A stretch of 64,000 bases of DNA from Erythrobacter sp. (GTDB lineage: Bacteria > Pseudomonadota > Alphaproteobacteria > Sphingomonadales > Sphingomonadaceae): positions 496,001 to 560,000 of the forward strand of contig JAACTB010000007.1 of assembly GCA_009993605.1 (NCBI GenBank), read 5' to 3'. The notes beneath the pieces were generated by a model. The model was not told where the DNA came from, searched no databases, and was given only the letters and a program-made list of their open reading frames with translations. The position numbers and the translations under genes were made by a program. Below are positions 1-64,000 of this stretch, in pieces; within the stretch, counting starts at the first letter, position 1; every line of letters begins with the position of its first letter.

Positions 1-768
1 CTCGACGCTCCGCTGACGAGCGCGATACCTGATCTGCGGCAATACGATGTCGAACACGCGCCCGAGCGGCGGCTTACCTTCCGCCAGTGCCTCGCCCATC
101 AGACCTTTCTGCCCGCTGTCTTCCCGATCTATACCTATGGGGACGATCCTCTGCGAATGCGCGCCTTCGTGCTCCAGCACGAATGGACGCACGGCGCTCC
201 GGTCTATTCCGACATAAATTTCATCCTGCTCGGGATCGCGGTCGAGCGGATTACCGGCCAGCCGCTGTCTGCCTGGCCGCTCGGGCCGGGCCTTTCCTAC
301 GGCCCGCCGCCCGGCCCGGCGGTCGCGACCGAATTCTGCACCTGGCGCAATAGAATCCTGAAAGGCGAAGTGCATGACGAGAACGCCGCGGCGCTCGGCG
401 GTGCGCCTGGCCATGCGGGCCTGTTCGGTACGGTGGACGGGGTGCTCGGCTTCGCGCGCGCCCTGATGGCGGGCGAAGTGCTGTCCCCTGCTTCGATGCG
501 GCTCATCCGGACGTCGCAATTCCATCACCGCACGCATGGATGGGAACTGCCCTATGGTGGCTGGTCCGGGGGAGAAGCGTGTTCGCGCAGCACGATCGGG
601 CATACCGGCTTCACGGGAACCGGGCTGTGGCTGGATTTCGAGCGCGGGATGGCGTGGACGCTTCTTTCCAATCGCGTCCATCCGACACGTCATCGCGACC
701 GCGCGATCTACCAATTGCGGCCCGAAATCGGCCGCAGCGTCATCGAAGCCTGGGATGCCGCGCATTAG
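1..768 (+). CDS. Beta-lactamase-fold serine hydrolase, 5'-truncated at window edge
   Basis: Frame 1 is open from base 1 to the TAG at 768 (LDAPLTSAIPDLRQYD...), upstream of the listed ORF start at 157; late motifs GGAPGHAGLFGTVDGVLGFARALMAGE and IGHTGFTGTGLWLD are typical of class-C beta-lactamase-like hydrolases. Confidence 0.8.
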   Translation, partial: LDAPLTSAIPDLRQYDVEHAPERRLTFRQCLAHQTFLPAVFPIYTYGDDPLRMRAFVLQHEWTHGAPVYSDINFILLGIAVERITGQPLSAWPLGPGLSYGPPPGPAVATEFCTWRNRILKGEVHDENAAALGGAPGHAGLFGTVDGVLGFARALMAGEVLSPASMRLIRTSQFHHRTHGWELPYGGWSGGEACSRSTIGHTGFTGTGLWLDFERGMAWTLLSNRVHPTRHRDRAIYQLRPEIGRSVIEAWDAAH

Positions 769-869
769 CAAAGCGCTCATGCGTCATGTTCGGGCGTCCA
801 TAACCTGCCCGCATGAAACGAAATCGCGGCGCTTGTCACCGGCGCACCCACCCCTTTAGGCAAGGTTTC

Positions 870-2933
870 ATGCGGTTCGTCATACTCCTGCTCGCCACGC
901 TGGTTTCGCTCCAGTCGCCCTCTCTCGCGCAGGAAAGTCGATCCGCGCCAGCAATGGATGTCGCACGCTCCACGGCTCTGGCTGAGCGCCTTGCAATCCC
1001 CTTTGCGTCCGACCTCGCAGGGGCCGCCGATGCGCCCGTTTTCGCCTGGGTCGAAAACGCGCGCGGCGTGCGCAATGTCATGGTGGCGCGCGCGGGAGAA
1101 ACCGCCCGCAGGTTGACCGATTACCACAAAGACGACGGGAGCGAGATTTACGGACTCGCCCTGTCACCCGATGGGACAAGGATCGCTTTCGTTCGCGGCG
1201 GGGACGCTTCGTTCGCCGACGAGAGCTTGCCCAACACCGGACAGGCCGTAGAGGCGCCCGATCAGACGGTCTATCTCGTCGATCTCGGAACCGACGCGGC
1301 GCCGCGGACGATCGGTCGGGGGCACGATCCCCTGTTCTCGCCGGACGGACGCTCGCTCCTGTTCGTACGGAGCGGAACGATCATGGTATCGACCGGAGAA
1401 GGCGATGCACGCCGGGTCGCGGATCTGCGCGGCAATGCGGGTGATTTCAGCTGGTCGCCCGATGGGACGCGCATCCTGTTTCGTGAATTGCGTTCGGGCC
1501 ATAGCATCGTCGGCACCGTCGATGTCGAGCGAGGCCGCTTGCTTTATCTCGGCGCCACGCTCGGCCATTCCAGCGATCCCGCTTTTTCACCTGACGGTCG
1601 GGCGGTCGCCTTCATCCAGTTCCGCGATCCCCCCGCCCGCTTCGATGATAGCCGCCAATCCTTCTGGTCGGTGCGCGTGGCGAATCTGGCCACGGGAGAT
1701 GTCCGCACCGTCTGGTCGGCGCCGGAGGGCGAAGGCGGGCAATATTATGGCACGCGCGGGCGCAATCTGTTCTGGACGGCGTCGGACCATCTGCTGTTTC
1801 CCTTCGAGGGCAGCGGCTGGCTGCATGTCATGGCGGTGCCCGCGAAAGGCGGGCCTGCGCGCGATCTGACCCCGGACGCCAACGAGGTCGAGAATTTCGT
1901 GCCCACGCCGGATGGGCGCGGCGTTGTCTATTCCGCCAATCCTGGCGATCTCGACAGCCGCACGCTCTGGCAGGTCGATATCGCCACCGGCGCGGACCGA
2001 CAGCTGACGGACGATCGACACTTCTCCTTCTTCCCCGTTTTCGGCGGCAATCGTCTCGCCGCAACGCTGACCGACGCGCGATCGCCCGCGCATATGGTGG
2101 TGGTCGACACGATGGAACCGCTCGGCCCCGCACCGAGCGTCGCGGCCTACGCCGTGCCGCAGACGGTCCGCTTCGCCGCAGAGGACGGCATGATGATCCA
2201 CGCCCAGTATTTTCGCGGCGTCGGCGTCGGGGATGGCCCGCGTCCGGCGCTGATCTTCGCCCATGGCGGCCCGCGCCGCCAGATGATCGCGGGCTTCCAT
2301 CCTATCTTCTATTACCACAACACCTATATCCGGAATCAGGAATTCGCTGCGCAAGGCTACGACGTCCTGTCGGTCAATTTCCGCAGCGGCACGAATTACG
2401 GCCGCGCCTTTCGCGAAGCGCCGGAAACGGGGCGGGAGGGCGCTTCGGAATATCAGGACATTCTTGCAGGCGCGCGCTGGCTGGCGGCACGGCCCGGCGT
2501 CGATCCGGCGCGCATCGGGATCTGGGGCGGGAGCTGGGGCGGATATCTCGCCGCACTGGCTCTTGCGCGCGACAGCGATGTGTTCGCCGCAGGTGTCGAT
2601 CTCCACGGCGTCCACGCGATGGTGCGCCCGGTGCCCGACAGCTACGCACCGGATGAGGTTGCGGCGATCCAGCAGCTGCAATGGGACAGTTCGCCCATGG
2701 GCGCGATCGAGGATTGGCGCTCCCCCGTCCTCCTCATCCATGGCGATGACGATCAGAACGTCGATTATCGCCAGTCGCTCCTGCTGGCCCGCGAACTGAC
2801 TGCGCGCGGCGTGCCGTTCGAGGAACTCGCGATACCCAACGAACGCCACGATTTCTTCCGCTATGAAAGCTGGCTCGAAGCGCTGGAGGCGACCGGGGAC
2901 TTCTTCGATCGCAGGCTGGAGCAGACACGATGA
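870..2933 (+). CDS. S9 family (prolyl-oligopeptidase-like) peptidase, secreted
   Basis: In-frame ATG at 870 gives a signal peptide (MRFVILLLATLVSLQSPSLAQ); TolB/beta-propeller-like repeats (SPDGTRIAF, SPDGRSLLF) and nucleophile elbow GIWGGSWGGY, late HGDDDQNV and NERHDF. Confidence 0.9.
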   Translation: MRFVILLLATLVSLQSPSLAQESRSAPAMDVARSTALAERLAIPFASDLAGAADAPVFAWVENARGVRNVMVARAGETARRLTDYHKDDGSEIYGLALSPDGTRIAFVRGGDASFADESLPNTGQAVEAPDQTVYLVDLGTDAAPRTIGRGHDPLFSPDGRSLLFVRSGTIMVSTGEGDARRVADLRGNAGDFSWSPDGTRILFRELRSGHSIVGTVDVERGRLLYLGATLGHSSDPAFSPDGRAVAFIQFRDPPARFDDSRQSFWSVRVANLATGDVRTVWSAPEGEGGQYYGTRGRNLFWTASDHLLFPFEGSGWLHVMAVPAKGGPARDLTPDANEVENFVPTPDGRGVVYSANPGDLDSRTLWQVDIATGADRQLTDDRHFSFFPVFGGNRLAATLTDARSPAHMVVVDTMEPLGPAPSVAAYAVPQTVRFAAEDGMMIHAQYFRGVGVGDGPRPALIFAHGGPRRQMIAGFHPIFYYHNTYIRNQEFAAQGYDVLSVNFRSGTNYGRAFREAPETGREGASEYQDILAGARWLAARPGVDPARIGIWGGSWGGYLAALALARDSDVFAAGVDLHGVHAMVRPVPDSYAPDEVAAIQQLQWDSSPMGAIEDWRSPVLLIHGDDDQNVDYRQSLLLARELTARGVPFEELAIPNERHDFFRYESWLEALEATGDFFDRRLEQTR

Positions 2934-4795
2934 TCCGCACTCTCGTCGCCATGCTCGCCGCCCTAGCCGCCCTGGCCGTCTCCTTCGCGGGCCTGCCTGC
3001 CAGCGCCCAGCAGGAGCGGGCAACGCTGATCCGCAACGCGCGCATTTTCGACGCCACCGGCGCGCCCGCCTATACCGGGGACGTGCTGATACGCGATGGA
3101 GTCATCGCCGAGATCGCCCCGCGCATCCGTCGCCCGCGCGGCGCGGTTGTGGTCGATGCGAAAGGGCGCACGCTCATACCCGGACTGCACGACCTCCACA
3201 CGCATTTGCGCTCGCCCGCCCACTCCGGCCCCGAAGACATGGCGAAAGCTTGGGCGGGCTACCTCGTCAACGGCGTGACCACGGTGAACGATTATTCGCT
3301 TTCGGCGGAAATGCTGGAGCCGATCCGCGCGATCATCAGGGGGCCCGACGCGATCTGGGCACCACATCTCAATCTCGCGATCCGCGCGGGTGTGCCGGGC
3401 GGGCACGGCACCGAATATGGCTGGGGGGACTTCTTCACGATGAAGGCCGCCAGTCCGCGCGCCGGCCACCTCGCGATGGCGCGCGCCCTGCCCTATCGGC
3501 CCGACGTGGTCAAAGTGTTCGCCGATGGCTGGCGATACGATCGCGGCCCGGACCTCAATTCGATGAATGTCGGCACGCTCACGGCCATTGTCGCGGATGC
3601 ACACGCGCGCGACATTCCGGTGGTGACTCACACCGTCACGCTCGAAGGCGCGAAGGTCGCGGCAGCGGCCGGCGTCGATGCGGTGGTTCACGGGATTGGA
3701 GACGTCCGAGTGGACGACGAGGCGATCGCCCTGATGCGCGACAGGGGAACGAGTTATGTCTCGACCCTGGTCGTCTACGAACCGGGCGACATCCGAACGA
3801 TGACGGATGGGGAGAAAAGCGTTCTGTCCTCTCCCGAACTGGCGCGCGAGGCGGCCCGGGCGGCCCGCGGCAATCGCGTCGTCGAACCGGAGGTCACCGC
3901 GCGGTGGGAGGTTCTCAAGGCCAATCTAAGGGCCATGCACGCCGCGAACATCCCCATCGGTGTTGGGACGGATGCGGGGATCGGCGGAGTCTATCACGGC
4001 AGTTCCGCCCTTCGCGAGATCGGCTGGCTGGTCGAACTCGGCCTGACGCCCGCCGAAGCGCTGATCGCGGCGACGCGTACCAGCGCCGAGATCATGGGTC
4101 AGGGGAACCGCCACGGCACGATCGCTCCTGGAATGCGCGCCGATCTGGTGCTTGTGGACGGTCGCCCGGACGAGGATGTCGCCGACCTCTGGAAGATCGC
4201 GCGGGTCTGGAAGGCGGGTAGCGAGGTGCCGCTCGAAAAGCTGCGCGCACGTCGGAGCGATCCGGCGATGACGCCCCTCCCCACCGTCGCCATGACGGGA
4301 CCGATTATGACGGGGGCGCGCGGCGACGGGCGGACAGATCTCGATACCCTGCCCGTCGATTCCACCGATGCGGGCAGCGATTACAGCGACATTGCCTTCG
4401 TCCATCGCCACGGGCCCGACGGCACGCGCCCCATCTTCAGCCTCGCAAGCTTCGGGGCGAGCGCGCGTCCGTTCGCGCAGCTGGTCCTTCCGCTCACGAA
4501 GGGGGCAGTGCTGCCCGCCGATGCGAGCCGGTTCGCGGGCATCGCGTTCAAGGCGCGCGGTGCTGGGACATACCGCTTGCGCCTCGAAAGCTATGGCCTC
4601 GACGGGTCGGACTGGTTTCAGCAGGATTTCAAAGCCGGATCGGACATGCGCGAAATCCGCCTGCCCTTCTCCGCCTTCACGAGCAGTGGGGATGCGCGGC
4701 CCGACCTCAAAACCCTGCGCGCGCTACGGTTTGAACTGACGGGCGAGCCGGGCGGGCGCGGCTGGCTGGAACTGGACGATGTGCGCTTCTACTGA
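2930..4795 (+). CDS. Amidohydrolase family protein with C-terminal CIA30/carbohydrate-binding-like domain
   Basis: ATGA overlap with previous gene; signal peptide; metal motif HDLHTHL; late GTIAPGMRADLVLVDG; C-terminal segment ASRFAGIAFKARGAGTYRLRLES...LELDDVRFY resembles a CIA30 domain. Confidence 0.85.
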   Translation: MIRTLVAMLAALAALAVSFAGLPASAQQERATLIRNARIFDATGAPAYTGDVLIRDGVIAEIAPRIRRPRGAVVVDAKGRTLIPGLHDLHTHLRSPAHSGPEDMAKAWAGYLVNGVTTVNDYSLSAEMLEPIRAIIRGPDAIWAPHLNLAIRAGVPGGHGTEYGWGDFFTMKAASPRAGHLAMARALPYRPDVVKVFADGWRYDRGPDLNSMNVGTLTAIVADAHARDIPVVTHTVTLEGAKVAAAAGVDAVVHGIGDVRVDDEAIALMRDRGTSYVSTLVVYEPGDIRTMTDGEKSVLSSPELAREAARAARGNRVVEPEVTARWEVLKANLRAMHAANIPIGVGTDAGIGGVYHGSSALREIGWLVELGLTPAEALIAATRTSAEIMGQGNRHGTIAPGMRADLVLVDGRPDEDVADLWKIARVWKAGSEVPLEKLRARRSDPAMTPLPTVAMTGPIMTGARGDGRTDLDTLPVDSTDAGSDYSDIAFVHRHGPDGTRPIFSLASFGASARPFAQLVLPLTKGAVLPADASRFAGIAFKARGAGTYRLRLESYGLDGSDWFQQDFKAGSDMREIRLPFSAFTSSGDARPDLKTLRALRFELTGEPGGRGWLELDDVRFY

Positions 4796-4799
4796 CCGC

Positions 4800-5681
4800 C
4801 TAGCCGCGCAGACGCTCGACCAGCGCATCGAAACGCTCGCCGGTCTTCAGAGCGTGCGCCGCCGCATCTCCCTCTTGTCCGAGCGCGAGGAGAACCGCCA
4901 GGCGAATGTCGCCCCCGGCGAGAGCGAGAGCGCTACGAGCCTTGCTCTGTGCGACGCCCGCGACCCTTTCGATCATCGCGACCGCGCGCCTCTCCAGCTT
5001 CGCATTGCTGATCCGCATATTGACCATCAGACCCCGATAGACGAGGCCGAGCTCGAGCATGATCGCGGTCGACAGGGCATTGAGCGCAGCCTTCTGCGCG
5101 GTTCCGGCGCCGAGGCGAGTAGACCCGGCAATCGCTTCCGCCCCGGTATCGAGCAGGATGGCATGGTCGCCCGCTTCCAGCAGCGGGCTGCCCGGATTGT
5201 TGGCGATGGCAATGGTCAGGACTCCGCGCGCGCGCGCTCCGCGGACGGCACCGATGGTGAAGGGCGTATGTCCGCTGGCAGCGATCCCGATCAGCACGTC
5301 GGACTGCTTCAGCCCCGCTCCGCGCACCGTCGCTCTTCCCGCGGCCTCGTCATCCTCCGCGCCTTCGACCGCGCGCATCATCGCATCGGACCCTCCCGCA
5401 AGAAAAAAGGCCAGGCGATCCTCGGGCCAGCCGAAGGTCGGCGTGAGTTCGACGCCGTCCTGCACCCCGATCCGGCCCGACGTGCCCGCCCCGGCATAGG
5501 CGATCCGGCCGCTGGCGCCGAGACGTGTCGCCGCGTGCTCGGCTGCGCTGGCGATCGCATCGCTCACAGCCGCGACCGCCGCCACCGCACGGGCCTGTCC
5601 ATCGAGGATCGTGGCGACCGCCGTGTCGAGCGGCCAGCGGTCGATATCCTGAAGGTCGGGGTCGATACTCTCGGTGCTCAT
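4800..5681 (-). CDS. murQ: N-acetylmuramic acid 6-phosphate etherase
   Basis: MSTESIDPDLQDIDRWPLDTAVATI... with SIS-domain AGAGTSGRIGVQDGVELTPTFG and GIAASGHTPFTIGAVRGARARG, TRLGAGTAQKAALNALSTAIMLELG: characteristic of MurQ. Confidence 0.95.
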   Translation of the reverse strand: MSTESIDPDLQDIDRWPLDTAVATILDGQARAVAAVAAVSDAIASAAEHAATRLGASGRIAYAGAGTSGRIGVQDGVELTPTFGWPEDRLAFFLAGGSDAMMRAVEGAEDDEAAGRATVRGAGLKQSDVLIGIAASGHTPFTIGAVRGARARGVLTIAIANNPGSPLLEAGDHAILLDTGAEAIAGSTRLGAGTAQKAALNALSTAIMLELGLVYRGLMVNMRISNAKLERRAVAMIERVAGVAQSKARSALALAGGDIRLAVLLALGQEGDAAAHALKTGERFDALVERLRG

Positions 5682-5752
5682 GATCTGGGCGTATCGCCTG
5701 CGCCGCTGGCTTGCCAAGCCGCATCACCGCGCCCCGCCCATAGGTCGCGGTT

Positions 5753-6790
5753 ATGAGTGCGACCCAAGCCGCGTCATCGCAAATGCTGCGCGAAGCGGCC
5801 GAAGCGCCTCGGCGTGCACGCTTGCAGCGTGTCCGCAATCGCGATGCCCTGCACGATGCGGCACGGCGCATCCGCGCGCTTAATCCCCCCTTCGCCATCA
5901 CGATCGCGCGTGGATCGTCCGACCATGCGGCAAGCTTCGCCAAACATCTGTTCGAAACCCGCCTCGGCATTCCAACGCTCAGCCAGTCTCCCTCGCTCGC
6001 CACGCTTTTCAAAGCGACCTCGCCGCGTCTGAAAGGTGCGCTGGCGCTGACGATCTCGCAATCCGGGCGAAGCCCCGATCTGATCGAGACAGCAGCCGCC
6101 GCGCGCGCGGCGGGCGCCACGGTGATCGCGATGGTGAACGACGAAACTTCGCCGCTGGCACAAGAGGCGGATATTCTTCTCCCCCTTCATGCGGGCGAGG
6201 AGTTCAGCGTCGCTGCGACCAAAAGCTTCGTCGCGTCGCTGGTCGCGGTGGCGGATCTCGTTTGCGCCGTGAAGGCGGATGAGCGACTCGCCAAGGCTTT
6301 GGACGAGATCGAACCTGTATTGGAAAAGGCGTGGGCCTGCGACTGGTCCGCCGCACTCGCTCCGCTATCCGCTATCGATCGGCTGCTCGTCCTCGGGCGA
6401 GGATGTACGCTGCCGATCGCTGGCGAAGCAGCGCTGAAATTCAAGGAGGTCGCGCGGATCCATGCCGAGGCGTTCAGCAGCGCCGAAGTCGCGCATGGCC
6501 CGATGGCGCTGATCGGAGAAGGCGATCCGGTCTTCGCCTTCGCCCCCGCCGACGCTGCACGGGACAGCTTCGTGGAGCGGCTTGGATCACTGCGCGAGCG
6601 GGGGGCACGTATTCTCTCGGTCGGAAGTGCGGATTCCTGTTCCCTGTCCGCGATCGGTGCGCGCGATCCGGCGGTCGAGGCGATCGCCATGATCCTTAGC
6701 TTCTATCGCCTTGTTGAGGCGTTGGCCCACCGACGCGGGCTCGATCCCGATCGTCCGCCTCATCTTTCCAAGGTCACGCGCACCCGATGA
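5753..6790 (+). CDS. SIS-domain aminosugar deaminase (NagB-II / AgaS-like glucosamine-6-phosphate deaminase)
   Basis: Two SIS-domain motifs (ARGSSDHAASFAKHLFE, TISQSGRSPDLIE, LGRGCTLPIAGEAALKFKEVARIHAEAFSSAEVAHGP) without an N-terminal glutaminase domain; directly followed by nagA with ATGA overlap. Confidence 0.85.
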   Translation: MSATQAASSQMLREAAEAPRRARLQRVRNRDALHDAARRIRALNPPFAITIARGSSDHAASFAKHLFETRLGIPTLSQSPSLATLFKATSPRLKGALALTISQSGRSPDLIETAAAARAAGATVIAMVNDETSPLAQEADILLPLHAGEEFSVAATKSFVASLVAVADLVCAVKADERLAKALDEIEPVLEKAWACDWSAALAPLSAIDRLLVLGRGCTLPIAGEAALKFKEVARIHAEAFSSAEVAHGPMALIGEGDPVFAFAPADAARDSFVERLGSLRERGARILSVGSADSCSLSAIGARDPAVEAIAMILSFYRLVEALAHRRGLDPDRPPHLSKVTRTR

Positions 6791-7929
6791 ACGCGCATAT
6801 CCTCGTCGGCGCAAAGATCGTCACGCCCGATGGCTTGCAAGATGGCGCACGTGTCGCGATCGAGAATGGTTTTATCCGCGAGATCGGCTCTGATGCCGAA
6901 CCGTATGGAGAGTGGGTGGAGCTGGAGGGCGGCTATCTCGTCCCGGGGTTCATCGACACGCAGGTCAATGGAGGCGGGGGCGTTCTGTTCAACGACGCAC
7001 CGACCGTCCACACGATAGAGGCCATCGCCGAGGCCCATCGCCGCCACGGGACGACCGGCCTCCTCCCCACCCTCATCAGCGACGATCCCGACACTCTGCG
7101 CTGCGCGATCGAAGCCGTCGATGCGGCCATCGCGGCGGGTGTGCCGGAGATACTCGGCATCCATGTCGAAGGGCCGTTCATCAGCGCGGAACGGCGCGGC
7201 ATTCATGCCGAACGCTTCGTTCGCGCGCCAACGGAAGCGGAACTAGAACTGCTCGCTCGCCCTTCGCGAGGGGTAACCCTCGTCACTCTCGCGCCCGAGG
7301 CTATACCTGCCGGGACAATCGCGCGTCTGCGCGCAGCGGGAGTGCTGGTCGCCGCTGGCCACTCTACCGCCGATTACGAAGCGACGCGGCGCGCGCTCGA
7401 CGAAGGGCTCGACGGCTTCACGCACTTGTTCAACGCGATGACGCCGTTCGGATCGCGCGAACCGGGCATGGTCGGCGCCGCGCTCGATGATCGCGAGAGC
7501 CGGTTCGGCATCATCGTCGATGGCCACCACGTCCATCCTGCCAGCCTGCGCGTGGCGCTCGCGGCGCGCGGGCTGGACGGGGCGATGCTGGTCACCGACG
7601 CGATGTCCCCCGCGGGCACCGCGATGGCGCGGTTCGAATTGCAGGGCCGGACGATCACGGTCGCGGATGCCGCCCTGAGGGGCGATGACGGTACGCTCGC
7701 CGGAAGCGCGCTGACGATGGATCTGGCGCTGCGCAACGCGATCCGGATGCTCGGCCTGTCGCTCGCGGAGGCAAGCCGCCTCGCGAGCACAAATCCGGCG
7801 GCGTTCCTGCGCATGAATACCCGGCGCGGAACGATCGCGCCCGGCATGGTCGCCGATCTCGTTCATCTCGACGAGGCGCTTCAGGTCCGCCGGGTTTGGA
7901 TCGGCGGGCGGCTCTTCGACTACCGCTGA
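6787..7929 (+). CDS. nagA: N-acetylglucosamine-6-phosphate deacetylase
   Basis: PGFIDTQVNGGGGVLFND, HVEGPFISAERRGIH, GHSTADYEATRRALDEGLDGFTHLFNAMTPFGSREPG, VTDAMSPAG: NagA signature motifs. Confidence 0.95.
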   Translation: MNAHILVGAKIVTPDGLQDGARVAIENGFIREIGSDAEPYGEWVELEGGYLVPGFIDTQVNGGGGVLFNDAPTVHTIEAIAEAHRRHGTTGLLPTLISDDPDTLRCAIEAVDAAIAAGVPEILGIHVEGPFISAERRGIHAERFVRAPTEAELELLARPSRGVTLVTLAPEAIPAGTIARLRAAGVLVAAGHSTADYEATRRALDEGLDGFTHLFNAMTPFGSREPGMVGAALDDRESRFGIIVDGHHVHPASLRVALAARGLDGAMLVTDAMSPAGTAMARFELQGRTITVADAALRGDDGTLAGSALTMDLALRNAIRMLGLSLAEASRLASTNPAAFLRMNTRRGTIAPGMVADLVHLDEALQVRRVWIGGRLFDYR

Positions 7930-8783
7930 GGGCGATATCCCGCGAGATAGAGGGCGCCGTCCACCGGATCGCCCTGCGCTGGCACCAGTCTCGCGACCGT
8001 CCGCGCCTTCAGCCACGGCTCCATGCGCGGCGCAAGCCCGCCGGCAAGGGCGCATCGCTTTGCGCCACGCTCGAAGATCGTTTCGATAAACCGCTCGATA
8101 TGCCGCGCCGCATCTTCGACGATGGAGCGGGCGATCTCGTCGTTCGCTTCTGCGAAATCCATCACCAGCGGCGCGAAGCTCGCATAATCGGCGGGTCGTG
8201 CCTCGTCCATCCAGGCGATCGCGAGCGGCGTTTCGTGGCCGAAGCGGGCGGTGATCGCGCTGCTGAGCGGCGTGGGCTTGGTCCGCCCGTCGAGCGCGCG
8301 CAAGGCGTGGCGCATCGCGCTGAGGCCGAGGGCGGCTCCGCTGCCTTCGTCGGAGATGGGAAAGCCGTATCCTCCGATCGAGAAGCCTTTCCCCTCGTGC
8401 AGCACATGCGCCGAACTGCCAGTGCCGATGATCAGTATGGCGCCGTCCTGTCCGCCATGGGCTCCCAGATTGGCGATCATCCCGTCGGTGGCGAAAAGGG
8501 TGCTGGCATAGGGGAAATCCTCCGCTTCCAACGCGCTGCGGGCCCGTTCGCGCGACAATCCGGCGATCCCCGCCCCCATCGCGATTGCGCCGACGTCCTC
8601 GATCCCCGCCGCGGCGATGGCATGGCTCCCCGCCTCGAGCAGGACCTGTTTAACCCGTTCGATCCCCATGCGCGTATTGCCGGGGCCCGCCTCGCCCATG
8701 CCGACAACGGCTCCGTCCGCATCGATCAGCCGCGCGCGCGTCCTGCTGCCGCCGACGTCGAAACCGAGATAATATCGTGCCAT
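7920..8783 (-). CDS. BadF/BadG/BcrA/BcrD ATPase-family sugar kinase (GlcNAc/MurNAc kinase-like)
   Basis: ASKHA-type N-terminus MARYYLGFDVGGSRTRARLIDADG, IIGTGSSAHVL...GGYGFPISDEGSGAALG; stop overlaps the convergent nagA end by 10 bp. Confidence 0.85.
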   Translation of the reverse strand: MARYYLGFDVGGSRTRARLIDADGAVVGMGEAGPGNTRMGIERVKQVLLEAGSHAIAAAGIEDVGAIAMGAGIAGLSRERARSALEAEDFPYASTLFATDGMIANLGAHGGQDGAILIIGTGSSAHVLHEGKGFSIGGYGFPISDEGSGAALGLSAMRHALRALDGRTKPTPLSSAITARFGHETPLAIAWMDEARPADYASFAPLVMDFAEANDEIARSIVEDAARHIERFIETIFERGAKRCALAGGLAPRMEPWLKARTVARLVPAQGDPVDGALYLAGYRPQR

Positions 8784-8946
8784 CGCATTTCCCGCGCAAA
8801 CCGCCAGAGTCCCTGCTTGTCTTAGCTGCATGGGTTCGACCGCGCGCCCTTCGATGGGGGAAAGGGCATTGCCACAGGTTATGGGTCCGGCCCGCTTGAC
8901 GGCGGTAAAGGCTACCTCCCGCCCTGTCCTTGGCTATAGCGGTACG

Positions 8947-10446
8947 ATGCGTCCGATCCTCGTGAATGCCCTCGCGCTCTTCTTGCCGCTCTTCCACGCC
9001 ACGGCCACGCTGGCCCAGCAGGCAGAGGCACCTGCTCAATCGGTGGCCGAACCAACCCGCTCGATCGAAAAAACCGTCGCGGAAATCCTCTCCGCCGCGC
9101 CGGAGGGCACGCGGTTTGGAATAGTGGTTCAAAACAGGGAGGGCGACGAGATCCTCACCATCGCGGCGGACGAGCGTTTCATCCCCGCATCGAACACCAA
9201 GATCTACACCACCCTCGCCGCCTACCGCCAGCTCGCGGCTTTGCAGGAGGCCGCCGAAGGGACAGGCGTACGTATCGAGCCGGTATCCGATGGCGCGGTC
9301 GACGTCGTGCTCGAAGGGCGCGGCGAAGCGACCCTGTCGAGCGCGCGCGATTGCCGGACCCAGTGCCTCGCAACGCTCGCCGACGCGGTCGCCGCGCGCA
9401 CGCGCCGGGTCCGCAACGTCGTCGGCGATGCGAGCTGGTATCCCGACGAGCGCTGGAGCGCGGGAATGAGCTGGAACAACATTCCGTTCCGCTACGGCAC
9501 CGCCACCGGCGCGCTGGTGGTGGACGACAACGAGATCGCGGTGTCGGTGGCGCCGGGCAGGATCGGACAGAGGGGCACGATCGAAAGCGACGGCTATTAT
9601 CGGATCGAAAACCTGACCCGCACGGTGGCTGGCGGCGAAAACACACTCGACCTTCGCCGCCTGCCCGGCAGCGATACGCTGGTTGTCGACGGCACGATCG
9701 GTGCGGACGCAGACCCTGCCGCGTTTCGCCTCGGCGTGGACGATCCCGCCCACCGCGCCGCGTGGCGGCTTGTGAGATTGCTCGAGGAGCGCGGCGTGCG
9801 GGTCGCGGGCGTGGTCACGTCACGCTATCGTCCGCTCCTGCCCTCGGACGATCCGGCAAACCGCAAAGGCGCTCCCGCCGCCCGGATGCCGATAGAGGAT
9901 ATGCTCGCGCAGTTGCCACCCGAACCGATCGCAGCCGACATCGTGACGATCAACAAAGAGAGCCAGAACCTTCACGCCGAATTGATGCTGCGCCGGGCCG
10001 GGAAACTCACGGGCAGCGGATCGGTGGCGGATGCTCAGCGCGCTTTGGAGGATCTGCTGGACGCCGCCGGTCTGCCGCGCGACGGCTTCGTCCTTGCCGA
10101 CGGATCGGGCATGTCGAGCTATAATCGCCTGAACCCCCGCATCACCGCTAAGCTTCTCGCCTGGGCCGCCCGGCAGGAATGGGGCGATGCTTGGCGCGCC
10201 AGCCTTCCCGTGGGTGGGGTCGACGGGACGCTCGCCCGCCGGTTCGCGGGAACGCCGCTGGAAGGGCGCATCTTCGCCAAGACCGGTTCGCTCAACGCAT
10301 CGCGCGCCTTGTCAGGTTATCTAGTTGCGGCCAGCGGCGAGGATCTGGCCTTCTCCGCCTTCGCCAATGATATCCCTCCCGGCGGAGAAGCCGCGGCGCT
10401 GGCAGCGCTGCATGCGGCGCTTGTGGCGATCGCCGCCGGAAACTGA
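8947..10446 (+). CDS. dacB: D-alanyl-D-alanine carboxypeptidase/endopeptidase (PBP4, S13 family)
   Basis: Signal peptide from ATG 8947; catalytic PASNTKIYTTLAAY (SxxK), DGSGMSSYNRLNP (SxN), KTGSLNASRALSGY (KTG). Confidence 0.92.
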   Translation: MRPILVNALALFLPLFHATATLAQQAEAPAQSVAEPTRSIEKTVAEILSAAPEGTRFGIVVQNREGDEILTIAADERFIPASNTKIYTTLAAYRQLAALQEAAEGTGVRIEPVSDGAVDVVLEGRGEATLSSARDCRTQCLATLADAVAARTRRVRNVVGDASWYPDERWSAGMSWNNIPFRYGTATGALVVDDNEIAVSVAPGRIGQRGTIESDGYYRIENLTRTVAGGENTLDLRRLPGSDTLVVDGTIGADADPAAFRLGVDDPAHRAAWRLVRLLEERGVRVAGVVTSRYRPLLPSDDPANRKGAPAARMPIEDMLAQLPPEPIAADIVTINKESQNLHAELMLRRAGKLTGSGSVADAQRALEDLLDAAGLPRDGFVLADGSGMSSYNRLNPRITAKLLAWAARQEWGDAWRASLPVGGVDGTLARRFAGTPLEGRIFAKTGSLNASRALSGYLVAASGEDLAFSAFANDIPPGGEAAALAALHAALVAIAAGN

Positions 10447-10449
10447 TCC

Positions 10450-12840
10450 TCAGTCCGGCGAGATGGTGAAGCTCCGCACTGCCGCCGCGTCCACTGCCGG
10501 GCGGGTGAAGGCCCACTCGGCCATTTCGCCCGCGAGCCAGGGCTCGTAGAAATCGCGATAATGCGGCGAGGCGGGATCGGCCGACTGGCCGGGCAGCAGA
10601 AGGAACCGCGTGCGGTCCCAATTTCCGACATCGGCGGCGAAGAGGAAGCTTGCCCCGTGCCGGACCGAATAGCCTCCGCCCGCACGCATTCCCCGCGCCA
10701 TCACCGTGGTGCCGTCGCCGCCCGATCCTCCGCCCGCGATCGCAGGGAAGGCATCGGCGATGGCCGGGACCGCGTCGAGCGGATGAGCGATAGTCACACT
10801 GTGCAGATCGCCCCAGCGCCATTGCCCCGGATCGGCACCACCCGTTTGCACGGCCTTCGCCCAGCCGGCGGCGAGCGCGCCGTCGATCAATTCGCGCCTC
10901 GCCACAGCCGGATCGGGCCCGAGGCGCGCATCGAGAGTTTCCAGGGCAGTCAGCATCGCATCGAGATTGACGCGCGAGACGAGATCGCGCGCGGAGAGTG
11001 GAATGACGGCGGCGTGAAACCGCTCCGCAAGTTCGGCAATCACCATCTCGTAAAGCAGGGCAGCGCCGCTATCGGCAGCAAGATCGCCGTTCCAGCCGGC
11101 GAGCATCCGCGCAGCATCGCGCGCCTCCGCGGACGGGTCCTCCGGCAGCATCGCCACGAGCTTCCTCGCTGGAATGGCGACGGTATCGTGCAGCAGCGCC
11201 ACGGTGTCATCGAGCGAGTGCCGACCTTGCGCGCCGAGCACCTCCTCGATCCGGTCGTGGCGAAAGGGATCGGACCAGGTGAAGCTGAGAATACGCTCCC
11301 GATAAGGATAATCCGGCGGCAGATCCAAGGCGTTGGCGGAAACGATCACGCCGTCGTCCGGGTTGAAACGGCTCGGCATGTCCTCCACCGCCTGTATGCC
11401 CGTCCAGTCGAACGATCCGTCGCCCGGCGCGGGAAACAGACCGTCATGGCGCGGTCTTATGGGTGCGAACCCGATCGCATGCCAACCGGTATTGCCGTCG
11501 ATATCGGCGTAATGGAGATTGGTCGGGGAAACATGCAGTCGGAACGCTTCGCGCAAACTTTCCCAATCCTTTGCCAGATTGATGGCCACGATGGCGAAGC
11601 GCATATTGGCGCCCGGCAACATGGTCACCGTCGCGAAGGCGATGGCCCGGCTCCGCGAGGGATCCTCGGCGATCACCGGGCGCCCTTCGCTATAGCGTAG
11701 GGCGATCCGCTCCGCCGCCCCGCCCTTCACCGCGATCACATCCTCGACCACATCGAAGGGCTTCCAATCCCCGTCATGGCGATAAAGCGACGAGTCGTCG
11801 GGGTGCGGTTCCAGCACGAACAGGTCGGTCTGGTCGATGTGGAAATTGGTTCGTCCGAAAGCGAAGCGATCGGTATGGCCCTGCATGATCCCCGGCAAAC
11901 CCGGATAGCCTGCGCCGATCACGTCGAGACCGGGCGCAGTCAGATGAACGATGTGACGGGGACTGAAGCCGCCGATCGCGAGGTGGGGATCGTTGGCGAG
12001 GATCGGGCGTCCCGTAACGGTGCGCGACGCGGCGACGGTCCAGGCATTGCTCCCTTGCGCGGCCCGATCGATGCGGTGGTTCTCTCGCAGCAGGGCCTCG
12101 TCGATCCGTGCCACGAGCGGCGGCTCGATCGCCGGGGGACGATCGAGATCGCGCAGGGCGCCGAGGTCGAGCCGGGAAACGGCGGCGCAATCGAGGCCGG
12201 GAGGCACGATGAAATTCCACGCCGGGCGCAGCGGTTCGCGCCAGTGTTCGAGATCCAGCAAGCCCCTTGCTTCCAGCATGGCACGCCGGATTTCCTCGTC
12301 GGCATCGTCGCTCCCCGCCCCGCGACGGCGCAGGCAATCCTCCACCGACCAGCGCATGGGCTCGATCCCGAGGATCGCGAATTCGCGTGGCGCGAGGGAC
12401 GGATCGGCCGCTATCTCGTCGATCCGGGCATTGATCCCCTCGCAATATCCGCGCACGCAATCGGCGACATCGGCGGGAATGGACGCCAGTTCCTCATTCA
12501 GGTCGCCGCGATAATGAAACAGCCGTGCCGCGCGGTCGGATGCGATAAAGCGCGGACCGAAGGCTTCCGCCATCTTCCCCATGTCTCTGCGCAGATCGAG
12601 GTCGAGCTGGAACAGACGGTCGCGTGCGACCAAATAGCCCTGCGCCCAATAGGCATCGTGCAGCGACGCGGCGCGAACATGCGGGATGCCAAAGCGATCC
12701 TCCGATACGCTGATCGCCGCCTTCAGTCCCCTGCCGCGCGAATATTCGCTGGGGCGAAACCGCGCCATACCGCGCGCGGACAGGCCAGTCAGAGCAGCCA
12801 TCCCCGCCGTCGCGAGCAGTAGAGCCCGGCGTGTCATCAT
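10450..12840 (-). CDS. Penicillin acylase (Ntn-hydrolase) family protein
   Basis: Start MMTRRALLLATAGMAALTG; EDRFGIPHVRAASLHDAYWAQGYLVARDRLFQLDL, maturation site QGSNAWTVAASRTVTGRPILANDPHL. The ORF track extends to 12948, but the signal-like start is at 12840. Confidence 0.88.
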   Translation of the reverse strand: MMTRRALLLATAGMAALTGLSARGMARFRPSEYSRGRGLKAAISVSEDRFGIPHVRAASLHDAYWAQGYLVARDRLFQLDLDLRRDMGKMAEAFGPRFIASDRAARLFHYRGDLNEELASIPADVADCVRGYCEGINARIDEIAADPSLAPREFAILGIEPMRWSVEDCLRRRGAGSDDADEEIRRAMLEARGLLDLEHWREPLRPAWNFIVPPGLDCAAVSRLDLGALRDLDRPPAIEPPLVARIDEALLRENHRIDRAAQGSNAWTVAASRTVTGRPILANDPHLAIGGFSPRHIVHLTAPGLDVIGAGYPGLPGIMQGHTDRFAFGRTNFHIDQTDLFVLEPHPDDSSLYRHDGDWKPFDVVEDVIAVKGGAAERIALRYSEGRPVIAEDPSRSRAIAFATVTMLPGANMRFAIVAINLAKDWESLREAFRLHVSPTNLHYADIDGNTGWHAIGFAPIRPRHDGLFPAPGDGSFDWTGIQAVEDMPSRFNPDDGVIVSANALDLPPDYPYRERILSFTWSDPFRHDRIEEVLGAQGRHSLDDTVALLHDTVAIPARKLVAMLPEDPSAEARDAARMLAGWNGDLAADSGAALLYEMVIAELAERFHAAVIPLSARDLVSRVNLDAMLTALETLDARLGPDPAVARRELIDGALAAGWAKAVQTGGADPGQWRWGDLHSVTIAHPLDAVPAIADAFPAIAGGGSGGDGTTVMARGMRAGGGYSVRHGASFLFAADVGNWDRTRFLLLPGQSADPASPHYRDFYEPWLAGEMAEWAFTRPAVDAAAVRSFTISPD

Positions 12841-13020
12841 CCGGTTCGCCGATTGGAAATCAAGAACGCCGCTCCGCCTAAAGATGGGTTTAGCGCGATG
12901 GTAGCGGCACGGTTTCGCCCGGCGCATATCTTTGGGAAGCGAGGTCATAACTCGCGGCTATCCGGCCCGCACCCACGTGGCAGCGTCAGGACGCATCCCA
13001 TACCCCGAAGCTATATCTCC

Positions 13021-13045
13021 GTGCACAGCTCGGAGCGCTGTGCAT
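13021..13045. promoter_or_regulatory. Inverted repeat in the penicillin-acylase / TonB-receptor divergent intergenic region
   Basis: TGCACAGC(13022-13029)-TCGGAGC-GCTGTGCA(13037-13044): perfect 8-bp arms. Confidence 0.4.
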
Positions 13046-13305
13046 ATTGACGAAGCCACGCTCGCGGTTAGGTTCGAATGTGCTGAAAAAAGAAGGTTTG
13101 ACGAAAGATCGAACCAATTTTTGATGCAGCGCGCACAGTATGGATACGGTCAATCCCGCCCGGCCGTCACGGGGTGGAAGAGTTTCGCGATTTCGGCGCA
13201 ACGGCCGCAATCGCTTCAGGGAACAGGGTGGTTCGAATTCGTCATGTCCCGCGTCGACGGGGCGGCAGAAGCGTGGACCGTCCGTTTGGCAATGAGGGAT
13301 TAACG

Positions 13306-16221
13306 ATGAATATGCCGAAGCGCACTCCATCCCGGTTTTCGTCCGGCCGCACTCGCTTGGCCAGCACCAGCGCGCTTGCCGGCTCGGCCCTTCTCGCGAT
13401 CGCGGCAGTGCCTGCCGCGGCTCAGACGGTCGCGGACGAAGACGAAGATCCCGCCGTCCTGACGACCGAGACGATCGAGCGCTCCTCGGATGAGATCATC
13501 GTCACCGGCTCGCGCGTCGCGCGGCTCGGTTTCGACAGCCCGACCCCGCTGACAGTCATCAGCACGGAACAGATCCAAGCGGAATCGCCGACCAACAATC
13601 TGTTCGACCTCGTTAGTCAGCTGCCCTCCGTCGCCGGCAGCGCGCAGCTGTCGAATTCCCGCCTGAACATCAGCTCCGGCCTGTCGGGCATCAATACGAT
13701 CAACCTGCGCAATCTCGGGCTGGAACGGACGCTGGTCCTGCTCGACGGACGGCGGACCGTGCCGTCGACCGTGCAGGGCTATGTCGACGTCAACACCTTT
13801 CCGCAGCAGCTCGTCAGCCGCGTCGAGGTGGTCACCGGCGGCGCATCGGCCGCCTACGGTTCGGACGCAGTCGCGGGCGTCGTCAATTTCGTGCTCGACA
13901 AGCGCTATGACGGTTTGAAGCTCAGCGGCAATGCCGGGATCACCGACAAGGGCGACGGCTTTACCTATCAGGTCAGCGCCGCGACCGGCGTGCCCTTCGC
14001 GGATGGACGTGGACACATCCTGTTGAGCGGGCAGGTTTCGCACCAGGACGGCATCTTCAAAGTCGATCGGGACTGGAACTTCGGTGTGCGGAACATCATT
14101 CCGAACCCCGATTACACAGCGACCAACGGTCTCCCCCAATTCATCGTGCGCGGCCCCGGCAATCGCAACAACGCCGCGCCGGGCGGGATCATCAACGCGT
14201 CCTCCGGGGGCGTCGCCAACCGCTTGCGGGGCCTCTATTTCGGTCCCGGCGGGCAGGTGCTGCGCTACGATTACGGCCAGTTCCCGACCGTTGCGCAAAG
14301 CAGCGGCATTACCATCGGCGGCAGTTATCAGGTCGACGATTCGAACAGCCGCATCGGGCTTTCACCGGAAGAGGACCGGCGCAATGCCTTCGGTCGGCTG
14401 AGCTTCGATATCACGCCTTGGGCCACGGCCTTCATCGAAGCGTCCTACAACTGGCAGGAAACCTTTTTCAACGCCGGGCCGCAATTCTCGACCGGCCGGG
14501 TTCTGCGCGGCGACAATGCCTTCCTGATCCGCACGCTGGGCGCGCAAGCGGCGGGCATCAACACGGTGACGGTCGGGACGACTCAGAGCGACCTGCCGTT
14601 CCGCGCGCTCAACAACCAGCGCGACGTTCAGCGCTATGTCGGCGGCTTGGAAGGGGAATTCGAAATCGGGGGCAAGGCCGCGATCTGGGATGCCTATGTC
14701 CAGTATGGCGAGACCAATTCGCGCGAGCAGTTGCGCGACATCATCATCAATGCCAATTACAACAATGCGATCGATGCCGTGTTCGCTCCGGCGGGCAATG
14801 CGATCGGCGTACCGGCAGGCACCATCGTGTGCCGTTCCACGCTGACGAACCCGACCAATGGCTGCGTTCCGCTGAACATTCTGGGTACGGGCGTCGCCAC
14901 TCCGGCGGCAATCGACTACGTACTCGGCGACCCCTATCGCGATCAGAAACTGAAACAGACGGTGGTCGGCGCGAACCTGTCCTTCACGCCCTTCGCGCTC
15001 TGGGCCGGTGACGTGAGCCTCGCCGTCGGCGCCGAATATCGCAAGGAAGAGGTCTCCGGCTTCGTCCCCACCGATCTCCAGACCGGGTTCCAGGTCGGCA
15101 ATTACCTTCCGACCTTCGGGGAATACGACGTCAAGGAAGCCTATCTCGAAGCCGTCGTCCCGCTCGGCTTCGGCTTCATCTTCAACGGCGCGGTGCGTGC
15201 GACCGACTATTCGACGTCGGGCTACGTCACCACCTACAAGCTGGGTGCGACCTGGCAACCGATCGACGACATCATGCTGCGCGGAACCTATTCGCGCGAC
15301 ATCCGGGCGCCCAATCTGAACGAACTGTTCCAGGCGGGCACCTCGCGGACGAATACGCTGACCAACGCCTTCGTCAATCCGGCGACCACGATCACTTTCC
15401 GCGAGACCACGACGGGCAATCTCGATCTCGATCCGGAAAAGGCCGACACCTATTCGGCGGGCGTGGTGCTCACGCCGCGCTTCCTTCCCGGCTTGTCGGC
15501 CTCGGTCGATTATTTCAACATAACCGTCGAAGGGGCGATCGGACAGTATTTCGCGCAGGACATCTTCAACCGCTGCAACGAAGGCATCACCCGGTTCTGC
15601 GCAGCCTACGGCCCCGATCCCGACGGGGTGCGCGAACTGTTCTTCCGAGCAAGCCCGTTCAACTTCGCCGAGGTGCGCAACGAGGGCATCGATTTCGACG
15701 TGTCCTATCGACTGGGCCTCGACGATGTCGTCGGCATGATGGACAGCTCGCTCGTCCTGCGCGCGGTGGCGACGCATTATCTCGAGAGTGTCGTCGACGA
15801 CGGGATCAGCGAGCCGATCAGCCCGCTCGGCACCCTGTCCGGCAGCGGCCCGCCCGACTGGCTGTATCGCGGCTCGATCGCGTTCCAGACTCCCGATTTC
15901 GGCCTGACCGCCGTGGGCCGCGGCGTGGGCAGCGGGCGGTATTCGGCAACGCGCTTCGAATGTTCGACGGCATGTCCGCCCTCGACCTCGCTGGCCCGGA
16001 CGACCGACGACAACAGCATCGACGGCGTGTTCTATGTCGACCTCAACGCGACCGCCAAGATCGCGGAAGCGATGGGCGCCGATGCGGAGGTGTTCATGCA
16101 CATCACCAATCTGTTCGATGCCGATCCCATCATCCTGCCCGAGACCGGCCTCGCCGCGAACAGCACCTACAGCGATCTCTTGGGCCGCTCGTTCCGCTTC
16201 GGGGTCCGGCTCGAATTCTGA
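13306..16221 (+). CDS. TonB-dependent outer-membrane receptor
   Basis: Signal-like N-terminus, TonB-box-like SSDEIIVTGSRVARLGFDSPTPLTVI, plug domain (NLRNLGLERTLVLLDGRR, VEVVTGGASAAYGSDAVAGVVNFV), C-terminal aromatic LGRSFRFGVRLEF. Confidence 0.93.
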   Translation: MNMPKRTPSRFSSGRTRLASTSALAGSALLAIAAVPAAAQTVADEDEDPAVLTTETIERSSDEIIVTGSRVARLGFDSPTPLTVISTEQIQAESPTNNLFDLVSQLPSVAGSAQLSNSRLNISSGLSGINTINLRNLGLERTLVLLDGRRTVPSTVQGYVDVNTFPQQLVSRVEVVTGGASAAYGSDAVAGVVNFVLDKRYDGLKLSGNAGITDKGDGFTYQVSAATGVPFADGRGHILLSGQVSHQDGIFKVDRDWNFGVRNIIPNPDYTATNGLPQFIVRGPGNRNNAAPGGIINASSGGVANRLRGLYFGPGGQVLRYDYGQFPTVAQSSGITIGGSYQVDDSNSRIGLSPEEDRRNAFGRLSFDITPWATAFIEASYNWQETFFNAGPQFSTGRVLRGDNAFLIRTLGAQAAGINTVTVGTTQSDLPFRALNNQRDVQRYVGGLEGEFEIGGKAAIWDAYVQYGETNSREQLRDIIINANYNNAIDAVFAPAGNAIGVPAGTIVCRSTLTNPTNGCVPLNILGTGVATPAAIDYVLGDPYRDQKLKQTVVGANLSFTPFALWAGDVSLAVGAEYRKEEVSGFVPTDLQTGFQVGNYLPTFGEYDVKEAYLEAVVPLGFGFIFNGAVRATDYSTSGYVTTYKLGATWQPIDDIMLRGTYSRDIRAPNLNELFQAGTSRTNTLTNAFVNPATTITFRETTTGNLDLDPEKADTYSAGVVLTPRFLPGLSASVDYFNITVEGAIGQYFAQDIFNRCNEGITRFCAAYGPDPDGVRELFFRASPFNFAEVRNEGIDFDVSYRLGLDDVVGMMDSSLVLRAVATHYLESVVDDGISEPISPLGTLSGSGPPDWLYRGSIAFQTPDFGLTAVGRGVGSGRYSATRFECSTACPPSTSLARTTDDNSIDGVFYVDLNATAKIAEAMGADAEVFMHITNLFDADPIILPETGLAANSTYSDLLGRSFRFGVRLEF

Positions 16222-16293
16222 AGGCTGGAATACGGGAAGTCCCGCGCGCGGTTCAGGCCGCGGGCGGGCCTTCACCTATGAGGCGCACTGATC

Positions 16294-17904
16294 CTATGAA
16301 GGGCACCGGACAGGTCGCGACCGCAGCAGGACGCGGCCCGCCGCCTCTCCGGTCACTGCCCCGTTCTCGACCGCCAGCCGTCCGTTCACGAACAGGGCGG
16401 TGACCCCCTCGCTCAGTTCGCGCGGAGCGAGGTAGGTCGCGCGCGGTGCATATATGTCGGGATCGAGGACCAGCACGTCGGCGAAATAGCCGGGCTTCAG
16501 ATAACCGCGCTCTTCGACCTTGTAGATATCGGCGACCTGCCCGGTCGATTGGCGGATAAAGCGCGCCAGGTCGATCGTGCCGCGTTCCACCACATAGGTG
16601 CGGTATTTCTCGGGATAGGTGGCGAACATGCGGGGATGCCCCAGCGAGCCGTCCGAGGCGGTGACCACCCATGGCTGGCGCATCAGGGTCTCGACATCGC
16701 CCTGCGCCATATTGAAGGAGGCGACCTCGGTTCCCCGCCCGCCTTCCGCAGCGACCTGCGCGATGATGCGGATCGCGGCCTCGACCGGATCGACACCCTC
16801 CGCTTGCGCGTGTTCTTCGAGAGTCCGACCTGTCCAGTCGCGATCGGGCGCAGTCAGAAGAAGCGACGCAGCTCCGCCCCGCCGGCGCAGGTTCTCGGCC
16901 ATGTCCGTGCGGATGCGCGCTTCGGTCGCAGGATCGGCCAGCCTCGCCAGAAGCTCTGCCGCCCCGCCATCCATCGCCCAGCGCGGCAGCAGGGCGGCAT
17001 CGAGGCTCGATCCCGAAGCGAGCCATGGATACTGGTCGGCGGTCACGTCGATCCCGCGCGCTCTTGCTGTCTCGATCAAGGCGATCAAGGCAGGCGTTTC
17101 GCCCTGCACGTCCACACCCAGCGCTTTGATATGGGCGATATGGACGGGCGCTCCTGCCTCCTCGCCGATACGGATCGCCTCCCGTGTCGAATCCATCAGG
17201 CCGATCGTGTACGAGGATTCGTCGCGCTGGTGCGTGTCGTAGAGGCCGCCGCGCTGCCCCGCTTCGCGCGCCAGAGCGATCACCTCCTCGGTCGTGGCGA
17301 AGCTTTGCGGGGCGTAGAACAGGCCGGTCGAAAAGCCCGTCGCGCCCGCACACATCGCGCCTGCGACAAGCTGCTTCATGGCTTCGAGCTCGGTCCGATC
17401 CGGCGCGCGCGCCTTATCGCCCAGCACTCGCTGTCGAACCGCGCCGAAGCCCACGAAAGGAACCACATTGGTGCCGACGCCCGAGGCCGCCAACTCTCGC
17501 GCATCCGCCGCGACATCGGGTGTGCCGCCGCCATCGACGCCGATCATCACCGTGCTCGCCCCCTGGGTCAGCCAGGCGGCGTTGAGCCGCTCGGCGGGAT
17601 CGTCCGCGCGCAGGAAGATATCCGCATGGGTATGGGGATCGATGAAGCCCGGCGCCACGATCTGCCCTCGCACGTCGATTACCCGCCCGGCCGCGAATGC
17701 GCGCTGCGGTCCGACATAGGCGATCCGGTCGCCCGTAATCGCGACGTCGCCGGGATAGGCCCGTGCCTCGCTGCCGTCGTAAATGGTCCCGCCACGGATC
17801 ACGATATCGACGGCGGGCGGCGCGCTGGTGGCGCAGCCTCCAAGAGACAGAGCAAAGGCGAGCGCGGCGAGCGACGGGAGGCGCAGGGCAGGCAGGGACG
17901 GCAT
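16294..17904 (-). CDS. N-acyl-D-amino-acid deacylase / D-aminoacylase family amidohydrolase
   Basis: Lipoprotein-like N-terminus (LSLGGCATSA), IVIRGGTIYDGSEARAYPGDVAITGDRIAYVG, PGFIDPHTHADIFL, GASTVMIGVDGGG, FSTGLFYAPQSFATTEEVIALAREA typical of D-aminoacylases. Confidence 0.88.
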   Translation of the reverse strand: MPSLPALRLPSLAALAFALSLGGCATSAPPAVDIVIRGGTIYDGSEARAYPGDVAITGDRIAYVGPQRAFAAGRVIDVRGQIVAPGFIDPHTHADIFLRADDPAERLNAAWLTQGASTVMIGVDGGGTPDVAADARELAASGVGTNVVPFVGFGAVRQRVLGDKARAPDRTELEAMKQLVAGAMCAGATGFSTGLFYAPQSFATTEEVIALAREAGQRGGLYDTHQRDESSYTIGLMDSTREAIRIGEEAGAPVHIAHIKALGVDVQGETPALIALIETARARGIDVTADQYPWLASGSSLDAALLPRWAMDGGAAELLARLADPATEARIRTDMAENLRRRGGAASLLLTAPDRDWTGRTLEEHAQAEGVDPVEAAIRIIAQVAAEGGRGTEVASFNMAQGDVETLMRQPWVVTASDGSLGHPRMFATYPEKYRTYVVERGTIDLARFIRQSTGQVADIYKVEERGYLKPGYFADVLVLDPDIYAPRATYLAPRELSEGVTALFVNGRLAVENGAVTGEAAGRVLLRSRPVRCPS

Positions 17905-18068
17905 GAAGAACGCTCCTCTTCGCAACCGACGACGCACATCGCGCCGCGTTGATGAAGGAAAGGCATTTACGATTGCCGCCGATCCGTCCACCCCTGAACC
18001 CTGCCTGCGCGTTCGATGCCTATAGCCGGATCGCATGCGTGCCCTTTTCGAGCGAGGTCCTCTCAGCG

Positions 18069-18953
18069 ATGAATTTGCGCCAGATCGAAGTCTTCCACGC
18101 GGTGTTTCTCCACGGCACGGTCAGCGCCGCGGCGCGCGCGCTCAACGTGTCGCAGCCGAGCGTGACCAAGGTGCTTCGCCATGCCGAAAAATCCTTGGGG
18201 TTGGATCTCTTCGAGCGGACGAAGGGGCGCCTTATCCCGACCGAAGATGCGCGCACTCTGTTCGGAGAAGTTTCGGACATTCAGGATCGCGTGCGCTCAC
18301 TGCATCAGGCTTGTCGCAATCTGCGCCAGGGCGAAGGCAGTCTGCTGCGTATTTCGGCCCTGCCCTCGCTGGGTCTCGGCGCATTGCCGGAAGCCGTGGC
18401 GCGCTTTACCGAAAAGCGAAGCGAAATCCGGTTCGATCTCCAGACGCTTCACCACGACGAGATCGTGCGCAAGCTGTACGAGCGGGAAACCGATATCGCG
18501 ATCAGCTTCGAAGTTCCGATGGCCGCACCGGTCGCCCATCAGGTGATCGGCGAAGGGGAATTGGTGGTGCTGTTCCGGCCGGAGGACATGCCCGATGCGC
18601 CCTCGCGCATTCACCTGGCCGAGATGGAGGGCAAGAATTTCATCAGTCCGATCCAGAACGGTCCCATTGGCCAATTGCTGCGCAGCGAACTCGACCGCCT
18701 CGAAGTGACGCTGACCGAGAGCGCTTCCTCGCGCACCTATTACATCGCGGCCGCGCTGGTGCGCGCGGGCTTGGGGATGGCCATCGTCGACAATTTCACA
18801 GCGGAATCCGCGCTGGCGGCAGGGCTAGCCAGCCGCCCGCTCCAGCCCGCTCTCACCTTCGACATCAATGCCGTCTATCTCCAGGCCAGACCCCCTTCGC
18901 GCGCCGGGGCCGATTTCCTCGCTCTCCTCGCCGAGGTGATCGACGCGGTATAG
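18069..18953 (+). CDS. LysR family transcriptional regulator
   Basis: MNLRQIEVFHAVFLHGTVSAAARALNVSQPSVTKVLRHAEKSLGLDLFERTKGR: LysR wHTH; divergent from the D-aminoacylase gene. Confidence 0.93.
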   Translation: MNLRQIEVFHAVFLHGTVSAAARALNVSQPSVTKVLRHAEKSLGLDLFERTKGRLIPTEDARTLFGEVSDIQDRVRSLHQACRNLRQGEGSLLRISALPSLGLGALPEAVARFTEKRSEIRFDLQTLHHDEIVRKLYERETDIAISFEVPMAAPVAHQVIGEGELVVLFRPEDMPDAPSRIHLAEMEGKNFISPIQNGPIGQLLRSELDRLEVTLTESASSRTYYIAAALVRAGLGMAIVDNFTAESALAAGLASRPLQPALTFDINAVYLQARPPSRAGADFLALLAEVIDAV

Positions 18954-19043
18954 CCCGACGCTATGCCCCCGATGGGACACGCCATCTGGGTGAACCGGAC
19001 GCATCGAAGTAGAGTCGCCCATTCTTTGGAAATGCGGGCTACG

Positions 19044-20066
19044 ATGATCGCGACACCCTATCTTCTCTATCTCGGCAATTCGACCGATCCCTACGCCATC
19101 AAGACCGCACGCGGCCTGGCGGTTTTCCGACCCGAACGATGCGTGGCCGAATTTCGCAGCGACGACTGCCCCCTGACGCTCGGCCTTCCGAGGATGACCT
19201 TCGCCGAGGCGGCGGCGAATGGTGCGCGCACCATGGTGCTCGGCATCGTGAATTCGGGCGGCACGCTCGGTAACGACGTCATCGAGGATGCGATCGCGGC
19301 GATGGAGGCGGGGCTGGACCTTGCCTCCGGCCTGCATCGCCGCTTGAAGGACGAGCCGCGCCTGGTGGAAGCCGCGCGGCGGACGGGCCGTCACCTTCAC
19401 GACGTTCGCGATCCGCCTGCCGGACTGATGGTCGGGACGGGGGATCCCCGGCCGGGCAATCGCCTGCTGACAGTCGGGACCGATTGCTCGTCCGGCAAGA
19501 TGTATACGACGCTGGCACTTCAGCGAGGGATGGACGCGCGCGGTATCGCCTGCGATTTCCGCGCGACGGGTCAGACGGGCATACTCGTCGCCGGGGCGGG
19601 CATCCCGCTCGACGCGGTGGTGGCCGATTTCATTTCGGGCGCGATCGAACAACTCGCCCCCGCCCGCCATGACGCGGGCTGGGATCTGATCGAGGGACAG
19701 GGATCGCTCTTCCACCCCTCTTTCGCCGGCGTTTCGACCGGTTTGCTGCACGGTGCCCAGCCCGTCGCACTCGTCATGTGCCACGATCCGACCCGGCGCG
19801 TGATGCGGGGTCTGGCCCATCGCGCGCCGCCCGATCTGGCCGAATGCATCGTAGCGAACCTTGCGACCGCTCGCCTCACCAGCCCCGACGTCCGCATGGT
19901 CGGGATCGCCCTCAACACCTCGAGCCTCGACCAGAACGAGGCGATCGCGCTCTGTCTGCGGCTTCAGGACGAACATGGCCTGCCCTGCACCGATCCGCAC
20001 CGGATGGGTGTGGAGCCGATCCTCGACGCGCTGCTCGGCCCTGCGGAAGGGGTGGCGCGGGCTTGA
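19044..20066 (+). CDS. dgcN: DUF1611-family protein, DgcN-like (D-glutamate N-acetyltransferase)
   Basis: MIATPYLLYLGNSTDPYAIKTARGLAVFRPERC and LTVGTDCSSGKMYTTLALQRGM P-loop-like motif; adjacent to an epimerase-family gene as in known dgcN-dgcA pairs. Start inferred by family similarity; ORF track opens at 18963. Confidence 0.8.
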   Translation: MIATPYLLYLGNSTDPYAIKTARGLAVFRPERCVAEFRSDDCPLTLGLPRMTFAEAAANGARTMVLGIVNSGGTLGNDVIEDAIAAMEAGLDLASGLHRRLKDEPRLVEAARRTGRHLHDVRDPPAGLMVGTGDPRPGNRLLTVGTDCSSGKMYTTLALQRGMDARGIACDFRATGQTGILVAGAGIPLDAVVADFISGAIEQLAPARHDAGWDLIEGQGSLFHPSFAGVSTGLLHGAQPVALVMCHDPTRRVMRGLAHRAPPDLAECIVANLATARLTSPDVRMVGIALNTSSLDQNEAIALCLRLQDEHGLPCTDPHRMGVEPILDALLGPAEGVARA

Positions 20067-21070
20067 TGCCGGGAAATGCCACCACTCTCTCCGCCTTCCA
20101 CGAAAGCCTTGCCCTCGCGCGGCCCTTCCGCATCTCGCGCGGAGTGAAGACCGCCGCCGAAGTGGTGACGGTCGCGATCGGTCGCGACGGAAAGGTCGGA
20201 CGCGGTGAGGGCGTACCCTACCCGCGCTATGGCGAGAGCGTGAAGAGCGCGCTCGCGGCGATCGAAGCGCAGAGGGGGCCTATCGAGGCAGGCGCGAGCA
20301 GGCACGATATCCTCGATCTGATGCCCGCCGGAGCGGCGCGAAATGCCTTGGATTGCGCCCTTTGGGATCTGGAAGCGCGACTGACGGGCCGAAGCGTGTT
20401 CGCCACGCTGGGGCTTAAAGAGCCGCTCGCGCCGATCCCAACCGCGCTCACCGTGGGTCTAGACACCCCCGCTGCAATGGGGGATGCCGCGCGCGCCTTG
20501 GCCGGGGCACCGCTTGTAAAGGTCAAGGTCGATGCCAGCGATCCCGCCGCGCAATTGCGCGCCGTGCGCGACGCCGCGCCCGATCCGCGCCTGATCGTCG
20601 ATCCGAACGAAAGCTGGTCGATGAAGAAGGTCGAGGGGTTGCAGGATCTGATGGTCGACCTGCGCGTCGAACTTCTGGAGCAGCCCTTGCCCGCAGGTGA
20701 GGACAGGGCGTTCGACCGCTTTTCGTCCTCGATCCCGATCGCCGCCGACGAATCGATCCACACGGCGAGCGATCTCGACGATCTGGCGAGCGGGTATGCG
20801 GTGGTGAACGTGAAGCTCGACAAGGCGGGCGGGCTCACCGGAGCGCTCCAGCTTATCGAACGGGCTCGCGAAAGGGAGCTCGGCATCATGATCGGGTGCA
20901 TGATCAGTTCGTCGCTCTCGATCGCCCCCGCCCTTGCCTTGGCTGCGGATAGTGCCTTTGCCGATCTGGACGGACCGTTGTGGCTGCTGGAAGATCGCAG
21001 CGGTGGTGTCTCCTGCGATCGGGGGATGCTGCATCCACCGCGCGAAGGCTTTTGGGGCGCAGCGAATTAG
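20066..21070 (+). CDS. dgcA: Enolase-superfamily racemase/epimerase, DgcA-like (N-acetyl-D-Glu racemase; related to L-Ala-D/L-Glu epimerases)
   Basis: TGATG overlap with upstream gene; VKVKVDASD, LIVDPNESWSMKKVEGL, ELLEQPLPAGEDRAF, IAADESIHTASDLDDL, VVNVKLDKAGGLTGAL: MLE/dipeptide-epimerase motifs. Confidence 0.85.
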   Translation: MPGNATTLSAFHESLALARPFRISRGVKTAAEVVTVAIGRDGKVGRGEGVPYPRYGESVKSALAAIEAQRGPIEAGASRHDILDLMPAGAARNALDCALWDLEARLTGRSVFATLGLKEPLAPIPTALTVGLDTPAAMGDAARALAGAPLVKVKVDASDPAAQLRAVRDAAPDPRLIVDPNESWSMKKVEGLQDLMVDLRVELLEQPLPAGEDRAFDRFSSSIPIAADESIHTASDLDDLASGYAVVNVKLDKAGGLTGALQLIERARERELGIMIGCMISSSLSIAPALALAADSAFADLDGPLWLLEDRSGGVSCDRGMLHPPREGFWGAAN

Positions 21071-21076
21071 AGGGGA

Positions 21077-22315
21077 TTGGCGATGATGACCTGGCTGCGG
21101 CGATGGCAGGCCCTGGCATTGTGGCGCCGCGTCGTGGTCGGTCTGATCGCGGGGGTCGCGCTGGGCCTGCTGGCGCCATCGGCAACCGTCTACATCGCCT
21201 TCCTCGGCGATCTGTTCGTGCGGTTGATCCGGATGCTCGTGGTTCCCATCGTCTTCATCAGCCTCGCCTCGGGGGTCGCTGCACTTGCTGATCCTCGCAG
21301 GCTGGGCGCGGTCGGCGTGCGCACGATCGCGCTGTTCGCGGCCACCACTTTCTGCGCGGTCGCCATCGGAATGGCGGCCGGCCTCGTCATCCAGCCCGGC
21401 CTGGGCGCCGCGATCGGGACCGGGGAGGCGTTCGCTCTGGGCGAGCCCGTGCCGGTTTACGATCAGCTAATGGGCATCGTGCCTGTGAATGTGGTCGAGG
21501 CGCTGGCGGCGGGCGACATGCTTGCGATCATCTTCTTCGCCATCGCCTTCGGTGTCGCCACCGTCCTGGCGGGCGAGGAAGGACGTCCGGTGGCGAACCT
21601 GCTGCAATCCGCCGCGCGCATCCTGTTCCGGCTCGTCGCACTGGTGATGGAATTCACGCCCTATGGCGTCTTCGCGCTGATTGCCGTCGCTGTGGCGCAG
21701 AACGGGGTCGCGGTTTTCACCAATATCGGATGGCTGGCCCTTTGCGTGGTAATCGGGGTCGGAGCGCAGATCGCGTTGATCCACGTTCCGCTGCTCCTCT
21801 TCGTCGCGAAGCGGCAGATCGGGTATTTCTATCGCGCGGCGGTCGACGCGCTTGCCGTAGCCTTCGCCACGGCATCGTCGGCCGCAACGCTTCCCGTCGC
21901 CTTGCGGGTGGCTATCGAGAAGATGCAGATCGATCGCGGCGTCGCCTCGACCGTTCTTCCGATTGGCGCCAGCATCGGCAAGGACGGCACGGCGATGTAT
22001 GTGGGGCTCTTGAGCGTCTTCAGCCTGCAGGCGCTTGGCGTGACGCCGGACCCGGCGATGCTGGGTATCGTTCTGCTGACCGGAGCCCTCGCGGCTTTCG
22101 GGACCGCGCCGATCCCCTCGGCCTCCCTGTTCATGCTCGCCGCCGTCCTCGCCTCGGTGGGCGTCTCGACCGCGCAGACGGCCTTGATCATCGGCTTCGT
22201 ACTGCCCTTCGATCGCCTGCTCGACATGACTCGTACCGTCGCGAGCGCAAGTGCCAATCTGACCGTTACGGCATCAGTCGGTACATGGGAGAAGCGGCAC
22301 GAGGTGGATGGATAA
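21077..22315 (+). CDS. Dicarboxylate/amino acid:cation symporter (DAACS family)
   Basis: RLIRMLVVPIVFISLASGVAAL, ATASSAATLPVALR, PIGASIGKDGTAMYVGLLSVF: DAACS signature segments. Confidence 0.9.
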   Translation: MAMMTWLRRWQALALWRRVVVGLIAGVALGLLAPSATVYIAFLGDLFVRLIRMLVVPIVFISLASGVAALADPRRLGAVGVRTIALFAATTFCAVAIGMAAGLVIQPGLGAAIGTGEAFALGEPVPVYDQLMGIVPVNVVEALAAGDMLAIIFFAIAFGVATVLAGEEGRPVANLLQSAARILFRLVALVMEFTPYGVFALIAVAVAQNGVAVFTNIGWLALCVVIGVGAQIALIHVPLLLFVAKRQIGYFYRAAVDALAVAFATASSAATLPVALRVAIEKMQIDRGVASTVLPIGASIGKDGTAMYVGLLSVFSLQALGVTPDPAMLGIVLLTGALAAFGTAPIPSASLFMLAAVLASVGVSTAQTALIIGFVLPFDRLLDMTRTVASASANLTVTASVGTWEKRHEVDG

Positions 22316-22541
22316 CCCGGTCATTCCGTCCTGATCGAGATACGAAGCATGGTGTCACGTCGAATAAGATAGGCCTCGAACGGGAGTCAGCACGAGACAC
22401 AATGCCTGCCTCTTGCCGCCAGGCATAACTGCCCCGTATCGCCTGTTGGATGATGATTGAACCACTTATCTCAGCGGTTTTCGAGGTATGATCTGGCTGA
22501 GACCCCTGTCCCATTCAACCAGACCGCAATTCAATCCAACT

Positions 22542-23384
22542 CTAGCTGGCGAGGATCAACGCTCCGGTGATCCCAGACATTTGCCCTAAGCGCGGTGCGA
22601 TAATCTGGTGTCGCTTGCCGCCCGGCAGGTAACCGGCGTCGAAATCCGTCGCCAGTTCAGCGATCCGTTCGCGAAGGCCCGGCGTTTGCAACACGCCGCC
22701 ACCCAAAACCACCTTTTCGACCGACGTCGTCGCGAACAGCGTATGGCATGCCTGCGCGAGGTAATGCGCGACGAATTCGTGCGCGGCGCTCTTTTCGGGG
22801 AACTCGGACAGGGTCGCTCCCCAACGCGCGAGGATGGCGGGACCGCTGGCGAGACCTTCCAGGCAATCGCCGTGGAAGGGGCATACGCCTGCGAACCCGT
22901 CGTCGTGTGCAGGACGGCGCGGATAGTAATGGCCCATCTCGGGATGCGCAGCGCCATGGACGCAGCGGCCATCGATGACGAGGCCGACGCCAATCCCGGT
23001 GCCCACGGTCATATAAGCCAGCGATCCGACCGAACCATCAGCCCGAGCCTCGGCGAGCGCGGCGGCATTGACGTCGGTTTCCACCGCGACCGGGACGCGC
23101 AGACCGTCGGCAAGCGCGCCTGCGAAGTCGAACCCGCTCCATCCCGGCTTGGGCGTGATCAGAATATGGCCGTAATCTGCGCGATTTCGATCGAGACCGA
23201 CCGGACCGAACGTCGCCAGCCCCAGCGCCGTCAACGAAGGTTGCGCGGCGAACCAGACGAGTGCCTCGGCCACCGTTTCGTCCGGGCTGCCGGTGGGTAT
23301 CGTATGGGTCGCGGCGATCGATTCCGGAGACTCGCCGATCGCGAGCACGCATTTCGTCCCGCCTGCCTCTATCCCGCCGATCAT
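22542..23384 (-). CDS. ROK family sugar kinase (fructokinase-like)
   Basis: MIGGIEAGGTKCVLAIG, GLATFGPVGLDRN, VETDVNAAALAEA, YMTVGTGIGVGLVIDGRCVHGAAHPEMGH, zinc-site-like GVCPFHGDCLEGLASGPA. Confidence 0.92.
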   Translation of the reverse strand: MIGGIEAGGTKCVLAIGESPESIAATHTIPTGSPDETVAEALVWFAAQPSLTALGLATFGPVGLDRNRADYGHILITPKPGWSGFDFAGALADGLRVPVAVETDVNAAALAEARADGSVGSLAYMTVGTGIGVGLVIDGRCVHGAAHPEMGHYYPRRPAHDDGFAGVCPFHGDCLEGLASGPAILARWGATLSEFPEKSAAHEFVAHYLAQACHTLFATTSVEKVVLGGGVLQTPGLRERIAELATDFDAGYLPGGKRHQIIAPRLGQMSGITGALILAS

Positions 23385-23641
23385 TGCGCCCCGACCTCCT
23401 CAACCGGACCGTGTCCTTCGCGATCGGCACCTTCGCCGATCATCGTATTACTAACAGCATGAGGGATCCTATGCACGGCCCGTCACAATCTTGGACGACG
23501 GAGAGGCTGCGTCGGCACTCATACCGACAAGCGACGTCCTCAACCTGTTCCCGGACTGTGCCGTCGATTTCGTTACAAGCAACCTATAGAGTCACCTGCC
23601 TAGGACAGACTTTCCGCCCCTCCGCCGCGCCCTCGCGGATT

Positions 23642-24403
23642 TCAAGGCTGAGGAGGCACCGTCAAACCGATCGCTTTCAGCACCGCCTCCAAATTCGCTG
23701 CTTGCAGGGTCGTGCTGTCCTCGACCGGCTGGGCTGGCGGAGTGGTCGTGCCGGGCAGGTAGAGCGACGCGAGCTCCTGGTTGCTCGACAATTCGGCATC
23801 GGGCGCGATCTGGGATGCACGGCGGATCCGTTGTTCGATCGTCAGCGTCGCCGGGTCCTCATCGTCGGCCCGGCGCTGCGCCAGCAAGGCTTCTTCCGCG
23901 CTCAAAGCGGGCGCGGTCGGCGCCGCGAAATCCCCGGCACGCCTTTCCAGGATCCGCAGACAGGCACGATAGAGCGACTGATCCGCCTGCGGATCGCAGC
24001 GATCCTGGCCGCCCAGCTTCGTCACGCCTTGAGGGGCGCTCTGTTCCGGCGACGACAGAGCCTCGGGTTCGACGCTGCGCAGATCGCCTTCGTCGCGCGC
24101 GATCTGCGTCGTTGCGAGGTCGGACGCGGTGCGCGAGACCTGCGCGACGCCGGTATCCGCTCCGGCGCGCTGCGGCGAAGGGAGGATCGAGCGATCCCTA
24201 TCGATCGGACCGGACGGGACCTTTTCCGAACCCTTCGCGCGTGCCCGTTCGCCTATCTGGCTGACATTCAGATCGCTCGAACCACTGTCCCGGCCATCGG
24301 GATCGACGGCAAATTCCTCAAGCTGGACGCGCTGGTCGACGCCTTGCCCCAGCGCACCCGGCGCGAACGCGAACAAAGCCAGCGAGAGAGCGCTCAACCG
24401 CAT
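23642..24403 (-). CDS. Secreted hypothetical protein at 3' end of curli operon
   Basis: Signal peptide MRLSALSLALFAFAPGALGQ; start abuts the stop of the upstream curlin gene; no family recognised by eye. Confidence 0.7.
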   Translation of the reverse strand: MRLSALSLALFAFAPGALGQGVDQRVQLEEFAVDPDGRDSGSSDLNVSQIGERARAKGSEKVPSGPIDRDRSILPSPQRAGADTGVAQVSRTASDLATTQIARDEGDLRSVEPEALSSPEQSAPQGVTKLGGQDRCDPQADQSLYRACLRILERRAGDFAAPTAPALSAEEALLAQRRADDEDPATLTIEQRIRRASQIAPDAELSSNQELASLYLPGTTTPPAQPVEDSTTLQAANLEAVLKAIGLTVPPQP

Positions 24404-25132
24404 TTAACGGCCCTGAGTGATCGTGAGCGCCTGCCCGGCGGGTTGGTCAATCGCGATGGCAAGATTGTCGCCCGTTTGCGTCAGCATCAGTTGATTTCCA
24501 CCGTTTTGCGTGATCAGCGCGGCATTCGCGTTGCCATTCTGGCGGATTTCGGCCTGATTGTCGCCTCCGTTCTGCGTGAGGTCGAGCAGGTTGGAGGAAC
24601 CCGACTGAATCGCCAGTATGCCGTCCGCCTCGCTTCCGCCAAGCTGGCGCAGGTGCATGCGGTTGCCCTCGCCGCTTTGCTCGGTAAGCGCGACGAGACT
24701 GGCCTCGCCACTCTGCGTCAGATCAAACGTATTGTCCGTCCCACGCTGGCTTGCGCGCACATAGTGCGAGCCGGTGCCTTCCTGGTTCGAGGAGGCGCGA
24801 TTGTTCGCGCCGTTCTGGTCGATGCGCGCATAATGGCCCGCATCGGTTTGCTCGATCGCCGCCCGGTTGCCGCTGCCGATCTGATCGATGAATGCGCCTC
24901 TGTCCGCATTGGGACGCGCGATGATCGATGGCGTGGTGGGGGGCTTGGCGTGTCCGGCATTGCCCGGCGCGCCGCCATTGCCGTTATTGCCCTGGCAGGG
25001 ATTTCCGTTCGACTTCGCGCAGGGATCTCCGGGCGGAGTGCCGGGGGCTTTCGCCACGCCCGGCGCGCTCACGAAGACGGCGGCTGCGATCGTGAGCGAT
25101 GCGAAGAGATGTGTGCGCGAAATGTCAGTCAT
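24404..25132 (-). CDS. Curlin-repeat protein (CsgA/B-like) with Gly/Asn/Pro-rich N-terminal linker
   Basis: Repeats such as GSGNRAAIEQTDAGHYARIDQNGANNRASSNQ and GGDNQAEIRQNGNANAALITQNG; start MTDISRTH overlaps the stop of the upstream curlin gene. Confidence 0.85.
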   Translation of the reverse strand: MTDISRTHLFASLTIAAAVFVSAPGVAKAPGTPPGDPCAKSNGNPCQGNNGNGGAPGNAGHAKPPTTPSIIARPNADRGAFIDQIGSGNRAAIEQTDAGHYARIDQNGANNRASSNQEGTGSHYVRASQRGTDNTFDLTQSGEASLVALTEQSGEGNRMHLRQLGGSEADGILAIQSGSSNLLDLTQNGGDNQAEIRQNGNANAALITQNGGNQLMLTQTGDNLAIAIDQPAGQALTITQGR

Positions 25133-25538
25133 CGCTGTTCCCCTGACGAACCACGGCACGATTTCCCGAACCGCGCTGGACGACGGTGGCGGAATTGCCA
25201 TTGCCCGATTGGGTCAGGCGGGAGGAATTGCAACCGCCCCCTTGCGTGATGTTCGCGGACGAGCTCTCGCCCGACTGCGCGATGTCGAGAACGCTGCCAT
25301 CGTCCGACTGGATAGCCAGCGCGGCGTGGTTCTTGCCGTGCTGTTCGATGCGGACCGTTCCGTCGCCGTTGCGCGTGACCTGGGCGGTATGCCCTTCGCC
25401 GGTGCGCACGATCGTGGTCTTTCCGTCCTTGGGCATGGCTGTGTCTCCATCGCATTGCGGGGCTGCCGACTGGGCTCCTCCCGGCGCGGCAACAGCCGCG
25501 GCAAGGGATAGAAGAGCTGATCGAAGTCTGAAAGTCAT
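25125..25538 (-). CDS. Short curlin-repeat protein (CsgA/B-like)
   Basis: Start MTFRLRSALLSLAAAVAAPGGAQSA (signal peptide) at 25538; ITQGGGCNSSRLTQSGNGNSATVVQRGSGNRAVVRQGN repeats. Confidence 0.85.
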   Translation of the reverse strand: MTFRLRSALLSLAAAVAAPGGAQSAAPQCDGDTAMPKDGKTTIVRTGEGHTAQVTRNGDGTVRIEQHGKNHAALAIQSDDGSVLDIAQSGESSSANITQGGGCNSSRLTQSGNGNSATVVQRGSGNRAVVRQGNSDD

Positions 25539-25650
25539 GGCAGCGCCCTCGAAATCGTGTTTGTCTGGTCCGCGGCGCTCATGCGCGAAGGACATCGAAG
25601 AGCCCGAAGGCGCACCGGGCGGCGCGTATCGCCGCCTGGTGCGTCCGGGT

Positions 25651-28600
25651 TCAGTTACCGCCTTGCGAGACGGTGGCGGTGTTGTTCGAACCCGCCTGGG
25701 AGACGGTCGAAATCGCACCCGTACCGGTCTGGGTAACGTCGGCCAAATTCATCGTGCCCGATTGGGTGATGTAGCTTTCGTTCTCCAGGCCACCCTGGCT
25801 CAGGAGCGCCCGGTTCTGGCTCCCGCCCTGAGTGATTTCGGACAGGCCCAAATCCCCGGTCTGGTCGGAATCGACGAAGTTTGCCGAGCCTCCGGTTAGC
25901 TGGCTCACGGTCGTCGCGTTGGACGTCCCGATCTGGTCGATAAAGGCCACATCATCGGTGCCGGACTGCGAGACGGTGAGGACGTTCGCGGTCCCAACCT
26001 GATTGGTGTAGACCGCCAGAGAAGGCGTACCAGCGTCGAACGCATTGTCGGTCGCGATACCGTCTTGCGTCACCGTGGCCCGGTTCTCGTCGCCGCTCTG
26101 CTGGGTCAATATACGACCCAGCGAACCCGCGTTCGGCCCGGTCACCGTTTGCGTCGCGGAGACGAAGTTCTCGTTTCCGGTCTGCGCCACGCGCGTTTCT
26201 CCGTCGGCACCATCCTGCAGGATGGTGCTTTCGTTTTCACGGCCGGTTTGCGTTTGGAACGCGATGTTACCGATACCGGTCTGGTCGATATCGCTCTCGT
26301 TGCCCACGCCGTTCTGTACCACGTTCGCGACGGGAGAAGCTGTCACGCCGGACGTGAAATTGCCGAAACCGCCCGCGCCCGACTGATTGACATCGGAAGA
26401 GTTGCCGTCACCCGATTGGATCACGCTCGCACCGGCGCTGTAGGAGAAGGTGCCATTGGTGGAGGACTGCGTGATCGTCGAGGCCTGGTTCGTACCCGAC
26501 TGATCGACGGAGGCGTAGTTCAGATCACCCGATTGCGTGACGGTCGACGTGCTGTTGTCACCCGATTGGACGACGGACAGGACGCCATTCGACCCGGTCT
26601 GCACGGCAAGCGACGTGTTGCCATTGCCGGATTGCAAGACATCCGAGAAGTTTCTCGTCCCCGACTGGTCGATATCGCTGAGGTTGCCATCGCCGCTTTG
26701 GGTGAGGGCCGCCTGCGGATCGAGGCCCGCCTGATCGATAAAGGACCGGTTGTCGTCGCCAGACTGAAGCGAGCGGACGGTATTGTCGAACGCCCTGTTC
26801 CCAGTGAAGCTCCATGCCCCGTCCTGCACCACATCGGATTGGTTGCGATCGCCTGACTGGATGATCGCGGTGTCCGTGAGTTGCGGTGGGACGTTGGTGA
26901 CGAAACCCGATTGCATGAGGTTCGAACGGTTGTCCGAACCCAACTGCGCCACGATCGCGCCGGTCACGTCGCCCGACTGGATGATCGTCGACTCGTTGTC
27001 CGAGGCGCTCTGGTTGACGAAGGCGAAATTGCTCGTCCCGGTCTGCTCGATCGTGGAGTCGTTGTTGTTCCCCGACTGATCGACATTCGCGTAGGACACG
27101 TTCGTTGCGCCGTCAGCCGTGAAGATCGTGCCAATGCCCCCAGTCGACGACTGGTCGATGTCCGACGTGTTGTCCGAACCTTCCTGACGCACGCGGGCGG
27201 TCTGGAAACGCGAGGTCTGAGCGACGTCGGACGACTGCCGCTCGCCGAACTGGTCGACATAGATCGAACCGCCCAGATCGGTCTGCGACGCATAGGACGT
27301 CAGATTGGTACCGGTCTGGTTGACGAAGATCGAACCGCCATCGTCGTTCTGCGTGGTCGAGGAGGAGTTCTCGTCGCCTTCCTGCATCACGAATGCGCGG
27401 TTGTTGTCGCCGAATTGCGCGACCAGGCTTTCATTGGTCGGAGCGTTGGCCGGGGCGGCGAGGTTGGAACCGTCCTGGTCGACCTCGGCAACCGAATTGC
27501 TTCCGGTCTGCGTGATCCGCGAAGCATTGCGGGCGTGCGTTCCGCTCTGATCCACGGTGGCCGTGCTGGCACCGCTCTGGTCGACGATCGAGGTGTTGTA
27601 GACGCCCGACTGCGTGACACCCGCGCTGGCCGCGGCGGTCTGCACGATGCTCGAACGGTTGAGGATCCCGTTCTGGCCCACCGTCGCGTTCGCGCCATCG
27701 GCCGACTGGTCGATCAGCGAGACGTTGTTGGCGAAGCTTTCTCCGCTGCCGCTCGGCGGCGGGAATTCATCACCGTCCCAGCGGCGCGAGCCGAGCCCGT
27801 TGACACCGCCACCCTGCGTTACGCTGGCCGTCGCGCCGCCGGACTGCGTGATGCGGCTGGTGTTGCCGTCACTGGTCTGAAGCGTAATGGCCGAGGCGCC
27901 CGCGGCGGTCCCGGTCTGCGCGATGGTCGATGCGTTGTCATCGCCCGTCTGCGTGATCGAGGCGAAGGCCGGGGCGGCATCCTGCGTGATCGTCGCGGCA
28001 TTGTCGTCGCCGGTCTGGCTGATGAACGCGTCCGCGAAACTCTCGCCTTCGACCGGCTGGGTCGGCGGCGAGGCATCGCCGGTGCCATCGGCACTCTGGC
28101 GCAACACGTTCGCATTGTTGCCGTCACCATCCTGCATGACGACCGCATTCGCGAAATCGCCGGACTGGTTGACGTTGGCGATGTTGGCATCGCCCGTCTG
28201 CATGACATCGGCAACCGTGTTGTCGCCGCTCTGCATGATCGTGCTGAGGTTGAAATCACCGTTCTGCGTGACGCCGACGCGGTTGTCGGGATCGGCGCTG
28301 TCGTAATCGTTGTCGGGATCGCCCACGGCGCCGTTCACCCCGGTCTGGATCACCGAACTGTCATTGCCATCGCCCGTCTGGCGAACGCTGGCTTCGTTGA
28401 AGCGCGCGCTCTGCGAGATGTAGGAGAGGCTCGATCCGTCCTGATAGACCGAAGCGTTCTGGGCGCCGCCCTCCTGCTCGATCTCCGATTCCGCCGCATC
28501 GCTGACCTGAATGACGCTCGCGCGGGCACCCTCGCCGGTCTGCGTCACTGTGCTCTCCGCACCGTCGGTATCCGCCTGCTGCTGGACATCGGCACGATTG

Positions 28601-28767
28601 TTGCGATTGCTCTGGGTGATCGTCGAGGTGCTGAGTGCACCGGACTGAGTGACGGTCGCGTCCTGGCCGGAGCCGGTCTGGGTGGCGGTGCTGGTGTTGT
28701 TCTGGGCCATCGCGGGCGCTGCAAGGAGCGCGATGGTCGAAACGCCGATTAGAATGGATTTTTTCAC
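25651..28767 (-). CDS. Giant curlin-repeat amyloid protein (1038 aa)
   Basis: MKKSILIGVSTIALLAAPAMAQ signal peptide followed by N/Q/S/T/G-rich repeats throughout (TVTQSG, DNRSFIDQAG, NNTATVSQGGN), matching curlin periodicity. Confidence 0.92.
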   Translation of the reverse strand: MKKSILIGVSTIALLAAPAMAQNNTSTATQTGSGQDATVTQSGALSTSTITQSNRNNRADVQQQADTDGAESTVTQTGEGARASVIQVSDAAESEIEQEGGAQNASVYQDGSSLSYISQSARFNEASVRQTGDGNDSSVIQTGVNGAVGDPDNDYDSADPDNRVGVTQNGDFNLSTIMQSGDNTVADVMQTGDANIANVNQSGDFANAVVMQDGDGNNANVLRQSADGTGDASPPTQPVEGESFADAFISQTGDDNAATITQDAAPAFASITQTGDDNASTIAQTGTAAGASAITLQTSDGNTSRITQSGGATASVTQGGGVNGLGSRRWDGDEFPPPSGSGESFANNVSLIDQSADGANATVGQNGILNRSSIVQTAAASAGVTQSGVYNTSIVDQSGASTATVDQSGTHARNASRITQTGSNSVAEVDQDGSNLAAPANAPTNESLVAQFGDNNRAFVMQEGDENSSSTTQNDDGGSIFVNQTGTNLTSYASQTDLGGSIYVDQFGERQSSDVAQTSRFQTARVRQEGSDNTSDIDQSSTGGIGTIFTADGATNVSYANVDQSGNNNDSTIEQTGTSNFAFVNQSASDNESTIIQSGDVTGAIVAQLGSDNRSNLMQSGFVTNVPPQLTDTAIIQSGDRNQSDVVQDGAWSFTGNRAFDNTVRSLQSGDDNRSFIDQAGLDPQAALTQSGDGNLSDIDQSGTRNFSDVLQSGNGNTSLAVQTGSNGVLSVVQSGDNSTSTVTQSGDLNYASVDQSGTNQASTITQSSTNGTFSYSAGASVIQSGDGNSSDVNQSGAGGFGNFTSGVTASPVANVVQNGVGNESDIDQTGIGNIAFQTQTGRENESTILQDGADGETRVAQTGNENFVSATQTVTGPNAGSLGRILTQQSGDENRATVTQDGIATDNAFDAGTPSLAVYTNQVGTANVLTVSQSGTDDVAFIDQIGTSNATTVSQLTGGSANFVDSDQTGDLGLSEITQGGSQNRALLSQGGLENESYITQSGTMNLADVTQTGTGAISTVSQAGSNNTATVSQGGN

Positions 28768-28793
28768 GGTAATTCCTCCCTATTGAGGATCAG

Positions 28794-28835
28794 CAAAAAA
28801 AGGATGGCCGACGCTCCGATCGGAGCGCCGGCCAT
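28794..28835 (-). terminator. Intrinsic terminator between the two large curlin genes
   Basis: Minus strand reads ATGGCCGGCGCTCCG-AT-CGGAGCGTCGGCCAT followed by CCTTTTTTT: 15-bp stem with one G.U and a 7-T tract, just past the 28841 stop. Confidence 0.85.
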
Positions 28836-28840
28836 TTCGG

Positions 28841-30778
28841 TTACATGGGCGTGTTGCTGCCGCTCTGGGTCACGGTGGCGGTGTTGTTCTCACCGGCCTG
28901 CATGATGGTCGAGACGTTGCCTGCCGCCGACTGGTTGACGGTCGCCAGGTTACCTTCACCCGACTGCGTGATGTAGGATGCGTTGTCGAACCCGTCCTGC
29001 ATCACAGTGGCGAAATTGTCCGAACCCGACTGGTCGATTTCGGAGTATGCTTCGCTCGAGCCGGTCAGCTGAACCAGGCTGGCTTCGTTGCTCGTGCCCG
29101 ACTGGCCGACGCGCGAATAGCCGTCATTGCCCAGCTGGGAGACTTCGACCGCCGCGACCGTGTTGGTCGCCAGCGTGGCGTTGGTGCCCGACTGGTTGAC
29201 GAGCGAGTCATTGCCTTCACCGATCTGCTCTACGAATGCGCTGGTCAACGAAGACTGCGTGATCATCGAGCTGTTGATGTCATTCGCACCGGCGGACGCG
29301 TTGGGGTTCGTCTGACGGACAGTGGCGAGGGCACCGGCAGCGCCTGCTTCCTGCGCGATGTCGGACATGTTCTGCTGACCGGTCTGCTCGACATCGGCGA
29401 TCGCTGCCGAAGCCTGAGTGATCGACGACTCGTTGCTCGGGAAGTAGGTCGGCGCGGTGCTGTCGCCGTTCTGCGTCACCGTGGCCATTGCGCCGTCCGC
29501 GGACTGGTCCACCATCGAGTCGTTGTCGCCGTATTCACCCGCCTGAGTCACGTTGGCGGTGGCCGCAGCAGTCTGCACGATATCCGAATTGTTGAAGATA
29601 CCGTCCTGATCGACAGTCGCGGTCGACACGCCGCTGGCATTCGACTGGCTGATGTCCGAGCGGTTGAGCTGACCGTCCTGAGTGAGCGTCGCAACGGTTT
29701 CACCGGTGTTGGACTGAGTCACCCGCGAGAAGTTGCTGCGAACGGTGTCGCCGAACCGGTCGCGCGGGCTCGTACCGTTGATGCCGCCGACAGTGGTCTG
29801 CGTGACATTCACCAGGCCGGTCGAGGAGGACTGATCTACCAAGCTGTCGTTCTGGTCGCCGTACTGCTGGATATTGGCCAAATTGCCTGAGGCGGAGTCC
29901 GACGGGTCCGACTGCTCGACCCGCGACAGGTTGTCATCACCGCTCTGGAGGACCTTGACGATCTGGGCGTCGCGGATCCCGGTCTGAACGACCGAGGAGA
30001 TGTTGCCGTCGCCGGTCTGATCGACAGTCACCAGCTGACCGGACGTACCACCGGCAGCCGGGTTCGTAACGTTCTGGATGATAACCGAGTCGTTGTCGCT
30101 ACCGATCTGGGTGTTCGAGGCTTTCACCCCGGTGGCGCCGGTCGGCGTCGCGCTGGCGAAATTGCCCTGATAGATTTCCGAATTGTTCGAAGACCCGGTC
30201 TGGATGATCCCGCCATTGGTGTTGCCGGGATTGCTGTCGCCCACGCTGGCCTTGTTGCCGGCTTCCTGGAACACCATCGCGGTGTTCTGGCTACCGCCGT
30301 TCTGCAGGACCTCGGCGGAGGTATCGAGGCCGCCATTCTGCGCGATGAACGAGCTGCTGTCGCCGACCTGCGTCACGAGCGCGGAGTGATTGCGCGTATT
30401 GGTCTGGAGGATCGCCGATTCCGAGCCGACGCCGGACTGCCGGACGACGGCCTTGGTCGGAAAGTTGGCGATGCCCGCATTCGACTGGAGAATATAGGAC
30501 GATGCATCTTCGCCCGACTGGGTAACGGTCGCCTTGGCACCGGCCGAGCCCTGGTTCTGGTCGATGTCGGAGACGTTGCCGTCGCCGCTCTGCGTGACGG
30601 TGGCGGTCAGGTTGGTGCCGTTCTGATTGATCACCGAACAATTATTGTCGGCATCGGCGCATTCCGGGCTGCCGGGCAGAGCGGAGGGCGATGTGGGAGC
30701 CGCGGGTGCCGATTGCGCAAGCGCGGGCGTGGCGGCGAAGGCCATCGCGGAAACCGAGGCGAGGAAAAGCTTTTTCAT
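28841..30778 (-). CDS. Large curlin-repeat amyloid protein (645 aa)
   Basis: Signal peptide MKKLFLASVSAMAFAATPALAQ; repeats GDGNVSDIDQNQG, GEGNLATVNQSAAGNVSTIMQAGENNTATVTQSG; good RBS (TTAGGAGC-ATG). Confidence 0.92.
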   Translation of the reverse strand: MKKLFLASVSAMAFAATPALAQSAPAAPTSPSALPGSPECADADNNCSVINQNGTNLTATVTQSGDGNVSDIDQNQGSAGAKATVTQSGEDASSYILQSNAGIANFPTKAVVRQSGVGSESAILQTNTRNHSALVTQVGDSSSFIAQNGGLDTSAEVLQNGGSQNTAMVFQEAGNKASVGDSNPGNTNGGIIQTGSSNNSEIYQGNFASATPTGATGVKASNTQIGSDNDSVIIQNVTNPAAGGTSGQLVTVDQTGDGNISSVVQTGIRDAQIVKVLQSGDDNLSRVEQSDPSDSASGNLANIQQYGDQNDSLVDQSSSTGLVNVTQTTVGGINGTSPRDRFGDTVRSNFSRVTQSNTGETVATLTQDGQLNRSDISQSNASGVSTATVDQDGIFNNSDIVQTAAATANVTQAGEYGDNDSMVDQSADGAMATVTQNGDSTAPTYFPSNESSITQASAAIADVEQTGQQNMSDIAQEAGAAGALATVRQTNPNASAGANDINSSMITQSSLTSAFVEQIGEGNDSLVNQSGTNATLATNTVAAVEVSQLGNDGYSRVGQSGTSNEASLVQLTGSSEAYSEIDQSGSDNFATVMQDGFDNASYITQSGEGNLATVNQSAAGNVSTIMQAGENNTATVTQSGSNTPM

Positions 30779-31063
30779 TTCATGCTCCTAAGGATCGAGA
30801 ATTGCGGCCCGACCCGCGACCGCCGGATGCGGAAGTGGGTCAGCTTCGGCCCGTTGTCCGGGCTCGAAAGTTTTTGGCTGCTTTTTCGGAGGAGCGGGAA
30901 CCGCGGCGTTAGCACGCGATTAACCATGCGGGCGTAGGACGGATGACCTTGCCTTTGAAACATGGTTGTAAATCTCCCTCCGGAGGTCGATAACCATGCC
31001 TGTCCTTTTCCTTACGGATCTGGACAGACTTGGTTGTTGACGCACAGCAGCTTTGTCGAACCG

Positions 31064-31099
31064 GGCGCGTCGAAGCTGCAACTTCGGCGCGCCTTTTCT
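31064..31099 (+). terminator. Plus-strand intrinsic terminator-like hairpin with no annotated upstream plus-strand gene
   Basis: GGCGCGTCGAAG-CTGCAA-CTTCGGCGCGCC then TTTTCT: 12-bp stem with one wobble and a U-rich tail on the plus strand. Confidence 0.65.
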
Positions 31100-31215
31100 A
31101 TTCACCGGTCGTTCGCCCGATCTGCAAATCGAACGTTCGGCCACCGGACAAATCCAATTCGATCGCGGAGTCCGGCGTCCGACGATCTTTCAGGCACCGC
31201 GCCTTGCGACGCGGG

Positions 31216-32232
31216 TCAATTCATGCGGCCATCCCCCTTTCCATCGCGGGGCCCGCTGTCGACATTGTCGATCGCGGCGGATCGCTTAATACGTTGCGGC
31301 GCGGCAGGCGGCGCATCGCGCATCGCCTGTTCGATTGCTTCGGGATCAACTTTCCCGTCACGCTCGCGCTTGTATTCCCACAAAAGAGGCCAGCCGGCTT
31401 CGAAATTCTCGAACTGCCACAGGTCGAGTTCGACGCCTTCGAGAACGAGGCCGTAGACCGCCTTCTCGATGGCCTGCTGAAGAGCAAGCTGATCGGGCTC
31501 GTTCGTGGTGTAGCCCGCTTCGGCCTGGAGCAGTTCCTTGAACGCGACATAGCGGAAGGCGTTGGCCCCGATGGCCTGGCTGGCGATCGTCTTGGAAGCG
31601 GTGACCGTGGTCAGAACCTCGCCGGTCCTGACCGATACCGCCCGCAGATACACCGTCACGGTGTCCTGCCGGTATTCGCTCCGCCCACCGATACCGAGAA
31701 ACGCGGCGCCGTATCCGCCGGTCACGGTGTTTGTATCGTAACCGACGATCCCGCCTTCCAGCAGGACGCCTGCGAACAGCAGCGACGGAAGCGCCTGCGG
31801 ATTGACCTGTTCCTCACCCAGATAGCGCTCGCGCATTTCGCGGATGATCTGGCGTTCCGACAACAGGTTCTTGAGCGATTCACGCTCGACGATGGTGAAC
31901 CATTTGCGCTTGCCCGCGTCCTGCAAAGCCTTGGCGAGGATCGAACCGCCGCCTTGGCTGACCGCGCGCGAGAGAGTCTGTCCCGCCTCGGTCGGCTTGA
32001 ACTGGCCGGTCTGGTCCGTGAAGCCATAGACCGCGACGGCGATCGGGCGGGACGGAGCGGGCAGCCCTTCGAGCAAAGTCTGGGTCTGCGTCTTGTCGGG
32101 CACGAACGCCTTCGAGCGCGTCTCGGGAAAGTTCGAGCGACCGTCTTCGGTCACGGTGGCGCACCCCGCCAGGCCCATGGCGACGATCGCCGAAAGCGCC
32201 AGGCTGCGAAGGGAATGATGCATCATGGCCAT
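31216..32232 (-). CDS. csgG: Curli production/secretion lipoprotein CsgG/HfaB family
   Basis: Lipobox GLAGCATV; AVAVYGFTDQTGQFKPTE...SRAVSQGGGSILAKALQDAGKRKWFTIVERESLKNLLSERQIIREMR...VYLRAVSVRTGEVLTTV. Confidence 0.95.
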   Translation of the reverse strand: MAMMHHSLRSLALSAIVAMGLAGCATVTEDGRSNFPETRSKAFVPDKTQTQTLLEGLPAPSRPIAVAVYGFTDQTGQFKPTEAGQTLSRAVSQGGGSILAKALQDAGKRKWFTIVERESLKNLLSERQIIREMRERYLGEEQVNPQALPSLLFAGVLLEGGIVGYDTNTVTGGYGAAFLGIGGRSEYRQDTVTVYLRAVSVRTGEVLTTVTASKTIASQAIGANAFRYVAFKELLQAEAGYTTNEPDQLALQQAIEKAVYGLVLEGVELDLWQFENFEAGWPLLWEYKRERDGKVDPEAIEQAMRDAPPAAPQRIKRSAAIDNVDSGPRDGKGDGRMN

Positions 32233-32235
32233 CGG

Positions 32236-32646
32236 TCAGTCGATATCGATGAAGGTCGGGATCACGATGGTCGTGACTTCCCCGGTGGCGTTGTCGGTGA
32301 TGGTGAGCGTGATCTCGGTCAATCCGCGCACGAAGCTGATCGTCTGGCCACCGAAGCTGATCGTCCCGCGCTCCTGAGGATTGTCGCCAAAAATGGCATC
32401 CACGATCTGAGACGAAAGGGCGGACAAAAGCCGCGACTGCAATTGGCGGGCGAAGATATCGGCCTGCGAATTGGTAGTGGCGCGGTCGGGATCGTCGTAA
32501 TCGTTCTGGGCGTTGGCGACGCCGAGGAGATGCGCGGAATTGAACGGGTTGCCGCCGAAGCTGGGATCGATCGGTTCGTAGGACAGGTCCTGCGCCGAAG
32601 CCGGCACCGCGATCGTCAAGAAGAGTATCGGGACAAACAGGCGCAT
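32236..32646 (-). CDS. csgF: CsgF-like curli assembly protein
   Basis: Signal peptide MRLFVPILFLTIAVPASAQ then DLSYEPIDPSFGGNPFNSAHLLGVANAQNDY, the CsgF hallmark; immediately upstream of csgG. Confidence 0.92.
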   Translation of the reverse strand: MRLFVPILFLTIAVPASAQDLSYEPIDPSFGGNPFNSAHLLGVANAQNDYDDPDRATTNSQADIFARQLQSRLLSALSSQIVDAIFGDNPQERGTISFGGQTISFVRGLTEITLTITDNATGEVTTIVIPTFIDID

Positions 32647-32729
32647 GCTGCCCCCCGCGCCAAAGCCGTACATGAAAATTCCCCCTCCAAGCGGGCTCCG
32701 AGAGCCTCTCGTCGTTAATGGTTTGTAAA

Positions 32730-32755
32730 GGGGGGCCTAACGATTCGCGCCCCCC
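32730..32755 (-). terminator. Probable intrinsic terminator for the LuxR-type regulator gene
   Basis: GGGGGGC(32730-32736) / GCCCCCC(32749-32755) with 12-nt loop; on the minus strand followed by TTTAC. Confidence 0.5.
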
Positions 32756-32865
32756 AAATGGGTAGGTTTGGTTCAAATCGGCCGCGTTTCTCGCGGCGTT
32801 TCAAACTGGTACATATGGGGCCCAAAACCCTAAGCGTGCGTAGTTCTTGAACGATTCCAAGCACT

Positions 32866-33576
32866 TCATACCGCGTCGAACGCCACGATAAGCCGCACCA
32901 GCTCGCGAGCGTTGTGAACGCTCGTCTTGTTATAGATGTGCTTGAGATGGCTGCGGACCGTCGCCGCACCAATCCCCATCTGCTTGGAAATCGCCTGAAC
33001 GCAGTCGAGGTGCGCGAAAAGATCGACGACCGTGCATTCCGTGGGTGTCAAACCGAATTGCGCCGCGAAACCGTTCGATCGGCAATCCGTCCGAGGCGCA
33101 GAAAGCGAGAAGCGAATCAGCCGGGCAGGCTTGCCCTCCAGGTCGAGGCGATGACAGTGCAGGACCACCCACTCGTTCGCGGGATCGATGCGAACGACCA
33201 GCCGCTCCGTATTCGTGCCCGCGTGTAGAAGCGTGTGGAAACGGTCATCGCTCTCAGCGTCCGGAATCGTCATTTGAATCGATCCGGGCGCCAGCAAGTG
33301 AAACGTTTTCAGGATCTGCGAGCCCGCAGTGTTGCTCCACACGATGCGCGCCTTCCTGTCGACAATCGCCAAAGCCACGTCTTGCGAAAGAACCCGCCCG
33401 ATCTCACCGGCAAATTTGAGCGGGAGTCGGCCCGACGGGAGAAACGCCGCTTCCGTCGCAGAAGAGCCCGACGATGCGACTTTGCTCGAGGCGGCTTCGT
33501 TTGAAAGGGTCGATCGATGTGAACTGGATTGAACCGCTCGGCTCATTATTCGGTTGTTCCCCGGCACGCTCGACAA
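32866..33576 (-). CDS. LuxR-family HTH transcriptional regulator (CsgD position)
   Basis: C-terminal FGLTPTECTVVDLFAHLDCVQAISKQMGIGAATVRSHLKHIYNKTSVHNARELVRL: LuxR/GerE HTH; upstream of csgF. Confidence 0.88.
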   Translation of the reverse strand: MSSVPGNNRIMSRAVQSSSHRSTLSNEAASSKVASSGSSATEAAFLPSGRLPLKFAGEIGRVLSQDVALAIVDRKARIVWSNTAGSQILKTFHLLAPGSIQMTIPDAESDDRFHTLLHAGTNTERLVVRIDPANEWVVLHCHRLDLEGKPARLIRFSLSAPRTDCRSNGFAAQFGLTPTECTVVDLFAHLDCVQAISKQMGIGAATVRSHLKHIYNKTSVHNARELVRLIVAFDAV

Positions 33577-33862
33577 AAGTTCGTAGCCTTGCGACAGGCG
33601 ACGGCGTATGCGTCCCGACAGTCTCTCTATCCCTTCCCGTCACATACGAACTGCATTATAAACAATAGCTTATCGTATATTTCAGGGGACTGTCTTTTCC
33701 CAATAACGCGCGGGCTTTTCATCAAAAGACTCTTTAGGGCAAAAAGAATCTTGCCCCATGAGACGAATTGATCGAAGTTTGAGACGCTTTGACCAGCTTT
33801 TGACAGGCCCTTGGAAGCCTGCTGCGGTCGAATTGGGGGGATCAACTTAACGGTATGCCGCA

Positions 33863-34873
33863 GTGACGGGCATTCCCAGTTTCACGATCGGGCCGACCGC
33901 GCCTGCCGCGCGCACGTGCCTTCAGGAATGGCGGGCGGCGGTGGAAATGCTGTTCGATGTCGAACCGCTCGGCTCCGCTTTCGAGGCAAGCATTTCATCC
34001 TATGCGCTGGGACCGATCCTGATCGGCCAGTCCTCGGCGTCGGCGCAGGCCTTTTCCAGAAACGAAGCCGTGATCCAGCGCAGCCAGATCGATCACATGA
34101 TGGTCCAGCTGTATCTGCGGGGCGGCTTCACCGGCCAGGCCGAAGGGACCGCGATCGCTGTCGAGCCTGGCGATATCTGCTGCTTCGATCTCGCCTTCGG
34201 CTTCGAAACGCGAGCGCCGGACTTTGCAAACATCACGATGATCGTTCCGAAATCCGCGCTGCACCCCCTCGCCAACACCGACTTCTTTCATGGACTGGTG
34301 CTTAGAGCGGACGATACGGCCAATCTCCTGCTCGCGTCTCATATGCGTGAGCTGCTGAAGCTCTGCCCAACGATCGATCAGAACGAGATCGATGCGGTGG
34401 CGCAGGTCACGACCGAAATCGTTCGGCTCTGCCTGCGTATGCCGGGGCGCCAGAGATTGGCTCCCGACGCTCGCGAGGGCTCGCTCGTCGATCGGGTGAA
34501 AGCCTATATCGGCGAACATCTGTCCGATCCCGACCTCGACGCCAGTCAGATCTGCGAGGTTTTCGGCGTCTCGCGGCCGACCCTTTATCGCCAGTTCGAA
34601 CCGCTCGGAGGCGTGGCGTCGGTGATCCGCAACTGGCGGCTTTCGAACGTCTTCGGCGATTTGGAACGGGCCAATGGCGAGCCGTTTCATGAAATCGCGA
34701 GACGCAACGGATTTGCCAACGGTGCGGGCTGCTCACGAGCGTTCAAAGGCCGCTATGGCCTGTCGCCATCGGCCTTTCGCCGGTTGCGCTTCCATGCCCC
34801 GCCGCGAAAAGGCCAGCACGACGCGGCCCAGTCGGGGCTCGCACAATGGCTACGAGCCTTGGGTAAGAGCTGA
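33863..34873 (+). CDS. AraC family transcriptional regulator (GTG start)
   Basis: C-terminal LDASQICEVFGVSRPTLYRQFEPLGGVASVIRNWRLSNVFGDL...FHEIARRNGFANGAGCSRAFKGRYGLSPSAFRR. Confidence 0.9.
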   Translation: MTGIPSFTIGPTAPAARTCLQEWRAAVEMLFDVEPLGSAFEASISSYALGPILIGQSSASAQAFSRNEAVIQRSQIDHMMVQLYLRGGFTGQAEGTAIAVEPGDICCFDLAFGFETRAPDFANITMIVPKSALHPLANTDFFHGLVLRADDTANLLLASHMRELLKLCPTIDQNEIDAVAQVTTEIVRLCLRMPGRQRLAPDAREGSLVDRVKAYIGEHLSDPDLDASQICEVFGVSRPTLYRQFEPLGGVASVIRNWRLSNVFGDLERANGEPFHEIARRNGFANGAGCSRAFKGRYGLSPSAFRRLRFHAPPRKGQHDAAQSGLAQWLRALGKS

Positions 34874-34973
34874 AGCTCAATACTTGGTGTAGATGCGGGC
34901 CCGGTCATCCGTCGGCCGCTGGCGTGAAGAGGGGGCGACCGATCCGCCGCCCCCTCGTCTCATCTTATTGGCC

Positions 34974-35978
34974 TTACGCGGCGCTCATGCGGATATTGCC
35001 GTTCACGCCATTGGGGAAGAAGCCCCCGCCGGTCGTCGACATGGCCGTAAGATAGGCGATGTTGAGGACCTGTCCGGCACTACGGCTGTAGACGATCGCA
35101 TTGTTGTCGGTAGGAACGATGTTCGTGCCTTCACCGAACGCCGTGCTCCGCGGGCGGATACCCTGGTCGAGATCGCTCGCGCCATCGAGGCTGTCGCGCG
35201 CATTCGAGATCGCTTCGCTGGCATCGATCAGCGCGGGAGCCTGGAGCCCCTTACGATACAACACCGTGCGAACCAGCCCCGCGTGATAGGCTTCCGCCGC
35301 GAGGATGCCGGCAGCCGCTTCGAGGAAGGCCTTGTTGGTAATCAGCGGTGACGCTCCCTTGTAGGCCGTCACACCGACATCTTCGAAGATGTAGGCGGCC
35401 AGAAGGAAGTTGTTGTCGTTCGCGTAGGGATCGAAGCTCTGCCCCGGGCCGACCAGGCCCGCAGCCCGCGCGGCGGACGAGAAGGCTCCATTGGGTGCGG
35501 TGCCGATATCGATCGCCGGTTGCGCCACTGCCGCAGTGCCGAGCGCGCTGCGCAGGAAGGCGACGTGCGCCCGCTCGTCCGAAGCGATCTCGCGCGCATA
35601 TTGCGCCACCAGCGGATCGGTGAAGTTAACCTTGCGGCCACCCGTCGCTTCGCCCCTCGTCCCGGTTCCGTCGAGCAGATTGCTCGCCAGCCCCGACCCG
35701 GTCGCCGCATAGAGATAGAACTGCGCTTCCAAGTATTCGAGGTTCAGCGCGAAGTTAAGCACATCCCCATCGTTCAGCGCGCTGCTGGGGGCGGGCGTCG
35801 GAGCGGGCGTGGGCGCCGGCGTTCCGCCGATTGGCGGCGGCGTGTTGTCGTCCCCGCCACAACCCACCAGCGAAAACGCTGCGGTGCTGGCTCCGGCGAA
35901 GTGCAGGAATCGGCGGCGCTCAAGGCGACGGTCGGCTCCGGCCTGCATGACCTCAAGGATGATATCGCGGTCTTTCAT
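34974..35978 (-). CDS. Ferritin-like domain protein with Tat/lipoprotein-like signal
   Basis: [51 protein letters not shown] and ASDERAHVAFLRSALG ferritin-like helices. Confidence 0.85.
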   Translation of the reverse strand: MKDRDIILEVMQAGADRRLERRRFLHFAGASTAAFSLVGCGGDDNTPPPIGGTPAPTPAPTPAPSSALNDGDVLNFALNLEYLEAQFYLYAATGSGLASNLLDGTGTRGEATGGRKVNFTDPLVAQYAREIASDERAHVAFLRSALGTAAVAQPAIDIGTAPNGAFSSAARAAGLVGPGQSFDPYANDNNFLLAAYIFEDVGVTAYKGASPLITNKAFLEAAAGILAAEAYHAGLVRTVLYRKGLQAPALIDASEAISNARDSLDGASDLDQGIRPRSTAFGEGTNIVPTDNNAIVYSRSAGQVLNIAYLTAMSTTGGGFFPNGVNGNIRMSAA

Positions 35979-35999
35979 GCTCGTATCCTCTCGGTTTAA

Positions 36000-36959
36000 T
36001 TAGTTTGCCGCGCTCATGCGCAGAGTGCCGTTGACGCCGTTCGGGAAGAAGCCCCCGCCGGTGACGGCCATATTGTTGAGATAGACGATGTTGAGCACCT
36101 GTCCGGCGGAACGGCTGTAGGCGAGGCCATTCGCGTCCAGCGGGGCGATGTTGCTCGCCGTGCCGCCGCTCATCTGACTGGTGGTCAGCCCCTGGTCGAG
36201 GTCGGTCGACCCGTCGAGGCTGTCGCGCGCGTTCGAGATCGCGATCGAGGCATCGATGAGGGCCGGGGCCTGCATCCCCTTCGCATAAAGCGTCGTGCGC
36301 ACCAGACTCGCGTGGTAGGCCTCGACCGCCAGAATGCCGGCCGCCGCTTCTAGGAAGGTCTTGTTGCTGATGAGGGGGGAAGCCCCCTTGTAAGCGGTGA
36401 CGCCGACATCTTCGAAGATATAGGCCGCGAGGAGGAAGTTCTCGTCGCTGGCATAGGGGTCGAACGATTGGCCCGGCCCGATCAGCCCCGCAGCGCGCGC
36501 CGCGGTGGAGAACGCTCCGTTCGGGCTGGCGCCGATGTCGATCGCGGGCTGCGCGACCGCGGCGGCGCCGAGTGCGCCGCGCAGGAAGGCGACGTGAGCC
36601 TGTTCGTCGGCGGCGATCTCGCGAGCATAAGCAGCCACGGCGGGATCGGTGAAGTTGACGCGGCGTCCGCCAGTGGCCTGGCCCCTGGTGCCGGTGCCCG
36701 ACAGCAGGCTTTCCGGGAGACCGGCTCCGCTTGCGGCGTAGACGTAGAATTGCGCTTCGAGATATTCGAGATTGAGCGCGAAATTCAGAATGTCACCGTC
36801 CGACACGCTCTGCGCGGCGACGGGGCTGGACTTGTTGGCGAGGACGAAGCCCCCTGCCGCGGCGGATGCGGCGGCGAATCCACGAAACATATCGCGACGG
36901 CTGGTCCTGCGACCCTCGCGAGCCTCGAGGACCTCAATAATTTTCTGATCGTCTGGCAT
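36000..36959 (-). CDS. Ferritin-like domain protein with Tat-like signal, paralogue of 34974-35978
   Basis: [95 protein letters not shown], closely matching the neighbour. Confidence 0.85.
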
Positions 36960-37179
36960 CGGAAACTCCCTCGAGACTCGATCTGGCTTAACGAGGGCCA
37001 ACCTACCGGGAAGCGCGCTTTGCGCAGTGCTGGGTACGGCAGCGTACGAAAAAACTGCGCATAACCGCGTAAAACTAAAATGGTTGATCTTCGCGACCGG
37101 TTGGCTCGGATACATCGTAACTCTGCCGACAGGAAATCGAGACCATCAAGGCCTCGGCACGCGGCGGGGGAGTTCAGGG

Positions 37180-37899
37180 ATGCCGTTCACTACGCCGGAA
37201 GACGGTATGACCGGATTGGCCAACGGCTTTCTCGCATCGTTGAGCCAGGCGGATCGCGACCTTCTTGAACCGTGCCTGTTGCGCTTGCGGTTCCAGAGCG
37301 GGGATCTCCTTACCCATTCCCCGGACGAAACCCGCCTCGTCTATTTCCCGGTTACGCTGGTCGCCTGCGTACAATTCGCCGATCAGGGAAGCGGGATCGG
37401 CATGGTGGGACGCGAGGGGATCGTGGGGCTGTCGGCGGTCCTGGGCGAACCCTTCGATGACGCGATGGAAGCGACGGTCCTAATGGAAGGCGGCTGGACC
37501 CTCGCGATCACGGTGGAGGATTTACAGCGGGCCTGTCTCGCCAGTCCGACCCTGTCGCTGTCTCTCCTGGGCTTCCTCCATTCTTATTCCAGCCAGCTCG
37601 GCTGGATGATCCGCGCCCGCGATCGCGGAAACTTCAAACAGCGCCTGTGTGCCTGGCTGTTGATGCTGCATGATCGGGTGGACAGCGATTTCCTCCAGCT
37701 CACGCACGGCAGCCTCGCCGTCCAGCTCGGCGTGCGGCGCGCGAGCGTGACCGATGCGCTGCATATCCTTGAAGGCGAAGCGTGCCTGCGGTGCAGCCGC
37801 GGCCTGATCAGCCTGATGGACAGGGCACGCCTGAGACGCAATGCGGGGCGATTCTACGAGCCCCCGCGGGTAGACCTTGTCACGGCTCTTCCGACTTAG
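37180..37899 (+). CDS. Crp/Fnr family transcriptional regulator
   Basis: Cyclic-nucleotide-binding-like N-terminal domain (LLTHSPDETRLVYFPVTLVACVQ, MVGREGIVGLSAVLG) and wHTH LTHGSLAVQLGVRRASVTDALHILEGEACL. Confidence 0.85.
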   Translation: MPFTTPEDGMTGLANGFLASLSQADRDLLEPCLLRLRFQSGDLLTHSPDETRLVYFPVTLVACVQFADQGSGIGMVGREGIVGLSAVLGEPFDDAMEATVLMEGGWTLAITVEDLQRACLASPTLSLSLLGFLHSYSSQLGWMIRARDRGNFKQRLCAWLLMLHDRVDSDFLQLTHGSLAVQLGVRRASVTDALHILEGEACLRCSRGLISLMDRARLRRNAGRFYEPPRVDLVTALPT

Positions 37900-37974
37900 C
37901 TCGTTCCCAGATCATCGATCATCGTCGGAACGTCTCCGGTTGATCCGGCACGTCATTTCGGGTGAAAGGATGGC

Positions 37975-38730
37975 ATGATCGATCAAGCCGAGGACACGTC
38001 CCCCCCTGCCGACAGAAAGCGGATCATCTCTCGTCTGGCGGGGTTCGCGACACTCGATCCGGCCGAAATCGAGCGCCTGCTCACCTTCGAAGGCCCAAAA
38101 AGCGAATTCGTCCGTGGCGATATCATTCGGTCGGAAGGCGAGCGCGAGCTCTATCTGCTGCTCGACGGCTGGGCCGCGAGCGCGGTGGTGCTAGCGGACG
38201 GTTCGCGTCAGCTGATCACGGCGAACCTGCCGGGCGATATCCTCGGCCTTCCCGCACTCGCCATGGAGGAACCGATCGACACGGTCGTGGCGCTCACCCC
38301 GGTGAAGGTGATCCACATCTCGCAGCCGCAGCTCGGTGAATTGTTCGCGCACAGCCCCCGGCTCGCCGCGATCATGTTCCTGATATCGCAGGAAGAGCGC
38401 TCGCTTCTGATGGAGCGTCTGGCCCTGACCGGGCAGGCGTCCGCCCTCACCAGTCTCGCCGCGCTCATTCTCCGCCTCTACGAGCGCAACGGCCAGGTCG
38501 ACGACGCGCCGACCGCAAGCTTCTTCATGCCGTTGACCCAGCGCGAATTGGGCGAGCTGATCGGGGTCAGCAGCGTCCACACCAATAGCCTGATCAAGAA
38601 ATTACGAAACGAAGGCGTGGTGTCGATCAAGAACCGAATGCTGACGATCGAGGACAAGCCGCGTTTGATCGAAATCGCCGGCATCTCCCCCTGGCGCCGC
38701 TCCAGGCCGAGCTGGCTTCCCGGCCTCTGA
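37975..38730 (+). CDS. Crp/Fnr family transcriptional regulator
   Basis: GDIIRSEGERELYLLLDGWAASAVVLADGSRQLITANLPGDILGLPALAME and MPLTQRELGELIGVSSVHTNSLIKKLRNEGVVSIKNRMLTIED. Confidence 0.92.
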   Translation: MIDQAEDTSPPADRKRIISRLAGFATLDPAEIERLLTFEGPKSEFVRGDIIRSEGERELYLLLDGWAASAVVLADGSRQLITANLPGDILGLPALAMEEPIDTVVALTPVKVIHISQPQLGELFAHSPRLAAIMFLISQEERSLLMERLALTGQASALTSLAALILRLYERNGQVDDAPTASFFMPLTQRELGELIGVSSVHTNSLIKKLRNEGVVSIKNRMLTIEDKPRLIEIAGISPWRRSRPSWLPGL

Positions 38731-38774
38731 TCCCCGCCCTCGCCTGATTGCGCCGACCCGGCAATCGCCCGTTC

Positions 38775-40127
38775 TCAGAACAGACGATGGGGATCGGTGA
38801 TGACGAGCGCACTATCGTCGCGGGCCAAAGCCAGCAGAGTCAGCCGCCCTTCTCTCGCCCGCGCGATCGCGAGGCTGGACGGGGCGCTGATCGTCACCAG
38901 CATAAGTATTCCGGCCCGCACGGTCTTTTCGACCAGTTCCTGGCTGCACCGCGCGCTGAGCAGCGCGAACCCACGGTCCGGTTCCATCTCTTGGCGGGCG
39001 AGGGCTCCGATCAGCTTGTCGAGCGCGTTATGCCGCCCGACATCCTCGCGCAGCAGCAGAATGTCGCCGTCCCACGAACAGAACGCCGCTGCATGGGCGG
39101 CTCCGGTCGCCATGCCAAGATACTGGTGGCCGCGCATCCGCGAAAGCGCCCGGTGGATCGCGGCAGGCTCGGCCTTGGGAACGGTTTCCAGCGGAGCGAG
39201 CGGCGCCAGCGCGGCCGCCACGGATTCGATCCCGCAAATGCCGCAGCTGCTTTCCGAAACGCGGGTCCGCGCGCGCTCCATGAGCCGGGGCAGGCTTTCC
39301 GGGGGGAGATTGGCACGGGCCACCCATCCGCCCCCGGACCGGTGGAGCTGGACGTCCCCGATCTCGCCGCTCTTCGCCAGGTCTTCCGCCAGGGCGAAGC
39401 CGGTCACGAAATCTTCGAGATCCGTCGGCGTGGCCATCATCACCGCATAGCCGATCCCGTTGAATTCGATCGCGACCGGGATTTCCACCGGAACGGTGCG
39501 GGGCGTTTCGCTGATATGGCCGCTCGCGAAGTCCAGCACCCGCAGAGCGTGGATTTCCGCTCCCTCGCCAAGCGTTCCGTTTTTCTCCAACGCAGTCAGC
39601 ATGTCCTCGCTGTTGAGATTGACCGGCGGTTGCCCGAAGAAATCGACGCTCCGCGCCTCGCAGGCTTCGATCCACGATCGGACCGAGCGATGGCCTGCGT
39701 GCAAATGGCTCTCGAGATCCGGGGCCAGCGCAGTAGGCCAGAGGCCGAAAAGCCAATGGTCCGCCAGCACCGCCGGACCGGTTGTGCCCAGCAGGTCCGC
39801 CAATCCCTGCGGGATGGGATGGGCATCGACCGGGGCGCTTAGAACGGCATCGAAACCGTGTTGCAACGCATGCGAAAGCGCGGCGCAAAGCCCGGCCAGC
39901 GGGCCGAGACCGGATTCGGGCCTGTCGGGCAAGGTCACGATGCCGGGTTCGGGCGCGCGGTCATTATTCGCACACAGGACAACTGCATCACATTCGGTCT
40001 CGAGGCTGGCGATCGCATGATGCAGCAGCGACCGGCCCTGCCACAGCGCCTCGCCCTTGTCGGACCCGAACCGCGTGCTTCGACCGCCCGCCAGCACCGC
40101 TCCGAGGATTCTGCCGCGATCCGCCAT
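38775..40127 (-). CDS. Fusion protein: N-terminal MobA-like molybdenum cofactor guanylyltransferase + C-terminal FdhD sulfurtransferase
   Basis: MobA: ILGAVLAGGRSTRFGSDKGEALWQGRSLLHHA, LPDRPESGLGPLAGL, PVNLNSEDM. FdhD: ESSCGICGIESVAAAL, FCSWDGDILLLREDVGRHNALDKLIGA, LMLVTISAPSSLAI. One uninterrupted frame; start 40127 (or 40199). Confidence 0.9.
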   Translation of the reverse strand: MADRGRILGAVLAGGRSTRFGSDKGEALWQGRSLLHHAIASLETECDAVVLCANNDRAPEPGIVTLPDRPESGLGPLAGLCAALSHALQHGFDAVLSAPVDAHPIPQGLADLLGTTGPAVLADHWLFGLWPTALAPDLESHLHAGHRSVRSWIEACEARSVDFFGQPPVNLNSEDMLTALEKNGTLGEGAEIHALRVLDFASGHISETPRTVPVEIPVAIEFNGIGYAVMMATPTDLEDFVTGFALAEDLAKSGEIGDVQLHRSGGGWVARANLPPESLPRLMERARTRVSESSCGICGIESVAAALAPLAPLETVPKAEPAAIHRALSRMRGHQYLGMATGAAHAAAFCSWDGDILLLREDVGRHNALDKLIGALARQEMEPDRGFALLSARCSQELVEKTVRAGILMLVTISAPSSLAIARAREGRLTLLALARDDSALVITDPHRLF

Positions 40128-40254
40128 GCGCGACACTTCGCCCAATCTCGGCGCGGGCGCAAGGACCGCAGGATCTACGGCAAACCCTCGGTAAGGCATT
40201 GCCAAGCGTGGGTTAGGGGCGCATTCGATACGCTTTACCGATCGGGAGCGCAGA

Positions 40255-42558
40255 ATGGCGGACAATTCAAAGACCAACGTCGACGACCTGCCCCATTCGC
40301 CCGGCCCCGCCGGTGGCTGGGGTTCGATGAAGGGTATCGCGCGGATCTACGCCGAAACCTCGGCCTCTCCCGGCGCTCTCGACAGTCTGCGGCGGCTGAA
40401 CAAACCCAAGGGCGTGATGTGCGTGTCCTGCGCATGGCCGAAACCGGCGAATTATTCCGCGTTCGAATTCTGCGAAAACGGCGCGAAGGCCACCTTGTGG
40501 GAATTGACCGGCGATCGCTGCACGCCCGAATTCTTCGCCGAGGACGGCCACACGGTAACCGAATTGCGCGAATGGTCGGATCACGAACTCGAGAAATCGG
40601 GGCGCCTGACCCATCCGATGAAATACGACGCCGCAACCGATCGCTACGTCGCCGTCGAGTGGGACCACGCCTTTGCCGAAATCGGCGCCACCTTGCGCGA
40701 CTTGCCGCGGGACGATGTCGTCTTCTACGCATCCGGCCATGCGGGTCTCGAGGCGAGCTATCTCTACGCCCTGCTCGCGCGGGCCTACGGGAACAACAAC
40801 CTGCCGCAGAGCAGCAATATGTGCCACGAGACGACCTCGGTCGGCCTGACCAAGGTAATCGGATCCCCCGTCGGCACGGTCACGTTCGACGATCTCGCCG
40901 AGACCGACTGCTATTTCTATTTCGGGCAGAACCCCGGCACGAACAGCCCGCGCTTCCTGCACAATCTCAAGGATCTGAAGGATCGCGGCGGCAAGATCGT
41001 TACTTTCAATCCGGTGATCGAGCAGGGCCTCGTCTCCTTCGTCGACCCTCAGAACCCGCTGGCGATGATGACGGGCAAGGAAACAATCATTTCCGACCAG
41101 TATCACCAGGTCAAATCGGGCGGAGACGTCGCGGCGATCCTGGGCCTGTGCAAGGTGGTGGTCGAAGCCGACGACGAAGCCAAGCGGGCGGGCGTACGCG
41201 AAATCATCGACCATGATTTCATCGCGCAACACACGACCGGCTTCGAAGACTTCATCGCCCGCTGCCGCGATGCGCAATGGACCGATATCGAACAGGCCAG
41301 CGGGCTTACCGAGGCCGCGCTGCGCGACGCGGCGCAGGTCTATATCGAGGCCGAAAAGGTTATCGGCGTCTATGGGATGGGCTTCACCCAGCACACCCAT
41401 GGTGCGCTCAACATCGCGATGCTGGTCAATCTCCTGCTGCTGAAGGGCAATATCGGACGGCCCGGAACCGGATGCTGCCCGGTTCGCGGCCATTCCAACG
41501 TACAGGGCCAGCGCACGGTCGGCATCGCGGAGAAGGCGCATCTCGTCCCGCTCGACAAGCTGAAAGACCTGTTCGATTTCGACCCGCCGACGAAAGACGG
41601 GATGCATGTCGTCGATGCGGTCCAGGGCCTGATCGATGGCAAGGTGCGCGGCTTCGTCTCGCTCGGCGGCAATCTGGTGCGCGCCGTGCCCGATCAGAAG
41701 CGGATGGAGGACGGCTGGGCGAGCCAGGACATCGTCGTGATGGTGTCGACCAAGCTCAATCGCAGCCATCTCTATCCGGGCAAACAGGCCTATATCCTCC
41801 CCTGCCTCGGCCGGTCCGAGGTGGACGAGCAGAAGACCGGCAATCAGGCCGTGACGAGCGAGGACAGCTTCTCGATGATCAACGGATCGGTCGGCCACCG
41901 CCCGCTCGCTTCCGAACATTTGAAGAGCGAACTCGCGATCGTCACCGGGATCGCCAAGGCTACGCTCGATCCCAATCCGAAATTGAAATGGGACGAATGG
42001 ACGGGCGATTATTCGCTGGTGCGCGACCTGATCGAGGCGACCTATCCCGACGATTTCCACGATTTCAACAAGCGTATGTTCGAGGCAGGCGGTTTCTGGC
42101 GCGGCAATCCGGCGGCGGAGCGGGTCTGGAAGACGGACAGCGGAAAGGCCGTGATCACCACGCCGCCGCAGCTGACTTCGCTCGGGTTCGAGGACAGGCC
42201 GGGCCGCTATCGCCTGCTGACCATGCGGTCCAACGACCAGTTCAACACCACGATATACGGCTATTCCGATCGCTTCCGCGGGATCGAGGGCACGCGCGAC
42301 GTGATTTTGATGAACCCCGACGACATAGCCGAAGCCGGTCTCAAGGATGGCGATACCGTCCGCCTCGTCGGCGATTACGATGGCGACGATGTCGAGCGCC
42401 ATCTGGGCGGGCTGAAGCTCGTCGCCTACAAGCTGCCGCGCGGTACGATCGCGGGCTATTATCCCGAATGCAACGTGCTGGTGCCGATCACGCACCATGA
42501 CGAGCTGTCGAAGACGCCGGCGTCGAAATCGGTCCCGGTCAGGATCGAGGCCGCTTGA
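40255..42558 (+). CDS. FdhF/YdeP family molybdopterin oxidoreductase
   Basis: GWGSMKGIARIYAE, KGVMCVSCAWPKPANYSAFEFCENGAKATLWELT, NMCHETTSVGLTKVIGSPVGTVTFDDL, NPGTNSPRFLHNLKD, GRPGTGCCPVRGHSNVQGQRTVGI. Confidence 0.93.
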   Translation: MADNSKTNVDDLPHSPGPAGGWGSMKGIARIYAETSASPGALDSLRRLNKPKGVMCVSCAWPKPANYSAFEFCENGAKATLWELTGDRCTPEFFAEDGHTVTELREWSDHELEKSGRLTHPMKYDAATDRYVAVEWDHAFAEIGATLRDLPRDDVVFYASGHAGLEASYLYALLARAYGNNNLPQSSNMCHETTSVGLTKVIGSPVGTVTFDDLAETDCYFYFGQNPGTNSPRFLHNLKDLKDRGGKIVTFNPVIEQGLVSFVDPQNPLAMMTGKETIISDQYHQVKSGGDVAAILGLCKVVVEADDEAKRAGVREIIDHDFIAQHTTGFEDFIARCRDAQWTDIEQASGLTEAALRDAAQVYIEAEKVIGVYGMGFTQHTHGALNIAMLVNLLLLKGNIGRPGTGCCPVRGHSNVQGQRTVGIAEKAHLVPLDKLKDLFDFDPPTKDGMHVVDAVQGLIDGKVRGFVSLGGNLVRAVPDQKRMEDGWASQDIVVMVSTKLNRSHLYPGKQAYILPCLGRSEVDEQKTGNQAVTSEDSFSMINGSVGHRPLASEHLKSELAIVTGIAKATLDPNPKLKWDEWTGDYSLVRDLIEATYPDDFHDFNKRMFEAGGFWRGNPAAERVWKTDSGKAVITTPPQLTSLGFEDRPGRYRLLTMRSNDQFNTTIYGYSDRFRGIEGTRDVILMNPDDIAEAGLKDGDTVRLVGDYDGDDVERHLGGLKLVAYKLPRGTIAGYYPECNVLVPITHHDELSKTPASKSVPVRIEAA

Positions 42559-43250
42559 ATTTGGCAACGATCCCGCAAGGGGTTTATCTGACCGCAATCG
42601 CCCTGCTGATGCTGGGCGTGATCTGTTCGGCCTATATGGCATGGCAGATTCAGCGCACGCCGCCCAAGATGGCGGTGATGCGGTTCGTCTGGCCGCTCTG
42701 CGCCCTGTTCGCAGGCCCACTGCTGATCTGGTTCTACCATCTATATGCCGGGATCGAGGCGAGCGATACGCCTTTTGCCGCGAAGGTAGCCAAAGGCACG
42801 CTGCATTGCGGAGCGGGCTGTTCGCTGGCCGACCTCATCTGCGAGAATGTGGCCCATATCGCACCTGGCGTGCTCACCTTTTTCGGGATGGGGACAATTT
42901 TTGAAACGGAGATCTTCGCCCAGTGGATGATGGACTACGTCTTCGCTCTCTTGATCGGGATCGTTTTCCAGTATTTCGCCATCGCTCCTATGCGGGACCT
43001 GTCGGTCGGCGAGGGGATCCTGGCCGCCACGAAGGCGGACGTGCTCTCACTCACCAGCTGGCAGGTCGGCATGTATGGTTTCATGGGCTTGGCGCATTTC
43101 GTGCTTTTCCCCGCGCTGTTCGGAGAAAAGGTGGATGCGGGCAGTCCGGTGTTCTGGGTGGCGATGCAGATTGCCATGCTGGCAGGCTTTGCCACCGCCT
43201 ATTTTCCGAATTGGTGGCTGATCCGTTCGGGCCTGAAAGAGAAAATGTAA
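42555..43250 (+). CDS. DUF4396-like polytopic membrane protein (TTG start)
   Basis: TTGA overlap with the molybdoenzyme gene; multiple TM segments; TLHCGAGCSLADLICENVAH motif and WWLIRSGLKEKM end. Confidence 0.75.
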   Translation: MNLATIPQGVYLTAIALLMLGVICSAYMAWQIQRTPPKMAVMRFVWPLCALFAGPLLIWFYHLYAGIEASDTPFAAKVAKGTLHCGAGCSLADLICENVAHIAPGVLTFFGMGTIFETEIFAQWMMDYVFALLIGIVFQYFAIAPMRDLSVGEGILAATKADVLSLTSWQVGMYGFMGLAHFVLFPALFGEKVDAGSPVFWVAMQIAMLAGFATAYFPNWWLIRSGLKEKM

Positions 43251-43364
43251 CCGGGTTCGCGCATTGAGAATCATGGGCCGAGTTAGAGTTACCAGCCCGC
43301 CAGCCGTTCGGTGCGGCCGATATGCTCCACCGCGGGATGCGGAGGGCGAACAGGTTATCGCCAA

Positions 43365-44876
43365 TTAGTTCGCCTGCGATTTCGCTCCGATCGTATAGGT
43401 CGGGAAGTTCAGGCGGCAGGCATCGAGCATCGCCGTAACACGCTCGAAATCACCCGAAGACACGGACATTCTCTGTCCTGCCTCGATCGACTGGGCCGGA
43501 AAAGTCCCGTAGCCTGCGAACAGGCAATGCCAGCTGGCGGACGCGTAATATCCTTTGCCGTGATAAGCCGCCTCGTTTGCGGCTGCGATATCCTCGCGGC
43601 GGAACCAGGCTGTCATCATCGCCTTCAGCCCGTCCGACAGATGGGCATTTCCCGCGTTCTCCTTCCAGTATTCGGTATCCGTGCGCTGGTTGAGCCGATA
43701 ATGCGCCACGATATAATCGCGCACCCCTTCGTAGCGCGCCGCGATCGAGGCGTTGAAAGCGTCGCGATGGCGAGCGGTGAATTCGCCCGCTTCGAAGGAC
43801 TGCGCGAATTCGAGCGCGGTGGCGATGACGATGTGCAGCGCGGTCGCCTCGAGCGGTTCGAGGAAGCCCTGCGCAAGTCCTGCCGAGAGGCAGTTGCGAT
43901 GCCATGTCTCGCTGACGCGGCCGACCTTCATTTCCAATCGCCGCGCCTCGCCTTCGGGATGGTCCAGCGCGGCGCGCAGTTCCGCCTCCGCCGCGTCATC
44001 ATCGATATAGCGCGAGGAATAGACATAGCCGTTGCCGACGCGCGTCGTCAGCGGGATCGCCCAGCGCCAGCCCGCCTTCATGGCGGTGGCGTCGGTTTGC
44101 GGCAAAGAGCGCGCGCCGTGCGCAGTGGGCAAAACGACCGCGCGATCGTTGAAGAGGTTCTCCTCGAAGCGCTCGAACGGCACGCCGAGCGCCTGCTGCG
44201 CGATCATCCCGCGAAAGCCCGAGCAGTCGACGAAGAGATCGCCCGCGATCCGCTCTCCATCCTCGCAAAGCAGCGCGGCGACATCGCCGGCCTGCGAAAG
44301 CTCGACCTGTTCGACCTTGAGCGGGCGATGCACCACGCCCTGCCTTACGGCCCAATCCCTCAGAAACGCGCCCAATTTGTGAGCATCGAAATGGTAGCCA
44401 TAGCTGGGCGCGAAGGGGAAGTTCTCTGACGGTTTGGGCGCGCGCCCTTCTTTTGCCAGTCGGGTTGCGAGAAACCAGGGGTCGGGATGCGCGGGAACGT
44501 CGAAACCCTGACGCGCGAGCAGGCAATTGCGGACGAAAAGCGGCTCAGTGTGCAAATCCACCGGCCCGGGGAACGGGTGGAAATAGCTGTCGAACCCCGC
44601 CCGCTCGCTCCACCCGGTAAAGCGGATACCCAGCTTATATGTCGCATCGCAGGCGGGCATCCAGTCGGCCTCGGCGATTTCCAGCTGGTCGAACATCGCC
44701 TTCAATTGCGGCGTCGATCCCTCGCCCACGCCGATGATGCCGATTGCCGGACTTTCGACCACCGTGACCGTGACGCCGCGCGCATCCCAGCGCTGGTGGA
44801 GCAGGCAGGCGGTGATCCACCCTGCGCTGCCCCCGCCGAGCACGACGATATGGGGTGGGCGCCCTTCCCCCATCAA
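43365..44876 (-). CDS. Flavin-dependent (tryptophan) halogenase family protein
   Basis: IVVLGGGSAGWITACLL, GVGEGSTPQLKAMF, ATYKLGIRFTGW (Lys), GWRWAIPL (WxWxIP), GFLEPLEATALHIV (Glu). Confidence 0.9.
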   Translation of the reverse strand: MMGEGRPPHIVVLGGGSAGWITACLLHQRWDARGVTVTVVESPAIGIIGVGEGSTPQLKAMFDQLEIAEADWMPACDATYKLGIRFTGWSERAGFDSYFHPFPGPVDLHTEPLFVRNCLLARQGFDVPAHPDPWFLATRLAKEGRAPKPSENFPFAPSYGYHFDAHKLGAFLRDWAVRQGVVHRPLKVEQVELSQAGDVAALLCEDGERIAGDLFVDCSGFRGMIAQQALGVPFERFEENLFNDRAVVLPTAHGARSLPQTDATAMKAGWRWAIPLTTRVGNGYVYSSRYIDDDAAEAELRAALDHPEGEARRLEMKVGRVSETWHRNCLSAGLAQGFLEPLEATALHIVIATALEFAQSFEAGEFTARHRDAFNASIAARYEGVRDYIVAHYRLNQRTDTEYWKENAGNAHLSDGLKAMMTAWFRREDIAAANEAAYHGKGYYASASWHCLFAGYGTFPAQSIEAGQRMSVSSGDFERVTAMLDACRLNFPTYTIGAKSQAN

Positions 44877-46933
44877 CGGCGCTTGAGCTGGATCGCCACC
44901 CCGCCGCCCGGTGCCAACCGCACGGTGTAGCTGTCGCCCCTCTTCACGGTGACGGTGTCGTAGGCGATGTCGTGGCGTTTGTCAGTCAGATAGGTCGCCT
45001 CCGGTCCGTCCTTCCAGACCTTGGCGGTATAGGTCGCGCCAGCGTCCAGGAAGTCGAAATCGAGCGTCAGCGTGCGTTCGGTCGCGTCGTTGACGCCGCC
45101 GACATACCAGTCGTCGCTGTCGCGCCCCTTGCGCGCGAAGATCGCGTAATCGCCAACGGCGCCGTCGATCAGATGGCTTTCCGACCAGTCGGCGGGCACG
45201 GCCTTGATGAATTCCAGCTCGCGCGGATGCGCCTCGAGGCTTTCGATGAAATCCGCCGCCATCTGGATGGGCGAATAGATCGCGAGATAGAGGCCCAATT
45301 GCTTGGCCAGCGTGGACGAGAACGGATAATCATTGTCCCCCACCAGGCCGAGCACGCCGGGCGTGTAATCCATCGGGCCCGACAGCATCCGCGTATAAAC
45401 CAGCGTCGGATCGTGTTCGACCCCGCTGCCATAGGCGTTCCAGGCGTTATATTCCTGCCCCCGCGCCCCTTCGCGCGCGACCCAGTTGGGATAGGTGCGG
45501 CGCAGGCCCGTATCCTTGACCGGTTCGTGCGGATTGATCGCGATGCCGCGCTTGGCCGCTTCCTGCACGACCTTCAGATGATGCTGCACCTGTCGCTGGC
45601 CGTCATGCCATTCGAAGATCTCGGTGTCGGGATCGCACGGGTCGGCGATGTCGGCATTGCAGGACACGATCCCGCCCGCATCGGCGACATAGCCGGTCTT
45701 GATCCAGTCGACGCCCAATTCCTTGTAGAGGTCGAGCGCGTCTTCGAGCTGGGCTTCGTAATTGGCGATATTGCCGCTGGTCTCGTGATGCCCGATCAGG
45801 CGCACGCCTTTCGATCGGGCATAGTCCGTCACCTCGCGCAGGTCGAAATCGGGATAGTTCTGCGTGAAGCTGAATTCGCGGCCATTGTTGAACCAGTCGC
45901 CGTCCCAGCCGACATTCCAGCCCTCGACCAGCACGCCGCGGAACCCGTGCTTGGCGGCGAAGTCGATATACTCCTTTGCGCGCTCCGTCGTCGCACCGTG
46001 GCGGTCGCTCGTCCCCCAGGTCCAGCGGTTGGAGATCATGCCCCACCAGATGCCGATATATTTGCCCGGCTCCACCCAGCTGACATCGCCCAATTTGTTC
46101 GGCTCGTTGAGGTTCAGGTCGATGTCGCTTTCGACCAGTCCGGCCGGCCCGTCGCTGATGCGGATCGTGCGCCAGGGCGTGGCGAAGGCGCCTTCGCGGA
46201 CGACCTTAGCCCCCCGGCTGGAGGGCGCGAGCGAGGCGCGGAAACGCGATCCTTCCATTCGCCGCAGCCACATGCCCGAATAATCGACCAGCGCCGCCTC
46301 GTGGAAAGCGAGGTGCGTGCCGTCCGCCAGCCGCATGGTGATCGGCGTGTGCGCGGTCGTCACCCCATCGATCGGCGTTTCGTTGTAGAGATATTCGTAG
46401 CGATTGAAATCGCCGCCCGGAATCCACCATGCCTTGCCGTCCTTGGCGGCTTCGGGCGCGATGGCGAATTCGGTCAGTTCCTCGGCGATATTGGCGACGG
46501 GCATCACATCGCTGTCGGGAAATTCGTAGCGGAAGCCGATCCCGTCATCGAACACGCGCATCCGCACGGTCAGCGCGCGATTGCTGTTCTGGCGCCCTTC
46601 GCGGAACGTGACGGCCAGCTCGTTGTGATGGTCGCGCACGAAGCGGCGTTCGCCCCAGGGCTGTTCCCAAGTGTCGTCATGCGCGGCGCGGGTCTCGCTC
46701 TCGACCTTGAAATTGCGCCGCATCGGCTGGGCGTCGGTGAACAGGAAGCCCAGATCGCTGTCGGCGATCAGCGGCTTGCCGTCGCGCATGACGCGGTAGA
46801 ACGGCACTCCGTCGCCATCGACGTCGAGCGTGACCACGGTGCGCCCGTCGGGCGAAGCGACATCGGCGGCCCAGGCGGGCAGCGCGGTCGAAGCGAGGAG
46901 CGCGAACAGAGCCCCTTTCAGTCCCGCGCGCAT
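44873..46933 (-). CDS. Glycoside hydrolase family 97 protein (alpha-glucosidase type)
   Basis: Signal peptide from 46933; SPDGRTVVTLDVDGDGVPFYRVMRDGKPLIADSDLGF, HGFRGVLVEGWNVGWDGDW, RLIGHHETSGNIANYEAQLEDAL, NAWNAYGSGVEHDPTLVYTRMLSGPMDYTPG. Confidence 0.92.
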   Translation of the reverse strand: MRAGLKGALFALLASTALPAWAADVASPDGRTVVTLDVDGDGVPFYRVMRDGKPLIADSDLGFLFTDAQPMRRNFKVESETRAAHDDTWEQPWGERRFVRDHHNELAVTFREGRQNSNRALTVRMRVFDDGIGFRYEFPDSDVMPVANIAEELTEFAIAPEAAKDGKAWWIPGGDFNRYEYLYNETPIDGVTTAHTPITMRLADGTHLAFHEAALVDYSGMWLRRMEGSRFRASLAPSSRGAKVVREGAFATPWRTIRISDGPAGLVESDIDLNLNEPNKLGDVSWVEPGKYIGIWWGMISNRWTWGTSDRHGATTERAKEYIDFAAKHGFRGVLVEGWNVGWDGDWFNNGREFSFTQNYPDFDLREVTDYARSKGVRLIGHHETSGNIANYEAQLEDALDLYKELGVDWIKTGYVADAGGIVSCNADIADPCDPDTEIFEWHDGQRQVQHHLKVVQEAAKRGIAINPHEPVKDTGLRRTYPNWVAREGARGQEYNAWNAYGSGVEHDPTLVYTRMLSGPMDYTPGVLGLVGDNDYPFSSTLAKQLGLYLAIYSPIQMAADFIESLEAHPRELEFIKAVPADWSESHLIDGAVGDYAIFARKGRDSDDWYVGGVNDATERTLTLDFDFLDAGATYTAKVWKDGPEATYLTDKRHDIAYDTVTVKRGDSYTVRLAPGGGVAIQLKRR

Positions 46934-48549
46934 CAGACCCGCACCACCAGCGCGCCGTAGGGCCCGAGACTGTCGGACGTGACCGAGTTGACGCTGCATA
47001 GGGTTTCTCCTTGGGGAACGGGGATATCGTGAAGGGGATTGGGCGACAGGTTGAACAGGCAGACGATCCGCTCGCCGTCGCCCACGCGTTCGAGGCGCAG
47101 CAGCGCGCCATCGGCATGGCAGGCCGCGCTGCCGTGGCGCAAAGCGGGCGAGGCGTTGCGAAGCGCGATCACCTCGCGAGTCAGCGCCAGCAGCGAGGCC
47201 GGGTCAGCGGATTGCAGAGCGACCGAGCGGGCGAGGTTTTCCTCACCGAGCGGGAGCCAGGGCGTGGACGCGCCGAAGCCGCCCTCGCCTTCACTCTCCC
47301 ACGGCATCGGTGTGCGCGCGCCGTCGCGCGACAGAGTCAGCGGCCAGTTCGCAATCGCTTCGGGGTCCTTCAGTTGCTCGAACGGGATGTCGACCTGCGT
47401 CAGGCCCAGCTCCTCGCCTTGATAGAGGATGATATTGCCTCTGAGGCTCGCCAGCAGCAGCAGCTTCATCCGCGCGAATTGATCGCGATCTTCGGGCGCG
47501 CACCAGCGCGAAACGGCGCGCGGCGCATCGTGATTCTCGAACGCCCAGCTCGGCCAGCCAATCCCGTCCTCCTCCGGCCATTCCGCCAGCGCGGCGCAGA
47601 CGAGGCCGGGGGTAAGGCGATCGGCGTAGAGGAAATTGAACCCGTAGGCGGAATTGAGGCGGGTATCGCCGTGGGTAAAGGCTTTCATCTCCGCTTCGGC
47701 CTCGTCCCCGCCGACCTCCGCGACGGTGAAGATCGCATCATACTCGTCTGTCACCGCGCGAATGCGTTCGATGAAGCCGGATATGTCGGGATGCGACATG
47801 TTGTGGATCTTGCGCTGGAAATCGAACGGGCGCGTGCGCGGGCGGTCGGTCAGCGGGGCGGGCGGATTGTCGCGCAATTGCGGATCGTGCATCGCGAAAT
47901 TCAGCGCATCGATCCTGAAACCGTCCACGCCGCGATCGAGCCAGAACCGCGCGACGCCGAGCAGCGCTTCCTGCACGTCAGGATTGTGCCCGTTCAGCTG
48001 CGGCTGACAGCTGAGGAAATTGTGCAGGTAATACTGCCCGCGCCGCGCATCCCAGGTCCAGGCCGGGCCGCCGAACACCGACTGCCAGTTGGACGGCGGC
48101 GTCCCGTCCGGCTTGGCATCGGCCCAGACATACCAGTCCGCCTTCTCGTTATCGCGGCTCGCGCGGCTTTCGACGAACCATGCGTGTTCGTCCGAGGTGT
48201 GCGAATAGACCTGGTCGATCAGGACCTTGAGGCCGAGCTCATGCGCGCGGGCGACCAGCGCGTCGAAATCGGCGAGCGTGCCGAAGATCGGATCGACATC
48301 GCGATAATCGCTGACGTCGTAGCCGAAATCCTTCATCGGGCTGGTGAAGAAGGGCGAGATCCAGATCGCATCGACGCCGAGCGAGGCGACATGGTCGAGC
48401 CGCTGGGTGATGCCCGGAAGGTCTCCGATCCCGTCTCTGTTCGCATCCATGAAGCTGCGCGGATAGATCTGGTAGATCGCCGCGCCGCGCCACCATTCGA
48501 CCGCGGGATCGGCTTGCGGCGAGAGTGCGGGCTTGCTCAGGCTCGCCAT
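46933..48549 (-). CDS. GH13 alpha-glucosidase (oligo-1,6-glucosidase-like), cytosolic
   Basis: WWRGAAIYQIYPRSFMDANRDGIGDLPGITQRLDHVASLGVDAIWISPFFTSPMKDFGYDVSDY, GVDGFRIDALNFAM, SWAFENHDAPRAVSRW. Confidence 0.95.
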   Translation of the reverse strand: MASLSKPALSPQADPAVEWWRGAAIYQIYPRSFMDANRDGIGDLPGITQRLDHVASLGVDAIWISPFFTSPMKDFGYDVSDYRDVDPIFGTLADFDALVARAHELGLKVLIDQVYSHTSDEHAWFVESRASRDNEKADWYVWADAKPDGTPPSNWQSVFGGPAWTWDARRGQYYLHNFLSCQPQLNGHNPDVQEALLGVARFWLDRGVDGFRIDALNFAMHDPQLRDNPPAPLTDRPRTRPFDFQRKIHNMSHPDISGFIERIRAVTDEYDAIFTVAEVGGDEAEAEMKAFTHGDTRLNSAYGFNFLYADRLTPGLVCAALAEWPEEDGIGWPSWAFENHDAPRAVSRWCAPEDRDQFARMKLLLLASLRGNIILYQGEELGLTQVDIPFEQLKDPEAIANWPLTLSRDGARTPMPWESEGEGGFGASTPWLPLGEENLARSVALQSADPASLLALTREVIALRNASPALRHGSAACHADGALLRLERVGDGERIVCLFNLSPNPLHDIPVPQGETLCSVNSVTSDSLGPYGALVVRV

Positions 48550-50378
48550 CAGTCCGCTCCCAATTCGCAGACCGCCCAGCCGAATGCCGGGATGGTCAGC
48601 CGCACGCTACCGGGTGCCATCGGCGTAGCAGGGCACTCGCCCGACAAAGCCACGAGGCTGCGTGCGCCGTAATCCACCTCGATATCGCGCGTGATCGCCT
48701 GATCGGACGTGTTGAACGCCGCCAGGACGCGCTGGCCGCTTTCCTCGTCATACCGTTCGACCGCCAGCAGGCCCGGCCCCTCATGGTCGAAACCGCGCAC
48801 CGTGGTCAGCCCGCGCCGCAAGGCGGGCGAGCCGGTGCGCATCGCTGCCAATTCGCCGATCAGGACATAGAGCGGGTGGGCGGTGTCGAAATTGTCGCCC
48901 GCCGTCGTCGCATCGGTGCCGAGAAGCGCATTGTCGTTATAGGCATCGACCCGGCTTTCGAACATGTCCTCGCGCGCCAGCTGGTCGTTGCCGTCCGAAA
49001 TGAAGCCCTGCTCGTCCCCGTAATAGACCGTCGGCACGCCGCGCAGCGCGAACATCATCGCATGGCCGAGCCGCGTGCGCGCGAGCAATTCGTCGCGATC
49101 CTCGGTCTCGGCATAGTCGCGCAGGAACATCGAAAAACGGCCGAAATCGTGATTGCCGAGAAAGGTCGGAAGGCCCGTCGCGGTCTTCGCGCCGCCGGGA
49201 TAGATTATGTCCTGCGCCAGGAAATCGGCCATCACCTGCGGCGCAGCCTTCCCGCTCGCGACCAGCTGCGCCGCCTTGGCGAAGCCCATGTCGAGCGCAT
49301 AGGGCAGGTCCGCTTCTGCCATCACTCGCGCCGCCGTGACCGCGTCGGGCGTGTCGTAGGCGATCTCGCCGAAGATATGGAAATTGGGAATTCCCTTCGC
49401 TTCGGCGCGTTCGAGCATGGCGGGCACGAAGGCCTGCCAGAATTCCGGGTTCACATGCTTGGCCGTGTCGATCCGAAAGCCATCGATCCCGTAGCGGTCG
49501 ATCCAACCGCCGAAGATATCGATCATGCCTGCAACGACTCGCGGATGTTCGGTGAAGAGATCGTCCAGCCCGACGAAATCGCCATAGACGCTGCTCTCGC
49601 CGATCCAGAACGTGTCGCCGCGATTGTGGTAATAGATCGGATCGTTGAGCCAGGCGGGGACCTTCACGTTCCGCTCCGCTGCCGGGACCACGGGCGTGTA
49701 GGCGTAGCTTGGATCGGTCAGCCGCGCCCAGTTATCGGCGCTCGGATCGCTGGGGTCGAAGCCCTGGTTGATCGCCGCGCCGTCCGGGCCGCCCTTGGTC
49801 GAATAGGGATAGTCGCCCTTGCTGCGATATTCGTATGCGTTCTCGGCGAAGCGGATCACGTCGGCGGTGTGGTTGGCGATGATGTCCATATAGACCTTCA
49901 TGCCCCGCGCGTGGGCAGCATCGACAAAGGCTTCGAACTCTTCATTGGTACCGAAATGGGGATCGACCTGCGTGAAATCGGTCACCCAATACCCGTGATA
50001 ACCGGCGCTGAAGCTGCCCGGATTGCCGGGATCGCCCTGAACCGGCTTGTTCTTGAAGATCGGCGCGAACCAAATCGCGGTGACGCCCATACCCTGAATA
50101 TAATCGAGCTTCTCGGTCAGCCCTTTGAGGTCCCCGCCGTGATAGAAGCCCTTGTGGGTGGGATCGTATCCGCTGACGAGCCGATCATTCGGATAGCCGC
50201 CCAGATCGTTCGCGGTGTCGCCATTGGCGAAGCGATCGGGGAGGACGAAATAGATCACCTCGTCTTCGACACCGCGCGCGCGAAAGCTTTCCGGCTCGCT
50301 CGGTTGGGCGAGGACCGGGCCGCTGGCAAGCAGAGCGGCGGCGACAGTAAAGGCACGGGTCAGGGCGAAAATCTTCAT
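48549..50378 (-). CDS. GH13 alpha-amylase/cyclomaltodextrinase-like, with signal peptide
   Basis: MKIFALTRAFTVAAALLASGPVLAQ; DEVIYFVLPDRFANGD, GYWVTDFTQVDPHFGTNEEFEAFVDAAHARGMKVYMDIIANHTADV, GIDGFRIDTAKHVNPEFW, FLGNHDFGRF. Confidence 0.94.
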   Translation of the reverse strand: MKIFALTRAFTVAAALLASGPVLAQPSEPESFRARGVEDEVIYFVLPDRFANGDTANDLGGYPNDRLVSGYDPTHKGFYHGGDLKGLTEKLDYIQGMGVTAIWFAPIFKNKPVQGDPGNPGSFSAGYHGYWVTDFTQVDPHFGTNEEFEAFVDAAHARGMKVYMDIIANHTADVIRFAENAYEYRSKGDYPYSTKGGPDGAAINQGFDPSDPSADNWARLTDPSYAYTPVVPAAERNVKVPAWLNDPIYYHNRGDTFWIGESSVYGDFVGLDDLFTEHPRVVAGMIDIFGGWIDRYGIDGFRIDTAKHVNPEFWQAFVPAMLERAEAKGIPNFHIFGEIAYDTPDAVTAARVMAEADLPYALDMGFAKAAQLVASGKAAPQVMADFLAQDIIYPGGAKTATGLPTFLGNHDFGRFSMFLRDYAETEDRDELLARTRLGHAMMFALRGVPTVYYGDEQGFISDGNDQLAREDMFESRVDAYNDNALLGTDATTAGDNFDTAHPLYVLIGELAAMRTGSPALRRGLTTVRGFDHEGPGLLAVERYDEESGQRVLAAFNTSDQAITRDIEVDYGARSLVALSGECPATPMAPGSVRLTIPAFGWAVCELGAD

Positions 50379-51958
50379 CGGGCCGTCTCCATCGTGGCGG
50401 CGGGAAGGGAACTGGCTTGCGGCGCACAGAAGCGGCGCAGGAATTCGGTGTGTGTCGGCATCCGGTCGACGAGCGAGGCGATCCCGCTCTCGATCTCGCC
50501 GAGGAGCCGGGCGAGCGCGGAGGGGTCGAGGGCGTCGGCATTGGGATGGGTATCGCGCGGCAGGATGCCCTGCCCGACCAGAACCTGCACCCAGCCGGGC
50601 TCGGTGAACAATTCCTCATGATCGCGATGGAGATATCCGGTCTCGCGGAACAGTTCGAGCCGCGTGGCAAGGCTGTCGGGCAAGGGCATGGCGCGGCAGC
50701 GATCCCAGAACGGCTCGCCCTGGCGCTCGTTCGCGGCGTAATGCAGGATCAGGAAATCGCGCACGCTTTCCCATTCGAAGCGGCTCTGGCGATTGAATTC
50801 GTTGGCCATCACGCGCGTGGCGTCGCGGCGTGGCAACATGGCGAGAAAGCGCGCGATGCCCGATTGGATCAGATGGATGCTGGTCGATTCCAGCGGTTCG
50901 AGGAAGCCTGCGGCAAGTCCCAGAGCGAGGCAATTGCCGGTCCAGGGCGCGCTGCGCATACCGGTCGTGAAACGCAGCCGGTTGGGCTCTGCGAGCGCCT
51001 CGCCTTCGATATGGGCGCGCAGGGTCGCTTCGGCCTCGTCGTCGGACAGGTAGTCGCTGCAATAGACGAGGCCGTTGCCCGTCCGATGCTGCAAGGGGAT
51101 CCGCCATTGCCACCCCGCCATGTGCGCGGTGGCGCGGGTATAGGGTGCGGGATCGCCATCGCTAGCCGACGGCAGCGCGATCGCGCGATCGCAGGGCAGC
51201 CAATGGCTCCAGTCCTCCAAATCTGCGCTGGCCTCGCTCAGAAGCGCGCGAAATCCGGTGCAATCGAGGAAGAAATCCGCCTCGATCCGGTCTCCATTGT
51301 CCAGTGCAAGCGCCTGAATATCGCCGTTTTCCCCATCGCGCTCGACGGAATTAATCCGTCCCTCGACCCGCACCGCGCCACGCGCTTCGGCGAAGCGGCG
51401 AAGGAAAGCGGCATAGAGCGAGGCGTCGAAATGGTAGGCCCAGGGCAAGTCGGCCCCCTGCCCGGCCGGCCACATCTGCATCCGGCCCGCGCGCGCCGCC
51501 CGCTCGTTCAGCGAATAGGCGGCAAGCTCACCCGCAATCCTCAAGTTCCGCCCGCGCAGCCAGAGCTGGTGGAACGGCAACAGCCCCGCTCCGCGCCCGA
51601 GATTGCCGAAAGCGTGCATGTAGCTTTCGCCCGGCTTGCGCCATCCGGCGAACTCGATCCCGAGCTTGAACGTCCCCCTGGTCTCGCGCAGGAATTCGCC
51701 CTCGTCGATGCCGAGGCTGCGGTTGAACAGGCGGATCTGCGGGATCGTCGCCTCGCCCACGCCGACCGTCCCGATCGCATCGGATTCGATCAGTGTGACT
51801 GCGCACCCGGTCAGCTTCGAGAGGGCCGCCGCCGCCATCCAGCCGGCCGTGCCGCCGCCCGCGATGGCGATCGAGAGGGGAGCGGTCTCCCGTTGGCTTT
51901 CATGCATCACGGCCATGGCGCTACCTCCTTCGGCGCCCGCCTTCATCGGCGGAGCCAC
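50375..51958 (-). CDS. Flavin-dependent (tryptophan) halogenase family protein, second copy
   Basis: IAIAGGGTAGWMAAAALSKL, GVGEATIPQIRLFNRSLGIDEGEFLRETRGTFKLGIEFAGW, GWQWRIPLQH, GFLEPLESTSIHLIQSG; actual start probably 51916 (MAVMHES). Confidence 0.92.
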   Translation of the reverse strand: MAPPMKAGAEGGSAMAVMHESQRETAPLSIAIAGGGTAGWMAAAALSKLTGCAVTLIESDAIGTVGVGEATIPQIRLFNRSLGIDEGEFLRETRGTFKLGIEFAGWRKPGESYMHAFGNLGRGAGLLPFHQLWLRGRNLRIAGELAAYSLNERAARAGRMQMWPAGQGADLPWAYHFDASLYAAFLRRFAEARGAVRVEGRINSVERDGENGDIQALALDNGDRIEADFFLDCTGFRALLSEASADLEDWSHWLPCDRAIALPSASDGDPAPYTRATAHMAGWQWRIPLQHRTGNGLVYCSDYLSDDEAEATLRAHIEGEALAEPNRLRFTTGMRSAPWTGNCLALGLAAGFLEPLESTSIHLIQSGIARFLAMLPRRDATRVMANEFNRQSRFEWESVRDFLILHYAANERQGEPFWDRCRAMPLPDSLATRLELFRETGYLHRDHEELFTEPGWVQVLVGQGILPRDTHPNADALDPSALARLLGEIESGIASLVDRMPTHTEFLRRFCAPQASSLPAATMETAR

Positions 51959-52024
51959 GGTCGGGCAGACCGAAGCGGCGGGGAAGCGGACCCTGTCTCA
52001 TGGTCCGTCGCCCCGCCGTCCGCA

Positions 52025-54811
52025 TCAGAACTTGTAGGTGAAGCCTGCGAGGAAGCGACGCCCGTAGAGCTGATAATCGACCACCTGGTTGCGCTCCGCC
52101 CCGGTGGAGACGAAGGGCTGATCGGTCAGGTTCTGGCCCTGGAGGTAGAGCGAGAGCCCTTCCAGCGCGGTACCATCCTGGAAGTCGTAGCCGATCTGCG
52201 CATCGATGATCGTTTCTGCCAGCGCGGTGCGCCGCACGGGCGATCCGCCGAAGCCGGTGAAGTCACCGAGGAAGGTCGAGCGATAGCGGGCGCTGACGCG
52301 GGTGTTGAACCCTGCCCGCTCGAAATAGGCGGTCCCGTTGACGACCCATTTCGAATAGCCGGGGATCTGCGTCTCGTTTCCGTCCGCATCCTCGATCTTG
52401 GTATTGGTGTAGCTGGCGCCGCCCGTGATGCCGAACCCTTCCAGCGCCTCGCTGAAGGTGTCGAAGGGCAGCGTCACCGCCAGTTCCGCACCGTAGAGAT
52501 CGCCCCCGCCGGTGTTGATCGGCGCATCCAGCGTGCCGATCGGCGACAGGTTGGGATAGGCCGCGCTGCCCGGGGGCGGCGGGAAGGACGAATAATCGAA
52601 CGCGAAGCGGCCGTTGAAGACGTAGCTCTTGATGTCCTTGTAGAACAGCTGGAGCGCCACGACCCCGCCGGTGCCGAAATATTTCTCGATGTTGAAATCG
52701 ACGGCATTGGCGCGATAGGGCCGCAGATAGGGGTTGCCGCCACCGCCACGGATGATCCCGCCGGGCACCGAATTATCGATCCCGTAACCGATCGAAAGGC
52801 GCGTGTCGTCCAAGCGGGGCCGCATGATCTCGCGCGCCGCCGCGACGCGGAACACCCAGTCGCTGTTGAGACGTAAGGAGAGGTTCGCGCTCGGCAACAC
52901 ATCCCAGTAATCGTCGCCAAGGGTCAGGCGCTGCGGGCCGGCAGCCGGGAAGATGAAGCCGGTCGAATTCTGAACCGTGTTTATCCCCTGCACGCCGACA
53001 TTGCCGGTCAGCACGCCGCTCGCCAGTTCCTGCTCGATATTCGCCTGGAGATAGAGCGTCATCAGGTCTTCATTGACCGTGTAGCTCTTGCTCAGAACGT
53101 CATTGGCGGCGTTCGGCCCGGTCGCGACGCGCGGTTCGAGCACGAGGATGCCGGCCGCGATCAGCTCGCGCGGATCGTAGCTGACGATGGGGCCGAGGCC
53201 GAGATAAGTGAGGTCGGTCGCGCGCAGCAGGAATTGCGAGGGGATCGCCACCTCGGTCGCGCCGTTGGGCAAGCGCACGAAAGCCTCGTCCGGGGTCAGG
53301 CTCTTCTCGCGCGTCGTGTAGTTCATGCCGAACTGCACGCTGCGCAGGAATCCGCCGTCGAATTCCTTTTCGACCTCGCCGCGGAACTGGAACAGCTCGT
53401 CCTCGATGATGCGGTTGTTGGAATAGCCCGCCTGCGGGATCGCGCCGCCGCCCCAGCCGAGCGGGTCGGTCAGGAAGATGCGTGCCGGATCGCTGTAATC
53501 GAGCGAGGGGTTGAAGACGGTGCCTTCGTCGCCCGAGGTGAAGCCGATCGTGGCCGCCGAACCGCGCCCGGTCGAAGGGCCGTTGAAGCCGGTGCCGGAA
53601 TAGCTTTCCAGGCTCAATTCGTTGCGATCGGTGCGCGAATAGCCGAAGTCGAAGAAGGCGGTCCAGCCGTCGTCACCATCCCACAGCGCGTTGAAGCCGC
53701 CCGAATAGAGGTCGGCCTTGCGCTGGAACACGTCGTTTCGGATCACGCCGCGCACATTGTCGAACTGGCCCGCGGTGACGAGCCCGTCCTCGACCGTGAA
53801 ATTGGCCGGATTGAACGTCGTCCCGAACGCGCCGAAGCCGAGCGGGAGCTCGATGCCGCGCTTGGACTGGTCGTCGTCGAAATTGGAGTAGAACCCGTCG
53901 ACGGTGAGCGTCAGCTGGGGCATCGGCTGCCATTGCAGCGTGCCGTTGACGCCGAGGCGCTTCAACCGTGTCGAGGTGACATAGGACTTGGACCCGCCGA
54001 TCAGCGCCGCATCCTGGCCGTTCACCTGCGTTCCGGCATAGCCCCAGGCGTTGAATTCCTGAAGCTGGTAGGGCTCGTCCACATAAGAGGCCGCGAGCGA
54101 GATGCCGAGCGTATCGTCGGCGAACTGGTCGACGAAGGTGCCGTTGACGCGATAGCCGAATTCGCGCGAACCGGCGTTGAGCGCGCCGATATCGGCCCAC
54201 GATCCGCGCGCGCCCACGGCGAAGATCTGCTTGCCGGTTTCGAGCGGGCGGATCGTGCGGATATCGATCGTGCCGACGAGGCCTTGCCCGACCAGCGATG
54301 CGGTCGGCGACTTGTAGACGACGACCTGGTTGACGATTTCGGAAGGATACTGGTCCAGCTCGACCGAGCGGTTGTCGCTCGTCGTCGTCTGTTCACGGCC
54401 GTTCAACAGCGTCTGCGAGAAGTCCGGGCCGAAGCCGCGGATCGCGACCACGTTGGCGCGCCCGTTCAGGCGCTGCGCGGTGAGGCCGGGAAGGCGCGCG
54501 ATCGATTCGCCGATCGAGGCGTCGGGCAATTTGCCGATATCTTCCGCCGTGACCGATTCGACGATCTGGTCGGACAGCTTCTTTTCCGCGACCGCGCTTT
54601 CGAGGCTGGCGCGAAAGCCCGTCACGATGATGACTTCGTCCGATGCGGCATCGGGATCGGTGACCGGCTGGCCTTCGTCGACCTGGTCGGGCGTGGTCTG
54701 CTGGCTACCCTGCGCCATCGCGACGGAGGGAAGTAGGCCGCTCGCCAGCGCCAGGGTTGCGGTGAATGCGGAAATGCTGATCCCGCTGCGAAGCGTGTCG
54801 CGAAAAGCCAT
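52025..54811 (-). CDS. TonB-dependent receptor of alpha-glucan/maltose locus
   Basis: Signal peptide; DEVIIVTGFRASLESAVAEKKLSDQIVESVTAEDIGKLPDASIGESIARLPGLTAQRLNGRANVVAIRGFGPDFSQTLLNGREQ; C-terminal LYGRRFLAGFTYKF. Confidence 0.95.
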   Translation of the reverse strand: MAFRDTLRSGISISAFTATLALASGLLPSVAMAQGSQQTTPDQVDEGQPVTDPDAASDEVIIVTGFRASLESAVAEKKLSDQIVESVTAEDIGKLPDASIGESIARLPGLTAQRLNGRANVVAIRGFGPDFSQTLLNGREQTTTSDNRSVELDQYPSEIVNQVVVYKSPTASLVGQGLVGTIDIRTIRPLETGKQIFAVGARGSWADIGALNAGSREFGYRVNGTFVDQFADDTLGISLAASYVDEPYQLQEFNAWGYAGTQVNGQDAALIGGSKSYVTSTRLKRLGVNGTLQWQPMPQLTLTVDGFYSNFDDDQSKRGIELPLGFGAFGTTFNPANFTVEDGLVTAGQFDNVRGVIRNDVFQRKADLYSGGFNALWDGDDGWTAFFDFGYSRTDRNELSLESYSGTGFNGPSTGRGSAATIGFTSGDEGTVFNPSLDYSDPARIFLTDPLGWGGGAIPQAGYSNNRIIEDELFQFRGEVEKEFDGGFLRSVQFGMNYTTREKSLTPDEAFVRLPNGATEVAIPSQFLLRATDLTYLGLGPIVSYDPRELIAAGILVLEPRVATGPNAANDVLSKSYTVNEDLMTLYLQANIEQELASGVLTGNVGVQGINTVQNSTGFIFPAAGPQRLTLGDDYWDVLPSANLSLRLNSDWVFRVAAAREIMRPRLDDTRLSIGYGIDNSVPGGIIRGGGGNPYLRPYRANAVDFNIEKYFGTGGVVALQLFYKDIKSYVFNGRFAFDYSSFPPPPGSAAYPNLSPIGTLDAPINTGGGDLYGAELAVTLPFDTFSEALEGFGITGGASYTNTKIEDADGNETQIPGYSKWVVNGTAYFERAGFNTRVSARYRSTFLGDFTGFGGSPVRRTALAETIIDAQIGYDFQDGTALEGLSLYLQGQNLTDQPFVSTGAERNQVVDYQLYGRRFLAGFTYKF

Positions 54812-54864
54812 GTGTCTACCCTCTCCAGAACCAGCCCGCCTTGGACCGGAATTCCTTTTGGTTC

Positions 54865-54895
54865 GGGCGGTTTCCGATTGTCGGATTTCCCGCCC
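54865..54895 (-). promoter_or_regulatory. Two-tier hairpin in the leader of the TonB receptor gene
   Basis: Outer GGGCGG(54865-54870)/CCGCCC(54890-54895); inner TCCGA(54873-54877)-TTG-TCGGA(54881-54885). Confidence 0.45.
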
Positions 54896-54939
54896 TTCCC
54901 TTCACGGATAGGACCGGTTTCGTGCGCTGCGGAAGACAG

Positions 54940-54965
54940 CATACGTATGTGATGCGATGCATCGC
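54940..54965. promoter_or_regulatory. Candidate LacI-type operator(s): CATACGTATG and GCGATGCATCGC palindromes
   Basis: Perfect palindromes at 54940-54949 and 54954-54965 in the divergent TonB-receptor/LacI intergenic region; the first has an A-C-G-T centre typical of LacI-family operators. Confidence 0.55.
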
Positions 54966-55123
54966 GGCACCGCTGTTGCGCGATTGCCATAGCGTTCGGG
55001 CCGGCCCGCATTGCCATAATCGCCGCTGCGGCTTAGCGTGACTGCGGCTTGCGGTAAGCGCGGGAAAACACGCCGCTCTCGCAAGCATTGGGCGCATTCC
55101 GGGCGCGCAATCGGGAGAGAGGC

Positions 55124-56188
55124 ATGGGACGCACGCCGAGCGGGAGGCCGACGAGTTTCGATATCGCCTATCGCGCGGGCGTGTCGCAGCCGACCGTCAG
55201 CCGGGCCCTGCGCGGCGACAAATCGGTGAGCGCGAAGACCCGTGCCCGGATCGAGGCGATCGCCGCCGAGCTCAATTACACCGTCGACAAGAACGCCAGC
55301 TCGCTGCGCTCGCAACGCTCCAACACGATCGCGCTGCTCTTCTTCGAGGACCCCACGCCCGACGAGAGCATGATCAATCCCTTCTTCCTCGCGATGCTGG
55401 GATCGATCACGCGTGCCTGCGCGGACCGGGGGCTCGACCTGCTGATCTCGTTCCAGCGAATGGAGGACGACTGGCACGTCCGCTATCAGGACAGCCACCG
55501 GGCGGACGGTCTGATCCTGCTGGGTTATGGCGACTACACGCTCTATCGCGAGCGGCTCGACCAGCTGGAGCGGCAGGGCACGCATTTCGCGCGCTGGGGT
55601 TCGGTGTCGAGCGATGCGAGCGGCGTGACGGTGGGGACCGACAACCACGCCGCCGGGGTTCTGGCGGGCGCGCACCTCATCGAAAACGGGCGGCGCAAGA
55701 TCGCCTTCCTAGGCCATGCGGACGAGCATTATCCCGAATTTCGCGGGCGCTATCTGGGCTTGTGCGAAGCGCTCGGCGCAGCGGGGATCGCGCCCGACCC
55801 GGCGCTTCAGTTCGATGCGATCACGACCGAGGAGGCCGGACACCGGGCCACGCAATCCCTCATCGCCTCGGGCGCGCATTTCGATGCGATCTTCGCTGCG
55901 AGCGACCTTATCGCCATTGGTGCGATGCGCGCGATCAAGGAAGCGGGCCGCCTTGTGCCCGACGATATCGCGGTGGTAGGATTCGACGATATTCCGGCGG
56001 CCAGCCTGACCACGCCGCCGCTGACCACCGTGATGCAGGATATCGGCGCGGCAGGGCAGGCCCTTGTCGAGACGCTGCTGGCCCAGATCGAGGGCCGCGA
56101 CCTGCCGCCGCGCAGGCTAGCGGGACGACTGATCGTGAGAGGGTCGAGCGCGCCTGCGAATGGTGCGACGAACGGGTCCACGCCCTGA
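55124..56188 (+). CDS. LacI family transcriptional regulator
   Basis: [66 protein letters not shown]; periplasmic-binding-like C-terminal domain with [19 protein letters not shown]. Confidence 0.95.
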
Positions 56189-56192
56189 CGCC

Positions 56193-56205
56193 ACATTCGT
56201 ATGCA
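56193..56205. promoter_or_regulatory. Second copy of candidate operator upstream of the MFS gene
   Basis: CACATTCGTATGC; its reverse complement GCATACGAATGTG matches GCATACGTATGTG near 54939-54951 at 12 of 13 positions. Confidence 0.5.
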
Positions 56206-56292
56206 GCCTTGTGAGGCCCGCCGCTTCGTGCGAGCGCGGACCGCATCCGAGCAGGCGTGAAGACCTGCCGGATACGGACGAGGAAAACCGCG

Positions 56293-57810
56293 ATGACGAC
56301 AGCCGCCCTTACCGAAAAACCGCGCCAGGCCTTCTGGGGTCTGTTCAATATCAGTTTCGGTTTCTTCGGCATCCAGATCGGCTTCGCGCTGCAGAACGCG
56401 AATATGAGCCGGGTCTTCCAGACGCTGGGCGCCAGCATGGACGATCTGCCCGCTCTGTGGGTCGCCGCGCCGCTGACGGGGCTGATCGTGCAGCCGATCA
56501 TCGGCCATCTGTCGGACAAGACCTGGAACCGGCTCGGGCGCCGTCGCCCCTATTTCCTCACCGGCGCGATCTTTGCCGCGCTGGCGCTGTTCCTGATGCC
56601 GCTCAGCCCTTCCTTCGGCGCGCCGCTGCTGTTCGCCGCCGCCATGCTGTGGGTGCTCGACGCCTCGCTCAACGTCTCGATGGAACCCTTCCGCGCCTTC
56701 GTCGGCGATATGCTGCGAACGGACCAGCACAGCGCCGGCTATTCGGTGCAGACCGCCTTCATCGGCGCAGGCGCGGTGGTCGGATCGATCTTCCCCTGGC
56801 TGCTCGAACATCTCGGGATCAGCAATGTCGCCGCGCCCGGCGCCCTGCCCGATACGGTGCGCTTCAGTTTCTGGTTCGGCGGCGCCGCGCTATTTCTGGC
56901 GGTGCTGTGGACCATCGTCACGACGCGCGAATACAGCCCCGAAGAACAGGCGGCCTTCGCGGGCGAGACGGCCGCGGCGGACACTGCGCAACCGGTCCGC
57001 GCGCTGGCGAGCAAGTCCTATCTGTCGAGTGCCATCTGGATCGCGCTGGGCCTTGTCGTGGTGCTGGCCGTCGATGCGCTGGCGCTGGAGAAGGAAGTGC
57101 TGTTGTTGGGCGCGCTGCTGGCCGGTTACGGCCTGCTCAGCGCCGCTGCCATCGCGCTCGCCAAACAGGGCCGCACAACCAACATGCTGTCCAGCATCGT
57201 CGGCGATTTCGCCGGGATGCCGGATGTGATGAAGAGGCTGGCGCTGGTTCAGTTCTTCAGCTGGTCGGCGCTGTTCATCATGTGGATCAACACCACGCCG
57301 GTCGTGACCCAATACGTCTTCGGCAGCACCGACACGGCGAGCGCAGCCTATAATGACGGCGCGAACTGGGTGAACGTCCTCTTCACGGTCTATAACGGCG
57401 TCGCGGCGGTCGCGGCGCTGGCGCTGCTTCCCTGGCTCAGCCGCCGGTTCGGGCAGGTCGTGACGCACGCGATCTGCCTCTCGCTCGGCGCGATCGGGTT
57501 TCTGATGTTCTTCGTGGTGCGCGATGCCGGGATTCTGCTCGTCGCCGAAATCGGGATCGGGATCGCCTGGGCCAGCATTCTCGCCATGCCCTACGCCATC
57601 CTCGCCTCCAACCTCCCACAGGCCAAGCTCGGCATCTATATGGGCCTGTTCAACATCTTCATCGTCGTCCCGCAATTGTTGGTGGCGACGGTTATGGGAT
57701 CGGTGATGAAGCTGCTCTTCCCGGGCGAGCCGATATGGACGATGCTGTTCGCGGCCGCCGCGCTGGGCGTGGCGGCGATCGCCACGCTGCGGGTGAGGCA
57801 GGCGATCTGA
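56293..57810 (+). CDS. MFS transporter (SLC45/maltoside-transporter-like)
   Basis: [59 protein letters not shown]; about 12 TM segments. Confidence 0.9.
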
Positions 57811-57814
57811 GTTC

Positions 57815-57830
57815 GGCTCTTGCGAGAGCC
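57815..57830. terminator. Small hairpin between convergent genes, possible bidirectional terminator
   Basis: GGCTCT-TGCG-AGAGCC in the 19-bp convergent gap; no strong T-run, so weak. Confidence 0.35.
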
Positions 57831-58336
57831 TAGCGCCGCAGTTCCGCCTCCTTGAACCCGTCGCCCGCGCGGAAGATCAGCGTCCTCACATCGGTACCGC
57901 CACCCAGATTGACGCGGTTTTCCTGCCGCGCCCAGACTTCGGTCAGGATCTGCGAGTTGATCGAGACGGCCTGCGAGGGCTCCAGCACGGGCATTTCCTG
58001 ATAGACCCACAGGCTCCCGCCCTTCACCTCGCTCCCCACGAAGGTCAGCTTGGCGAACTGGTCGCCGATGCGGACAGGGAAACGCGTCGTCACGTAATCG
58101 GCAAAGGCCTGGCGGCTTTCGGGACTGCTGACGATATCGGGCGAATGTACCCCGCCATGGCGCAGCGCGTGTTCGGCATCGTGCAGGGGCACCTGATGCA
58201 CGATCTCGACCCGGTCCGTCCGCGGATTAATCGAGACGGTCGAGATCGCGAGCTTCTGCTGGTGCGCGGCGGCGGGCATGGCGGCGAAAAGCACCGCCAG
58301 CGCCAGCAGCACGCGACCGAAAAACGAGCGGATCAT
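57830..58336 (-). CDS. DUF6702-like secreted protein
   Basis: MIRSFFGRVLLALAVLFAAMPAAAHQQKLAISTVSINPRTDRVEIVHQVPLHDAEHAL; overlaps the stop of the upstream M1 peptidase gene (ATGA). Confidence 0.75.
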   Translation of the reverse strand: MIRSFFGRVLLALAVLFAAMPAAAHQQKLAISTVSINPRTDRVEIVHQVPLHDAEHALRHGGVHSPDIVSSPESRQAFADYVTTRFPVRIGDQFAKLTFVGSEVKGGSLWVYQEMPVLEPSQAVSINSQILTEVWARQENRVNLGGGTDVRTLIFRAGDGFKEAELRR

Positions 58337-60744
58337 TCGCTCGCTTCCCGCATCAGATCGCGGCTTTGACGCGAACTGGAGCCTTCGGATTTGAACGCTT
58401 CGATCCGGCTCGGGATGATGCGGCGCGGATAGTAATTGTTCTCGATATCCGCATCCGCCGTCTCCCAGTTCGGATCGACCACCACTTCGGTCAGCTCCTT
58501 GCCCTTCGGGAAATGCAGCAGCTTGGTGACCGAACGGGAATCGCGGCGCCAGATTTCCGCCGGAATGTTCATTCGTTCGGTCGTGCCGTCCGCGAAGGTC
58601 AGGCCCAGGATGATCGGCATCACCAGCCCGCCCTTGTTCGAGAAGTTGAGGACGTAATAATTGCGGTCCTCCCTGATCGCGCGATCGAAGGTGGCGCGCT
58701 CCCACGGCTCGAGACCGTCGAGGAAGCTGCGGTAATCCTTCCGGTCCTTGGGCGTGACGGTGAACTGGTCGTTCTCGTCGTAGAAATCGCGGATGCCGGG
58801 ATTTTCCAGCACCCAGATCGGCAGGTCCTGTTCCTCGTTCAGCGTCACGCCGATGCGCTTGGGCTCGCTGGCTAGCTCCTCGCGGCGGCGGCGCAGGTCG
58901 ATATCGGGGTTCTCGGTATCGATGCGCAATTTGTAGATCGAATCGAGCGCGATATCGACGTGGTCGGTGGTGTAGAACCAGCCGCGCCAGAACCAGTCGA
59001 GATCGGTGCCCGAAGCCTCCTCGATCGTGCGGAAGAAATCGGCCGGCGTCGGACGCTTGAACTTCCAGCGGCGCGCATATTCCTTGAGCGCGAAATCGAA
59101 CCGTTCGCGCCCGATCACCGTGTCGCGCAGGATGTGATAGGCGGCTGACGGCTTGGTATAGGCGTTGGGGCCGATATTCAGCACCGAATCCGAATGCGTC
59201 ATGATCGGAACCTGATTGTCCGAGATCATGTAGGAAATCACGTCGCGCGGGATCCCGCCGCTCCACGGCAAAGTCGGATCGAATTCGTAGCCCGCGATGG
59301 AATCGAGGAAGGAATTGATCCCTTCGTCCATCCAGGTCCACTGCCGCTCGTCCGAATTGACCGTCATCGGGAAATAGATGTGCCCGATCTCGTGGATCAC
59401 GACGCCGAGCAGGAACATCTTTTCCGACAGCGAATAGGTGCGCGTCCCATCGTCGTTGAGATTGGTGCGCGGCCCGTTGAAGGTGATCATCGGGTATTCC
59501 ATCCCGCCCACCGGCCCGTTGACGCTCTGCGCGGTGGGATAGGGATAGTCGAAGCTGAAGCGGGAATAGACCTCCATCGTGTGAACGACGGCGGCGGTCG
59601 AATATTTCTGCCACAGCTCGCCGCCTTCCTTGGGGTAGAAGGACATCGCCATCACGGTCTCGTTCTCGGCGCCGGGCTGGTTGTGGCCTTGCGCGTCCCA
59701 GGCGAACTTGCGGCTCGACGCCCAGGCGAAATCGCGCACGTTCTGCGCGGAATAGCGCCAGGTCTTCGTGCCCGACGCGCCGCTACGCTCGTTGGCTTCG
59801 GCTTCCCGCGGGGTGACGATGAAGACGGGCGCGTCGGCGGTGCGGGCCCGCTCCAGGCGCTGGATCTGCTGCGCTGTCAGGACCTGCATGGGGTTCTGCA
59901 AGACGCCCGTCGAGGAAACGATGTGATCGTCCGGCACGGTGATCGCGACATCGTAATCCCCGAACTCCAGCGTGAATTCGCCCCGCCCCAGAAACTCCTT
60001 ATTGTGCCAGCCTTCATAGTCCGAATACGCGACCATGCGCGGAAACCATTGCGCCATCAGGAAGATGTCGTTGCCGCCGGGGCGCGGATCGTCGGGGAAA
60101 TGTTCGTAACCCGATCGCGCATAGACCGCGTTTTCCTCGACGATGTTGAAATCCCATTCGATCGCGAACTCGACGCTCTGCCCCGGCGCGAGCGCCACCG
60201 GCAGATCGATCCGCATCAGCGTGCCCACGATGGTGCGCTGCAATTCGCCGCCGCCGACCAGCCGCAGCGAGCGGATGTCGTAGCCGAACTCGTTATCCGC
60301 CATCGTCTGCTGGCGGCGCAGTTCCTCCAGAGACAGGCGCGCGGGCTGGCTGCCGCTGGCATTGCTCACCGCCGGACCGCGCCGCCCCGCTCCGCCGAAA
60401 TCGTCGGTCAGTTCGGCCATGGAATCGTTGCGAAAGATGTTCTGGTCGAGCTGCATCCACAGCCACGGCAGCGTGTCGGGAGAGTTGTTCGTATAGCGGA
60501 TCGTGGCGCGCGAGCTCGACCGGCGGCGATCCTCGTCGAGCGTCGTCTCTATCGTGTAATCGGCTTCCTGCTGCCAGTACTGATGGCCCGGCGCGCCCGA
60601 CGCATTGCGATAGACATTCGCCGTCGGAAGCACTTCGTCGAGCTGCCGGAACTTGTCCTCGAACGAGCCCTTGGTCTGCTCGATCCCTTGCGCAGCGACG
60701 GGCGAGGCCACGAGCATGGCGCACAGCGTAACGATCCGTTTCAA
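58333..60744 (-). CDS. M1 family metallopeptidase (aminopeptidase N-like), likely TTG start
   Basis: HEIGHIYFPMTVNSDERQWTWMDEGINSFLD (HEIGH...E zinc site), GGMEYPMITF; TTG-AAA-CGG at 60744 preceded by AGGGGAG gives signal peptide LKRIVTLCAMLVASPVAAQ. Confidence 0.9.
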   Translation of the reverse strand: MKRIVTLCAMLVASPVAAQGIEQTKGSFEDKFRQLDEVLPTANVYRNASGAPGHQYWQQEADYTIETTLDEDRRRSSSRATIRYTNNSPDTLPWLWMQLDQNIFRNDSMAELTDDFGGAGRRGPAVSNASGSQPARLSLEELRRQQTMADNEFGYDIRSLRLVGGGELQRTIVGTLMRIDLPVALAPGQSVEFAIEWDFNIVEENAVYARSGYEHFPDDPRPGGNDIFLMAQWFPRMVAYSDYEGWHNKEFLGRGEFTLEFGDYDVAITVPDDHIVSSTGVLQNPMQVLTAQQIQRLERARTADAPVFIVTPREAEANERSGASGTKTWRYSAQNVRDFAWASSRKFAWDAQGHNQPGAENETVMAMSFYPKEGGELWQKYSTAAVVHTMEVYSRFSFDYPYPTAQSVNGPVGGMEYPMITFNGPRTNLNDDGTRTYSLSEKMFLLGVVIHEIGHIYFPMTVNSDERQWTWMDEGINSFLDSIAGYEFDPTLPWSGGIPRDVISYMISDNQVPIMTHSDSVLNIGPNAYTKPSAAYHILRDTVIGRERFDFALKEYARRWKFKRPTPADFFRTIEEASGTDLDWFWRGWFYTTDHVDIALDSIYKLRIDTENPDIDLRRRREELASEPKRIGVTLNEEQDLPIWVLENPGIRDFYDENDQFTVTPKDRKDYRSFLDGLEPWERATFDRAIREDRNYYVLNFSNKGGLVMPIILGLTFADGTTERMNIPAEIWRRDSRSVTKLLHFPKGKELTEVVVDPNWETADADIENNYYPRRIIPSRIEAFKSEGSSSRQSRDLMREASE

Positions 60745-60962
60745 TGGTATCTCCCCTGAACCCCAGATCGGGGCCGTAAGCCCATGGATTAGCAGCACTC
60801 GCCTGCCGATGGCAACGTGTCTGGGGTATTGGCAAACGGACCGCGTCGTCATTGCTGCGCGCGGCGCTTGCCGGTATGCCCGCCCTTACATTGAGCGCCC
60901 GTCATTCGGCCGGGCAGGCAATCCGATCCGGCACGAACCTCAAGACACGGCGTTGAACATCC

Positions 60963-61814
60963 ATGAGTGACCGCCTTTTCATCCTGTTCCAGCACCTCCT
61001 TCCCAAGCAGCGCCTCACCCGCCTTGCGGGCCGGGTGGCGAATGCGCGTCGGGGTCGCTCGACCACCGGGCTGATCCGCTGGTTCGTCGATCGCTACGGC
61101 GTCGACATGAGCGAAGCGGAAAATTCCGACATCGCGAGTTACCAGACGTTCAACGAGTTCTTCACCCGCCCCCTCAAAGCTGGCGTACGCCCGCTGGCCG
61201 AGGCGCCGTTCGTGTCTCCCGTCGACGGGGCGATCAGCCGGTTCGGCGAGATCGACGATCATCACATCATCCAGGCCAAGGGGCATGGGTTCACCACCGC
61301 GCAACTGCTCGCGGGAGACACAAAGCTGGCGGAGCGGTTTCGCCATGGCAGCTTCGCCAATCTCTATCTCTCGCCGCGCGACTACCACCGCCTGCACATG
61401 CCGTGCGCGGGACGGTTGGAGCGGATGATATATGTGCCCGGATCGCTCTTCTCCGTGAACCCGGTGACCGCGCGCGGCGTGCCGGAACTGTTCGCGCGCA
61501 ACGAGCGGACGGTGTGCGTCTTCAGGTCGGAGAAGCACGGCCATTTCGTCATGGTGCTGGTCGGCGCGACCATCGTCGGCAGCATGGAGACGGTGTGGCA
61601 CGGCGTGGTCAATCCCGAACGGACGGGGAGGATCGCGCGGTGGGATTACACCGATGGGAACATCATGCTCGACCAGGGCGAAGAGATGGGACGCTTCCGG
61701 CTCGGCTCGACAGTCATCATGCTGTTCGAACAGGACAGGATCGCGTTCAACCGGGACTGGGCGCCGGAAAAGAGCATCCGTCTGGGCGAGATGATGGGTA
61801 GACTACCCGCCTGA
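60963..61814 (+). CDS. psd: Phosphatidylserine decarboxylase proenzyme
   Basis: YQTFNEFFTRPLK, SPVDGAISRFGEI, YLSPRDYHRLHMPCAG, GRFRLGSTVIMLF (LGST autocleavage motif). Confidence 0.95.
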   Translation: MSDRLFILFQHLLPKQRLTRLAGRVANARRGRSTTGLIRWFVDRYGVDMSEAENSDIASYQTFNEFFTRPLKAGVRPLAEAPFVSPVDGAISRFGEIDDHHIIQAKGHGFTTAQLLAGDTKLAERFRHGSFANLYLSPRDYHRLHMPCAGRLERMIYVPGSLFSVNPVTARGVPELFARNERTVCVFRSEKHGHFVMVLVGATIVGSMETVWHGVVNPERTGRIARWDYTDGNIMLDQGEEMGRFRLGSTVIMLFEQDRIAFNRDWAPEKSIRLGEMMGRLPA

Positions 61815-61833
61815 AACGTCGCTTCCTACGAGG

Positions 61834-63999
61834 TCACTCGTGCTCGATTGCCTGTTCCGGGCTCTTCTGGTCGAGAAGTCGGTCGATCATGGTCAACATC
61901 TTCCGCCATTCGCTCTCGTCATCGCAGGCGAGCAAGGCCTTCTCGGTCTCGAGGCATCGGCTGCCGAGCTCCGCCGCGTCGAAATAGGCGGCGGTCCCGG
62001 CGATCTGGTGCAGAAGCCCCGCAATCTCGCCGCGCGTGTCTTCGTCGATCGACGCCATACCCTGCGCCGCCGCGATGGCGTCGCGCGTCGCGGTCAGGCG
62101 ATCGGCGAACATCCTGCGCAGGCGCGGACTTGTGGCAGCATCGCGCCTGGCGGAGGCCGGCTCGGCCGATGCGGGCTCGGTCGGAGCCGGTGCCGGGTCA
62201 TCGCCCGGCGAGGCCGACCATTGTGCGATCACGCGGGACAGGTCCCCCATCCGCAAGGGCTTGGCCAGATGCCCCTGCATTCCGGCCACGCGGCATTGGC
62301 GGATATCGTCGGCATAGGCGTTGGCGGTGACGGCGATGATGGGCAGTTCGGCGGGCGTGAAACCCGCCTCGCGGATCGCCATGGTCGCGCCGACGCCGTC
62401 GAGCACGGGCATCTGCATGTCCATCAGCACCAGATCGAACGGTGCGCCCTGCTCCCGGGCCAGCCGCACCTTCGCGATCGCCTCGCGCCCGTTATCGGCC
62501 AGATCGCATCTGTGCCCAGCCTTTTCGACCATGGCGCGCGTCAGCTCCTGGTTCACAGAGTTGTCTTCGGCGACGAGGATGCGAAGGCTCCCCGACAGCG
62601 GGGCTTGCATCGTGTCCGTCGCTTTCACCTCGTCAGCGTCATCCGCCGTCGTCTCGGCTACGCGCAGCGGCAGATCGAGAATGAAGACCGATCCCTGGCC
62701 GAGCTCGCTTTCGACGCGCAGATCCCCGCCCATCAGCCGCGCCAGTTCGGCGCTGATCGGCAGACCGAGTCCGGTTCCCCCAAAACGGCGCGCCGTGGTC
62801 GCATCGGCCTGGGTGAACTTCTCGAACACGCTTTCCAGGCGGTCGGCGGGAATGCCGATCCCCGTATCGCTGACCGTGATCCGGATGACCCGGTCATCGC
62901 CTGATTGGACGATCTCCAGCCCCAGCGCCACCTTGCCCTGTTCGGTGAACTTGACCGCATTGCCGAGCAGATTGAGGACGATCTGGCGCAGGCGCATCTT
63001 GTCGACCACCACGCGAGAAGGCAGGTCGGGGTCGATATTGAGATCGAGCTGAACGCGCTTTGCCTTGGCGACCGGTTCCATCAGGCGCAGGCAACTGCGC
63101 ATCGTATGGCGCATATCGGCGGGTTCGCCGTTCACGCTCATCTGATTGGCCTCGATCTTGGCGAAATCGAGCAGGTCGTTGAGCAATCGCAGCATCGCAT
63201 TGCCCGAATCCGCGATCATGCCCAGGCGGCGGCGCTGGACCGGGTCCTCTTCTTCGCAAAGCGCCAGTTCGGTGAACCCGATCACTCCGTTCATGGGCGT
63301 GCGTATCTCGTGGCTCATATTGGCGAGGAAGCTGGTCTTCGCCTCGTCCGCCGCGCGCGCGCGATCGCGCGCATCGGTGAGGTTGCGCCGCATCTCGACC
63401 TCTTCGGTGCGATCGATGATGACGCCGAACAGGGATTTGGCCCCCACGCCGTTCCCATCGCTATCGACGGTGCCAATCTCGCCGCCCCGATGTTCCTCGC
63501 CGTCGCCTTCGGCATGGCCAATGACCTCGACATGGCGAAGAATGCCCTCGCCAGCCATCAGGCGTGCGTTGAAGCGGAAGCCCGTCCCGCTCGCCGCGGC
63601 TTCGGCGATCGCATCTTCGACGAAGGACCGGTCTTCGGGATGGTAGAGTTCGATCGCCTTGTCGAGGCTGGGCGGGGTGTGTCCTTCGAGCCCGTGCAGG
63701 CGGAAGACCTCGTCCGACCAATCGACGGTGCCCGCCTCGAGATCGACATACCAGTGCCCGACATGGGCGGTCGCCTCCGCGAGAGTGAGCATCCGGTTGC
63801 GTTCGGCCACTTCGGCGGTGGCTTCCTCGACCTTGCGCACCACCAGCGCCTCGCGCCGCGAGAAAGCGATCAGGAGCAGGCCCAAAAGGATTGTTACCAC
63901 GATGCCGGAAAAGAGCACGATAAGCGGTTCGTCGGATGTGATACGCTCCTCGAAGGCCGGCAGCGCGCGCCAGCGCAGCGTGATCAACTCGTTCGCCAT
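61834..63999 (-). CDS. Hybrid sensor histidine kinase (TM, PAS, HisKA, HATPase, REC, Hpt), probably 5'-truncated by window edge
   Basis: FLANMSHEIRTPMNGVIGF, DTGIGIPADRLESVFEKFTQADATTARRFGGTGLGL, ILVAEDNSVNQEL...DLVLMDMQMPVLDG, Hpt-like LLHQIAGTAAYFDAAELG. Confidence 0.92.
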   Translation of the reverse strand: MANELITLRWRALPAFEERITSDEPLIVLFSGIVVTILLGLLLIAFSRREALVVRKVEEATAEVAERNRMLTLAEATAHVGHWYVDLEAGTVDWSDEVFRLHGLEGHTPPSLDKAIELYHPEDRSFVEDAIAEAAASGTGFRFNARLMAGEGILRHVEVIGHAEGDGEEHRGGEIGTVDSDGNGVGAKSLFGVIIDRTEEVEMRRNLTDARDRARAADEAKTSFLANMSHEIRTPMNGVIGFTELALCEEEDPVQRRRLGMIADSGNAMLRLLNDLLDFAKIEANQMSVNGEPADMRHTMRSCLRLMEPVAKAKRVQLDLNIDPDLPSRVVVDKMRLRQIVLNLLGNAVKFTEQGKVALGLEIVQSGDDRVIRITVSDTGIGIPADRLESVFEKFTQADATTARRFGGTGLGLPISAELARLMGGDLRVESELGQGSVFILDLPLRVAETTADDADEVKATDTMQAPLSGSLRILVAEDNSVNQELTRAMVEKAGHRCDLADNGREAIAKVRLAREQGAPFDLVLMDMQMPVLDGVGATMAIREAGFTPAELPIIAVTANAYADDIRQCRVAGMQGHLAKPLRMGDLSRVIAQWSASPGDDPAPAPTEPASAEPASARRDAATSPRLRRMFADRLTATRDAIAAAQGMASIDEDTRGEIAGLLHQIAGTAAYFDAAELGSRCLETEKALLACDDESEWRKMLTMIDRLLDQKSPEQAIEHE

Positions 64000-64000
64000 C

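Follow-up and report, generated by a model that had tools for sequence, protein, structure and literature searches.

The analysis of a 64,000-nucleotide stretch of contig JAACTB010000007.1 (hereafter the window) makes it highly probable, as judged from sequence, that this Qipengyuania species carries a functional operon for curli (type VIII secretion), of the type found in Alphaproteobacteria, with long CsgA-like proteins as its subunits. A CsgG channel, CsgF and secreted curlin-repeat proteins are encoded together in one operon, with csgF and csgG lying upstream of four consecutive minus-strand curlin genes (Table 1). Two components of this operon look new: a structured RNA leader situated after csgG and before the first curlin gene, and the product of the last gene, termed orf253.

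Table 1. Features of the curli operon and its flanks (coordinates of the window)
Feature	Position	Strand	Evidence
orf253, last gene of the operon, 253 aa	23642..24403	-	curli-only family
Last curlin gene, 242 aa	24404..25132	-	Curlin_rpt; orthologue in 11 closest curli operons
Short curlin gene, 137 aa, about 4–5 repeats	25125..25538	-	Curlin_rpt
Second curlin gene, 1038 aa, GTG start, about 36–40 repeats	25651..28767	-	Curlin_rpt, motif counts, AlphaFold2
Terminator-like GC hairpin with T-run, located between the first two curlin genes	28804..28835	-	
First curlin gene, 645 aa, about 20 repeats	28841..30778	-	Pfam Curlin_rpt
62-codon ORF after the leader, TGA overlapping the ATG of the 645-aa gene	30775..30963	-	
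RNA leader, ~145 nt, candidate cis-regulatory RNA, downstream of csgG and ahead of the first curlin gene	30961..31105	-	
Hairpin H1 of the leader	31063..31094	-	covariation
csgG, secretion channel	31216..32232	-	PF03783, E=8e-59, 199 bits
csgF	32236..32673	-	PF10614, E=1.2e-33
LuxR-type (GerE) regulator, upstream of csgF	32866..33576	-	PF00196, E=5e-9

An earlier note on this DNA had described a curli-like locus with four consecutive curlin-repeat genes, the largest of which was guessed, from its length, to hold roughly 40 repeats. This description holds well: csgF and csgG do precede the curlin genes, the coordinates and sizes were right to within a few residues, and all four proteins exceed the Pfam cut-off of 20.7 bits for Curlin_rpt (PF07012), with scores of 105 bits for the 645-aa protein, 263 for the 1038-aa protein, 40.5 for the 137-aa protein and 65 for the 242-aa protein. 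The 1038-aa protein contains 72 strand (half-repeat) motifs, against a mean of 23.9 in composition shuffles (maximum 37, n=500), and 46 motif pairs spaced exactly 11 aa apart, against 0.5 in the shuffles (maximum 4). Its AlphaFold2 model, which is of moderate confidence and had an input of only 8 sequences (mean pLDDT 72.6, pTM 0.61), is a long β-solenoid of 76 strands, mostly of 7–8 residues with short arcs between them, and 4 of the 76 are long enough to represent merged pairs. Together, the 72 half-repeat motifs and the 76 predicted strands imply about 36–40 full repeats, in agreement with the earlier guess. The solenoid is broken up by insertions kept among relatives, for example GAVGDPDNDYDSADPDN and SADGTGDASPPTQPV. 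A Foldseek search of the model against the PDB returned nothing below E=0.001, with other β-solenoids as the top class of matches. The long covalent solenoid envisaged in the earlier note is a reasonable inference, favored by the motif spacing and the strand prediction, even as no solved structure matches it significantly.

Each of the four curlin proteins bears a Sec-type signal peptide, as read from the sequence, and the Pfam search recognized no domain in them besides the curlin repeats; the suggestion of a surface-anchored amyloid is accordingly not borne out. The 242-aa gene is conserved as the last curlin gene of the operon, and its product is the best candidate for, and likely to be, a CsgB-like nucleator, judging by position and conservation only. 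The 137-aa curlin was encountered, among the loci compared, only in the window and in its sister species. Strong GC hairpins, differing in sequence, follow most curlin genes across the genus, and these could set the ratio of the subunits.

csgF is 65–93% identical across the sister operon and ten further operons of the family (L017–L027). The csgG gene encodes the single CsgG of the genome, which is 98% identical to its counterpart in the sister species (dN/dS 0.027). The LuxR-type regulator upstream of csgF shares 72–78% identity with its sister-species counterpart; the other curli loci compared yielded no similar protein, and the regulator showed no match to the CsgD equivalog of NCBIfam. 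Downstream of the curli operon of another genus (L018:9441-10568, plus strand), there is a 375-aa protein with a weak match to a LuxR-type HTH (E=0.15), and hence the regulator may differ between genera. Upstream of the operon, the window additionally encodes two adjacent, similar Ferritin_2 (PF13668) proteins (34974-37115, minus strand).

No csgE was detected in the window genome by a search that recovered the E. coli control, and csgC, csgD and csgE have been reported to be absent from Alphaproteobacteria (PMC3521004). CsgE is therefore no requirement for a curli system in this class, and not every curli operon encodes a CsgC or CsgH inhibitor. In most relatives of the window, a CsgC-like gene of ~110–120 aa directly follows orf253. 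Its product matches exclusively CsgC in the PDB (E=0.024) and aligns weakly with E. coli CsgC in hhalign (E=2.6e-4, probability 42%). Such a gene, resembling those of the CsgH/CsgC inhibitors (PMC4838910), gave strong matches in two relatives (G001 and G003) and none in the window genome (G000) or the sister species, both of which possess the additional 137-aa curlin. Given the absence of a CsgC/CsgH-like inhibitor, the control of amyloid must differ in the window genome.

The RNA leader was recognized through a covariance model built from nine relatives, with the window excluded, which matches the window (E=4e-4 in 142 kb), the sister species and L018. It occurs at the same place in 25 curli operons from several genera (the window and 24 others). 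In a scan of 121 relatives, using stricter filters with which the window genome itself was lost, ten curli genomes had a single match each and the other genomes had none. In 13 curli genomes of other genera the leader lies about 1.0–1.2 kb past csgF, i.e. right after csgG, with 3 of these 13 matches (L058–L060) scoring weakly. The leader folds better than 200 shuffles (z=-4.7), and its hairpin H1 displays double-sided compensatory changes in 32 cells, against 7.9 in shuffles (maximum 16, n=1000), across 21 distinct sequences. These changes affect 8 of the 13 pairs, the signal is destroyed by sliding the partner strand, and the loop is conserved while the stem covaries. A dispersed genomic repeat was ruled out as the source of the hairpin, since H1 occurs once in the window genome. 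Searches of Rfam retrieved no match for the leader region of the window at E up to 1 and none at the gathering threshold for the leaders of four relatives, and a further comparison yielded a chance hit alone (E=3.3).

In 8 of the 12 closest loci, the leader runs up to the start codon of the first curlin gene and ends there; in these, base-pairing is possible between the ribosome site AAGGUG and CGCCUU, as well as between the start-codon region AACCAUG and AUGGUU. In most of these 12 loci the leader can fold over both the ribosome site and the start codon. The central segment (AUGGUUAU and variants) can alternatively pair upstream with UGCGAUAACC, AACCAUGUC or AAUCAUGCU, in three diverged sequence groups. 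Both pairings are possible at the same places in most of the 25 leaders, with single-sequence p-values ranging from 0.005 to 0.9 that are individually not strong; the sequestering stem hardly varies, which makes covariation uninformative for the most part. The arrangement is that of a translational switch, and the evidence for one is suggestive but falls short of decisive. Tentatively, the leader may control translation of the first curlin gene by alternative pairing of the central AUGGUUAU-type segment, which would engage either the ribosome site and start codon or the upstream segment. In the window and the sister species the leader is set back about 180 nt from the 645-aa gene, ahead of the 62-codon ORF, and its effect there is therefore less certain. 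The 62-codon ORF was itself rejected as a gene: its frame is not kept in the sister species, and it is therefore probably not coding.

A different interpretation of the same element, which we regard as unlikely though still appreciable, is that it is not a translational switch, H1 being instead an antisense intrinsic terminator (an A-run precedes it) or a processing or stabilizing element at the 3' end of csgG. On the plus strand H1 is indeed followed by a T-rich run and scores as terminator-like, and the covariance model recognizes its palindromic core on either strand. However, terminator-like sites are no more frequent in this region than in shuffles, a conserved loop on a covarying stem would be unusual for a plain terminator, and the similarity among leaders continues past H1 up to the ribosome site and the start codon, where the leader ends in 8 of the 12 loci.

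The second component that looks new, orf253, begins directly at the stop codon of the 242-aa gene (TAAATG). Its family, represented by an alignment of 12 members (A1), has a signal peptide and a variable region in which curlin-strand-like motifs keep an invariant Q; two cysteines are likewise invariant, and the C-terminal part is predicted to be helical, this being the sole region modeled with some confidence by AlphaFold2 (mean pLDDT 51.6 overall, too low for a fold search). It has no match in Pfam, NCBIfam or the PDB. The possibility that it is a distant version of E. coli CsgE, CsgF or CsgC was rejected, as profile comparison with hhalign produced no alignment, and comparison likewise rejected it as a homolog of the 242-aa curlin. 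Among 301 genomes of the family, orf253 is present in 24 and CsgF in 28, and all 24 genomes with orf253 fall within the 28. This near-strict co-occurrence makes orf253 very probably a curli factor, with a CsgE-like adaptor, an inhibitor, a nucleator or a fiber cap as candidate roles. A scan of the genome collection with a subset of the alignment recovered 7 loci. One homolog, 45% identical to the Qipengyuania query, comes from a contig filed as a Microbacterium MAG (L040, NZTV01000008.1), which is probably a mis-binned Erythrobacteraceae contig. Some relatives also encode a conserved secreted protein of 372–373 aa after the CsgC-like gene (L020:8108-9229, minus strand; L022:10217-11335, plus strand), with curlin-like motifs near its C-terminus (AYIDQIGS...AYMGQI). 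This protein has no Pfam match and was not seen after orf253 in the window.

These observations suggest a scheme in which the 645- and 1038-aa proteins would exit unfolded via Sec and then through the CsgG/CsgF pore, and would fold outside the cell into β-solenoids of about 20 and 40 rungs, the larger being about 19 nm long at 4.8 Å per rung. The solenoids would then stack, both end to end and with one another, to form curli-like fibers, which the 242-aa protein would likely nucleate. Less certainly, orf253 may act as a periplasmic or surface accessory factor that covers the tasks of the missing CsgE and CsgC/CsgH. The earlier note had suggested, from the subunit lengths, a fiber of long covalent solenoids rather than small-monomer polymerization. 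This does not follow, as long CsgA-like proteins have been described as subunits of a shared β-solenoid architecture that polymerize by stacking (PMC10192328), and the operon retains csgF and csgG together with a conserved shorter curlin, a possible nucleator.

It is improbable that the long curlin-repeat proteins are instead covalent cell-attached adhesins or matrix proteins, with the curlin fold serving as a stalk and not as a fiber subunit. This proposal draws on the very large Shewanella adhesins that were reported to contain curlin-like repeats (PMC3521004), and conserved insertions of the 1038-aa protein, such as GDPDNDY and SADGTGDASPPTQP, could display binding loops. Yet curlin repeats are the only domain found in the four proteins and extend up to the very ends of the long ones, which moreover share an operon with csgF and csgG; and Sleutel et al. 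placed insertion-bearing sequences of this type in ordinary CsgA classes (PMC10192328). That the long proteins are subunits of a curli fiber is also in keeping with what is seen in related genomes. The ten further family operons (L018–L027) contain, in this order, csgF, csgG, 2–4 long curlins (about 430–870 aa), a curlin of 230–305 aa related to the 242-aa protein, and an orf253-like gene; relatives of the 1038-aa protein in other loci measure about 770–870 aa. Curlin repeats are present in 17 of 251 genomes of the order, nearly all within the family of the window, where open curlin frames of 500–1065 aa are common; overall, 430–1065 aa is usual. Published curlins range from 4 to 62 repeats per protein, with up to 30 copies per genome (PMC10192328). 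Long curlins are thus typical of the family and lie inside the published range, their length and copy number are not novel, and the main claim of the earlier note, that the locus is unusual relative to canonical curli, falls away.

A 2603-aa CsgF-containing frame in G428 was rejected as a real protein, owing to a run of masked N. In L061 (G367:C1:1901500-1902700), a frame from base 286 encodes 212 aa in which the initial two thirds of csgF are fused to the C-terminal portion of an orf253 homolog; here a deletion took out csgG and all curlin genes in between, which illustrates loss of the operon and confirms the gene order.

The sister species (G062, locus L017) encodes counterparts with the very same lengths of 645, 1038, 242 and 253 aa, each aligning in one piece without gaps at 80–93% identity; for the two long curlins the identity is 91.5–93%, with no indel. 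The dN/dS values against this species are 0.13 and 0.19 for the two long curlin genes and 0.03–0.28 over the operon, and this comparison of coding sequences shows purifying selection on every gene of the operon, with the length of the long genes kept. An artefact of assembly or sequencing behind the repeat length, a concern raised in the earlier note and natural enough for repetitive genes in a draft genome of 29 contigs, is exceedingly improbable, because TRF detected zero tandem DNA repeats and a separate sister genome has long genes of identical length despite 7–8% amino-acid divergence.

Placed beside the csgBAC/csgDEFG system of E. coli, the locus shares the CsgG channel, CsgF and curlin-repeat subunits with signal peptides. 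It differs in being a single operon that lacks csgE, csgC and a CsgD equivalog, in having four subunits that are up to about seven times longer, and in the addition of orf253 and the RNA leader. With the long multi-repeat CsgA homologs described previously (PMC10192328, PMC3521004) it shares repeats of ~22–23 aa, arc insertions and several copies per genome; there is no difference in kind, and its largest protein, with about 40 repeats, sits inside the range of 4–62. The leader would resemble translational riboswitches and RNA thermometers in that its ribosome site and start codon can be paired and an upstream segment may compete for the pairing, and it differs from them in matching no Rfam family and in being found only before curlin genes.

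Control of curli in E. coli acts mainly via the regulator CsgD and the CsgD mRNA. We tentatively propose, with slightly less than even confidence, that a curli-only RNA switch, responding to a ligand, temperature or a small RNA, may control curlin translation in Erythrobacteraceae, and that orf253 replaces the functions of CsgE and CsgC. If true, a structured leader on the subunit mRNA, conserved across genera that lack CsgE and, according to published work on the class, CsgD, would be another way of restraining a toxic amyloid, and orf253 may turn out to be the secretion or anti-aggregation factor that alphaproteobacterial curli otherwise lack. The locus also offers a clean natural case for studying the effect of subunit length on fiber assembly. 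A long-subunit curli locus is in itself ordinary for the family; greater significance would attach to the leader RNA and orf253.
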